A stretch of DNA of 45,278 bases, taken from NCBI RefSeq assembly GCF_030518155.1, contig NZ_JAULRU010000610.1:1-45278 (forward strand). The letters run 5' to 3'. This document shows positions 1 to 45,278 of the stretch, in pieces. Position 1 is the stretch's first letter. Each line of letters opens with the position of its first letter. A program made the position numbers and the translations under genes. Under the pieces are notes generated by a model. It saw only the letters and a program-made list of their open reading frames with translations, was not told the origin of the DNA and did no database searches. Source of the DNA: Gilvimarinus gilvus. Its GTDB lineage: Bacteria; Pseudomonadota; Gammaproteobacteria; Pseudomonadales; Cellvibrionaceae.

Positions 1-2
1 TG

Positions 3-128
3 TCAGAGCTTAGAGCCGGAGTCGGCAGCCTGTTTTTAGAAAGGCGTTCGAGACCAACAACGCCTCGAACGGTTAAGATATCAAAGACTCGCTATCCGGT
101 GGATCGCAATGCTGCTCCTCTTAAGTGA
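3..128 (+). CDS. C-terminal end of a putative IS4-family transposase (partial)
   Basis: The frame is open from the left edge of the window and ends at a TGA at 126-128, giving 41 residues with no start inside the window. The tail is basic and reads PRTVKISKTRYPVDR then NAAPLK. This resembles the Pro-Arg-x-Val-Lys ... Tyr-Pro tail common in IS4-type transposases. None of the DDE catalytic residues are in view, so the family call rests on the tail only. It runs towards the convergent GH3 gene and stops 43 bp from that gene's stop codon. If correct, the window begins inside an insertion sequence whose right end lies at about 128-150. It could instead be a chance open frame. Confidence 0.45.
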   Translation, partial: SELRAGVGSLFLERRSRPTTPRTVKISKTRYPVDRNAAPLK

Positions 129-139
129 ACAGCATTGCG
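105..139. repeat. 10-bp inverted repeat at the putative IS right end
   Basis: CGCAATGCTG at 105-114 pairs perfectly with CAGCATTGCG at 130-139 across a 15-nt loop. It overlaps the last codons of the transposase-like frame and the sequence after its stop. It may be part of the element's subterminal structure. It could also help end transcription of the GH3 gene arriving from the other side, but there is no T tract. A second small dyad (GTTCGAG 46-52 / CTCGAAC 64-70) lies just upstream. Confidence 0.5.
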
Positions 140-171
140 CCCAGGGGCGGCCTAAAACATAAACAATTGAT

Positions 172-2787
172 CTACGGATTTTGACAATTAATCAAAGCAC
201 TTGCAGCTTTATTTTTTTCAATTCGCACATTAGCAAATGACATGTCCAGCTCGCCCTCAGTATAGATAGTGAATGGGCGCAAGACCTGTGTCAAAAACTC
301 TTCCGGCGGCTGTTGCACACCAAAGTTCTCACCCGATGTCGGGAAGCATTTAAGATCAACCGACAACGTCTGCCAGCCATTGCCGACCAAATACTCTTTC
401 ATGCCTTCGGTCATATCCAGATCTGACGCACAGTAAGACCCACAACCAAAGCGAAGATAAGTCGTTTGGGTTGGTGCTGAATCCACTTTAATATCGAAAA
501 TCAACGCTGCCTGATCTTCCACGTAGCCGGTCCAGTCCTGGCGCTCGTCAACAAACAAGGCTACGTGCCCAGGGCCTTGTCCGTTAAAAACTACCTGACG
601 CGCGTCCTCCTGTTCATTGCGGTCTACTGCCGTCACCGTCACTGTAGAGGTGCTCATGGTTTTTCCTTCCATCACCAACCGGTCGTTTTCTGCACCCACG
701 GCCTCAATGCCCCACGGCTCTATCGGCCGCCGGTCAAACAGCGGCAGTACATCAGAGGTTGCACTAACGGTGAGGCCCTCCTCCGATAGGTCATCACCGA
801 GTGTATCTGTGTCGGCATAGGTCAAACCAAAGCCATAGGGAAAGAGTGGGTCATAGTTTTCGTCGCCCACATTAAGCGGTACTTGATCGGGTGTCTTTGG
901 CCAGGAGAATGACAGTTTACCCGACATGGGCACGTTAATATCGCCATCATTATTGCGAAATAACACGTCAGATACACCGACACCTTCGGTTCCCGGCTGC
1001 CAGATAACGACAAATGCATCGGACGCGTTAAGCTCGCGGTTTACCCAAAGCGGACGACCGGTAATAAACAAAGCGACCACCGGAATGTTGGCGTCTTTAA
1101 AGGACTGCAACAGTTCAAGGTCGTCAGTTTTTCCGCGTTTATAAGCAAGATTAGAAACATCGCCCTGCATTTCAGCGTATGGATCTTCGCCAAATACGAC
1201 AATGGCGACATCAGGTTTGGTTTCAAAGCTTCCATCTTCACTGAGTATTGCCTCACCGCCGCCAGCATTAACCACGGACTCAATACCATCAAAAACTGAG
1301 GTTCCACTGGGGAAATCTGAATTTTTGTTGCCAGTACCCTGCCAGGAAATAGACCAACCCCCTGCTTGCTTACCTATATTATCGGCGCCATCACCTGTGA
1401 CCAATACTTTTGCTTCGCGCGACAACGGTAGTAAACCGTCGCTATTTTTTAGCATTACCAGCGATTGCTGCACCGCTTTACGGGCGATAGCCCGATGCTC
1501 TGGCGCACCTAATAATTCAGCTTTGCCTGCCAGAGGCCTAGACGAAGGCTTGCCCGCTTCAAACAAGCCGGCACGAAGTTTGACTCGCAGAATACGGCGT
1601 ACAGCATCGTCAATGCGGGCCATGGTGATGTCGCCATCTTTAACGTTCTGCACAGTGTTTTGGTAGAGCTCTTTCCAATCCGCATCGGGCGCCATAAACA
1701 CATCCAAACCGGCGTTCACAGATTGCGGGCAGTTGGTTGCCGTACACCCCTGAACAAAGCTGTGCCCGGCCCAATCACCCACGACCAAACCATCGAAGTT
1801 CATTTGACCTTTTAACACATCGTTGAGCAGGTAATCATGGCCGTGCATGCGCTTACCATCCCAGCGCGTAAATGACGCCATTACGGCCTGCACGCCCGCC
1901 TCCAGGGCGGTAAAATATCCGGCGCCGTGAACATCGCGCAGATGTAATTCGTCACCTACGGTGTCACCGCGGTCAATACCGTCTTTGGTTCCGCCGTCAC
2001 CAATAAAGTGCTTTGCTGTTGCGAGAACACGTCCTTCGCCCATAAAGTCCTCACCAGCCTCCCCCTGCAGGCCGCGTACCATTTCACCGGCATAGGCCCC
2101 TACTATCTCAGGCGCCTCCGACCAGGACTCGTAGGTCCGCCCCCAGCGCTCATTGCGAGCCACGGCCACAGTGGGAGAAAAGTCCCAATCAATACCCGTC
2201 ACCAATAATTCGCGGGCCGTCGCCCAACCGATTTGTTTCAGCAACTCTGGGTTATTCGCTGCACCCAACGCAATGTTGTGAGGGAACAAGGTTGCTCCCA
2301 CTACATTCCCGACGCCGTGTACGGCATCCGTACCCCACATAATCGGAATACCTGCGCGTCCGTTTGATTTATCAATAGACGCCAGATAGAACCCGTCGGC
2401 AAGCGCTAACCAATCTTCAACCGATGCGTACTTATCACCCGAGGGAAAAGATCCACCGCCGTTGAGGACCGAACCGACATGGTATTTGCGTACATCATCA
2501 GGGGTGAGATGCCTAATCTCTGGCTGAATCATCTGTCCCACTTTTTCTTCAAGGGTCAGTGTCTCTATTATTTGATCAATGCGCGCCTCAATGGTCGCAT
2601 CTTGTTTTACTTCGCTTTGAATGTCGGGCCATACGACCGGCGCCTGGCTACTTGCCGAGGGACTAGATTCTGTAACGGCATTACCCGTTTCGGGGGCCAC
2701 CGACTCAGTGTTAGGCTTCTGGCATGCTGCTAGCGACGCCACAATGGCACTGGCCAGTGCCAATCGCCGGAGAGTTGTTATCGCCAT
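172..2787 (-). CDS. Glycoside hydrolase family 3 lipoprotein (exo-beta-1,3/1,4-glucosidase, ExoP-like)
   Basis: This is a predicted exo-acting beta-glucosidase that removes glucose from beta-glucan oligosaccharides, anchored to a membrane by lipid. The ATG at 2787 is preferred because AGGAG lies just upstream; a longer frame to 2922 lacks such a site. The 871-residue product starts with a lipoprotein signal peptide ending in a lipobox (Leu-Ala-Ala-Cys, Cys22). The family 3 barrel spans roughly residues 65-420. It includes KHFIGDGGT (259-267), and the Gly-Asp-Trp motif places the catalytic nucleophile at Asp338. The alpha/beta sandwich domain follows. The last 190 or so residues form an extra beta-rich, galactose-binding-like domain as in marine ExoP enzymes (family knowledge). 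The gene is last in the minus-strand uptake cluster, about 330 bp after its neighbour, so it may have its own promoter. Family confidence is high; exact substrate is inferred. Confidence 0.93.
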   Translation of the reverse strand: MAITTLRRLALASAIVASLAACQKPNTESVAPETGNAVTESSPSASSQAPVVWPDIQSEVKQDATIEARIDQIIETLTLEEKVGQMIQPEIRHLTPDDVRKYHVGSVLNGGGSFPSGDKYASVEDWLALADGFYLASIDKSNGRAGIPIMWGTDAVHGVGNVVGATLFPHNIALGAANNPELLKQIGWATARELLVTGIDWDFSPTVAVARNERWGRTYESWSEAPEIVGAYAGEMVRGLQGEAGEDFMGEGRVLATAKHFIGDGGTKDGIDRGDTVGDELHLRDVHGAGYFTALEAGVQAVMASFTRWDGKRMHGHDYLLNDVLKGQMNFDGLVVGDWAGHSFVQGCTATNCPQSVNAGLDVFMAPDADWKELYQNTVQNVKDGDITMARIDDAVRRILRVKLRAGLFEAGKPSSRPLAGKAELLGAPEHRAIARKAVQQSLVMLKNSDGLLPLSREAKVLVTGDGADNIGKQAGGWSISWQGTGNKNSDFPSGTSVFDGIESVVNAGGGEAILSEDGSFETKPDVAIVVFGEDPYAEMQGDVSNLAYKRGKTDDLELLQSFKDANIPVVALFITGRPLWVNRELNASDAFVVIWQPGTEGVGVSDVLFRNNDGDINVPMSGKLSFSWPKTPDQVPLNVGDENYDPLFPYGFGLTYADTDTLGDDLSEEGLTVSATSDVLPLFDRRPIEPWGIEAVGAENDRLVMEGKTMSTSTVTVTAVDRNEQEDARQVVFNGQGPGHVALFVDERQDWTGYVEDQAALIFDIKVDSAPTQTTYLRFGCGSYCASDLDMTEGMKEYLVGNGWQTLSVDLKCFPTSGENFGVQQPPEEFLTQVLRPFTIYTEGELDMSFANVRIEKNKAASALINCQNP

Positions 2788-3116
2788 GGGTGGCTCCTCG
2801 TATAATTGTTCAATGGTATATATGTACTTTGCAAACGCGAGTATACGAACGTAGGATCGTGGTTGGCGACCCACATTATGACAATTTGAAAAAGTGGTGC
2901 ACCCCACTTTTAGCATTATCAAAGGCGTCTAAACCTTCGTCACCCACAGGTGCACTGGCCCCGCACCTGACAGTAATTGTAGCAACTTGTCTTTTTAATA
3001 ACGTTATGAGCGGCAACGGAAGTCATCACTACAGTTTCAAGTCATTTTTACAACTTAAGCTTTCAAAAATGCTCGACCACATTATTGGTCAGAGTACTCA
3101 GTTGACAATAAAAAGG
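2788..3116. promoter_or_regulatory. GH3 upstream region with two palindromes
   Basis: No gene is visible in these 329 bases. ATAACGTTAT at 2998-3007 is a perfect 10-bp palindrome centred on CG. Its 14-bp context (2996-3009) resembles the LacI-family-like sites upstream of the TonB receptor. AAAAGTGG at 2890-2897 pairs with CCACTTTT at 2904-2911 around a 6-nt loop. On the minus strand this hairpin is followed by a short T run, so it could be a weak terminator for the upstream operon or a second protein-binding site. I did not find a convincing sigma-70 promoter, though AT-rich sequence lies near 2800-2830. Confidence 0.35.
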
Positions 3117-3812
3117 CTAAATACAGTCGATAAAAGTACTAATAGTAAGCCGACCCGTGCGCGGACTACTATCTGGTATAAAGCTCGAAGGTATTGAACC
3201 ACTGTGTAAATTTCGTCGACGGTAAATAATAAGTCGATTGAAAATACCTTTCTGCTCTCCTATCCGGGTAAACAAAGCTGTGTCACCGTTTATATAGCCT
3301 TGCTGCGGAATATTGTCAGTGTCATTTTCACTTTCCAGTGACTTATAATAGGCAACTTGCCGCTCTTCATCGATATATTCGAAACCGGTCTTATTATGAC
3401 GATAGAATGAGGTCCCCCCCAGATCTCCTTTAAACAAATAAAATACAGCCGCCAATTCATCCTGCTTTGGCGAATCAAAATGCGGGATACGCTGCAACAG
3501 CTTAAGTTTATCCGAGGGCACCGTCACAATGGAGTATTGGCATAGCGACAAAGCAAGCTTCGATCCCTGCAGATCAAACACCTGCTTTAATTGTCGCCCT
3601 AATGTACGTAACAGCAGAGACTGAAACTCAACGGGCACTGGAGCTCGTATTCCGGGAAAAAATTCCGAATATTTTGCAAACTTTTGCTGAGCGGCATGTT
3701 CCACCATAAGATCAGGGTTTTGCAGAAAATCATCAACGACCAGTAGCGGCGAGCGCTCTTCGCCCAACTCATAAACACTGGTAGCCATATTAGGATTTAA
3801 CGATAATTGCAT
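3117..3812 (-). CDS. DUF6445-family protein, oxygenase-like
   Basis: This 231-residue soluble protein has no established function. It resembles DUF6445 proteins found next to halogenases and TonB receptors. His111-Phe-Asp113, His203 and Arg221 (in RLTISTF) are spaced as the HxD...H...R iron and 2-oxoglutarate ligands of the double-stranded beta-helix oxygenases. I infer an Fe(II)/2OG-type fold from this. The ATG at 3812 has an AGAG stretch upstream; a GTG two codons earlier (3818) is the alternative. The gene begins just after the halogenase stop, so the two are probably translationally coupled. A hydroxylase acting with the halogenase on one substrate is possible, but nothing in the sequence names the substrate. 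Confidence 0.75.
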   Translation of the reverse strand: MQLSLNPNMATSVYELGEERSPLLVVDDFLQNPDLMVEHAAQQKFAKYSEFFPGIRAPVPVEFQSLLLRTLGRQLKQVFDLQGSKLALSLCQYSIVTVPSDKLKLLQRIPHFDSPKQDELAAVFYLFKGDLGGTSFYRHNKTGFEYIDEERQVAYYKSLESENDTDNIPQQGYINGDTALFTRIGEQKGIFNRLIIYRRRNLHSGSIPSSFIPDSSPRTGRLTISTFIDCI

Positions 3813-3820
3813 ACTCACTC

Positions 3821-5305
3821 TCAGCGCGTGGCCTTGCAGTAATGATTAACAAATTCCTGATGATTTGGCATTTTACTGACAGCCTCAGCTATCGTATTGC
3901 GTGTATTACTTAGGTGGCCTACCAACTCTTCATCTGACATAGTGCTAAATATCGAGTGATACCGTTTTGGTGTGATACCTTGCCCTAGCATCACATGTGT
4001 CCAAGATTCGAGCCGAAACATCTCTTGATCACCTTGAAAAGCAAGGCCATTCTCTCTAAACAATTCAATACGATGGGTCAATGAATCTGGGACATCCATG
4101 TTTTTGCAATAACGCCAAAACTCACTATCTTCACGTTCAGTGGCATGGTAGTGCAATACAATAAAATCGCGAACGTTTTCCAGTTCGGCAATAGCCTGCC
4201 GATTGTATTCATCAATGGCTGTCTGGGTAATACCGTGAAAGGGGAATATTTTCATCAACCTCGTCACCCCGATCATAAACAGATAGATACTGGTGGACTC
4301 CAAGGGCTCAACAAAGCCACTGGAAAGACCTAAGGCGACGCAATTGCGACTCCAAAAAACTTTTCGCCGGCCGGTTTTGTACTTAATAACCCGAGGCTCA
4401 GTTAACACCTTTCCCTGAACATTATCCAAAAGGTGCTGTTTTGCCTGCTCATCAGACATAAACTCGCTACAAAATACGTTGCCATTGCCTACCCTATGCT
4501 GCAACGGTATATGCCATTGCCAACCCGCCTGATGTGCGGTACAGGTCACATAGGGTTTCGCAGGCTCAACTGACTCCGTTTGCACCGCAATTGCGCTATT
4601 ACATGGAAGCCAGTGCGACCAATCCTCAAAAGGGACATTTAACGTTTTATCAATCAATAATCCGGTGAAACCAGTACAATCGATAAATAAATCACCCTCA
4701 ACCACCTCACCTGATTCAAGCTCAAGCGCCTTAATGTCACCATTTTCATGCTGCTGTACGTTCTGAATCTTCCCCTCGATTCGCTTGGCACCGAGCTTTT
4801 CACTGAATTGGCGTAAATACTGGGCATATCGCGTTGCATCAAGGTGGTAAGCGAAGTTAATACGGCCATTTTTAGAGGTAGCAAATTTATTCGCCAATGC
4901 CGCTTGCGCTTCCAGGTTATATTCACCAAAACCCGCATCTATGCCTTTACTTTTACCGTATAACCAAAAGTGCTGGAAATCTGCAAGGAAACTGCTCTGC
5001 CCGGTTGTACCGAACGGGTGGAAGTACTCGTCACCAACCTGCCCCCAATTTTTAAATGAAATCCCTAATTTGAACACGGCCTCAGTAGCGCGCATAAACT
5101 CTTGTTCATCGACACCAATCAGCGAATGGAAAACACGCATAGGAGGAATCGTAGCCTCGCCGACGCCCACCGTACCAATTTGCTCAGATTCAACAAGCAC
5201 AACATCCACAAGCTCACCAAGCTTTTTAGATAAAGCTGCCGCAGCCACCCAACCTGCGGTGCCACCACCAGCAATCACTACTTTTTTTACAGCATTATTC
5301 TGCAA
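3821..5305 (-). CDS. Flavin-dependent tryptophan-halogenase-family protein
   Basis: This 494-residue flavoprotein is expected to use FADH2, oxygen and halide to halogenate an aromatic substrate. It has the N-terminal FAD-binding GGGTAGWVA (residues 13-21), the GVGEATIPP stretch (47-55) and the halogenase signature Trp-x-Trp-x-Ile-Pro at 262-267. Lys79 lies where the catalytic lysine of PrnA lies, and Glu336-Ser337 in EPLEST match the second conserved catalytic site. All family hallmarks are therefore intact. The start is TTG at 5305, preceded by GAGGA with a 6-nt spacer. Related enzymes next to TonB receptors (for example BrvH and Xanthomonas halogenases) act on indole-like compounds in vitro, but their natural substrates are not known. 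It sits between the cupin and DUF6445 genes in one apparent operon. Confidence 0.92.
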   Translation of the reverse strand: MQNNAVKKVVIAGGGTAGWVAAAALSKKLGELVDVVLVESEQIGTVGVGEATIPPMRVFHSLIGVDEQEFMRATEAVFKLGISFKNWGQVGDEYFHPFGTTGQSSFLADFQHFWLYGKSKGIDAGFGEYNLEAQAALANKFATSKNGRINFAYHLDATRYAQYLRQFSEKLGAKRIEGKIQNVQQHENGDIKALELESGEVVEGDLFIDCTGFTGLLIDKTLNVPFEDWSHWLPCNSAIAVQTESVEPAKPYVTCTAHQAGWQWHIPLQHRVGNGNVFCSEFMSDEQAKQHLLDNVQGKVLTEPRVIKYKTGRRKVFWSRNCVALGLSSGFVEPLESTSIYLFMIGVTRLMKIFPFHGITQTAIDEYNRQAIAELENVRDFIVLHYHATEREDSEFWRYCKNMDVPDSLTHRIELFRENGLAFQGDQEMFRLESWTHVMLGQGITPKRYHSIFSTMSDEELVGHLSNTRNTIAEAVSKMPNHQEFVNHYCKATR

Positions 5306-5354
5306 AACCAGTCCTCACACGTCATCAGTAGGTCATTCAATTCAAAAAATTTAC

Positions 5355-6389
5355 TTATCGGTTAAGAAAATTCAAAAGCATGGCACGCAACATTCTGCCC
5401 TTTTCTTTATCAATCTCACCAAGATATCCTCGCGCCTGTTCCGGCAAGTGCTCTGTTGCCCGCTCTGCATCATCAAAGATGTAATAATCGAAAACATGTT
5501 TCCACGCCAACTTTTCGTGCTCTGGCCTGCCGCGTAAACTTAACATTGCATGATACAAGACATCTTTTGCCGGACCCATGTGCCGTGCAGAGTTACTCCA
5601 CCAATAGTTTACCAAAACATTAAACTTGCTTTGCGACTCCACCTGATGCCACCACATACTGGGCAGGTACAACGCATCACCCGCTTCAAGTTCAGCGACT
5701 TGGCCATGTTTAATAGCCTCAGCAAACCTAGGGTACTTTGTGAAATCAGGATTACCAAAATCCACCATACTTAATGGCTGGCCACCTGGTGTGGGCGTTA
5801 ATGGCCCGGGGTAAAGATTCGCAATTTGATCTGGTGGAAAAAGTGTAAATTGACGTTCCCCTACCACACAACAAGCCAAGTTATCGGGAGCATCATGATG
5901 GCAACAAGCAGTGGTACGATTCCCAATCCAAATACTCACGCGAACGTCTTCTAAGGGAGAACTGGCAGCAGGCCTCGGTATACCAATATCATTTTCGGCT
6001 CTGAAGCCTGGGAAATGTGTGTCTATAAGATTCGATGCAATATAGTACGAGCTGGGGCTTTGCTCAGCAAAACTTGCTTCGATTAGGTCCAGAGCCTCAT
6101 CCACTTGCATTTTTTGCGTCTGAAAATTTAGCTCTGTAGCATCTGCACTATAGAAAAAACGCCCCTGAATGGAAGGTTCACCAATGCAAATAACGGAGGG
6201 CCGACCATTATAAAACGACTTCAAATACTCAATAGCGCTACTGTCCGACTGCCTCCCTTTCTCGACAAGCTTCCAGTCATTAACCAGCCCCTTGATGACA
6301 GCGGGCTCATCAGACGAGAAAATACTGTCGTCTATTTGGCCAACCCGCTTAGGGTTAACGATTTTAGTTTTTTGGGTTATAGGCAACAT
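5355..6389 (-). CDS. Cupin-like (JmjC/cupin_8) Fe(II)/2-oxoglutarate oxygenase
   Basis: The 344-residue protein resembles FIH/JmjC-type cupin_8 oxygenases, which hydroxylate proteins or small molecules. His164-His-Asp166 provides the HxD iron ligands, and the distal ligand is His248 in LPSMWWHQVES. The sequence LYLPSMWWH is typical of the fold. RQFTLFPP (179-186) is the strand after the HxD motif and is common in the family. The ATG at 6389 has only a weak ribosome site. The gene lies 49 bp before the halogenase and 36 bp after sapC on the same strand. Genes of this type recur beside TonB receptors and halogenases in Caulobacter and Xanthomonas relatives (family knowledge). The substrate is unknown. 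Confidence 0.88.
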   Translation of the reverse strand: MLPITQKTKIVNPKRVGQIDDSIFSSDEPAVIKGLVNDWKLVEKGRQSDSSAIEYLKSFYNGRPSVICIGEPSIQGRFFYSADATELNFQTQKMQVDEALDLIEASFAEQSPSSYYIASNLIDTHFPGFRAENDIGIPRPAASSPLEDVRVSIWIGNRTTACCHHDAPDNLACCVVGERQFTLFPPDQIANLYPGPLTPTPGGQPLSMVDFGNPDFTKYPRFAEAIKHGQVAELEAGDALYLPSMWWHQVESQSKFNVLVNYWWSNSARHMGPAKDVLYHAMLSLRGRPEHEKLAWKHVFDYYIFDDAERATEHLPEQARGYLGEIDKEKGRMLRAMLLNFLNR

Positions 6390-6425
6390 AATGTCATTCT
6401 AACAAGTTGAAAGACCATCCTGACA

Positions 6426-7154
6426 TTAACTCAACTGTCTATTTTTGATATCTATCAACTTTCTAATATTTGTCATTGATGCAGTAACCGCATACGCCAA
6501 CGGCAAAAAGCCCAACTTACTCAGCTTTTCCAGTTTTTCACCTTCCAGCTGCGCGAGCTTTTCTTCATTGATCGTATAATGCCCCGATAATTGATATTTT
6601 TCGCCACTATGCAAATCAAATTCAATATTGACAGGCTCGATCAAATCCATCTCCAAAAAGATTCTGAACATAAGATCTTGCGAGGCCACACCTTGGTGAA
6701 TAACTTTCAAAAGGTTAGCGACGTGCTCAAGATAAGGGCTATTCCCACCGTGCTCCAAAAACAGAGCGTGCCCATCCTGATGACCCACTTTAGCATGATC
6801 CAAATCAATATGAATCATTGCCTCATTGGATTCACCTGAACTTTGAGATTGTATTCCGATCAAAAAAGGACCTTTTGCAACAGCCGCAGGAATATAATTG
6901 GCAGCCCAGCCAGACTCACTCCCTGAATCCAAGAATAGATTTTCGCCTTGATTTAACCCTAAAAGTGCAATGGACTGATATTTTTCAGTTTTTTTATTCA
7001 ATTTAAATAAAATAGGATACTCTTTTTGCAATTCAACAAACTCTGTTGGAAAAGCCAAAACACTCCCTACATTATCACCAAACTCAGCACCAAAGCGTGC
7101 AAGCACCTTTAAATCCTGATGAGATACATTATTCAATAATACGTTATTTGCCAT
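6426..7154 (-). CDS. SapC-family protein
   Basis: The product is a SapC-like protein of 242 residues, a family named after a Campylobacter fetus surface-layer protein. No signal peptide or membrane segment is visible, so it is probably cytoplasmic or peripheral. The start at 7154 (MANNVLLNN) fits the family; AAGGTG lies about 13 nt upstream, and the longer frame to 7229 would run into the terminator-proximal leader. The body contains the family-like FLIGIQSQ and the acidic stretch MIHIDLDHAKV. Its role is not known. In other bacteria it is a regular companion of TIGR01782-type TonB receptors, cupin oxygenases and tryptophan-halogenase-like proteins, and the same set is present here. Confidence 0.88.
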   Translation of the reverse strand: MANNVLLNNVSHQDLKVLARFGAEFGDNVGSVLAFPTEFVELQKEYPILFKLNKKTEKYQSIALLGLNQGENLFLDSGSESGWAANYIPAAVAKGPFLIGIQSQSSGESNEAMIHIDLDHAKVGHQDGHALFLEHGGNSPYLEHVANLLKVIHQGVASQDLMFRIFLEMDLIEPVNIEFDLHSGEKYQLSGHYTINEEKLAQLEGEKLEKLSKLGFLPLAYAVTASMTNIRKLIDIKNRQLS

Positions 7155-7230
7155 TGTTTCAATTCTACACCTTAGAAAATTATTGGTTATCAAAGCAGGC
7201 ATGCTCCGCAATGGTAATTCCTGCGCCAAT

Positions 7231-7258
7231 AAAAAAGCCGCTTTGCAGCGGCTTTTTT
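7231..7258 (-). terminator. Rho-independent terminator between the TonB receptor and sapC
   Basis: AAAAAAGCCGCT at 7231-7242 pairs with AGCGGCTTTTTT at 7247-7258 across a 4-nt loop. A GC-rich stem is flanked by A and T runs, so it is symmetrical and could act both ways. On the minus strand it lies 45 nt after the receptor stop and 77 nt before sapC. It should cut most receptor transcripts. The downstream genes then depend on read-through or on a promoter hidden in the short remaining leader. Confidence 0.9.
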
Positions 7259-7302
7259 ACTTATCAAAGATAAGACACTTTAACTAAATGTAAAGCCTTT
7301 AA

Positions 7303-10300
7303 TTAAAATGTATAACGCGCACCAACTTGATAACGTGGAGCCAGGTCGTACATATCCCACATCATGGCTTCGTTACGGCCGTGAGAACGGCTGTTTTCAC
7401 CAGTGATGTTAATACCTTCAAAGGATAAAGACAAACCATCGATGATTTCATAACTTACGTTAAGATCGATTTGCGAGTACGCCTCGATATAACGCGGGTT
7501 ACCAAATCCACCACGGTTAGTCTCATTCAAGTATTCATCACGCCAGTTGTAAGCAAGACGAACCTGGAAGCCGTAGTTTTCATACATACCCACCAAGTTA
7601 GCAGTATCACTCAAACCAACCAGAGCAAACTGAGAATCAGAAGGATCGCCCAGATTATCGAAGCTTACATCACCACGCACCAGCGTATAGTTGGCCTGAA
7701 TACCAAAACCGGTCTCGCCAAAGAAGTGCTGTATAGCAAATTCAGCACCGTGGATTTTGGCTTCACGACCATTATTTGGTGTGCTGGTTCTGAAGGTGTA
7801 AACCGGGTCATCACCGTTTGCGATAGGATCCCAGCCCGCTTGCTCAGCCAGGAACAGGTTTTGGTCCGCAGTACCTGTGTACACAGCGCTGCCAAACTCA
7901 GCTTGCCACTCAGAGCTGCCTTGCGCAAACTCGTTCCAGATGAACTGACCAAGTAGATTATCGTCGTTAAGACTCAAACCCGCTGCCGCCAAGTCACTAG
8001 CCGCCTGTTGCGCACGAGGACCAGCCGTTACGTCACGAATACCACCAAGCAGGTCATCGCGGTTTACAGTCTCCGAGCCGAGGAAGTTCATTACGTTCTT
8101 CTCGAAGACCCCAGCAGACACATAGCTGGTATCACCGTAATACCACTCCAACGACAAATCGAAGTTAGTGGATTCCAGTGGCAACAGGCCGGGGTTTGAA
8201 GAGCTAGCAGTGGGAACTGCGCCTAGCAAGGTTGAACCGCCGCCAGCACCAAAGCCAGACGCCGACACACCCAAACTATTCAGACCCGCACGGGCAATGG
8301 TTTTGCTATAAGAGAAGCGACCAATCAGATCTTCCTGGATGTTCAGGGTAAGATCGAAGCTAGGCAGCAGGTTGTCATAGCTCTCTTCGGCACTGGCCAA
8401 ATTGGACTCTACGGTTGGATCCACACGAATAGCAACATCGTTATTGGATTCCCAAATAGACCGATAGCGAGCGGCCAACGAGCTAGAGAACACATCGGTC
8501 TGCTCATAGCGCAAACCGGTCAGAATTGCGAAAGGCATATCGCCTAACTCGCCATTCAACTCAATCTGGAAGTAAGCCGCTGCAGTATCTTCCTGCACGA
8601 GGTTGTCAGCAGTTTGGGTCATATCAACGGGTATGATACCGTCGTAGCGATCATACGTTTGAGCTTGCTCGTACATCGCTACGGGGTCGCCAATAAAGCC
8701 GTGACCATCGCGAGGTGACCAGTCTTCAAATTCGCCCTGTATGTCAAAAGGCTCAACAATACCAACGAACTCACCAGGGTAGCCACCATTCCAGTTACCC
8801 AGAGCAACGTTTTCCGCTGCATAGTTCAGGGTATGAGATTCCATTTCACGGGTTTCTACACCAAAATCAAAGCGACCATTGTCAAATTCATAACTGGCGT
8901 CCAATTTAACTTGGGTAACCGCTGACTTTTGATCCGCTTGACGCAGGTTAAACATGGTAGAGCTGATATCACCGGGGTCACGCGTACCGTCCCGATTAAC
9001 TGGGAAACCGGTGTTACCACCCTTGCTCTCATCGTATTGGTTCTGATACGTTGGGAACTCAGCACCGAACCACCATTCGCGAGAAGAAACACTTGGGTTA
9101 GCCAGCGCCATACGCACTGAACCCGCACCATAAGGGCCGGTACCGCGGCTGTGCATTTCCGAATCATGCACGTCCAGAACCACACTAAATTCGTCGCTAA
9201 CCTGGAAGCCCAGATTCACACCGAAAGATTCCAGCGTATTGGTTTGGTTTGCGTACTGCTGCTCGTGACCCTCGTCAATACCATTGGCGTAAGTCTCGGT
9301 AGCGTAAACCATGGTGGCGATGTCTTGGTCGTCAAAAGTGACGGCCTGAAGATTATCCCCCTGCTGCATCCACTGACCGGATTGACCCAAATGGCGCTCG
9401 ATTTGGTTTTCAGCGAAGGTGTAATCCACTGTGCCGGTTATACGATCTGTAGGCGCAAACTGTACAGTCAGTTGAGCGTTATCACGGGTACGCTGGGTAT
9501 CGGTGAACTCATAGCGCAAGTCGTAAAAGCGCGAGTAATACTGGCCTTGATCCGGAGCATTTGTTACGTCTACGTCAACGTTATTCCAGGCTCTATCAGG
9601 ATCTGTAATATCATTCCACTCATAGATACCCCAGTCATTAACTGTGGCGCCCACGGTGCCCGAGTCACGCTGCTGGTGGCTGGCACTCAAGGCAACCCCA
9701 AAAGTACCGCTGTCGTTAGAAAAGCTGAACATGCCCGACACTTCGGGAGTCACATCATCGCCTGCGCGATTGGAGGTATCCATTACCGCTTTACCGCCAA
9801 CACTTGCGGTGAAGCCAGGGTTATCCAGAGGACGTGTGGTCTTCAGGTTAATAGTTGCACCAATACCACCAGTGGTAATGGATGCTTTACCGGTTTTGTA
9901 AACTTCAACGCCACTCACACCTTCAGATGCCAGGTTAGCGAAGTCAAAGGCACGTGAGCCGCCACCGTCACCGTTGAAGGTAGAAGCGGAAGGCATGGTA
10001 CGACCGTTCAAGGTAACCATGTTGTTGCCGGCACCAAAACCACGAACGGTTACTTCTGAACCTTCGCCGTTGTTACGACTGATGGAAACACCGGTAATAC
10101 GCTGAAGAGATTCAGCCAAGTTGGTATCGGGGAATTTACCAATGTCTTCTGCTGAAATCGCATCTACAACACCGGCTGAGTCACGTTTGATATCCATTGA
10201 TCGCTCGAGCGACGCGCGGATACCGGTTACTACAACTTCTTCAAGCATGCTCGCGTCTTCTTGTGCCAAAGCTTGGGTTGAAAACCCAGTCATTGCACAT

Positions 10301-10353
10301 GATGCGACCGCTGAAGCAATAAGCTTACGCTTAAAGTTGGTTTTTTTATACAT
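7303..10353 (-). CDS. TonB-dependent outer-membrane receptor (TIGR01782-type)
   Basis: This 1016-residue receptor should import a ligand, probably an oligosaccharide, across the outer membrane using TonB/ExbBD energy. The start at 10353 has AAGGAG upstream; an in-frame ATG at 10395 lacks one. A Sec signal peptide (about residues 1-31, ending ALAQ) is followed by a TonB-box-like LEEVVVTG. The plug domain follows, with DIGKFPDTNLAESLQR and a VRGFG motif. A long 22-stranded-type barrel follows, ending in Phe as outer-membrane barrels do (RYTF). The EEVVVTGIRASLERSMDIKR start and overall length match the Xanthomonas/Caulobacter-type receptors. It is the first gene of the cluster and is preceded by a long operator-rich region. 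The nearby GH3 enzyme suggests a beta-glucan ligand, which is inference only. Confidence 0.95.
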   Translation of the reverse strand: MYKKTNFKRKLIASAVASCAMTGFSTQALAQEDASMLEEVVVTGIRASLERSMDIKRDSAGVVDAISAEDIGKFPDTNLAESLQRITGVSISRNNGEGSEVTVRGFGAGNNMVTLNGRTMPSASTFNGDGGGSRAFDFANLASEGVSGVEVYKTGKASITTGGIGATINLKTTRPLDNPGFTASVGGKAVMDTSNRAGDDVTPEVSGMFSFSNDSGTFGVALSASHQQRDSGTVGATVNDWGIYEWNDITDPDRAWNNVDVDVTNAPDQGQYYSRFYDLRYEFTDTQRTRDNAQLTVQFAPTDRITGTVDYTFAENQIERHLGQSGQWMQQGDNLQAVTFDDQDIATMVYATETYANGIDEGHEQQYANQTNTLESFGVNLGFQVSDEFSVVLDVHDSEMHSRGTGPYGAGSVRMALANPSVSSREWWFGAEFPTYQNQYDESKGGNTGFPVNRDGTRDPGDISSTMFNLRQADQKSAVTQVKLDASYEFDNGRFDFGVETREMESHTLNYAAENVALGNWNGGYPGEFVGIVEPFDIQGEFEDWSPRDGHGFIGDPVAMYEQAQTYDRYDGIIPVDMTQTADNLVQEDTAAAYFQIELNGELGDMPFAILTGLRYEQTDVFSSSLAARYRSIWESNNDVAIRVDPTVESNLASAEESYDNLLPSFDLTLNIQEDLIGRFSYSKTIARAGLNSLGVSASGFGAGGGSTLLGAVPTASSSNPGLLPLESTNFDLSLEWYYGDTSYVSAGVFEKNVMNFLGSETVNRDDLLGGIRDVTAGPRAQQAASDLAAAGLSLNDDNLLGQFIWNEFAQGSSEWQAEFGSAVYTGTADQNLFLAEQAGWDPIANGDDPVYTFRTSTPNNGREAKIHGAEFAIQHFFGETGFGIQANYTLVRGDVSFDNLGDPSDSQFALVGLSDTANLVGMYENYGFQVRLAYNWRDEYLNETNRGGFGNPRYIEAYSQIDLNVSYEIIDGLSLSFEGINITGENSRSHGRNEAMMWDMYDLAPRYQVGARYTF

Positions 10354-10452
10354 GAGGCTCTCCTTGATTATGCTAGGAAGATTATTATTTAGCATCTCGC
10401 TTAAATCCCAAGTACCGTTTTATTTGTCTTACTGGACACGCTTGGCACTTGG

Positions 10453-10478
10453 TTTTGCAAATCGGAATTTGCAAATTC
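10453..10478. promoter_or_regulatory. Paired TTTGCAAAT motifs including a perfect palindrome
   Basis: GAATTTGCAAATTC at 10465-10478 is a perfect 14-bp palindrome. TTTGCAAAT occurs within it (10468-10476) and again at 10454-10462, 14 bp apart. The pair lies 100-125 bp before the receptor start codon, a good place for an activator or repressor. I do not recognise the cognate regulator. Confidence 0.4.
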
Positions 10479-10856
10479 TCTGTGTAAGTGGGCTTCAGCA
10501 TATGGGCCACTGAACCGTGTAATTTATAATCGTATATCCCGCTTACCCTATCTATATCGTTGCTTTTTTAACATTGTTATTTTTAACGTTTTAGTCTTTT
10601 TGACTTTAAGCTGGATTCAATTTACGCCATTCTTTAGGTCGATTCAACAATTTTTATTGCCAGCCTCTCGAGCATCTCTGCTGGCGTCACACTCAAATTC
10701 GACACTCAACGCTCAAGCCATGCGATATCAACGTGCTCCGACAACAACCAAGTAACATTAGCTTATCTGCAACAACACGCAACCCACATCAATCTATTGG
10801 GCCAATTTACGGCATGCCAAAGAGGTATTCAATACTCTCTTTAACTCCCCCATCGA

Positions 10857-10870
10857 TGTAACCGGTTACC
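10857..10870. promoter_or_regulatory. LacI-family-like operator, site 1 (TGTAACCGGTTACC)
   Basis: The inner 12 bases GTAACCGGTTAC are a perfect palindrome centred on CG, the typical shape of a LacI/GalR-family operator. It lies about 500 bp upstream of the receptor start. Confidence 0.5.
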
Positions 10871-11078
10871 CACCCTATGTTAACAATAACGTAAACAATA
10901 TCTTCGCAACTTTAAACACCTAGCCTCTCTACTGAGGGAAACATCAATAACCCGCAAACAACATTGAAACTCGTGCCAGACACAAAACAAAAAACCAAGA
11001 GAAACCCTGTAACATACTGTTTAAAAAGGATAAAAACTTCTCGATGGTGGAAACAACAGAGCTCCCTCTTTGCGGAAA

Positions 11079-11092
11079 TGGTAGCGCAACCA
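11079..11092. promoter_or_regulatory. LacI-family-like operator, site 2 (TGGTAGCGCAACCA)
   Basis: Twelve of fourteen positions are palindromic around a central CG. The TGGTAGCG half-site is like that of LacI-type regulators of sugar genes in Xanthomonas and Caulobacter relatives (family knowledge). Confidence 0.5.
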
Positions 11093-11156
11093 TTACACCT
11101 CAACACGAAGAGCACCCAATGAATTGGCCTTTGTAATTTTTTTGTTAAAATTTAAC

Positions 11157-11170
11157 TGATAACGCTACCA
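11157..11170. promoter_or_regulatory. LacI-family-like operator, site 3 (TGATAACGCTACCA)
   Basis: Ten of fourteen positions are palindromic around a central CG. It shares the CGCWACCA half with site 2, 78 bp away. Confidence 0.45.
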
Positions 11171-11213
11171 CAGTGGATCAATGATACTCGCGATAACACT
11201 CCCAGCCGAGAAG

Positions 11214-11252
11214 TGTCTCTCAAGTCAGGTAATTCAAGGGCTCTGAGAGACA
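11214..11252. repeat. 9-bp inverted repeat TGTCTCTCA / TGAGAGACA
   Basis: Perfect 9-bp arms at 11214-11222 and 11244-11252 are separated by 21 bases. No T tract follows on either strand, so a terminator is unlikely. It may be a two-half-site binding site or an RNA hairpin downstream of uvrC. Confidence 0.4.
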
Positions 11253-11282
11253 TTTACCTAATAAGGTGGTCTTTGCAAAAAA

Positions 11283-11296
11283 TGTAACCGTTTACA
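11283..11296. promoter_or_regulatory. LacI-family-like operator, site 4 (TGTAACCGTTTACA)
   Basis: Twelve of fourteen positions are palindromic around a central CG. It shares TGTAACCG with site 1, so the four sites fall into two sequence types. Confidence 0.5.
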
Positions 11297-11584
11297 CTAT
11301 TGACAGCGGTGTCATTACGCAGCCCAAAATGGCGCTTTTTATCGCATAAATGGCGCATTAATGACGGCTTGTTTTGGTCGATCAGACCATTAGAAACAGG
11401 TAAACGATAAAAAATTCGAAATATCGCGACATTTAATCCGCTGCGGCAACCACCCAAAAGGCAATTAACGGAGCGACTCAAATCCACGCCCCCTTTACAT
11501 ACAACTGCAACATCGAGCTCGCCGATGTCTCTTGCGCGATTAAGCAGCAGCTTCAGCACAACTGAAAAAATAAAACTCCAAGCG

Positions 11585-13411
11585 CTAATCCATGTGAAAG
11601 TAGCCGTATATTTCATCGGCCAGCTTCCGGCTAACACCTGCAGTTTTAGCCAGCTCTTCCACGCTGGCTGCTTTAATTTCCTGCAAACCGCCAAAATGAC
11701 GCAATAACTCCCGACGTTTCGCAGGCCCTACTCCGGGGATATCGTCCAGCGAAGACCCTCTGCGCTTTTTATCGCGACGATTTTTATGACCGGTGATGGC
11801 AAAGCGGTGGGCTTCATCACGGATCTGCTGTATGACATGCAGTGCTGGCGAGTCACTACCCAATACAATCTCCTGCCCGGTATCGTTGTTATAGAGTGTT
11901 TCAAAGCCTGGCTTGCGAGTGGTACCTTTGGCCACACCAATAAGCTGAACGCCTTTCACCCCCAACTCATTCAGCACGTCTCTTGCCACGCCCATCTGCC
12001 CCTTACCACCGTCAATAAATAAAATGTCCGGCAGCTTCCCCTCCCCCTTTTGTAATCGGGTGTAGCGACGCGTAAGGGCTTGCTCCATGGCGGCATAATC
12101 ATCACCCCCGGTGATACCATCGATATTGAAACGGCGGTAGTCCGATTTCGCGGGCCCCTCCTTATCAAACACCACACAGGAGGCAACCGTTAGCTCTCCA
12201 CTGGAATGACTGATATCAAAACACTCCATGCGGGCGGGAACATCCTCGAGCCCGAGCACATCTTGCAAGGCTAACAAGCGCTCGGTAACCGTTTTTCGGC
12301 TGTTAATTCTGGCAATAATGTTTTGTTCAGCGGCCCGCCGGGCCATGTCCACCCACTTGGCGCGGTGCGTTCTGACATTATGAGTAATAGCTACCTTGGC
12401 ACCGCGAGCCTCCGCCAGGGCCTGACTGAGCAGTTTTGCCTGAGCCAGAGGAGCGCTGGTTATTATTGCGCCCGGCACCTCGCGCCCACTCCCTAAATAA
12501 AATTGAGGCAAGAACTCATCCAGGACATCAGCCTCAGACAGGCTCAGGCCTAACTTGGGGTAATAGCTCCGACTGCCTAATATTCGCCCCTGGCGTATAA
12601 AAAGGGCATGCACGCAAGCATTAGCACTGCGCAGAGCAACGGCAATTATATCCAGATCCGCGCTGCCCTCTTCTACATTCTGCTGCGACTGAATTGTACG
12701 CAGCGCACTGATCTGATCGCGCAATTGCGCCGCTCGCTCAAACTCCAAACTCATCGAGGCTGATTCCATATCGTCGGCCAGCTCTTTCAGCAGCTGGTGA
12801 TTTTTGCCAAGCAAGAACAGGCGGGTATGGTGAACATCTTTGGCGTAATCTTCAGGTGCAATGAGATCAACACAGGGACCAGTACAGCGATCAATCTGAT
12901 ACTGTAAACAGGGTCGAGAGCGATTGCGGAACACGCTGTCTTCACACTGGCGCACTTTAAAGGTTTTTTGCAAAAAGCTCAGGCTATCTCTAACAGCACT
13001 GACGTTTGGGTAAGGGCCATAATAATCGCCCTTTTTCTTTTTCGCCCCTCTATGCAGCGCAAGCCTCGGATAGGGCTCTGCCGAAGACACAAACACGTAC
13101 GGGTAGGATTTATCATCACGCAGTAAAATATTGTACGGCGGCCGGTTGGACTTGATGAGGTTCTGCTCGAGTATCAGCGCTTCACTTTCACTGGCCGTTA
13201 GGGTGACTTCAACCTTGGCTATGCGCGCAACCAGCGATTGGGTTTTAGGTGCTAAGCCGGTTTTGCGAAAGTAGCTGGATAACCGCTTTTTGAGATTCTT
13301 GGCCTTACCGACATACAGAATATCCCCATCAGCGTTAAACATCTGATACACGCCGGGGGCCTGAGTTTGATTTGCGAGAAATCGCTTGGGGTCAAATTGC
13401 GCATCTACCAT
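11585..13411 (-). CDS. uvrC: UvrABC excinuclease subunit C
   Basis: UvrC makes the 3' and 5' cuts of nucleotide excision repair after UvrB loads on damaged DNA. The 608-residue protein has full family length. It carries the GIY-YIG nuclease domain (GVY at 20-22, YVG at 33-35), a cysteine cluster near 155-175 (CLQYQIDRCTGPC) and a UVR domain at about 205-240 that contacts UvrB. The RNase H-like nuclease domain follows (CFDISH and ILFIDGGKGQ), and the C-terminal helix-hairpin-helix (DIPGVGPAKRRELL) is present. The gene starts 50 bp after the gacA-like regulator, the conserved gammaproteobacterial arrangement. A TATAAT sits on the minus strand at 13425-13420, only 9 bp before the start codon. 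pgsA, the usual next gene, is missing. Confidence 0.97.
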   Translation of the reverse strand: MVDAQFDPKRFLANQTQAPGVYQMFNADGDILYVGKAKNLKKRLSSYFRKTGLAPKTQSLVARIAKVEVTLTASESEALILEQNLIKSNRPPYNILLRDDKSYPYVFVSSAEPYPRLALHRGAKKKKGDYYGPYPNVSAVRDSLSFLQKTFKVRQCEDSVFRNRSRPCLQYQIDRCTGPCVDLIAPEDYAKDVHHTRLFLLGKNHQLLKELADDMESASMSLEFERAAQLRDQISALRTIQSQQNVEEGSADLDIIAVALRSANACVHALFIRQGRILGSRSYYPKLGLSLSEADVLDEFLPQFYLGSGREVPGAIITSAPLAQAKLLSQALAEARGAKVAITHNVRTHRAKWVDMARRAAEQNIIARINSRKTVTERLLALQDVLGLEDVPARMECFDISHSSGELTVASCVVFDKEGPAKSDYRRFNIDGITGGDDYAAMEQALTRRYTRLQKGEGKLPDILFIDGGKGQMGVARDVLNELGVKGVQLIGVAKGTTRKPGFETLYNNDTGQEIVLGSDSPALHVIQQIRDEAHRFAITGHKNRRDKKRRGSSLDDIPGVGPAKRRELLRHFGGLQEIKAASVEELAKTAGVSRKLADEIYGYFHMD

Positions 13412-13461
13412 AGGCGAGCATTATACCGATATTGGCCGCCTGACATGACAAAATACTCGGT

Positions 13462-14112
13462 TTACACCACAGCTTCCGGATCCAAATAATTGTGCTTCAC
13501 CGCTAATAAGGCCAACTCTACATCAGAGTTAATCCCAAGCTTTTCAAAAATCCGATAACGATAGCTGTTGACCGTTTTAGGGCTAACCGAAAATGTGTTG
13601 GCTATCTCCTGCGCTTTGCGACCACCGGCTATCAGCATGGCGGTTTCGAGCTCGCGTTGCGACAAGAGCTCAAAGGGCGTCGCACTCTGCTTGCCGGTGA
13701 TATTTTGGAGTGCGAGCTGTTGGGCGATTCCATTGCTCATGTATTGATTACCACGAACGACCGTATCAATGGCGGTAGTAATATCGGCAAACCCTGTGCC
13801 TTTGGTTACATAGCCCATGGCCCCGGCTTGCAGCAATCGCGAGGGGTATAAACTGTCGTCGCAGGCGGTAACAGCAATGATTTTCACGCCAGGGTTGGCA
13901 AGGAGCATTTTGCGTGTTGCTTCTAAGCCACCAATGCCGGGCATCTTGACGTCCATTAGCACTACATCCGGCGCCAATGTACGGGCACAGGTTATGGCCT
14001 CCTCGCCGCTTTTCGCATCACCAACGACTTCGTATCCATCTACGTCGCTCAGCATACGGACGATGCCCATACGCACCAGGTCATGATCGTCTACGACCAG
14101 TATTTTCGTCAC
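13462..14112 (-). CDS. gacA: GacA/UvrY-family response regulator
   Basis: This 216-residue NarL/FixJ-type regulator has a receiver domain with acidic pocket Asp8-Asp9 and phospho-acceptor Asp54 in VVLMDVKMPG. A LuxR-type helix-turn-helix lies at about 148-205 (LSQRELETAMLI ... SPKTVNSYRYRIFEKL). It matches GacA/UvrY closely in length and wording, and being directly upstream of uvrC is the classic location. In relatives it is phosphorylated by the BarA/GacS kinase and drives CsrB/RsmZ-type small RNAs that control carbon metabolism, biofilm and exoenzymes. No cognate kinase is in the window. The 289 bp upstream hold its presumed promoter and the nested hairpin element. Confidence 0.93.
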   Translation of the reverse strand: MTKILVVDDHDLVRMGIVRMLSDVDGYEVVGDAKSGEEAITCARTLAPDVVLMDVKMPGIGGLEATRKMLLANPGVKIIAVTACDDSLYPSRLLQAGAMGYVTKGTGFADITTAIDTVVRGNQYMSNGIAQQLALQNITGKQSATPFELLSQRELETAMLIAGGRKAQEIANTFSVSPKTVNSYRYRIFEKLGINSDVELALLAVKHNYLDPEAVV

Positions 14113-14278
14113 CGGATACTCCCCGGAAGGCGATATACAACACCTTCATTTTCGACTTGCGACAAGTTCTGTCTGTGTCAATTTTTGTTTATTACCCGAG
14201 AATCTTAGCAGTTTATGGGCAATAATGGGAACTATTATCCCCGCTATTTAACAGGCTGTTGAAAACCCCTTACGTACT

Positions 14279-14370
14279 CAGCCTCTCAGGCTGGTTCGTA
14301 ATCTAGGCGCCACTTTGACGGTGTGTGCCCACTCATCGAAAAGTGGCAACGACGATTACGGGCCAGCCTG
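14279..14370. repeat. Nested imperfect hairpin element (REP/MITE-like)
   Basis: CAGGCTGGTTCGTAATC at 14287-14303 pairs with 14354-14370 at 15 of 17 positions. Inside it GCCACTTT (14309-14316) pairs perfectly with AAAGTGGC (14340-14347). The left arm also contains a small hairpin, CAGCCT / AGGCTG (14279-14293). There is no T tract, so it is not a simple terminator. It sits between alkB and the gacA-like gene. The preceding bases (AACAGGCTGTTGAAAA, near 14250) resemble repeats often seen at element ends in marine gammaproteobacteria. I read it as a non-coding mobile or structural repeat. Confidence 0.6.
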
Positions 14371-14401
14371 GAAGTCCCGCAGGGCAAGGCCTGAAGCGCA
14401 C

Positions 14402-15016
14402 TCACCCTTTTTCGCCAACCCGACGGAACGTCAAATTTATCCGCGCGCCCAGCTCCTTGCGCGACTTAGCTATTTGGTGCTGCCAGCGTGTCTGTAGCTT
14501 GCCTGACATCACCAACAAGTCACCCGCCGCCAAATCAACCAAAACAGTTTTGCCCGTGGCGCTGTGGCGCAGGCTGAAGCGTCTGGTTTCTCCCAAGCTG
14601 ACTGAGGCAATGGTCGGCTCTGGCCCAAGTTCAGTCTCGTTATCGCTGTGCCAGCCCACCCCATCCCGACCATCTCGATAATAGTTCGCCAACACGCTAT
14701 TAAACCCGGTGTCGGTATAGGCCTGCAGGCGTTCCCGTAGGTTGGCCAGCTCAGCAGTCCATGGCATTGGGTCAAAATAGGCACCCGAATAAGAATAGGA
14801 CGAGCCGCTATCGCCGTACCACGCATTCAGCCTCGGAATAGCGACCTGACGACCGTACATGGTGAGAACGGTCTGCTCCCAGTCAAGGGATTGTCGCAGC
14901 GAATCGAAAAGGTTGGCGGCCTCATCGCGATGAATCCACTGACGATACAGAGTCGCCCGACCATCACAGGCGATGATAATCTCGGGCTCTGGGGATGTAA
15001 AAAGGTCATGCTGCAT
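14402..15016 (-). CDS. alkB: AlkB-like Fe(II)/2-oxoglutarate DNA-repair dioxygenase
   Basis: AlkB enzymes reverse 1-methyladenine and 3-methylcytosine damage by oxidative demethylation. The 204-residue product is of ALKBH2/3-like length. Its motifs include NSVLANYYRDG (106-116), the iron ligands His123-Ser-Asp125 and the distal His180. The 2-oxoglutarate-binding arginines Arg192 and Arg198 lie in ARINLTFR. PRLNAWYGD (61-69) is a substrate-side motif common in this group. The ATG at 15016 gives the normal N-terminus. A TATAAT on the minus strand lies 7 bp upstream, so the message may be nearly leaderless. The alternative GTG at 15055 would place that TATAAT inside the gene. Confidence 0.93.
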   Translation of the reverse strand: MQHDLFTSPEPEIIIACDGRATLYRQWIHRDEAANLFDSLRQSLDWEQTVLTMYGRQVAIPRLNAWYGDSGSSYSYSGAYFDPMPWTAELANLRERLQAYTDTGFNSVLANYYRDGRDGVGWHSDNETELGPEPTIASVSLGETRRFSLRHSATGKTVLVDLAAGDLLVMSGKLQTRWQHQIAKSRKELGARINLTFRRVGEKG

Positions 15017-15132
15017 AGAGGTATTATAATACGGCAAGCGCTCACACACCGACACTCGAGAACTGCGGGCCCGGATACATGCGCTACACGGGTCGGCGAT
15101 AGGCGGTAGGCCTTAGCGCTGCGGCGCGCTTA

Positions 15133-16152
15133 TCAGTAGACCCGCGGTTCTATTTCCAGCTTGACGCCAAATTGCTCCAGCACCGTATTCTGTACTTTGG
15201 TGGCAAGTGCGATTATCTCGGAAGCCACTGCCCGGCCTGGGTTAGTCAATACCAGCGCCTGCTTATCGTGCACAGCTACCGCCCCCATGACCATTCCTTT
15301 GAGCCCGGCCCGATCAATTAACCAGGCGGCGGCAAGCTTTATCCTGCCATTGGGTTGGGGGTAGCCCACAATATCCGACCACTGCCTTTGCAACTGAGCA
15401 AATTGCTCGCTCCCGACAACCGGATTTTTAAAAAAGCTGCCGACATTGGGTATGTCGTCAGGATCCGGCAATTTTTCGGAGCGTATACTACACACCAACG
15501 CGCTTACCCGCTCGGGAGTAACCTGCTCCGCAGGAAGTGATTCGACACGGTCTCGCAACGCAGGGTACTGCAGCGTGAGCCGCGGAAGCTTGCTAAGCTT
15601 TAACAGCACGCTGGTTATAATATAGCGATCGCGGAGCCGATGCTTAAATACACTGTCGCGATACCCGAAACCACAGCTTTCGCGGGTAAACGTCACCGGT
15701 AAACAACTGCCTATATCGAGCGCGGTCAATTCCTCAAACACTGACTCCAGCTCCACGCCATAGGCGCCAATATTTTGGATTGGCGCTGCGCCCGCGGAGC
15801 CCGGGATCAGTGACAAATTTTCCAGACCGTACCAACCCATGAGCAGACTGTGAACTACAAAGTCATGCCAGTTCTCTCCAGCCTGCACTCTTACCCAAGC
15901 TGCTTGTTCGCTCTCAGCCTCTAGTTGCACGCCCTGCAGCTTAAGGTGAATAACCAACCCGGGGAAATCATTGGTGAGCACAATATTGCTGCCGCCGCCC
16001 AGGGGTAGAATCGGCCAGTCGTGCTCACTGGCATACTTGATAGCCTCTACCAACTCCGTCATATTCTGCACGGCAACATAGGCCTTAGCGTTAACTGGCG
16101 AGGCCAAAGTGTTAACGCGGGCGAGATTAAATTCGGGCAAAAACAGTGGCAA
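15133..16152 (-). CDS. murB: UDP-N-acetylenolpyruvoylglucosamine reductase
   Basis: MurB reduces the enolpyruvyl group to lactyl, giving UDP-MurNAc for peptidoglycan. The 339-residue sequence is a type I MurB. It has the FAD-binding LPLGGGSNIVL (49-59) and IPGSAGAAPIQNIGAYG (116-132). The proton-donating Ser239 is in NVGSFFKNP, Arg165 is in GFGYRDS, and Glu335 lies near the C-terminus (EIEPRV). The start is TTG at 16152, with AAGGA 6 nt upstream. It follows the phosphatase gene by 24 bp and ends the exbB-to-murB run on the minus strand, as in Pseudomonas. Confidence 0.97.
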   Translation of the reverse strand: MPLFLPEFNLARVNTLASPVNAKAYVAVQNMTELVEAIKYASEHDWPILPLGGGSNIVLTNDFPGLVIHLKLQGVQLEAESEQAAWVRVQAGENWHDFVVHSLLMGWYGLENLSLIPGSAGAAPIQNIGAYGVELESVFEELTALDIGSCLPVTFTRESCGFGYRDSVFKHRLRDRYIITSVLLKLSKLPRLTLQYPALRDRVESLPAEQVTPERVSALVCSIRSEKLPDPDDIPNVGSFFKNPVVGSEQFAQLQRQWSDIVGYPQPNGRIKLAAAWLIDRAGLKGMVMGAVAVHDKQALVLTNPGRAVASEIIALATKVQNTVLEQFGVKLEIEPRVY

Positions 16153-16176
16153 AATGTATCCTTCAGGGGTAATCCG

Positions 16177-16656
16177 TTAACTTAGATAGCGCTGTCGAAT
16201 ATCGAGCAACAGCCCCTTTGATGCCTGTTCAATAAGATCGAGAACATGCTCAAAACCTTCATCCCCCCCATAATAAGGATCGGGCACCTCGCTCTCCCCC
16301 ACGTTATCGGCATAATCAAGAAACAGGTTTAATTGTCCCGTGTAATCACCGGGACGTAACCGTTTCAAATCAGCCAAATTAGACTGGTCCATTGCCAGCA
16401 CATAATCAAATTTCTCGAAGTCCCGCCCTTGTACCTGACGCGCTCGCAATACACTGATATCAATGCCGCGCTCGGCAGCCGCTTTAATAGCTCGCTTGTC
16501 CGGCGGGTTGCCCACATGCCAGCCGCCTGTGCCGGCCGAGTCGGTTGCAATGACATCCGCTAACCCGGCGCGAACAATTTCAGCTTTAAACAAGCCTTCG
16601 GCGGTAGGTGATCGGCAGATATTGCCAAGACATACAAACAATACGTTAACGGTCAT
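16177..16656 (-). CDS. Low-molecular-weight protein tyrosine phosphatase
   Basis: This 159-residue cytoplasmic phosphatase removes phosphate from phosphotyrosine or other small phosphoesters. The active-site loop is Cys9-Leu-Gly-Asn-Ile-Cys-Arg15, the CX5R signature at the N-terminus. The general acid is Asp126 in VPDPYYGG, the DPYY motif of the family. AGGAG precedes the ATG. It lies 8 bp after kdsB and just before murB, so it is co-transcribed with envelope-synthesis genes. The position matches the ptp gene in the Pseudomonas lpxK-kdsB-murB run. Its physiological target is not known; bacterial homologues often act on tyrosine kinases controlling polysaccharide export. Confidence 0.94.
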   Translation of the reverse strand: MTVNVLFVCLGNICRSPTAEGLFKAEIVRAGLADVIATDSAGTGGWHVGNPPDKRAIKAAAERGIDISVLRARQVQGRDFEKFDYVLAMDQSNLADLKRLRPGDYTGQLNLFLDYADNVGESEVPDPYYGGDEGFEHVLDLIEQASKGLLLDIRQRYLS

Positions 16657-16664
16657 CGGGGCTC

Positions 16665-17432
16665 CTATACATTGCCAGCCAAGGCCTTACGCACGCGTTC
16701 GAGATCTTCCTGGGTATCTACCCCGCCCGGAACTTTGGCAACTGTATCGGCTAAATGAATATGCTCGCCATAGGCAAGTACCCGCAACTGTTCAAGGCTT
16801 TCGGTCGCCTCCAGTGTGGCCGGTGGCCATGTGACAAAGCGGTTAAGCAGGGATACGCGATAAGCGTATAATCCTATATGACGGCGAGCGGGGAAGTCCG
16901 CCGGCAATGCCGCTTCGCTTGCAGTGTTAGTGTCATCGCGCGGCCAGGGAATAGGCGCGCGCGAAAAGTACAAGGCATAACCATGTATATCAGCAACGGC
17001 TTTCACAATATTAGGATTGCGGAACTCGCTATAATTTGCCAATGGCTCACAGAGCGTGGCGACACTGGCCTTGGTGTGTTGCGCCAAATTGGCGGCTACC
17101 TGATCAATCACCTCAGGGGGTATAAGCGGTTCATCGCCCTGCACATTAACGACAATTTCATCATCGCCCAGCCGTAAAAGTGCAGCCACCTCCTGCAACC
17201 GGTCTGTACCGGATACGTGATCATCTCTTGTCATAACCACCTCTCCACCAAAGCTCTCTACGGCCTGCCCAACCCGCTCGTCATCGGTGGCCACCAGCAC
17301 CCGACTGGCGGAACTCAATTGCGCCTGCCTATACACATGCTCAATCATAGGTTTGGCACCAATCTTCGCTAAAGGCTTAGCCGGCAGCCGGGTAGAACCG
17401 AAGCGTGCGGGAATAACGACAGTAAAACTCAT
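16665..17432 (-). CDS. kdsB: CMP-KDO synthetase
   Basis: KdsB activates 3-deoxy-manno-octulosonate with CTP, forming CMP-KDO for the lipopolysaccharide inner core. The 255-residue product begins at the ATG at 17432, giving the family N-terminus [20 protein letters not shown] with the nucleotide-binding arginine and lysine. Other family motifs are [15 protein letters not shown] (acceptor-sugar binding), [11 protein letters not shown] (metal binding) and [16 protein letters not shown] longer frame to 17504 only reads back into lpxK. The ATG overlaps the lpxK stop as ATGA, so translation is coupled. In Pseudomonas a small Trm112/YcaR-like gene separates lpxK and kdsB; here there is no room for it. 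Confidence 0.97.
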
Positions 17433-18469
17433 AAATTCGAACCTTTCGCTGTGACCTGTTGTGAACCGCTCAACGCACTCAAAGCTGCATCCAAAGCCGG
17501 CCAAAACTTCTTATCTATAACGGCTTCCACTTCCAGAGCCAGCCAATCGGGCTTGGCAAAGCTCTGACATTTTACGGCGTCTTTACTGGTCATCACTACC
17601 GGCAAGCGCGTATTAAACGAAAAATTGGCCGCTGTGAATGCATGATGGTCGGGGTATATGTGTGGCTGTGGTGCTAAATTGAGCCGCGCTAATGTGTCAA
17701 AAAAGCGCTGGGGGTTGCCAATTCCAGCTACAGCATGGACCCGACTGCCAGACGGAACCGCGTCCAAAGCTAACCGTTCGAGGTTTTTAACCCGAAACCA
17801 ATGCCTGGGCTGTAAGCGCATATGGTATGCGCCCGGTGCTACCGCCACCTCACCATCCAGTTGCGTTTGATTGGCCACGACAAAGTCAACTTCTTGCAAC
17901 CTGGCCTGCGCTTCGCGAAGCGGGCCAACCGGAAGGCAGTGGCCATTACCCATACCGCGCGCGGCATCCAATACCGCTATTTCGATGTCTCGCCCTAACC
18001 GATAATGTTGCAGACCGTCGTCACTGAGCAGCACCGTACAACCGGATTGCACCAAGGTACGAGCGGCGGCTACACGATTGGCATCAATACACACCGCGCA
18101 CCCTGTTGCTCGCCAAATAGAAAGTGGCTCATCACCGGCCTGTTCTGCACTGGAGGCTGCTGTAACCACATAAGGGTATTCCGGTGCGCGCGAACCATAG
18201 CCACGACTGACCACGCCCACTTTAAAACCGCGCGTCTGCAGGTGGTTCACCAGAGCAATAATCACAGGTGTTTTACCGGTTCCACCGACAGATAAATTTC
18301 CCACCACGATGACAGGTACGGGTAATTTTTTTTGCCTAAAGCGGCGGATGAAAGCACGACGAACAAAGCTGATGACGCGAAAGAGCCCCTCTAATGGCAA
18401 CAGCCAAAAGACCCACCGCTTACCGCCGTACCAAGCATCGAGCCAGCGCGCTTCTTGGTCATTGCTCAT
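17429..18469 (-). CDS. lpxK: Tetraacyldisaccharide 4'-kinase
   Basis: LpxK phosphorylates the 4' position of the lipid A disaccharide at the inner face of the inner membrane. The 346-residue product starts at the ATG at 18469; a frame extending to 18583 overlaps exbD and is not needed. A hydrophobic N-terminal stretch (about 17-36) would be the membrane anchor. The Walker A loop is [12 protein letters not shown] (57-68, Lys66). SRGYGS and [18 protein letters not shown] are strong LpxK motifs. It begins 4 bp after the exbD stop and overlaps kdsB by 4 bp, so exbB-exbD-lpxK-kdsB form one tightly packed unit. Confidence 0.96.
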
Positions 18470-18473
18470 AGGG

Positions 18474-18899
18474 TTATTCAGTAGCAGCCTCAGGGCGGCG
18501 GGTGGTGATACTGAGATTAACAAAGCCCAACTGGCCGGCGGTATCCATGGCTCGCACAACAAACTCGTGAGATGCTTTGGCATCGGCGGTAATAATTAAG
18601 CGCTGGTCGGTATCACCTGCAGCAACCTCAGTGAGGGCCGCACTTAACGTACCCGTTTGATTGTTCACCAACACCCTGCCATTGACGGTATATCCACCTT
18701 CGGCGCTGATCAACACCTCCAGTGGGTCGGCCGCTTCGGGGGCGGTCTCGCCGACAGCTTCAGGCAAGTCAATTTCCAAATGAGTTTCTTTGGTGAAAGT
18801 CGTCGATACCATAAAGAAAATCAACAGCAGAAACACCACATCAATCAGTGGCGTTAAGTTGATCGAGTCTTCATCGCGCGATTGTCTGCGAAACTGCAC
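18474..18899 (-). CDS. exbD: ExbD/TolR-family energy-transducing membrane protein
   Basis: This 141-residue protein has one N-terminal membrane helix (about 16-35, [18 protein letters not shown]) and a periplasmic domain. Asp20 within the helix is the conserved residue needed for proton flow. With ExbB it forms the motor that energises TonB or a related partner. The start is a GTG at 18899, with GAGGAA upstream. It follows exbB by 14 bp. The pair could serve the TonB receptor in this window, but no tonB gene is present, and in Pseudomonas the equivalent pair beside lpxK is of uncertain partner. A TolR assignment is less likely because no tolA, tolB or pal is nearby. Confidence 0.93.
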
Positions 18900-18913
18900 A
18901 GTCGATTCCTCGC

Positions 18914-19543
18914 TCAGCTCTTGGTCTTAACATCGACACGGCGATCGCTGTGCAGCGCATCCACCAATTTAATCGCCTCTTCTTCCATTGTCACCACCAA
19001 AGAATCGATGTGTCGTTGGAAGTAGCGGTGGAAGATCATTGCCGGGATTGCGACACACAAGCCAGCAGCGGTAGTAATCAATGCCTGGGAAATACCGCCG
19101 GCCAGAACACCAGCATTTCCCGTACCCTGAATCATAATTGCATTAAAAACCTCAATCATGCCCAGCACGGTTCCCAACAAACCCAAAAGCGGCGTTACCG
19201 CTGCGATGGTGCCCAATATCCCGACGAAGCGCTCGAGCTCGTGGACAACTTTGTTGGCAGCCTCCTCAATGGAGTCTTTCATAATCTCACGACCATAACG
19301 CGAGTTGGAAAGGCCTGCCGACAGAATTTCACCCAACTGCGACGATTGTTTTAACTCTTTTAAACGCTCAGCGTTGAGCTCGTTGTTTTTAATCCAGCCC
19401 CACACCTGGGCCAACAGATGGCGCGGTGCGATCTTATTCGGATTCAAACTCCAGTAGCGCTCAGCGCTGATTGCCACAACGGCGATAGAACATAGGATGA
19501 TCGGCAGCATTAACCAACCACCAGCGGCAATCACTTCAAACAC
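18914..19543 (-). CDS. exbB: ExbB/TolQ/MotA-family proton channel protein
   Basis: The 209-residue protein has the three membrane helices of the family: about residues 8-26, 108-130 and 150-172. VTPLLGLLGTVLGMIEVF (second helix) and GGISQALITTAAGLCVAIPA (third helix) are the conserved family signatures. It would form the pentameric proton channel with ExbD. The GTG start at 19543 has AGAGGG 8 nt upstream. The gene heads the exbB-exbD-lpxK-kdsB-ptp-murB run. The 174-bp gap after comEC probably carries its promoter, but I could not pick one clearly. Confidence 0.93.
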   Translation of the reverse strand: MFEVIAAGGWLMLPIILCSIAVVAISAERYWSLNPNKIAPRHLLAQVWGWIKNNELNAERLKELKQSSQLGEILSAGLSNSRYGREIMKDSIEEAANKVVHELERFVGILGTIAAVTPLLGLLGTVLGMIEVFNAIMIQGTGNAGVLAGGISQALITTAAGLCVAIPAMIFHRYFQRHIDSLVVTMEEEAIKLVDALHSDRRVDVKTKS

Positions 19544-19717
19544 TCAGCAAACCCTCTTGGTTCCGTTTATTGTCGGGGAAGAACTGTCGCCAGACTCCCG
19601 ATTTGCAAAGGCTGTAGCCTATCACAGTCCCGCGCCATTGGGTTATAGCGCCGGTTCACACTGTGCACCACTGCAGCTGCCCGTCACACGAATATCGGCG
19701 CAATGCATTCAACTCAA

Positions 19718-21994
19718 TCAATTGCGCCAGTAACGTCGATCTCTATGACGCCAGCGCTGTGCAACAAGTTCCCCATGCTTATTGCCGATTATTTGTACAG
19801 CGCCATCGGTCGCGGTGTTGTAAGATTGGGCCCCATTTTGCTCATAGCGCGCGACAACGTCTGGATGCGGATGATTATGACGATTGTTAAAACCGGTCGA
19901 AAAGATGACGTGCGCAGGCTGCAGCTTATCCAGCAAAACAGCAGTGGATGAGCTGCGACTGCCATGGTGTGGGGCTACAATCCAATCAATACTTCCCAGC
20001 TCACGTGCCAGCGCCGCCTCCAGCGGATTTTCAATGTCACCCGGCAACAAAATTTGCTTCGACCGCCAGCGAACCAACACTACACACGATGCATTATTGC
20101 CGGTTAAGTCCGCGCGACCTTGCCCGGGCAGCGCAACAAACGTTAGCTCTACCTCGCCAAGCCGCAAGGGTGTCTGCTGATGGCAGGATCGCGCTCGCCC
20201 CTCGTCTTGCGCGGACAGGTACGGCAATGACTCACCAACTAACAAAGACGCAACCGGCATACGCTCAATCAACCCCGCCGCCCCTCCGGCGTGGTCGCGG
20301 TGAGCGTGAGATACCACCAACACATCAACGTTTGCAGCCCCCTTTGCTTGCAAAAACGGAGCAATAATATCGGCGCCAGCGTTAAAACTTTCGCCAAACC
20401 AGGGGCCGGTATCATAAACCAGAGTTTTATCTTGCGAACGCACCACCACGGCCAACCCCTGCCCTACATCAAGCACAGTCATTGCAAATAATGGCTCGCG
20501 AACCTTGGGGACAGAGATCACAACCAGCAGCAACATCATGGCCAGTGGCCTGAGGTTAAACGCTCTCGGTAATAGCAACAGTAAACACGCCATAGCAAGT
20601 GCGGGCAACGCTCCCTCGGCAAGCTTAATCTGGGCAGTAGCAGGCAATCCAAACCGACTCGCGGTATCGACGAGCGTCGCAAGCCACCACCAAAGCAACT
20701 GTAAACCCCAGTCGGCCCCCTGCAGCAATAGCTCAGACAGGCCTGGCCACAGCTCGAAACATAGCGCACTGACAAACAGCGCAGGCACCACCCAAAAGCT
20801 CACCAAGGCTATAGCCAGAATGTTTGCCAGCGGCGCTACCCAAGAAAACTCGCCAAAGAAAATCAGTAGCGGCACCAGCAGCGCGACAAATACCGCTAAC
20901 TGCGATCCCACCCAAGGCAACCACCGGTTGGCTTTAACAAAACTCTGCCCACTGAATATCAAGACCAGTGCAAACACAGCCACAAAGGACAGCCACAAAC
21001 CCGCATCTACCACTGCCAACGGGTCGAGCGCCCCGACAATAACCAGAGCGGCCACTAGTATCTGCAACGCAGGTATCGGGGTGCCTCGCCAGCGCCAAAA
21101 ATAAAATAACAACAACATCGCCAGCGCGCGCTGTGTAGGTAAGGCAAATCCAGCCAGTGCGGCGTAGCCTGCCGCCATTATTCCGCCCCCTACAAAACCC
21201 CAGAATACCGCAGGCCAGGGTAGCCATAGCGATGCAACACGTCCTATACATAATCCGATCACATACCCCATTGCCGCTGCCAAACCGATGTGCAGCCCAG
21301 AAATTGCCATTAGGTGATTAGTGCCAGTTTGGCGAAACAACACCCAACGCTGCTCGGAAATTTCGCTGCGATCACCCAATAAGAGCGCTCGCAAGACATC
21401 GCGATTGTGTATCGGCGCCCGGTTAAGCCAAACACTCAGGCGATCTTTAATCGTCGCGCGATGTGGAATTGCTGACGCGCCTTTTTTCCCACTTCGCACA
21501 TAACCAACAGCGCCCACCCCACGTCGAAGTTGCCATAGTTTATAGTCAAATCCGACCGGATTAACAAAGCTGCGCAGGCGCTTTAAGCGCAGCACCAGAT
21601 GCAGTTGATCGCCTTTTTGTATGTCCGCTACCCATGCCGGTGCCTCATACCAGCTCACCTGCACCAATGACGGCAAACCTGGCGACTCCGGGGCAAAATC
21701 GAAACGCCAGCGGCGGCCTTGCCGCTGCGCGGTGGTGGCCAATTTACCGGTAATGTTTAAGTCTTGCCCCACCTTCGATTGCGCGAGCTGATTTTCGACC
21801 AGTGAAGTGCCGTGCCATACCGCAAGTACCCAGCCCAGGCAAAGCCCCAGCAGGTATGGCCTGGCTTGCGGCCAGCAAAAGGACAGAGTAAGCAGCGTAA
21901 AAACGCTGACGAAGAGTAGGCTCGAAGGAGGCAAAGCGGGGGCGAAAGCCACCACCAACAGACTGCCAATAAATGTGAGGGCAAAGGGGTACAT
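19718..21994 (-). CDS. comEC: ComEC/Rec2-family DNA-uptake channel
   Basis: ComEC carries single-stranded DNA through the inner membrane during natural transformation. The product is about 758 residues: an N-terminal DUF4131-like soluble part, the multi-helix Competence domain (MAISGLHIGLAAAMGY is its signature) and a C-terminal metallo-beta-lactamase-like domain. The latter has TVLDVGQGLA and the metal-binding His-x-His-x-Asp-His (SHAHRDHAGG, near residue 560). I prefer the ATG at 21994 because AAGGA lies 5 nt upstream; ATGs at 22000 and 22012 are possible. It lies between the lol genes and exbB as in Pseudomonas and is divergent from the DUF2062 gene. The full length and metal ligands suggest a working protein, though no other competence genes are here. 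Confidence 0.95.
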   Translation of the reverse strand: MYPFALTFIGSLLVVAFAPALPPSSLLFVSVFTLLTLSFCWPQARPYLLGLCLGWVLAVWHGTSLVENQLAQSKVGQDLNITGKLATTAQRQGRRWRFDFAPESPGLPSLVQVSWYEAPAWVADIQKGDQLHLVLRLKRLRSFVNPVGFDYKLWQLRRGVGAVGYVRSGKKGASAIPHRATIKDRLSVWLNRAPIHNRDVLRALLLGDRSEISEQRWVLFRQTGTNHLMAISGLHIGLAAAMGYVIGLCIGRVASLWLPWPAVFWGFVGGGIMAAGYAALAGFALPTQRALAMLLLFYFWRWRGTPIPALQILVAALVIVGALDPLAVVDAGLWLSFVAVFALVLIFSGQSFVKANRWLPWVGSQLAVFVALLVPLLIFFGEFSWVAPLANILAIALVSFWVVPALFVSALCFELWPGLSELLLQGADWGLQLLWWWLATLVDTASRFGLPATAQIKLAEGALPALAMACLLLLLPRAFNLRPLAMMLLLVVISVPKVREPLFAMTVLDVGQGLAVVVRSQDKTLVYDTGPWFGESFNAGADIIAPFLQAKGAANVDVLVVSHAHRDHAGGAAGLIERMPVASLLVGESLPYLSAQDEGRARSCHQQTPLRLGEVELTFVALPGQGRADLTGNNASCVVLVRWRSKQILLPGDIENPLEAALARELGSIDWIVAPHHGSRSSSTAVLLDKLQPAHVIFSTGFNNRHNHPHPDVVARYEQNGAQSYNTATDGAVQIIGNKHGELVAQRWRHRDRRYWRN

Positions 21995-22124
21995 ATTCAT
22001 CCTTGAATACATTGAATCCTGCCCGTAGTGTAGCAGTCTTGCAGGCTCGCGCTAGAATGAGAGATAGCGACATTGCCCATTTACGGGTAGAATGCGCGCA
22101 CTTTTGAGGTGATGAAGTAACCAC

Positions 22125-22655
22125 ATGGCTCGCAAGGTAATTCGACGTTATCTACCTGACCCTGCCGCCATCAAAGAAAAACCAGCCCTGCAGTTTTTAG
22201 GTGACCTGCTCCACGACCCTAATCTGTTCCACTTAAACCGACATTCGGTTTCGCTGGCCTTCTTTTTTGGGGTATTTTTCGCATTTCTGCCGGTTCCGGG
22301 GCAGATGGTGCTTGCCGCCCTATGCGCGCTCTGGGTGCGCTGTAACATGCCCATCACCTTAGCACTGGTATGGATTACCAACCCCCTCACCTATGCGCCC
22401 ATTTTCTTTGCCACCTACCAACTCGGGCGCTGGATTCTCGATGCCCCCACGTTGGCCAACAGCTCTGAGCACAATTGGGCCTGGCTTATGGAGGAGTTCA
22501 GTCTGATATGGAAACCTCTGATGCTAGGCTCGATCATTACCGGTCTGATACTCGGCGGTATTAGTTACATTGCCATGCAGCTGTTTTGGCGCTGGCATGT
22601 GCTGCGAGCTTGGGAGCACCGTAAGCTCCGTCGCAAATCACGCGATAGCGAATAG
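22125..22655 (+). CDS. DUF2062 membrane protein
   Basis: The 176-residue protein matches DUF2062 in its central part, with HRHSVSLAFFFGVFFAFLPVPGQ-type wording (from about residue 39) and the WITNPLTYAPIFFATYQLG stretch. Three or so hydrophobic segments (about 42-60, 62-100 and 130-155) suggest an inner-membrane protein. The family has no established function. It is the only plus-strand gene in this block, divergent from comEC and convergent with lolE with a 19-bp gap. GAGGTGA upstream of the ATG is a reasonable ribosome site. Confidence 0.9.
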   Translation: MARKVIRRYLPDPAAIKEKPALQFLGDLLHDPNLFHLNRHSVSLAFFFGVFFAFLPVPGQMVLAALCALWVRCNMPITLALVWITNPLTYAPIFFATYQLGRWILDAPTLANSSEHNWAWLMEEFSLIWKPLMLGSIITGLILGGISYIAMQLFWRWHVLRAWEHRKLRRKSRDSE

Positions 22656-22674
22656 AAAACCTACCCCGAGCCCG

Positions 22675-23916
22675 CTACTCGTGCCGCAACGCTTCGGCCG
22701 GCAATATGCGGGCAGCCTTCAATGCTGGATAAATACTCGCCAGCACGCTCAACACCAGAGCAGAACCGCAAATATACGCCACGTCCGACCAAAGTACCTG
22801 CGAGGGCATGTAGCTTACCGGGTACACATCGGAGTGCATAAATTGCATTCCCAAGATAGATTCGAGGCCCGCAACACCTGCGGTGACTCCGTGCGATAGG
22901 AGCACGCCCACAATCGCTCCCAGCACAGTTCCAACGCCCCCAATAATGGCCCCCTGGACAATAAAAATGCCTACAATATCGCGAGCTCGCGCGCCTTGTG
23001 TGCGTAAAATAGCAATATCGGATTGCTTATCCACGACGACCATCACCAAAGTTGCAATCAGGTTAAACGCGGCAATACCGATCAACAACAGCAGCAACAA
23101 AGCCACCAGCTTTTTCGACATATGAATAGCCTGATAAACATCCCCGTGGGTGCGCATCCAGTCGCGACCGTAATATCCCATAGGTAATTGAGAGGAAATT
23201 TCAAGCACGGTTTGCCCGGCGCTAAATAAATCTTTGACGTTAAACCTAATGCCACTCACCTTGCCTGGGTGCGCGGTCATCTTAGACGCCGCGACTATAT
23301 TCATAAGCGCCAGATGCTGGTCCACTTCCGTACCGGAATCAAATATATCCACCACGGTAAGAGCCATCGTATTAGGGCTGCCGCGCGCTTCCCCGCGGGG
23401 GACAATAAAGGTTATCTGCGATCCGACGTCCGCGTTGAGATTTGCGGCTAAGGCAGCGCCCAGAATAACCGCACGCGGGTTATCGGCAAGCGCCATCAAC
23501 CTATTGTTGCGCAGGAACCGCCCAACATTAGAAGCGGCTTGCTCAAGTTCCGGCTCAACACCATAAGTTTGCACCGGCACAACATTGCCGCGGGCATTGA
23601 GCAACCCCTCCAGGTTAACGAAGGGCGCCGCGGCGGTGACCTGCGGATGGCTTTGAATTTGTGCCATGATAGCCCGAGGATTCTCAATGCCATCGCGATT
23701 ATAGATTGTGCCCTGCGGCATAAGTTGCAAGATTTGCTGGCGCAATTCCCGGTCAAAACCGTTCATCACCGACAGCACCATGATCAACAGCGCTACCGAT
23801 ATAACCAAGCCGCCAACCGACATGCGAGAGATAAAACTCACCAAATGGCTACTGCCGCGCGATAGCGCGTAGCGTGCGCCTACCGACAGCGTAAACCGAT
23901 TAAACACCACTAGCAT
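22675..23916 (-). CDS. lolE: Lipoprotein-releasing system permease LolE/LolC
   Basis: This permease works with LolD to pull lipoproteins out of the inner membrane and hand them to LolA. The 413-residue protein has the MacB/FtsX-type layout: one N-terminal helix (about 28-50, within [25 protein letters not shown]), a periplasmic domain (about 55-265) and three C-terminal helices from about 275. The [12 protein letters not shown] motif is shared with lolC. I call it lolE because it follows lolD in the usual C-D-E order. Its start overlaps lolD by 17 bp. Some gammaproteobacteria have a single LolF in place of the pair, but two copies are clearly present here. Confidence 0.95.
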
Positions 23917-24613
23917 CCGTTGTAGCGGGCTGACTTTCTACCAGAGTCCCTTCGTGCAGGGTAAGTGTGCGATCCATCTGCGAGGCCAACTCCAGATCAT
24001 GAGTAACGACGATAAAACTTATCCCGATGCGGGTATTCAATGTTTGCATCAAGGTCTGAATATCAGCTGCCGTATGGGTATCCAGGTTGCCGGTAGGTTC
24101 GTCCATTAACACGCAGGCGGGCTCGGTAACCAATGCCCGGGCAATGGCGACTCGCTGCCGCTCGCCGCCCGACAACTCCGACGGCTTGTGGCCAACCCGC
24201 TCTTTTAGACCAACATTCGCTAACATTGCACGCGCTTTTTGCTGCGCTTGGGCAGGCGACATTTTGCCAATCACCAAGGGCATGGCCACATTTTCCAGAG
24301 CGGTAAATTCAGGCAACAAATGATGAAACTGATAGACAAAACCCAACGCCTGATTGCGCAATTTTCCGCGCGCATCGGCACTGAGTGTCGACAGCATTTT
24401 GCCGGCAACCGTTACCTCACCGGAGTCGGGTGTATCCAGCCCGCCCAGAATATTCAACAAAGTCGACTTTCCCGAACCGGACGCACCAATAATGGCTACG
24501 CGCTCGGCTGCGGCCACTGTCAGGTTCACCCCCTGCAATACCTGAACGGCTTCTGGCCCCTGACGATAGGCCTTTACGACATCGCGACAGGTTAGTGCGG
24601 GTGAACTACTCAT
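23900..24613 (-). CDS. lolD: Lipoprotein-releasing system ATP-binding protein LolD
   Basis: LolD is the ATPase of the LolCDE transporter. The 237-residue sequence has Walker [10 protein letters not shown] (43-51), the ABC signature [15 protein letters not shown], Walker [12 protein letters not shown] and the switch histidine in VTHDLELA. The Q-loop region [18 protein letters not shown] carries the FHHLLPEF wording typical of LolD. It overlaps lolC by 8 bp upstream and lolE by 17 bp downstream, so the three are translated together. The last 20 residues, after the core, are poorly conserved. Confidence 0.97.
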
Positions 24614-25844
24614 AACGTAAAGCCTCTGCGGGTTCGATTTGCCCAGCGCGCCAGGCGGGATACACAGTCGCCAAAAAGCTCAGACACAGCGCTGTGACGG
24701 CAATGGCCGCGACATCCGATATATACATGTGCGAGGGAATCTCACTGATAAAATAGACATTAGGGTCGAATACCTTTAAGCCCACAAGCTTTTCCAGTCC
24801 GGTAACCAAGTCGCTGATATACAAGGCACCTAAAACGCCAAGAGTGGCGCCAATACCGATACCCAAAACGCCAACTCCCACGCCCTGAACCAAGAAGATG
24901 ACGACAACCTGACGAGCGGTAAGTCCCATGGTACGCAACACAGCAATATCCGAGCGTTTATCGGACACCATCAGAACCAGTGACGAAACTATATTGAACG
25001 CAGCAACAGCAATGATTGTGCTAAGCAACACCCCAACCATCATCTTTTCCATTTTCACCGCCTGAAACAAGCTGCCCTGAGAATGGCTCCAGTCAGATAT
25101 TTCGTATTCGTCCGGTAAAAACGGCTTTAATTGCGCAAGTACCTCTCCTGCCCGGTAAATATCAGTGACCTCAACCTGAAGACCTGTAGGTGACGACAGC
25201 CGTTGCAAGCGCTGCATATCATCTAGATGAACCAGCGCTAATTGCTGATCGACGGGCGCACCTACCTCAAACACACCCTTTACCGTAAAGCGCTTTACTC
25301 TGGGATAAACGCCAGCGGGTGTAATGCGTACTTCGGGCAGCGTCAAGGTCACCTTGTCACCCGGCATTGCCCCCAGCTTTCGTGCCAACAATACGCCCAG
25401 TACCACGCCGAACTCGCCGGGTTTTACGTCCTCAATGCTACCCATAATCATACTGCGTGCCACTTTCGAAACTTCCGGTTGCAACTGCGGGTGTATGGCT
25501 GAGAACTCGACACCTGTGGTGCGAGCACCCCGACTTAACAGGGCAAAACCATTGATACTGGGAGCCGCGCCTACAACTTCAGGGTGCTCAACCAGCTGCT
25601 GGCGCAATGCCTGCCAGTTGTCCAAGCCCGCTTTATGCTCAATGAAACCGTGGGGAACAACCTGTAATACCCGCGATTTCATCTCGCGGTCAAAGCCATT
25701 CATCACCGATAGCACTATAATCAACGCCATAACCCCAAGCGCCATCCCGACCAGCGAAAAACCGCTGACAAAGGAGATAAACTGGTGCCGACGTTTGGCG
25801 CGAATGTAGCGCAAGCCGATCATAAGAGGTACATTTTTTAGCAT
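24606..25844 (-). CDS. lolC: Lipoprotein-releasing system permease LolC
   Basis: This is the first gene of the lolCDE operon. The 412-residue permease has the N-terminal helix with [20 protein letters not shown], a periplasmic domain that would contact LolA, and three C-terminal helices. The ATG at 25844 gives [19 protein letters not shown], which aligns with the E. coli LolC start; a GTG at 25877 would add 11 residues with no family match. The 80-114 bp divergent gap to the PilZ gene must hold promoters for both. The neighbouring PilZ gene matches the Pseudomonas order. Confidence 0.95.
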
Positions 25845-25958
25845 TCGCGCATTTAACCCTAATGACGTTACGACCACAAGAGACCATCACAAGCGGCTAA
25901 AGTGCCAATCGCATGCCATTACAGCGACGATTGCATGTGCTATTGTTGAGTAAATAGA

Positions 25959-26552
25959 ATGTGCAAGCGCTCGATGTTTGCGGAGAAAATAACAGTGGAT
26001 GACCGTCGCGAATATTTCCGAATAGATGTACAGGCCAATATCGATATGGCCGTTTTGACCGCCCAGCCGACTCACCAGGAAGATCCGGCGAGTCACTTTT
26101 CCGCCAGTCCTGTACTCCGAGCCATGGCCGAGCTTAAAAAGCTCGACGGTGAGGCCGTGCAATTACAGCAGCAAATCAAAGACAGCGACCGGGCACTGGG
26201 TGAATACTTACACGTCATGTCGCGCAAAATCGACGTGCTTGCCGTTTACTGTTTAACCAGCAGTACCGAATCACAGGGTGATTACGGTGAGATCACGATC
26301 AGCGAAGGTGGGCTCAGTTTTATCGGCGAACAAGCGGTCAAGATCGATGATTGGGTCGCTTTGATGCTAATTTTTGCTCATCCAACCATGGCAATCGCAT
26401 TGCATGGTCAAATTACACGATGTGAACCAGATCCAGACAAGGGCTACCAAATTGCGGCAGAATTCCGCTACGAAAACAGCGCGCAACGTCAGCAAATTAG
26501 CCAGCAGATCATGCGATCCCAAATGGAGTCGATCCGCAGCAATAAAACCTGA
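25959..26552 (+). CDS. PilZ-domain protein (putative c-di-GMP receptor)
   Basis: PilZ domains bind cyclic di-GMP. The 197-residue protein carries the N-terminal arginine motif in DDRREYFRIDV (about 14-25). The second motif, normally D/N-x-S-x-x-G, reads Thr-Ile-Ser-Glu-Gly-Gly, so the acidic/amide position is Thr. About 80 residues between the motifs include a helical, probably coiled-coil section (AMAELKKLDGEAVQLQQQIK) resembling an insertion. Starts at 25959 or 25974 are both possible; neither has a strong ribosome site. It is divergent from lolC, and a PilZ gene also sits beside lolCDE in Pseudomonas. Binding of c-di-GMP is likely but not certain. Confidence 0.82.
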   Translation: MCKRSMFAEKITVDDRREYFRIDVQANIDMAVLTAQPTHQEDPASHFSASPVLRAMAELKKLDGEAVQLQQQIKDSDRALGEYLHVMSRKIDVLAVYCLTSSTESQGDYGEITISEGGLSFIGEQAVKIDDWVALMLIFAHPTMAIALHGQITRCEPDPDKGYQIAAEFRYENSAQRQQISQQIMRSQMESIRSNKT

Positions 26553-26582
26553 CATTGCGCCCTTCCACCTAGGAATTGCGCT

Positions 26583-26894
26583 ATGAAACGGTTACCTCTT
26601 TATACACTACTCCCCTGGGCCCTGCTGATGTCCCTGTGTGCAACTGCACGCGCCGATGTGGTAGAAATTCCGATAGGCGAACAAACCAAACAGGCGAGTA
26701 TAACCACTCCCGACAAAGGGCATACAAAAGCCCGGGTAATTCAGCAATTTGGCGATCCCGACAACACCTCTGGTCCGGTAGGGGAACCGGCCATTTATCG
26801 CTGGGAATATTCTAACTTTGTGGTGTATTTTGAAAACGATTGGGTCATCCACTCGGTGGTGAAATTTACCCCGACAGTAGATCCTGCCTCGTAG
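26583..26894 (+). CDS. Small exported protein, BamE/SmpA-like in style
   Basis: The 103-residue protein has a Sec signal peptide (about 1-24, ending in ATARA) and a mature part of about 79 residues. AGGAA lies 7 nt before the ATG. The mature part has TKARVIQQFGDPDNTSGPVG followed by YRWEYSNFVVYFENDWVIHSVV. A helix, a Gly-x-Pro turn, and strands ending in a predicted VYFE stretch resemble the SmpA/OmlA (BamE) fold. That is a pattern judgement, not a proven match. There is no lipobox, so it would be soluble in the periplasm. It starts 30 bp after the PilZ gene and may share its transcript. Confidence 0.75.
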   Translation: MKRLPLYTLLPWALLMSLCATARADVVEIPIGEQTKQASITTPDKGHTKARVIQQFGDPDNTSGPVGEPAIYRWEYSNFVVYFENDWVIHSVVKFTPTVDPAS

Positions 26895-26926
26895 CCGTAA
26901 AGTACGCCAGCAGCATATTTAACAGG

Positions 26927-27135
26927 CTACGTGCCAGCCACAACGACCGTATCACGACCCGCAGACTTAGCTCGGTATAACGCCTTATCTGCAACGCTAA
27001 TTAAATTGGTTGCATGCGGAAAATCGGCCACCAATACTAAGCATTCATCACCCACAGTAACGTAAGACATTATATGTCGAGAGATAGTCTGCGATTTCAC
27101 CCTCTGGCACCACTGCGCCTGAGTTACTGATCTAG
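26927..27135 (-). pseudogene. Decayed C-terminal fragment of a GGDEF (diguanylate cyclase) domain
   Basis: On the minus strand a frame ending at a TAG (26929-26927) encodes VADKALYRAKSAGRD near its end, the hallmark tail of GGDEF domains. Upstream residues AQWCQRVKSQ and SYVTVGDE also fit the helix and strand that follow the active site. The frame is open to a TAA near 27170, but the GGDEF active-site half and any start are gone. The region holds no other gene and accounts for much of the gap between 26895 and 27274. It looks like the remnant of a deleted or transposed cyclase gene. Confidence 0.7.
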
Positions 27136-27274
27136 CCCCTGCTCTGCCGTGATTATTGGGTTTTTATTCAAATAACCGAAATGCCAGGCGTATTTTCTAA
27201 AGCTCACGCCTGCCGCCACACACGATGAAACCTGTTAAACTGACCCCACTACGTTGAGACTTAGAGGCGATGGA

Positions 27275-29491
27275 ATGAAAGGGACTATGGGTATTAAATG
27301 GGTAGCAATGCTTTGTCTAGCGTTGAGTGCATTTAGCGTGCATGCCATTGACTGGCCACAGCAAATTACCGCAAAAGAAGGCTCTGTTGTCGTCTACCAA
27401 CCACAACCAGAATCTATGCAAGGCAACCGCCTTAGCGGGCGAGCCGCCATGTCGCTTGAACTGAAGGGTCAACCCGCCCCCATTTTCGGTGCCTTTTGGT
27501 TTAACGCGCGGATAGACACTAATCAAGACGCGGGCACTGTGTTCGTCCGCGACCTTAAAGTGACGAAAGTACGCTGGCCAGATTCCAGCGAGGCCGACGA
27601 GGCAAGGTTCACCGAAGTGGTTGAATCGGCCCTTCCCCAGGCGGGCTTTGTGGCAAGCCTTGACGCGCTGTCAGCCAGCCTGGAAAGTGCCGAGATTGAA
27701 CAAAAAAGCCTAACCGAGTTGAAAACCGACGCTCCGGTTATTCTGTTTCGCGACGAGCTTTCGGTACTGCTAATGTTCGACGGCGAGCCGCGATTTAGTG
27801 ACGTCGAAAATAGCCACTATGAGCGCGCTCTAAATTCCCCCTTTGTGGTGGTGCGCGATAAAAAAAGTAAAATAACGTATCTGAGCAGTGGCAATTTTTG
27901 GTACAGCGCCGCCAAGCCTACTGGCCCTTACACCAGCATAACCAACCCGCCAGCCGATTTGGTGAAAATGCTACCCAAAACGGAAGAAAAGCCAGCGGAG
28001 GGTGCAGTAGCGCCTGCTATCGTTGTCGCAACGCAGCCCACCGAACTTATCGTCACGCAAGGTGAGGCCCGCTGGAAGAGTTTAGCGGGTGGCAAATTGC
28101 TCTATGTTGAAAATACTGAAACGCCCTGGTTGCGCGACATTGAAGCCGGAAAAATGTACTTGCTGCTGTCGGGGCGGTGGTTCAGCGCCAACAATGAAAA
28201 TGGTCCCTGGCAATTTGCTCGCCCCGATCAATTGCCCAAAAGCTTTAGCGAGATTCCGCCAGACTCAGATATTGGCGGAGTGCGTACCGCAGTCGCTGGT
28301 ACCGATGAGGCCGAAGATGCCATGCTTGATGCCGCCATTCCGCAAACAACGGCGGTCAAGCGCAGTGAAGCGACGCTGGAGGTAAGCTACGATGGCAAGC
28401 CGGAATTTGCGAGCATTGACGGCACTACCGTCGCTTACGCTGTCAATACGGGCGCGCAAGTCTTAAAAATAGACAATCACTTTTACGCGGTAGACAACGG
28501 CGTATGGTTCGAGTCGAATAAGGCGACCGGCCCATGGACAGTGGCCGACAATGTTCCCAGCGAAAAAATCAAACAAATTCCACCGAGTTCACCGGTTTAC
28601 AACACAACGTACGTAGAAGTGTATGACTCGACACCCGATGTTGTTTATGTGGGTTATCGGCCCGGCTATTTGTGGTCTTTCCCCTATTACGGCGTGCCCG
28701 TCTACGGTACCGGCTGGTATTACCCTCCCTACTGGGGCGCAACGTACTACCCTCGCCCACCTACCTGGGGATTCAATGTAGGCTATAACCCCTGGACCGG
28801 CTGGAATTACGGCGTGAGCTGGAGCAATGGCTTTTTTAGTTTTGGGGTGAGCTGGGGCGGCGGCTGGAGCGGCCCGTATCGCCCCTGGGGTTGTTGTCAT
28901 GGCTGGTATGGTGGCGGCTACCGCCCTCCTGTCGTGATCAATACCGGCAACATCAATATTGGCAACAACATCAATGTAGGCAACCGCGTTAACGTCAACA
29001 ACCGGTTAAACAACACCTCCATTAAACGCAAGACACAGGCAAAAAATATTTACCAACGCCCAGGCAATGTAAAACGCAATGCCAGCTCCGCTACTATTCA
29101 CAATCACCTTAAACAAGCTAAAACGCTAAACACACGCGACAACAATGTGTTTGCCGATAAACACGGCAACGTCGCCCGCAAAGTTGGCGATAATTGGCAA
29201 ACTCGTGATAATGGTAGTTGGAATAATCATCAGGACCTCACCATTCAAGAAGAGCGTATTCCGCAAAGACACGACAATATCGGCAGCCAAAGCAAAGAAA
29301 TGCCTCGCCCGCAATTTGACAATCACTTGCAAAGGGACAGGCAATACAACCGACCAAGCACGCGCCCCACACTGGACCGCGGTGGCCTTAATCGTGATTT
29401 TGGTGCGCGCCAACGCGGTATGAACCGCTCAATGAATCGCCCCATGAACCGACAAATGCCGGTGCGCGGCGGTGGCGGCTTCCGCCGTTAG
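27275..29491 (+). CDS. Exported Tyr/Gly/Trp-rich protein with GPW repeats
   Basis: The 738-residue protein has a signal peptide (about 1-24, ending SVHA). The ATG at 27275 is chosen because AGAGG lies 7 nt before it; a TTG at 27254 also opens the frame. The middle carries three similar units: SGNFWYSAAKPTGPY, SGRWFSANNENGPW and DNGVWFESNKATGPW. Between about 450 and 560 the chain is extremely rich in Tyr, Trp, Gly and Pro (GVSWGGGWSGPYRPW, HGWYGGGYRPP). Then come Asn-rich INTGNINIGNNINVGN and a basic Arg/Asn/Gln-rich tail ending MPVRGGGGFRR. Proteins of this type are sometimes annotated as carbohydrate-binding family V/XII; I cannot confirm a function. It may be a surface or matrix protein. 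Confidence 0.85.
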   Translation: MKGTMGIKWVAMLCLALSAFSVHAIDWPQQITAKEGSVVVYQPQPESMQGNRLSGRAAMSLELKGQPAPIFGAFWFNARIDTNQDAGTVFVRDLKVTKVRWPDSSEADEARFTEVVESALPQAGFVASLDALSASLESAEIEQKSLTELKTDAPVILFRDELSVLLMFDGEPRFSDVENSHYERALNSPFVVVRDKKSKITYLSSGNFWYSAAKPTGPYTSITNPPADLVKMLPKTEEKPAEGAVAPAIVVATQPTELIVTQGEARWKSLAGGKLLYVENTETPWLRDIEAGKMYLLLSGRWFSANNENGPWQFARPDQLPKSFSEIPPDSDIGGVRTAVAGTDEAEDAMLDAAIPQTTAVKRSEATLEVSYDGKPEFASIDGTTVAYAVNTGAQVLKIDNHFYAVDNGVWFESNKATGPWTVADNVPSEKIKQIPPSSPVYNTTYVEVYDSTPDVVYVGYRPGYLWSFPYYGVPVYGTGWYYPPYWGATYYPRPPTWGFNVGYNPWTGWNYGVSWSNGFFSFGVSWGGGWSGPYRPWGCCHGWYGGGYRPPVVINTGNINIGNNINVGNRVNVNNRLNNTSIKRKTQAKNIYQRPGNVKRNASSATIHNHLKQAKTLNTRDNNVFADKHGNVARKVGDNWQTRDNGSWNNHQDLTIQEERIPQRHDNIGSQSKEMPRPQFDNHLQRDRQYNRPSTRPTLDRGGLNRDFGARQRGMNRSMNRPMNRQMPVRGGGGFRR

Positions 29492-29500
29492 CTCTTTACA

Positions 29501-29530
29501 GCTGGGCTTTTCACACGCGAAAAGTCCAGC
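29501..29530. terminator. Hairpin between two convergent genes
   Basis: The arms at 29501-29512 and 29519-29530 pair at 11 of 12 positions (the twelfth is G-T) around a 6-nt loop. It sits 10 bp after the GPW-repeat gene and 30 bp from the convergent membrane-protein gene. No long T tract follows, so it is a bidirectional terminator-like structure rather than a classic one. Confidence 0.55.
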
Positions 29531-29560
29531 AGTGGCTGTATTGGTGCGCACCCAAAGTGG

Positions 29561-30010
29561 TCAGGTATCCGCTTGCTCGCTGGAGCGTTCAGCGGGCCAG
29601 AGCAGCCCCAATTTTATAGACGTTATGATAACCAACTGACTGGCGGTAACCGCCAGAAAAAAGCCAATGGGGTGGCCCGGCACTCCGCGTTGCAGTAAGT
29701 AAGCAAAATACAGTGTGGCGATGGCATTGATGGCAAACACGACGTGCAGTGCCCAGCGCCTTGAACGCCACAACGCTCGGCAGGTTAACAAATTGGCGCC
29801 GGCGGCCAGTGCTAATATTAATCCGGGCAGTAACAGCGACAGCTGTGATGCGGCAAACCTATGTTCAGCGCCAAGCGCCGTAGCCCATACAGCACTTAGG
29901 TGACCGGTTGCCCCGGCCAGAAGAAACAACCCCAGTAAAAACCCACCGGCAGCGGCCAACTGGTACAGCCCATTGCCGGATTGGGGGTCTGCTCTGTTAA
30001 AAGGCGACAT
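29561..30010 (-). CDS. Four-helix membrane protein in a two-component operon
   Basis: The 149-residue protein has about four hydrophobic helices: residues 17-35, 52-73, 82-103 and 115-135. I do not recognise the family. The ATG at 30010 overlaps the end of the response regulator by 14 bp and has a G-rich ribosome site; the longer frame to 30148 only reads back into the regulator. It is therefore the third gene of the kinase-regulator operon. It could be the output target of the system or an accessory membrane component. Confidence 0.72.
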   Translation of the reverse strand: MSPFNRADPQSGNGLYQLAAAGGFLLGLFLLAGATGHLSAVWATALGAEHRFAASQLSLLLPGLILALAAGANLLTCRALWRSRRWALHVVFAINAIATLYFAYLLQRGVPGHPIGFFLAVTASQLVIITSIKLGLLWPAERSSEQADT

Positions 30011-30668
30011 GGCTGCCCCCCACTTTCGCCAGTCCACACTCATAGGCGAAAACCACCGCCTGGGCACGATCGCGTAACTCCAATTTGGCCAACAAACTAG
30101 AGACATGAGTTTTAACAGTCGCGGCGCCAATAAACAGGGCCTCGGCAATCTCTGAATTGCTTTTCCCCACCGCGAGAGCCTGAAGCACTTCGCGCTCTCG
30201 CGCGGTAAGTCGCGCTAAGCGTTCACTCAGCTCGCGCCCCACGCCCATATGTTGAGCAAACTGACCGATTAACCTGCGGGTTATGGTGGGCGAAAGCATA
30301 GCCCCCCCCTCGAAGACAGTGCGCACAGCGTTCACCAAATCCTCAGGTGGTATGTCCTTCAATACAAAACCACTGGCGCCAGCACGCAGGGCGCGATAAA
30401 CATATTCATCAGGATCAAAGGTGGTAAGAATAATGACGCGTGTATTGACACTCGCCTCTGACAAAATTTGAGAGGTTGCTTCCAGACCATCTAGCTCGGG
30501 CATCCGAATATCCATTAAAATAATATCCGGTCGATACTTTTTGGCTGCGGCAACGGCCTCAAGACCATTACTCGCCTCGGCCACCACCTCGATATCACCC
30601 TCGTGCTGCAACACCAATGCAAATCCGCGCCGAACCAGTGCCTGATCATCTACCACCAAAACGCGCAC
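29997..30668 (-). CDS. NarL/LuxR-family response regulator
   Basis: The 223-residue regulator starts at a GTG at 30668. AAAGGAGA lies 7 nt upstream and the kinase stop is 2 bp away; the longer frame to 30707 overlaps the kinase. The receiver domain has Asp7-Asp8 and phospho-acceptor Asp53 (IILMDIRMPELDG). A LuxR-type helix-turn-helix follows (LTAREREVLQALAVGKSNSEIAEAL ... TVKTHVSSLLAKL). The Thr-Thr-Phe-Asp and Lys of the active site (ILTTFD, VLKD) are intact. It pairs with the HisKA_3 kinase just upstream. The regulated genes are not known; the adjacent membrane-protein gene is a natural candidate. Confidence 0.93.
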   Translation of the reverse strand: MRVLVVDDQALVRRGFALVLQHEGDIEVVAEASNGLEAVAAAKKYRPDIILMDIRMPELDGLEATSQILSEASVNTRVIILTTFDPDEYVYRALRAGASGFVLKDIPPEDLVNAVRTVFEGGAMLSPTITRRLIGQFAQHMGVGRELSERLARLTAREREVLQALAVGKSNSEIAEALFIGAATVKTHVSSLLAKLELRDRAQAVVFAYECGLAKVGGSHVAF

Positions 30669-30670
30669 GC

Positions 30671-31915
30671 TTACGTCTCCTTTAACTTGCGCGGCAAGAT
30701 CGCGCATACTTCAAAACCATTGTTGCTCCCGGCGTTCGCTTTGAACCCCGCACTAAACGATCCGCCAAGCAAAGCAACGCGCTCGCGCATGCCTACAATG
30801 CCGTGACCACTCTTGTTCACCCCCTTGGTGAAGCCTCCATTGTCCATAATCGTCAATTCAAGATCCTCATTCCGGCCATCCAGAGTCACAACCACTTTTG
30901 CTTGTGCACCCGCATGCTTGATAACGTTGGTGAGGGCCTCTTGAACGATACGGTATATAGTCAACTCAAGCCGAGCAGCCAAAGCAGACACATCACCTAA
31001 AGTGATTAACTCTACCTCCAGACCCACATCGCTAACCTGACGAACGAGATTTGTTAAATCGCCAATGCCAGGCTGAGGGTCAATCGGCTCTTCCAAATCA
31101 TCCGGCCGCATGAGGCTCAACAAGTGACGCATCTCCGACAATGCTTGTCGCCCCGCCAACTCCACCGAGGCCATGGCTTCGCTGGCAGCCGCTACGTCAC
31201 TTGGGGCTATGGTTCTCGCCGCCCCGGCCTGTACCGTCATTAAACTTACCTGGTGTGCAACCACATCGTGCATCTCGCGAGCAATACGGGCGCGCTCTGC
31301 GATTACCGCGCGCTCTGCATCAAGGTCGCGCTCGCGCTCCAAATACCGGGCCCGCTCTTCCAGCAAACGTAAATACTCACCGCGAAAACGCAATCTTCGA
31401 CCAAAATACCAAAGGGCCAATACCAGTATCGCGGCAATAGCGCCACCGGCGTTAGCAGTATTAACCAGCAGTAAATCCACGGCCACAAACATTGACGCTA
31501 CAAACGCGCCGAGCACACTGGCTTGATTGTTGGCCTCATATCGCCCCAGGCTGTACAGAGAAAAGGCCAAGGCGACGACCCCATGCACCGGCGCCACCAG
31601 ATACAACAAAATGGATACTAACAGCACAACACCGTGTACCTGCCATGGATAACTGCGGCGCCACAGCAAGGCAAAGTTCGCCACAAACGCACACAAATAC
31701 ACGCCGACATCGGGCAGGCTCTGGAGCGCCATAACATCGCCTGAACTACCGCGTGACCACATTAATAAATTTAGAAAAAGAGAGCTTAGTGCAATCAGCA
31801 AATCGGTGGCGTGAGGCCAGCGCTCAAAAGGCCCGCGCCAAGGCCGCCACAAAGTGGCGTCGGGCCCATGCGGGCTAAAAAGACGGCGTATAAACAAAGA
31901 CAAAGATTCTTGCAT
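30671..31915 (-). CDS. Membrane sensor histidine kinase (HisKA_3, DesK/NarL-partner type)
   Basis: The 414-residue kinase has about five membrane helices in residues 37-172 and a linking helix rich in Glu/Arg. The dimerisation/phosphoacceptor domain has His216 in IAREMHDVVAHQVS. The ATP-binding domain is complete: N-box EALTNVIKHAG, DNGG and GHGIVGMRERVALLGG. No periplasmic sensing domain is evident, so the helices probably sense a membrane or cell-envelope cue, as in DesK and LiaS relatives (family knowledge). The gene is 2 bp from its regulator and divergent from the DUF2306 gene with a 173-bp gap. Confidence 0.93.
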   Translation of the reverse strand: MQESLSLFIRRLFSPHGPDATLWRPWRGPFERWPHATDLLIALSSLFLNLLMWSRGSSGDVMALQSLPDVGVYLCAFVANFALLWRRSYPWQVHGVVLLVSILLYLVAPVHGVVALAFSLYSLGRYEANNQASVLGAFVASMFVAVDLLLVNTANAGGAIAAILVLALWYFGRRLRFRGEYLRLLEERARYLERERDLDAERAVIAERARIAREMHDVVAHQVSLMTVQAGAARTIAPSDVAAASEAMASVELAGRQALSEMRHLLSLMRPDDLEEPIDPQPGIGDLTNLVRQVSDVGLEVELITLGDVSALAARLELTIYRIVQEALTNVIKHAGAQAKVVVTLDGRNEDLELTIMDNGGFTKGVNKSGHGIVGMRERVALLGGSFSAGFKANAGSNNGFEVCAILPRKLKET

Positions 31916-32088
31916 TGATAAATTCTAGTCCAAGGCTGCTCAGACTGTCATGCCCATTTAGAGGGATACCGCATCATGCTTTCTCATACTTTTGGCGGAG
32001 ATCAAATTCCGACATGCGGGCGATGTGTAAATATAAACCAAGGCTCAATATGCTCAAACCTTCATGAGTGTTTATCAGGAGCAGAATA

Positions 32089-32913
32089 ATGAGCGAACTA
32101 GCATTACACAGCAACCTCACCACGAGCCAATTCACTACACGAGCGGTGGCGTTCAGCACGAAGGGCTGGTTTGTGTTGGCAGCACTGGGGCACTGGATAT
32201 TTCTTGCTTACATTCTCGCGGTATTTTATCCGCCCATTGCTCAACAAGGGCTGGAAGGATTGCAGGGTATGCACTTGCCATCGGGGTTTCGCGAAGGTGA
32301 ACATTTAGGCAACCTGGCGGCAGTCAGTCACGTCCTATTGGCCGCGATTATTATTGGTGGAGGCCCGCTGCAGCTCATACCTGCCGTACGGCAAGGCTTC
32401 CCTAGGTTTCACCGCTGGTTGGGGCGCAGCTATCTAGTTGCAGCAATCACTAGCAGCATTGGCGGCTTATATATGACCTGGACGCGGAGTAACATCGGCG
32501 ATCTCATTTCTCATATAGGCATTTCAGGTGACGGCTTGCTAATTATCGCATTTGGAATATTGGCGTTGCGCAGTGCGTTGAAGCGCCAATTTGATCAACA
32601 CCGCCGCTGGGCACTGCGCTTGTTTATGGTAGCCAGCGCTGTTTGGTTTTTTCGGGTTGGATTAATGGGCTGGGCCATGCTAACCGGCGGCATTGGCATC
32701 CACTGGGAAACCTTCACAGGGCCCTTTCTCTATGTGCTCGGGTTCGCTCAGTATTTGCTGCCACTGATTATGCTCGAGTGGTACTTTCACTGCCAGCGCC
32801 AAGCAAGCCCAAATATAAAAATTGCCTACGTGATAACGCTCAGCGCATTAACACTGTTTATGTGCCTGGGAATATTTGCCGCAACCATGGGGCTTTGGTT
32901 GCCAAGAATGTGA
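32089..32913 (+). CDS. DUF2306 multi-helix membrane protein
   Basis: The 274-residue protein has about seven hydrophobic helices and the DUF2306 wording HVLLAAIIIGGGPLQLIPAVR and FHRWLGRSYLVAAITSSIGG, with conserved His and Arg residues near the helix ends. The ATG at 32089 has AGGAG 8 nt upstream, better than the in-frame ATG at 32068. The family function is not established. It is transcribed away from the histidine kinase, so the divergent gap could carry a site shared by both. There is no downstream operon partner until the small DUF6435 gene 85 bp on. Confidence 0.88.
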   Translation: MSELALHSNLTTSQFTTRAVAFSTKGWFVLAALGHWIFLAYILAVFYPPIAQQGLEGLQGMHLPSGFREGEHLGNLAAVSHVLLAAIIIGGGPLQLIPAVRQGFPRFHRWLGRSYLVAAITSSIGGLYMTWTRSNIGDLISHIGISGDGLLIIAFGILALRSALKRQFDQHRRWALRLFMVASAVWFFRVGLMGWAMLTGGIGIHWETFTGPFLYVLGFAQYLLPLIMLEWYFHCQRQASPNIKIAYVITLSALTLFMCLGIFAATMGLWLPRM

Positions 32914-32998
32914 TACAGGCCAAATCCTGTAATATGGGTAAACCAATCCTTACTCTGGCACGTATCTAGCCTCACACTTTAACGCACAAGGCCCATGT

Positions 32999-33181
32999 AT
33001 GTTGTCGTTTTTACGCAAAGACCCAACTAAGAAGCTGCAAAAATCCTACGAGGCGATTCTAGAGAAGGCCATGCTGGCCCAGCGCAGCGGGGATATAAAA
33101 ACCTACTCCCTGCTCACAGAAGAGGCTGAAAAGGTACGGGCACAAATTGAGGCTATTCAGGCGGAACAAGTGCAGCACTAA
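32999..33181 (+). CDS. Small DUF6435-like protein
   Basis: The 60-residue protein begins MLSFLRKDPTKKLQKSYEAI and continues as a charged helical hairpin rich in Ala, Glu and Gln. This resembles the small DUF6435 (Lacal_2735-type) proteins, whose function is unknown. AAGG lies upstream of the ATG with a suitable spacer. It has no signal peptide and is probably cytoplasmic and helical. Confidence 0.72.
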   Translation: MLSFLRKDPTKKLQKSYEAILEKAMLAQRSGDIKTYSLLTEEAEKVRAQIEAIQAEQVQH

Positions 33182-33311
33182 GGTGGCGACACCAGATTAA
33201 AACAATGCGCGATCAACCAAAGTGCTCGCCTAGCTTTTCGGCCTTCTCTTACCACGAACGAGTCGTTAGAGGTAGTAGGTGCAAGCGTTAAATGGGGGAC
33301 ACCCGCGAGCG

Positions 33312-34103
33312 CTACTCCGGGGTAAATTGCTCTACGTGAACCATCTGGCTTAGGGGGTAGGCAGGCGGGCCAAATTGGTTAAATACCGCAACGTCTGCCG
33401 CGTCGCGGCCATAGCCAATGGCGATATAGCCACCGGGTGACGTGGTGGGGGTAGCATCAAAGGTATACCAGCGATCCCCCACGTAAGCTTCAAACCAGGC
33501 ATGCATATCCATAGGCACAAGCCCTTCCAGGTAACCCACCACCAAACGCGCCGGAATACTCAGGGCGCGACACAATGCAATGCCCAAATGCGACAGATCA
33601 CGGCAAACACCCACCTGATTGATATTAACGCCCACCGCCGATACCGGCAAATCACCACTGCCGGGCTCATAGCTAATGTTCCGGCGCAACCAGGCTTCAA
33701 TGCAGGCCACCTGATCGTAACCGAGGGTTTGTCCCGCCGTAATTTCCTGCGCCATATGATTGAACTGCTCCGCCTCACAGTAGCGACTGGGTAACAGGTA
33801 ATTTAGAACTCCGTAAGGAAGGTTCTGTATTTCGACGAACTCCGCCCCTGGGCAGCGATCCACGGCATCTATAGTGAGAACTTCTACTTGAGTTCGGATC
33901 GAAAACGGCCCCACCGGCGCCACCAACCGCTGGCAAAGGTTTCCGAATAAATCACTGAATTCGTCCACATGTAACTGAGGAGAAAGCGCGTATTCTTCGC
34001 GAGCAATCCACTGTTGCGCCCCACTGCGCGGGCGCAACATCAAAATAAACGGCGTGGGAAAGGTAATGTCAAAGTGCAATTCATAGCTGGCGCGCAACCA
34101 CAT
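33312..34103 (-). CDS. Transglutaminase-like cysteine protease-family protein
   Basis: The 263-residue protein has a bacterial transglutaminase-like core with the full catalytic triad: Cys167 in QVGVCRDLSHL, His201 in DMHAWFEAYV and Asp216 in WYTFDATP. An N-terminal beta-rich domain (about 1-80) precedes it, as in related proteins that act on peptides or amides. The ATG at 34103 has GGGAGAG upstream; the frame to 34145 is an alternative. No signal peptide is seen, so it is probably cytoplasmic. It is convergent with the DUF6435 gene and has no operon partner. The substrate is unknown. Confidence 0.88.
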   Translation of the reverse strand: MWLRASYELHFDITFPTPFILMLRPRSGAQQWIAREEYALSPQLHVDEFSDLFGNLCQRLVAPVGPFSIRTQVEVLTIDAVDRCPGAEFVEIQNLPYGVLNYLLPSRYCEAEQFNHMAQEITAGQTLGYDQVACIEAWLRRNISYEPGSGDLPVSAVGVNINQVGVCRDLSHLGIALCRALSIPARLVVGYLEGLVPMDMHAWFEAYVGDRWYTFDATPTTSPGGYIAIGYGRDAADVAVFNQFGPPAYPLSQMVHVEQFTPE

Positions 34104-34251
34104 ACGAGACTCTCCCCAAAATATGAGCAAACAAAACGGTGCCAAAGGTTACGCACCTACCTACAGCATACAGGGGAATAGCAGGTATGGGTAATGGCGC
34201 TGTAACAATAAGACGGGGCCCTGTGGCAAATCTTGCGCGCTATAACAAGGC

Positions 34252-34749
34252 TCACCAGAGGGTAAACTCCAGCTTGCCAATCGCTAAATACATCACGGCT
34301 ATAACTGCCAGGGGCATAATTAAAAGAGCCAGCTTGGTAAAAGCTCCGTGGTACAAACGCAAACCGACTTGCTCCCAAGGCTTCAAAACAGCGCCGGCAT
34401 ACAGTTTTTTAGTGGCGCTGTTGGCGAGCCAATTACCGAGCACAACATCAACCACTTCCAGAGGAACAATGACCAGCATCACGATGGTGAGCTTTTGCGA
34501 TAACCACTCTGCCCCCAGCCACCCGTAATCAAGGGCCATGTAAAAACCTGTCGCTAACAGTACAGCGAAAGCAATATGCTCTAACACAATGGTGTAGAAG
34601 AATACGCGGCTCACCTTATGTCCGGCTGAGCCTGCCAAATATTCACTATCTTCAACCGCTTTAAACACAAACCATGCGCCTAGTGCTGGTCCTAACCAGA
34701 AAATCAAAGCGCCGAGGTGCACCAGTTTGACAAGAGTATACTCGTTCAC
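34252..34749 (-). CDS. DUF2269-like integral membrane protein
   Basis: The 165-residue protein has about four helices (residues 5-28, 50-68, 85-105 and 138-160). KLVHLGALIFWLGPALGAWFVFK at the N-terminus, with an early His, is like DUF2269 and related small membrane proteins, some of which bind haem. The start is GTG at 34749, overlapping the previous gene's stop as GTGA, so it is translationally coupled. The role is unknown. The identification as DUF2269 is moderate. Confidence 0.78.
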   Translation of the reverse strand: MNEYTLVKLVHLGALIFWLGPALGAWFVFKAVEDSEYLAGSAGHKVSRVFFYTIVLEHIAFAVLLATGFYMALDYGWLGAEWLSQKLTIVMLVIVPLEVVDVVLGNWLANSATKKLYAGAVLKPWEQVGLRLYHGAFTKLALLIMPLAVIAVMYLAIGKLEFTLW

Positions 34750-35387
34750 GCCTTAAGTACCTTATGTGCAAATATAAGCATCCACAAAGTGCTAAGTACC
34801 ATACTCGCTGCGGTGAATATTTCGGCTAATGCGATGGAGCCAATCCCGACCGACAGCGACAACATCAGTCCCAAAAACCAAGCCAGTAGGCCCCAGGCGG
34901 CAACCCAACCTTTAACAACATTTTCACGAACCGCCAAGCACGTCAACAACATGCCACCCAAGTTGTATAGGCCGTTGCCCAAAAAGCCGGTTAAATGCAT
35001 CGCAATAACTTCGATTAAGGAAAACAGTTCAACACCCAAGTGACCGGCTACAATTTTAGGCATCACAAAAGCGTACAGTACTTCGGCGATTAAATCCGGA
35101 GCTATCCCCATCCCCACCAATGCCAAACCAATAGTGCGCCATAGCGTAAGCCGCAAGTTATCGGCCAAAATGGCACAAAACACGAAAAGCCCTAACGCCG
35201 ACAGCATCCATACAGACCAAGAAAGCGTCCAGACCAAACCATTGTCGGCAATAAATGCCATTCTATCGGCGACGGTATTATCAATCGGAAAACCACCGCG
35301 CATAGGCCCATTCATTAGCAAACAAGCGATGCAAATGATCACTACAATTATGTGAATTAGGTAAAAAGTAGGTAGTTGCTTGAACAT
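34746..35387 (-). CDS. Multi-helix membrane protein of unknown function
   Basis: The 213-residue protein has about six hydrophobic helices, starting MFKQLPTFYLIHIIVVIICIA. I do not recognise the family. Histidine and acidic residues within the membrane region (such as PDLIAEVLYAF and IEVIAMHLTGF) could bind a cofactor or metal, but that is speculative. It is translated together with the DUF2269-like gene through a 4-bp overlap, so the two probably form a complex or share a pathway. Confidence 0.72.
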   Translation of the reverse strand: MFKQLPTFYLIHIIVVIICIACLLMNGPMRGGFPIDNTVADRMAFIADNGLVWTLSWSVWMLSALGLFVFCAILADNLRLTLWRTIGLALVGMGIAPDLIAEVLYAFVMPKIVAGHLGVELFSLIEVIAMHLTGFLGNGLYNLGGMLLTCLAVRENVVKGWVAAWGLLAWFLGLMLSLSVGIGSIALAEIFTAASMVLSTLWMLIFAHKVLKA

Positions 35388-35799
35388 ACGGTAATAATCC
35401 CTCTGTATTTATAACTCTGCACTTTGAGCCCCAAGTATATTGGCTCTGCTGTGATAGAACCGCCTACGCGTTTCCCAAAACCCGTCGCGCGGTACTTACA
35501 AAACTCTTGTAAAAGCACACCCGTGTTAACGCAAACGACGCCTTCATCAACATTCGCTCTGAATTCTACCCCGAAAGTAGAGTGAGAATACTATACAACT
35601 TGCGAGCGTTGGCACCACCATCTGGAGCTGCCACCAACAAGCTTGCTAAACCTGTTGAGGTTTTGATATTCGCTGTTGTTCGGCAACCCCTAACACGTCG
35701 ATTTTCTTTGCAGTGGTCTTAGATGATACCCTTGAAACACACTAACCGTGTGGCTATGACTGCACATTGTAGGCCTCAGCCGTAAGAGCGAGAAGCTTT
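35388..35799. other. Intergenic stretch, no gene seen
   Basis: These 412 bases separate divergent genes. Only a small 6-bp hairpin, TTACAA/TTGTAA at 35496-35512, stands out. I see no tRNA, small-RNA signature or coding frame. Confidence 0.4.
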
Positions 35800-36447
35800 A
35801 TGCACAACATTCAAATCGATATCGTTTCCGATATAGCCTGCCCTTGGTGCGCGATCGGCTATGCACGCCTGGAACAAGCTATGAAAAGTGTGGCAAATGA
35901 CTATGAATTCAATGTGCAGTGGCATGCCTTTGAGTTAAACCCTGATCACAATGGCGAAGGTGAGCCCATATTGCCGGCTCTGGCCCGTAAGTACGGCCGT
36001 CCGGAAGCGGAAATGCGTGAAAGCCAGACGCAGATGATGAAAATTGCCAAGCAATTGGGCGTAAACTTTGACAAACTGCAAGAGCGCTTTACCTGTAGCA
36101 CCTTCGACGCCCACCGTTTGGTCAAGTGGGCCGACGACGAAGACAAGTCAACCGCCATGAAACAGGAACTGTTTGAGGCCTATTTTGGCAGAGCTGAAAA
36201 CGTGTCTGATCACGACGTTCTGGTGCAATGCGCTGAGGCCATTGGTCTGAACGCAACCCGGGCCCGCGACATTTTGGCTTCGGACAGCTATGCTCAAGCC
36301 GTGCGAAACGATGAAGCGACGTACCAGCACGCCGGCGTGACCGCTGTACCGGCGTTTATCATCAATCAAATATATTTGATATCCGGCGCCCAGGAAGCCG
36401 AAACTCTGGCACAAGCATTTAATAACATCAGCGCCGAAACTGAGTAG
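35800..36447 (+). CDS. DsbA-family oxidoreductase (FrnE-like)
   Basis: The 215-residue protein has a thioredoxin-fold N-terminus with the redox pair Cys14-Pro-Trp-Cys17 (DIACPWCAIGY) and a long helical insertion. The return to the fold is marked by the cis-Pro region GVTAVPAFIINQ. There is no signal peptide, so it is a cytoplasmic FrnE/2-hydroxychromene-isomerase-like member rather than periplasmic DsbA. Related proteins protect against oxidative and metal stress (family knowledge). A second Cys in FTCSTFDAHRLV is also common in the group. It is followed by the DUF4112 gene after 16 bp, probably in the same transcript. Confidence 0.92.
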   Translation: MHNIQIDIVSDIACPWCAIGYARLEQAMKSVANDYEFNVQWHAFELNPDHNGEGEPILPALARKYGRPEAEMRESQTQMMKIAKQLGVNFDKLQERFTCSTFDAHRLVKWADDEDKSTAMKQELFEAYFGRAENVSDHDVLVQCAEAIGLNATRARDILASDSYAQAVRNDEATYQHAGVTAVPAFIINQIYLISGAQEAETLAQAFNNISAETE

Positions 36448-36463
36448 CTAAAGGCGGATAGGT

Positions 36464-36835
36464 ATGCCCAGACCCAGCAAAGTAGAACAGCAAGCGATTC
36501 TGGCGCGGCTCGACACCTTCAGCCGCCTTACCGACAGCAGTGTGCCAATTCCCTTCACTCGCTTTAGTGTTGGCCTTGAGGCCATTATTGGCTTGATACC
36601 CGTTATTGGGGACCTTGCAGGTCTACTGCTTGCAAGCTATGTGCTGATTGAAGCGCAGCGGGCTGGCGCCACGCGCACCGTCAAGTTGCGCATCCTTGCC
36701 AATATAGCGATAGACTTTTTCGGCGGTTTAATCCCAGTTGTAGGCGATGTATTCGATGCCTTCTACAAAGCCAATACGCGCAACACGAAACTGGTTCGAG
36801 AGTTTTTAGAAGCCAACGACACCGAGAGTCAATAA
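36464..36835 (+). CDS. DUF4112 membrane protein
   Basis: The 123-residue protein matches DUF4112, with RFSVGLEAIIGLIPVIGDLAG and the repeated FFGGLIPVVGDVFDAFYKAN. The two Leu/Ile-Pro-Val-x-Gly-Asp segments form two short membrane-inserting hairpins with an internal repeat. Function is unknown. AAAGG and GGAT precede the ATG. It is the second gene of the FrnE-like transcription unit. Confidence 0.9.
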   Translation: MPRPSKVEQQAILARLDTFSRLTDSSVPIPFTRFSVGLEAIIGLIPVIGDLAGLLLASYVLIEAQRAGATRTVKLRILANIAIDFFGGLIPVVGDVFDAFYKANTRNTKLVREFLEANDTESQ

Positions 36836-36941
36836 TGCGAAACTATTATTTCGAATAGATGCATTCCTTAATCAAAGCGCCCACAGGCCGAAGTCTAAGC
36901 TCGCTAATACCGCACCACATAGCTTAAGAAAAAGGGGTCGT

Positions 36942-37580
36942 CTAGAGCAATCCCTTATCGCGCCCGATCTGAACCGCTTGCTTACGGTCATGTACCTGCA
37001 GCTTCTCTAACAGCTGACTGATGTAATTTTTAATCGTACCCTCAGCCAAAGACAACATTACCGCTATTTCCCGATTACTTTTATGTTGCGCAATTAGCTC
37101 GAGAATCTCTTGCTCGCGACGGTTCAACAAAGTGCTGTTTGGGTTCTGTAAAGTGCCAGCCATGTCGCGATAACTTTGCAGCAATACGCCGATGGATTGA
37201 GCATCGACAGCAGCCTCCCCCCGCTGCACTTTGCGAATCGCACTACTAAGATCAGCGCCAGATATTGCCTTCAGTAAAAACCCACGTGCACCGGCCAACA
37301 GCGACCGACGAACGTAATCCTCTTGCCCAAAAGTTGTCAGTACCAGTATTTTTGCGTTGGCATCAAGCTCTATAATTCTCTTGGCCGCTTCGATACCATC
37401 CATGGTCGGCATTTCAATATCCATAAGTACTACATCGGGCGAGTACTGCTGATACAGCTCAATAGCTTCACGCCCATTGGCCGCTTCCGCCACCAACGCC
37501 ATGTCTTCTTCTAGCTCCAGCAGCATCGAGATACCATCGCGCATGAGTTGCTGGTCATCCGCCAACAGAATGTTAATCAC
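36942..37580 (-). CDS. NarL/DesR-type response regulator
   Basis: The 212-residue regulator begins at a GTG at 37580 with AGAGGGG 8 nt upstream; a GTG at 37589 is possible. It overlaps the kinase stop by a few bases. The receiver has Asp8-Asp9 and phospho-acceptor Asp54 (VVLMDIEMPTMDG). ILVLTTFGQEDYVRRSLLAGARGFLLK is a complete active-site half. The C-terminal helix-turn-helix is of the LuxR type (LNRREQEILELIAQHKSNREIAVMLSL). It is the last gene of a CPBP protease-kinase-regulator operon and convergent with the DUF4112 gene. Confidence 0.93.
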   Translation of the reverse strand: MINILLADDQQLMRDGISMLLELEEDMALVAEAANGREAIELYQQYSPDVVLMDIEMPTMDGIEAAKRIIELDANAKILVLTTFGQEDYVRRSLLAGARGFLLKAISGADLSSAIRKVQRGEAAVDAQSIGVLLQSYRDMAGTLQNPNSTLLNRREQEILELIAQHKSNREIAVMLSLAEGTIKNYISQLLEKLQVHDRKQAVQIGRDKGLL

Positions 37581-38733
37581 AAATTCCACCCCTCTGGTCT
37601 GCCAATGGTATCGAAATACGCAGACGGGTGAGCTCGCCTTCGCGCTTTAACTCCACGGAGCCACAAAGCTGCGAGGCTCGACTGGCGATAGACTTAGCCG
37701 GCGCAAGCCGTTCACCCTCACGACCCGTCAAGCGCCGGCCATTGTCTTCTATCAATAGGGTGATGCAATCGCTCACCTCAAGGCGAACGAGTACCTCGCT
37801 GGCATCGGCATGGCGGGCGACGTTCGTGAGAGCCTCTTGCACAATACGTATGAGATGCAACTGTAAACTTGGTTGCAAAGTGGCGGCTAAACTGTCGATC
37901 TTCAGCACCACGGTCAGGCCTGTTGTGTCCTCAAACTCTGACGTCACTTTCTCTAGCTGCTGTCGAAGGCTCATCTGCTGCGCGGTATTGTCATCCAACA
38001 GGTGAAGCATATCGCGGGTTTCGGCCAGACCCTCAGTCATTAAAGTTCGCGCTGTACGCAGTATTTCCTCCACTCGCTCTGGGTCGCGTTTCAAAAATCG
38101 CTCTGCCGCCTCAAGCTGAACGATAGTAACGGTAAGTTTATGTCCCAAAGTATCGTGTAACTCACGTGATAGGTGTTGACGCTCATCGGTGCGCAGGCTG
38201 TGCTCGCGCTCAGCCGACAGGACTTCGAGTTGTTTATTTTTTTTCTGCAGCTCATCCGTTAACTCTAAGGCTTTCAGCTTGGTGTTCTCCGCTTCTTTGC
38301 GCACCACTGCAAATCCACCAATAAACAATGTCAAAAAGCTATTGATTAGTGCATCTTGGAAACTTGCGCTTCCCACCGAGCCGAACATTTCACACATTGC
38401 CACCGCAGCGACACAGGCTAGCATCCAATACAGGGCCAAGTGCTTAACGAGCCTTTCCGCAGCAACTAAGCACACCACCACAAACAACATCGCCAGATGA
38501 GGGTGCACCCAAAACGCCAACACCCAGGCTGTCAACGCCTGCAGTATAAAAATGAGTGTGAATTGCGAACTTTTCGTACTTAACACCAACGCCAGGGTTG
38601 CCCCCACGAAAAGAAAATAACTGCTCCAACCCCACCAGCCCCCCGCTGAGCGATAAACAAAATAGCCACCACCGATTAGAAAAGCGGTAATGGCAATTAG
38701 CACCCAACGTGAAATGAATATGGATTTACGCAT
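37573..38733 (-). CDS. Membrane sensor histidine kinase (HisKA_3) with altered ATP lid
   Basis: The 386-residue kinase has about five to six membrane helices in residues 10-145 and a linker coiled coil at 145-180. His193 in SRELHDTLGHKLT is the phosphoacceptor. The ATP-binding domain has the N-box EALTNVARHAD and IEDNGRR. The usual Gly-x-Gly lid reads REGERLAPAKSIASRASQLCGS, so the second glycine and the usual Met-Arg-Glu-Arg are lost. The kinase could be weak or could act mainly as a phosphatase. Its start overlaps the protease stop by 8 bp and its end overlaps the regulator. Confidence 0.9.
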   Translation of the reverse strand: MRKSIFISRWVLIAITAFLIGGGYFVYRSAGGWWGWSSYFLFVGATLALVLSTKSSQFTLIFILQALTAWVLAFWVHPHLAMLFVVVCLVAAERLVKHLALYWMLACVAAVAMCEMFGSVGSASFQDALINSFLTLFIGGFAVVRKEAENTKLKALELTDELQKKNKQLEVLSAEREHSLRTDERQHLSRELHDTLGHKLTVTIVQLEAAERFLKRDPERVEEILRTARTLMTEGLAETRDMLHLLDDNTAQQMSLRQQLEKVTSEFEDTTGLTVVLKIDSLAATLQPSLQLHLIRIVQEALTNVARHADASEVLVRLEVSDCITLLIEDNGRRLTGREGERLAPAKSIASRASQLCGSVELKREGELTRLRISIPLADQRGGICD

Positions 38734-39496
38734 GACTTATAGTGTAAGCACTTTTCCAGTATTTGCGTTGCAATAATAAAGGCAGAACCAACAGCCACAA
38801 TAAACCTGTGTAGATGACAAAGGCGGTACAATCTCCGGTGATCTCGGGTAACAAAGGCAAGCCACTAAAGGCCATATTCGATGATACATGAGCCAAAATG
38901 ACCAGATAAATATTCTTAGTCCAGCGATACAAAAACGCCAATAAAATTCCGCCCGGTAGCACCATTAGGCCAAATAACCCAAAGGACATCTCTTCTGGTG
39001 TTCCCATGCCGATCAGGTAACCTGGAAAATGCCACAACCACCACACCACCGCAACCAATACCGCAGAGAACGTAAAGCTATAGCGCTCGCTTAAGCGCGC
39101 AAAGGCGTAGCGCCGCCAGCCGAACTCCTCGCCGGCCATCAACACCAGCAAAATAGGAAGCTTTTGCAACATTATGCCGTAATCAACGGTGGGAATATGC
39201 CCCGTATCAATATAAATACTGATTAGCATTAATGCCGCCGGCAAAAACGCAGCACACGTTAAGGCAAAAGCAGTAAACCGGAACCCATTAGGTTTGGCAA
39301 AGAGCCGCGCAACAGCCGACCAACCCCCTTCACAGCGACAAAAAGCCATGGCCAAGAGCATAGGGCTAATGACCCCCAGCAATACAATCGGCATAAAGCC
39401 CGATTTCGCACCTAATTGAGTCGTCACAACCATAGCGACGATGGTCGTTAGTAAATATATGGCTGTAATTCGTTGATTTACTGTAGTCTTTTGCAT
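38726..39496 (-). CDS. CPBP-family intramembrane metalloprotease (Abi/CaaX-like)
   Basis: The 256-residue protein has about seven to eight helices and the full CPBP motif set: Glu123-Glu124-x-x-x-Arg128 (EEFGWRR), His156 in WLWHFPGY and His203 with Asn207 in LAHVSSN. The family includes eukaryotic CaaX proteases and bacterial proteins that process or bind membrane peptides. It is the first gene of a three-gene operon with a histidine kinase and a regulator, each overlapping the next. A GGGTGGGA stretch precedes the ATG. I infer that the protease works in the same signalling process, perhaps by cleaving a peptide or membrane anchor. Confidence 0.92.
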   Translation of the reverse strand: MQKTTVNQRITAIYLLTTIVAMVVTTQLGAKSGFMPIVLLGVISPMLLAMAFCRCEGGWSAVARLFAKPNGFRFTAFALTCAAFLPAALMLISIYIDTGHIPTVDYGIMLQKLPILLVLMAGEEFGWRRYAFARLSERYSFTFSAVLVAVVWWLWHFPGYLIGMGTPEEMSFGLFGLMVLPGGILLAFLYRWTKNIYLVILAHVSSNMAFSGLPLLPEITGDCTAFVIYTGLLWLLVLPLLLQRKYWKSAYTISHA

Positions 39497-39686
39497 GGTT
39501 TATCCCACCCGATATGATAATTCAAGTTAAGGGTAACCAAGCAAAAGTCACTATTGTTAGTGCCATGAGGTCATATGACTGCCATTTCTCTCACAGTCCC
39601 AACGCGCCCCCTGCTCCTTAACGGCGAACAAATACGTTCTTAACAGCTAAACCTGTGCTACATTCTGAGCAGACCCTAATACCCCC

Positions 39687-39696
39687 CCTCCGGAGG
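39687..39696 (+). promoter_or_regulatory. Self-complementary ribosome binding site of metY
   Basis: CGGAGG sits 5 nt before the ATG and is the right half of the perfect palindrome CCTCCGGAGG, which could be paired with its mirror image. The C-run to the left (39682-39688) could extend alternative pairings. This may lower translation initiation until it is opened. Confidence 0.5.
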
Positions 39697-39701
39697 CGAT
39701 A

Positions 39702-40976
39702 ATGAAACTGGAATCTTTGGCGTTACATCACGGCTACGAGTCGGAAGCCACTACCAAGGCGGCGACAACACCTATCTACCAAACCACGTCGTTTACCTTT
39801 GACGATACCCAGCACGGCGCCGACCTTTTCGACTTAAAAGTAGTGGGCAATATTTACTCTCGCATCATGAACCCCACCAATGCCGTGCTGGAGGAGCGCA
39901 TCGCCGCAATGGAAGGCGGTATCGGCGCGCTAGCATTGGCCTCGGGCATGGCGGCTATCACCTACGCCATTCAATGTATCGCCGAGACAGGTGATAACAT
40001 TATCAGCACCAGCCAACTCTATGGCGGCACCTACAACCTGTTCGCCCATAGCTTTCCGCGCCAGGGCATTGATGTGCGGATGGCCTCTTTCGATGATTAC
40101 GACAAACTCGAAAGTTTAATTGATGAAAACACCAAGGCGATGTTTTGCGAATCCATCGGTAACCCCGCCGGAAATATCGTGGATATTCAGAAACTGGCCG
40201 ATATTGCCCACAAGCATGGCATTCCGCTCATCGTGGACAACACTGTGGCGACCCCTTACCTGTGTAAACCGTTTGAATACGGCGCGGATATCGTGGTGCA
40301 TTCCCTGACGAAATACATCGGTGGCCATGGCACCACCGTTGGCGGCATTATTGTCGATTCCGGTAAGTTTGACTGGGTCGCCAACAAAGCGCGTTACCCC
40401 ATGCTGAATGAGCCCGACCCGTCATATCACAACGTGGTGTACACCGAGGCACTGGGCGAGGCAGCCTACATTGGCCGCTGTCGTGTTGTGCCACTGCGCA
40501 ACACAGGCTCCGCGCTGGCGGCGCACAGCGCCTTTCTTATTATGCAGGGCTTGGAGACCTTGGGCCTGCGCATGGAACGCCACTGCGAAAACGCACTGAA
40601 AGTCGCGCAGCATTTACAATCGCACCCTAAGGTCACCTGGGTAAATTATGCAGGCCTTCCGGACAGCCCCTACCACACCCTTAGCCATAAAATCACCAAA
40701 GGCCAGGCGTCCGGCATTCTCAGCTTTGGCATAGAGGGTGGCAAAGAGGCCGGCGCCCAATTTATTGACGCCCTGCAAATGATTCTGCGCCTGGTGAACA
40801 TTGGCGATGCAAAATCCCTCGCCTGCCACCCGGCAAGCACCACACACCGTCAGCTCAATGAAGAAGAATTAAAATCTGCCGGCGTGTCAGAAGACTTAGT
40901 ACGCCTGTCAGTGGGCATAGAGCATATCGATGATATTTTAGAAGATATCGATCAGGCATTGGCGCACGTGGAATAA
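39702..40976 (+). CDS. metY: O-acetylhomoserine sulfhydrylase (MetY)
   Basis: This PLP enzyme makes homocysteine from O-acetylhomoserine and sulfide in methionine synthesis; relatives also act with other thiols. The 424-residue protein has the Cys/Met metabolism fold. The PLP lysine is Lys204 in VVHSLTKYIGGHG. The phosphate-binding ASGMAAI (80-86) is present, and SRIMNPTNAVLEERIAAMEGG is characteristic. The length and the ARYPMLNEPDPSYHNVVYTE insertion separate it from MetB/MetC-type enzymes of about 390 residues. It is a single gene with its own ribosome site and a hairpin after its stop. Confidence 0.95.
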   Translation: MKLESLALHHGYESEATTKAATTPIYQTTSFTFDDTQHGADLFDLKVVGNIYSRIMNPTNAVLEERIAAMEGGIGALALASGMAAITYAIQCIAETGDNIISTSQLYGGTYNLFAHSFPRQGIDVRMASFDDYDKLESLIDENTKAMFCESIGNPAGNIVDIQKLADIAHKHGIPLIVDNTVATPYLCKPFEYGADIVVHSLTKYIGGHGTTVGGIIVDSGKFDWVANKARYPMLNEPDPSYHNVVYTEALGEAAYIGRCRVVPLRNTGSALAAHSAFLIMQGLETLGLRMERHCENALKVAQHLQSHPKVTWVNYAGLPDSPYHTLSHKITKGQASGILSFGIEGGKEAGAQFIDALQMILRLVNIGDAKSLACHPASTTHRQLNEEELKSAGVSEDLVRLSVGIEHIDDILEDIDQALAHVE

Positions 40977-40981
40977 TGGAT

Positions 40982-41000
40982 CTGGCGCCCTGTGCGCCAG
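40982..41000 (+). terminator. Hairpin after metY
   Basis: CTGGCGC (40982-40988) pairs perfectly with GCGCCAG (40994-41000) around a 5-nt loop, 5 bp after the metY stop. Only a short TTC follows, so it is a weak or Rho-assisted terminator. Confidence 0.55.
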
Positions 41001-41370
41001 TTCAACCAATACAGGAAATGTTAGCTCGTATAGAATAAAGTCAATTAGGCCAAGTGGATCTCGCTCATTCCAAGTATAAAACGAGGTGCGTATACCCACT
41101 CAATCGGAAGATAAGCCCATCAATTGCGTCACTTGTCGATTGGGCAGTGATTTTTACCCTGAAAGCTAACCAAGTGCCTGAGTTTGCGCTAGCCTTAAGA
41201 GTAGGTGGCCATTAAGCTCCACGTAGACATCTCTTTCAACTCGGTGCTCCGAGCTAAGAGAAGAGGCTTTAGTACAACCACAAGCTGGCGCGCAATTAGG
41301 GTACAAATAGACAGGCTCAGAATCGAGCGACAATGCCAAGCTTCATCTAACAGGATTTCAGAATAACGCA
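41001..41370. other. Leader of the propeller-GGDEF gene, no gene seen
   Basis: These 370 bases carry no coding frame I trust. A promoter for the downstream sensor gene is expected here, but no strong -10/-35 pair stood out. Confidence 0.35.
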
Positions 41371-44300
41371 ATGCAAATTAGCGCACTGTTAGGGCCATTG
41401 ACAGCGATGTTGCCTGCTACCGTTCGACTAACGCTAGCACGGTTATTTTGTTCTATTGTGCTTTGTACTCTGGGCGGTTTAGGCTTAGTACAAAGTGCGC
41501 ACGCAAAACAAGACGTATTGCCGCAATTAAAATTTTCTCACATAGCGCAGAACGAACTCGAAGCTTTAGGGCATATTAACGATATTGTTCAAGACCACGA
41601 AGGCTATTTGTGGTTTGGCGCCGCGAAGGGGCTAGCGCGCTATGACGGTTACGAGCTGGAAGTTTTTCGTCAAAAAGAGGGGCTTGATGGGATTCCCACC
41701 AGCTGGGTAGAGCGCCTATTAATATCGAGCCAAGGCCAAATATGGCTGACAACGCGCAAAGGTTACTGCCGCTTCAATGCGCTAACCGCCAATTTCAGCT
41801 GTGCTCAACTGCACAGTCCCTCCCCTGACGCGGAGCCCACTTACGACTTTTTGTTCGAAGACAGTCGTAACAACCTTTGGCTGAGCAGTAACCAGGGGGT
41901 TTTTACCGTTAACCCAGAATCACTAAAAGCAACGTTACATCCCAGTACTTGGTTGCAGAATCATGCCCGCGGCAGCGACGTTTACCTATCAACAATCACC
42001 GAAGACAACGATGGTTACTTATGGTTAGGCCACTACGATGCAGGCCTGAGCCGATTCAACCCGCGTACCGGAGAAGGTATTAATTGGCGCAAAGGTGATG
42101 CGGGGCTTTCCAGTAACAAATTGCGCTCGTTAATGGTCGACCAGGAGGGACAATTGTGGATCGGCACACAAGGCGCGGGAGTGGTTCTTTTTGATACCCA
42201 GCGGCTGCAGGCCAGCTCATTTAGTCACAATCAAGCCGAGAAAGCTGATACTGTCTGGGACATTGTGCAAGACCAGCGCGGACTTGTTTGGATTGGAGAC
42301 GGCACGGGTGTGCACCTGGTTTCACCAACAGACCGTTCTATCGAAAGCCATCAGTTTATTGAAGGCAAACCGCTAACCCCAGGTAATTACGTAGTACGCT
42401 CACTGTACGAAGACAAAAACGGTGGGATATGGATTGGCTATTTTCCAAGTGGCATTGACCTTGTTGATGAGCAGGGTTCGCAATTTGTAAGCTATCGCCA
42501 CGACCCCCGTGTTACTACATCGCTGCCTGACGGTGGGGTACTTGCGACGCTCGAGGCTCCGAACGGCGATCTATGGGTCGGGGCAGGTTTTGGACTCGGC
42601 CTACTTAGGCGTGAGCGCAATGAATTTGCCCACTTCAAGCACGAGCCGAAAAACCCTAACAGCTTATCGGGCAGCACGATTCTCGAGATGGCTTACGGGC
42701 CAAATGGTACCCTTTGGCTGGGTGCCTGGGATCGGGGACTAAATCAGTTCGACCCTAAATCTGGACGCTTTAAGCGATACCTACCTGAGGCCGACAATCC
42801 CCATTCACTGTTAGGGCGCGAGCCTTGGGGAATATTATTCGACTCACAACAGCGGTTGTGGGTCACCACCGAAAAGGGGCTAAATCTTTACCGCCCGTTA
42901 ACCGATGACTTTCGGCACTACCTGCCCCAAAACTCCTCTGGCCAACCGGTTGAAGCTATGTACACACGACATGTGTATGAAGACCGACGCGGCAACATTT
43001 GGGTAGCCTCTTTCTCGGGCTTGCAAAACGTCGACCCCGCAACTGGCGCCTTTACAACATACCGGTACGACCCACAGGATGATACATCCATTAGTTCAGA
43101 CATGGTGTCCTACGTTTTTGAAGATTCACAAAACCGATTGTGGGTAGGTACCGATGGCGCAGGTGTTAATATATTTGATCGAAACACCGGGCAGTTTAAG
43201 CGCTATGGTATCGACCACGGCTTACCCGACCTGTCAATTGTCGCAATTGTTGAAGATACCACCGGACAAATATGGATGGCAACCTATCAGGGTTTGGTGG
43301 TATTTGACCCCGAGCTCGGCGTCGTTAATCACTATAAACGTGGCCACGGCTTGCCGGGCAACCTGTTCAATCGACACAGCGGCGCGTTGCTATCAACCGG
43401 CGAGCTGGCCTTCGGCAGCTCCGAAGGACTTGTCATATTCAAGCCATCACAACTAAAAGCGAATGAAGTACCACCAGCATTGGTCTTCAAAGAACTGCGC
43501 ATCTTTAATCAGCCGGTGAAAGTGGGAGATGCTACCGGAATACTTAATCGGCACATAAACTATACTCGACAAATTACTCTTTCCCACCACCAATCGGTAT
43601 TTAGCGTTAGCTTTGCAGCTCTGGATTACCGCTCCCCGGAAGACAACAGCTATGCCTACCGTTTGCTTGGCTTCGAAAAAGAGTGGAACTGGGTAGACCA
43701 CCAGCGCTCAGCGACCTATACCAATCTTGACCCAGGTAAATATACACTTGAAGTAAAAGCCGCTAACAGCGCCGACATCTGGAACCATCACCCGAAACGA
43801 CTGCATATCACAGTGGTGCCCCCTTGGTGGCTAACCCATTGGGCCAAAGCTTTTTATGTGTTTACCATTGTCGGCTTATTAGCAAAACTTTACTTTATGC
43901 AACGCTCTCGTCTACAAAGTGCCCGGGCAAAACTAGCACGCGAACGCGAGCTCGTATCCAAATTACGCGACGTTGAGCGAATGAAAGACAATCTCAACCG
44001 CGAGTTGGATATCAAAGTCAGCCAACGTACTGCAGAGCTCAGCCTGGAAAAAGAACGTTTGCTCGACGCGCACTCACAGCTAGCCGCACTCAACGAAAAG
44101 CTTGAGTCTATGACGGTTACAGATCAACTAACCGGCTTGAAGAACCGGCGCTACCTGAATCGCGCTATGCTCGATGATACTGCATTGATTAGGCGTCTAT
44201 TTCAGAACGGCCAACCCGAAGATGATTCGGCCGGCTTGGTGTTTGTAATTCTCGATATAGACGATTTTAAGTCCGTCAATGACACCTATGGACACGACGC

Positions 44301-44778
44301 AGGCGATAGAATACTGGTGCAACTGGCAGAGGTGCTGCGCAGTATGATGCGACAATATGACTCCATTGTGCGCTGGGGCGGTGAGGAGTTTGTGCTTGTG
44401 ATGCGACACCTTAAGCACCGGGATATCGAAGCCTGTATTGACCGCCTACGTACAAAAATAAGTACTACGGCTTTTGATATCGGCCGTAACGATCCGATTT
44501 ACAAAACGGTATCAATTGGCTACGCCAACTACCCGATTCACCCCCTATACCCAGACGCCCTAACCTGGGAGCAAGTCATTGGCATTGCCGACCGTGCGCT
44601 TTATGCCTGCAAACGTTCAGGCAAAAATGGTTGGATTGGCATCTCAGCGGCCCATCTCCAATGCCGCAAAGGAGACATCGTTAACCTCGCCGACGAAGAA
44701 CAGTTGCTGGAGCTTTTATCCAATAAAACATTGCAGGTACAAACCAATCTCGATAGCAACAAAATACACTGGCGCTAA
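41371..44778 (+). CDS. Propeller/Y_Y_Y sensor with GGDEF diguanylate cyclase domain
   Basis: The 1135-residue protein is a membrane sensor that should make cyclic di-GMP. An N-terminal hydrophobic stretch (about 20-45) ends in a signal-peptidase-like AHA. I count 14 LWxG-type propeller repeats between about 75 and 700, enough for two seven-bladed propellers. A Y_Y_Y domain follows (about 745-815), then one membrane helix (about 822-844) and a coiled coil (about 850-917). The GGDEF domain has the active site Gly-Gly-Glu-Glu-Phe at 1003-1007 and an inhibitory-site Arg994-x-x-Asp997 five residues before it. The layout resembles the hybrid sensors that Bacteroidetes use for polysaccharide breakdown products, with GGDEF replacing the kinase. 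The ligand is unknown. No operon partner is seen. Confidence 0.94.
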   Translation: MQISALLGPLTAMLPATVRLTLARLFCSIVLCTLGGLGLVQSAHAKQDVLPQLKFSHIAQNELEALGHINDIVQDHEGYLWFGAAKGLARYDGYELEVFRQKEGLDGIPTSWVERLLISSQGQIWLTTRKGYCRFNALTANFSCAQLHSPSPDAEPTYDFLFEDSRNNLWLSSNQGVFTVNPESLKATLHPSTWLQNHARGSDVYLSTITEDNDGYLWLGHYDAGLSRFNPRTGEGINWRKGDAGLSSNKLRSLMVDQEGQLWIGTQGAGVVLFDTQRLQASSFSHNQAEKADTVWDIVQDQRGLVWIGDGTGVHLVSPTDRSIESHQFIEGKPLTPGNYVVRSLYEDKNGGIWIGYFPSGIDLVDEQGSQFVSYRHDPRVTTSLPDGGVLATLEAPNGDLWVGAGFGLGLLRRERNEFAHFKHEPKNPNSLSGSTILEMAYGPNGTLWLGAWDRGLNQFDPKSGRFKRYLPEADNPHSLLGREPWGILFDSQQRLWVTTEKGLNLYRPLTDDFRHYLPQNSSGQPVEAMYTRHVYEDRRGNIWVASFSGLQNVDPATGAFTTYRYDPQDDTSISSDMVSYVFEDSQNRLWVGTDGAGVNIFDRNTGQFKRYGIDHGLPDLSIVAIVEDTTGQIWMATYQGLVVFDPELGVVNHYKRGHGLPGNLFNRHSGALLSTGELAFGSSEGLVIFKPSQLKANEVPPALVFKELRIFNQPVKVGDATGILNRHINYTRQITLSHHQSVFSVSFAALDYRSPEDNSYAYRLLGFEKEWNWVDHQRSATYTNLDPGKYTLEVKAANSADIWNHHPKRLHITVVPPWWLTHWAKAFYVFTIVGLLAKLYFMQRSRLQSARAKLARERELVSKLRDVERMKDNLNRELDIKVSQRTAELSLEKERLLDAHSQLAALNEKLESMTVTDQLTGLKNRRYLNRAMLDDTALIRRLFQNGQPEDDSAGLVFVILDIDDFKSVNDTYGHDAGDRILVQLAEVLRSMMRQYDSIVRWGGEEFVLVMRHLKHRDIEACIDRLRTKISTTAFDIGRNDPIYKTVSIGYANYPIHPLYPDALTWEQVIGIADRALYACKRSGKNGWIGISAAHLQCRKGDIVNLADEEQLLELLSNKTLQVQTNLDSNKIHWR

Positions 44779-45023
44779 AGCCAGCCCTGACCCCGTCAGA
44801 CACGTGTTTTTATGCACAAAAATACAGCATCACAGAAAACTTGGCGAAAACCATATAGACACAAATATAGTCCTTTAATCTCTCGGCTGCCGCAGTTTTA
44901 ATCAGCTATTTGTCTCAAACCGGCCTTTGCTTCGAAAATTCCAACCGGCTGTTTACCTAGCTCACACCTAAAATAGAAGTTTTGGCACACTGGCGGCAAT
45001 TACTTCGCCCAAAGGGAATAACT
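44779..45023. other. Spacer after the sensor gene
   Basis: No gene, RNA or strong hairpin is seen here. A frame covering 44579-44878 overlaps the sensor gene in another frame and has no support. Confidence 0.35.
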
Positions 45024-45143
45024 GTGGCACTGGTTTTAACACTCATCTGCGGTGGTTCTGCCGCATTTTGCCTATTGCTTCTTATTATTTATTTTTTTGC
45101 TTTCCCCTCCAAAGAGACCAGTGTGCAGCTAGGGAGCCTCTGA
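45024..45143 (+). CDS. Tiny single-helix membrane ORF, possibly truncated by an IS end
   Basis: A GTG at 45024 with AAGGGA 6 nt upstream opens a 39-residue frame ending at a TGA at 45141-45143. The first 27 residues are almost entirely hydrophobic (MALVLTLICGG and FCLLLLIIYFFAF), so it would be one membrane helix, followed by PSKETSVQLGSL. The last three codons lie in what looks like an IS terminus, so the original protein may have been longer. It could also be a genuine small membrane protein. It is too short to assign to a family. Confidence 0.4.
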   Translation: MALVLTLICGGSAAFCLLLLIIYFFAFPSKETSVQLGSL

Positions 45144-45278
45144 TTAAGTCCTCAGTGGCCTCTGGCTTACAAGAGCTTTTCGAGGTCAAGGCGGCGATCC
45201 GATGGCGTGCCGATGGCCCGGTGAGGGGAGCCAACACAGAGATCGGAAAGCTCTGCAAGCCCCGAAGGGCACGGCCAA
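45133..45278. mobile_element. Possible left end of an insertion sequence (partial)
   Basis: The sequence from GGAGCCTCTGATTAAGTC to the window edge resembles IS terminal sequence I have seen in marine gammaproteobacteria, but I cannot name the element. It differs from the IS4-type end at the other edge of the window. No transposase start is visible within these 146 bases. The window ending here fits a repeat-bounded contig. Confidence 0.35.

Follow-up and report, generated by a model that had tools for sequence, protein, structure and literature searches.

A recurrent halogenase, SapC and oxygenase gene set beside a TonB-dependent receptor of Gilvimarinus gilvus, with the receptor as a possible substrate

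Described relatives and layout of the locus

QhpG, a peptide-acting enzyme of the wider flavin halogenase group, resembles MibH in being a flavin enzyme that acts on tryptophan within a peptide. The halogenase described here matches the NCBIfam model of QhpG weakly and far below the cut-off (32 versus 240 bits), and the operons of QhpG and MibH differ from that in our window. MibH is also presented as peptide-acting in the part of the literature available to us. Much closer are BrvH (PDB 6frl) and Xcc4156 (PDB 6y1w), which have been crystallised and assayed and whose native substrate is stated as unknown in the accessible sections of their papers. According to those of the Xcc4156 paper, both enzymes refuse free tryptophan and accept indoles, and peptides might be accepted. 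The available text of the two papers characterises lone enzymes and does not discuss receptor, SapC or oxygenase neighbours; the term "TonB" has 0 occurrences there. Sugar-uptake loci around receptors of the TonB-Xanth-Caul subfamily resemble our locus in having a TIGR01782 receptor and glycosidases, and we found no part assigned in the literature on such loci to a halogenase, SapC, cupin or DUF6445 protein. FIH, the HIF asparaginyl hydroxylase, and JMJD5 and JMJD7 have a JmjC/Cupin_8 core with an HxD...H motif in common with the cupin, although most of the similarity falls within residues 157-267 of 344 and the window protein is bacterial. Finally, members of the SapC family adjoin genes for large exported proteins of two-partner secretion, at 19 loci which differ from ours in that no halogenase or cupin was called within 5 kb.

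The window, by which we mean the whole stretch of DNA analysed, is an entire contig of 45,278 bases that ends just past the GH3 gene. The five collinear genes of the original prediction are indeed present on the minus strand, in the order receptor, SapC, Cupin_8, halogenase and DUF6445, and are followed by the GH3 gene (Table 1). The main Pfam match of each of the five proteins lies far over the cut-off. An alternative start of the receptor, an ATG at 10395, adds 14 residues, and residue numbers count from this codon. The GH3 protein has an N-terminal lipobox, spotted by eye, and its gene is likely its own transcription unit. No inner-membrane transporter or regulator was recognised among the scanned part of the genes on the receptor's other side, the contig ending past GH3, and the window holds no Rfam match or tRNA.

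Table 1. Features of the receptor locus
Feature	Position	Strand	Evidence or remark
TonB-dependent receptor, TonB-Xanth-Caul subfamily	7303..10353	-	TIGR01782 662 bits vs cut-off 310; PF07715 plug and PF00593 barrel
Codon of Trp342, candidate halogenase target	9370..9372	-	residue 328 counted from 10353
Terminator-like hairpin, receptor/SapC gap	7234..7255	-	
SapC family protein	6426..7154	-	PF07277 222 bits; start 7154
Cupin_8/JmjC-like oxygenase, FIH-like	5355..6389	-	PF13621 252 bits
Flavin-dependent halogenase, BrvH/Xcc4156 type	3821..5305	-	PF04820 621 bits
DUF6445, assigned here as predicted Fe(II)/2-oxoglutarate oxygenase	3117..3818	-	PF20043 251 bits
GH3 exo-beta-glucanase-like enzyme	172..2787	-	ExoP exo-1,3/1,4-beta-glucanase 3usz, E 6e-243

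Recurrence and transcription of the gene set

The grouping is not due to chance, since a further locus of this genome (C332) has the same gene order, which also runs without interruption from receptor to DUF6445 in 28 of 62 DUF6445 loci from public genomes, two more having one extra halogenase. Other carriers include Gilvimarinus xylanilyticus, a Rheinheimera strain and Sphingobium sp. RAC03. Co-occurrence of the five families, the check proposed with the original prediction, was found: receptor, SapC, Cupin_8 and halogenase all lie within 8 kb at 34 of the 62 loci, and receptor and halogenase are both present at 50; at 3 of the 62, the anchor gene was lost to an overlapping frame. In five genomes that have such halogenases and are rich in receptors, 31 of the 35 halogenases of full length are located within 5 kb of a TIGR01782 receptor. 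A halogenase in a sugar-uptake locus, which had been deemed unexpected, is therefore the rule in such genomes and no surprise in this bacterial group. Lone halogenases, one per genome and away from receptors, occur in four other genomes. Three genome surveys scored at most 6, 3 or 2 candidates per genome, so that their counts are lower bounds, and 5 of 31 plasmid records were examined. The sugar enzymes beside halogenase-linked receptors include a GH3 exo-glucanase, GH95, cyclomaltodextrinase/amylase/GH15, GH20, GH16 with GH3, and agarase. The idea of a single fixed pathway is not supported, since receptor and halogenase persist at loci that vary in whether they have SapC, cupin or DUF6445, and since SapC has a second, halogenase-free context.

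A terminator-like hairpin is present in 36 of 56 receptor-to-next-gene gaps of at least 40 bases (mean of 0.9 in shuffled sequences). The remaining junctions of the set have median gaps of 9, 30 and 7 bases, with hairpins in 1/52, 0/41 and 0/44 cases; gaps this short are no fair control, and shuffles and unlinked receptors served instead, the latter carrying the same hairpin in 21 of 34 cases. The hairpin weakens the proposal of one operon for all five genes. Because it sets the receptor apart from the other four genes, the receptor and the enzyme side may not be expressed evenly as a single unit.

Enzyme families and SapC

By sequence, the halogenase is of the BrvH/Xcc4156 type, with putative short substrate loops, a putative open pocket and putative halogenating activity. 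The PF04820 match spans residues 8-457, GxGxxG is present as GGGTAGW, and the sequence alignment with Xcc4156 (6y1w) is near-gapless (E 4e-171). The likeness to BrvH and Xcc4156 comprises a full-length match, the catalytic lysine and glutamate (K79 and E336 in the window), WxWxIP (WQWHIP) and a serine at the second halide-site position, which BrvH also has according to the available part of its description. Among 111 called copies, the catalytic lysine is found in 108 and the glutamate in 107. The second halide-site position, the meaning of which we take from the accessible text of PMC7336383, is not a glycine: it is Ser339 in the window, and 67 of the 77 copies that share the type of the window's enzyme have serine there.

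The cupin contains a JmjC core with HxD...H, and its H164, D166 and H248 are kept in 47 of 47 sequences. Among solved structures, its closest relatives are protein hydroxylases, with FIH ahead of JMJD5 and JMJD7, and we regard it as an FIH-like putative protein hydroxylase. For DUF6445, an alignment of 51 sequences (50 of 58 called, near-duplicates being mostly omitted, plus that of the window) showed H113, D115 and H205 to be invariant and R223 nearly so. A fold search with the predicted model supports a double-stranded beta-helix: it gave 46 PDB matches at E <= 0.001, with moderate TM-scores of 0.33-0.48 on the query. We take 45 of them, by title or recall, to be Fe/2OG enzymes; the other one is uncharacterised (3bvc). 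Motif and predicted fold identify DUF6445 as a putative Fe(II)/2-oxoglutarate oxygenase, the best fold matches of which are natural-product enzymes (OkaE, AndA, SnoN) and not protein hydroxylases.

SapC was aligned from 43 of 49 called sequences plus that of the window. Its AlphaFold2 model (pLDDT 94.2) had no fold match in the PDB or in a viral library, which does not by itself prove a new fold. Elsewhere, SapC lies beside giant exported proteins at 19 of 38 places; in Azospirillum, its gene directly follows that of a filamentous haemagglutinin.

The receptor as a possible substrate

Trp342 is invariant within a variable stretch of the receptor. It is present in 57 of 58 clade receptors versus 6 of 31 unlinked ones, and in all 14 receptors added later (10/10 and 4/4). 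These samples exclude 10 of 120 called receptors whose score or length was too low, one duplicate among 74 linked receptors, and 5 of 36 unlinked receptors with too little downstream sequence; the later search returned 17 matches, of which 6 were already included, one C-terminal fragment was omitted and 10 were added. Since the clade is in essence a single branch, the association of Trp342 with the halogenase amounts to about one evolutionary event. Linked receptors outside the clade have Trp342 in only 10 of 15 cases, some tryptophan occurs within the stretch in 11 of 31 unlinked receptors, and Trp342 is retained by the receptor of locus L268, where neither a halogenase nor SapC was seen. Trp342 is the second most isolated of 61 invariant positions and Phe556 is equally isolated, so both residues may simply bind sugar. 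A comparison of receptors with and without a cupin flagged His410 (42/42 versus 5/17) and also Asn279; we rejected His410 as a mark of the cupin, as it arises once on the tree, survives cupin losses and is found at L274 and L276, two loci lacking an annotated cupin. The corresponding comparison for DUF6445, with at most nine receptors lacking this gene, pointed to Asp788.

Our favoured explanation, to which we give a probability of about 0.4, is that the four genes that follow the receptor gene together serve the maturation of the receptor. It draws on the gene set and its recurrence, the enzyme families, their intact catalytic residues and the conservation of Trp342. In the order of steps that we infer, an unfolded receptor precursor would be synthesised in the cytoplasm, and SapC, presumed to recognise or hold exported proteins, would deliver it to as many as three enzymes that use oxygen. 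The halogenase, with its putative open pocket, would act on an exposed aromatic residue, by halogenation or oxidation, and Trp342 is the leading candidate for this residue. Other side chains would be hydroxylated by the FIH-like cupin and by DUF6445. After this modification, the receptor would be exported and inserted. Trp342 would probably lie at the barrel's outer side, and its modification there could alter sugar binding and thereby uptake.

This maturation model is favoured because receptor and halogenase stay together (31/35) while the sugar enzymes change, and because Trp342 is conserved in the clade and is infrequent in unlinked receptors. It also gains from the match of the halogenase to open-pocket Xcc4156, among whose possible substrates the available text counts peptides, from the relatedness of the cupin to protein hydroxylases, from the position of SapC beside giant exported proteins elsewhere, and from the hairpin, which would suit much receptor and little enzyme. 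It is weakened by the single-branch clade, by the tryptophan kept at L268, by the incomplete conservation of Trp342 in linked receptors outside the clade, by the tryptophans that some unlinked receptors have in the same stretch, by Phe556, by the persistence of His410 after cupin loss, by the natural-product enzymes that top the DUF6445 fold matches, by the hairpins of unlinked receptors and by the lone halogenases.

The original prediction had allowed for modification either of the receptor or of an aromatic part of the imported ligand. Such a part might be a phenolic group on a glycan. The set does sit in sugar-uptake loci, some of them related to plant polymers, but the adjacent hydrolases indicate many different ligands that lack an aromatic ring, maltodextrin and agar among them, none of these hydrolases indicates an aromatic one, and the GH3 enzyme of the window is of an exo-beta-glucanase type. 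Because halogenase-linked receptors adjoin such differing sugar enzymes, a shared aromatic ligand is unlikely, and we consider ligand modification improbable as an explanation of the set. Its recurrence beside quite different sugar-cutting enzymes is instead a hint that the receptor, and not the imported food, is what the enzymes of the set act on; modification of the receptor fits better than that of the ligand, and is put forward as a proposal.

It is rather unlikely that the enzymes instead produce or modify a small molecule shared by these receptors, such as a signal or an outer-membrane metabolite, to be imported or sensed by the receptor. Small molecules are indeed substrates of flavin halogenases and of many Fe/2OG enzymes, in line with the OkaE, AndA and SnoN matches and with the lone halogenases of four genomes, but no biosynthesis gene set was recognised at the loci examined, where the scanned neighbours were mainly sugar enzymes, transporters and regulators, and the halogenase group rejects free tryptophan in vitro, as reported in the accessible text. 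A further idea is that the enzymes modify another protein of the locus or envelope, such as a glycosidase lipoprotein or a TonB-system partner, with SapC as the carrier of that protein. SapC does also adjoin giant secreted proteins at places without such a receptor in sight, which would agree with this idea; it is a poor prospect, given that among the genes seen no neighbour accompanies the halogenase more steadily than the receptor, whereas the glycosidases vary.

The maturation model has a more specific and unlikely form, in which the set is a dedicated posttranslational modification system: clade receptors would be halogenated on Trp342 before export and hydroxylated by the FIH-like enzyme and DUF6445, with SapC as carrier, and would be the missing native substrate of BrvH/Xcc4156 enzymes. 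With a fixed protein neighbour and one invariant tryptophan, the substrate question of BrvH and Xcc4156 becomes that of a single peptide for mass spectrometry. If this proposal, of which we found no description in the literature searched, is true, bacteria would tune their nutrient receptors by halogenation.

The gene set in the window and its own genome

The five collinear genes of the original prediction were confirmed on the minus strand, where a TonB-Xanth-Caul (TIGR01782) receptor is followed by SapC, a Cupin_8 protein, a full-length flavin halogenase, and DUF6445, and then by a GH3 gene whose best likeness is ExoP, an exo-1,3/1,4-beta-glucanase (3usz, E 6e-243). The gaps between SapC, Cupin_8, halogenase, and DUF6445 are tight (36, 49, and 2 bases), and the 73-base gap between the receptor and SapC contains a terminator-like hairpin. 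Of 56 gaps behind receptor genes that span at least 40 bases, 36 contain a hairpin with a T-run, compared with a mean of 0.9 in 40 shuffles. Since 21 of 34 unlinked receptors, i.e., those with no halogenase nearby, are followed by the same hairpin, we consider it to be the receptor's own terminator; the enzymes of the set would depend on read-through or on another promoter.

The organism's genome contains 16 full-length halogenases, 19 receptors scoring above the TIGR01782 cut-off, 3 SapC, 3 DUF6445, and 4 Cupin_8 proteins; an additional, more distant flavoprotein, split across two matches on C792, lies outside the 16. Fifteen of the 16 halogenases are within 5 kb of a TIGR01782 receptor, with a chance probability of ∼8e-19 under a uniform model, which is rough, and 9 of the 19 receptors have a halogenase nearby. 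The five-gene order occurs again at another place in this genome (C332), with one extra halogenase, and the nine linked loci include SapC and DUF6445 in two cases and a cupin in three.

Features of the window and of surveyed loci (L)
Feature	Location	Strand	Observation
Region upstream of receptor, ∼860 bases	window 10396-11253		no open frame of ≥100 codons on receptor strand; no Rfam match
745-codon open frame	window 27254-29491	+	no Pfam match at 1e-5
Halogenase (C185)	L063:9182-10702		sole own-genome halogenase without a nearby TIGR01782 receptor; faces GH20
Middle halogenases of three-copy arrays	L059:7233-8738; L199:7061-8476; L233:5644-7239		parts of GxGxxG and catalytic Lys or Glu lost
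Second halogenase type (with others)	L197:7721-9274; L204:7670-9226		often directly between receptor and SapC
SapC without halogenase	L131:9498-10235; L136:9830-10609; L277:6902-7627		adjoins two-partner-secretion giants, ShlB- or FecR-type genes

Recurrence and sugar enzymes

Genomes for comparison were chosen from a class survey for having receptors or halogenases. Four further multi-receptor genomes together have 19 halogenases, of which 16 are no more than 5 kb from a receptor; adding the own genome brings the count to 31 of 35. Receptor-rich G165 gave zero halogenase matches, and G034, G091, G196, and G213 each have a single halogenase, none beside a receptor. Of the 229 genomes surveyed, 32 encode SapC and 6 encode DUF6445, the match being strong in four of the latter; in two of these four (G143 and G167), DUF6445 lies apart from the set. 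The predicted co-occurrence of the five families held among 62 DUF6445 loci drawn from public named genomes (3 with the anchor lost): 34 of them have the complete complement of four partners, each no more than 8 kb away. Receptor and halogenase were both present in 50, only one partner in 4, and none in 5. The exact order was found in 28, from Gilvimarinus, Paraglaciecola, Rheinheimera, Neptunicella, Marinimicrobium, Pseudoxanthomonas, Oleiagrimonas, Rhodanobacter, and MAGs; these are not independent, because many are Rheinheimera. A window-like GH3 (≥45% across 800 aligned columns) accompanies 19 of the 62.

The ligand varies between halogenase-linked receptors, whose own-genome neighbors include GH95 (C101), GH120-like (C594), GH20 (C657), the ExoP-like GH3, and, at C264, a cyclomaltodextrinase, an amylase, and GH15; the genes scanned at the linked loci C302 and C464 include no glycosidase. 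Named plasmids carry GH16 and GH3 in Sphingobium and an agarase and a beta-galactosidase in Catenovulum. Unlinked own-genome receptors adjoin GH88, GH43, esterases, phytase, sulfatase, rhamnogalacturonan lyase, or alginate lyase, and the contrast between neutral (linked) and charged (unlinked) ligands is suggestive only.

The enzymes and SapC

The window halogenase retains both catalytic residues (Lys and Glu) and the WxWxIP motif, with Ser339 at the second halide-site position. For the related, crystallized Xcc4156 and BrvH, the publications state that the native substrates are unknown and describe an open pocket and a peptide as a possible substrate (PMC7336383, PMC5945002). The second halogenase type mostly has WxWDIG, with WxWxIP kept in 9 of 34, and Ala at position 339; middle copies of three-halogenase arrays are perhaps inactive partners. 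Among solved chains, the cupin is nearest to FIH (E 2e-17), followed by JMJD5 and JMJD7. DUF6445 has no sequence relative among solved structures; its predicted model (pLDDT 96.4) resembles Fe/2OG enzymes, mainly natural-product ones but including PHD2 and P3H1, and its triad is invariant across 51 sequences. Inspection by eye revealed no signal peptide in halogenase, cupin, DUF6445, or SapC.

The confident SapC model (pLDDT 94.2) had no fold match in the PDB or a viral library. We examined 38 SapC places in the class's other genomes: 6 belong to halogenase sets, 19 lie within 3.5 kb of an open frame of ≥1,200 codons, and the remaining 13 show neither feature. Two of four scanned giant frames contain a TPS secretion domain, with ShlB- and FecR-type neighbors present, and in Azospirillum a filamentous hemagglutinin gene precedes SapC. 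A large exported protein is common to both contexts, which suggests that proteins of this kind are what SapC serves.

The receptor as candidate substrate

In an alignment of 73 linked and 31 unlinked receptors, those of SapC sets fall essentially into a single clade, together with a few others. Among 61 clade positions at least 93% conserved, Phe556 and Trp342 (numbered from the ATG at window 10395) have the most variable surroundings. Of the 58 clade receptors, 57 carry Trp342 and the remaining one Tyr; the Trp also occurs in 10 of 15 other linked receptors and in 6 of 31 unlinked ones. It was likewise found in 4/4 plasmid receptors and in 10/10 receptors added later for their resemblance to the window receptor; of these 10, 7 are accompanied by a halogenase, 1 (L268) is not, and 2 are cut off by a contig end. 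Phe556, His410, and Asn279 of the window receptor are also nearly specific to its clade. Trp342 falls between short turns at residues 314 and 399. Turns of this kind are usual at the periplasmic side of the barrel, so that, judged from sequence, Trp342 would lie on the barrel's outer side. Sugar binding would explain the conservation of Trp342 as well as modification does, and modification at exactly this residue seems unlikely to us.

Our literature search did not turn up any description of this gene set or of its function; subscription journals, where earlier work may exist, were mostly outside its reach. Together, our results establish a real, recurrent, and receptor-centered set, for which modification of the receptor itself is our leading, still tentative reading (probability of about 0.4).
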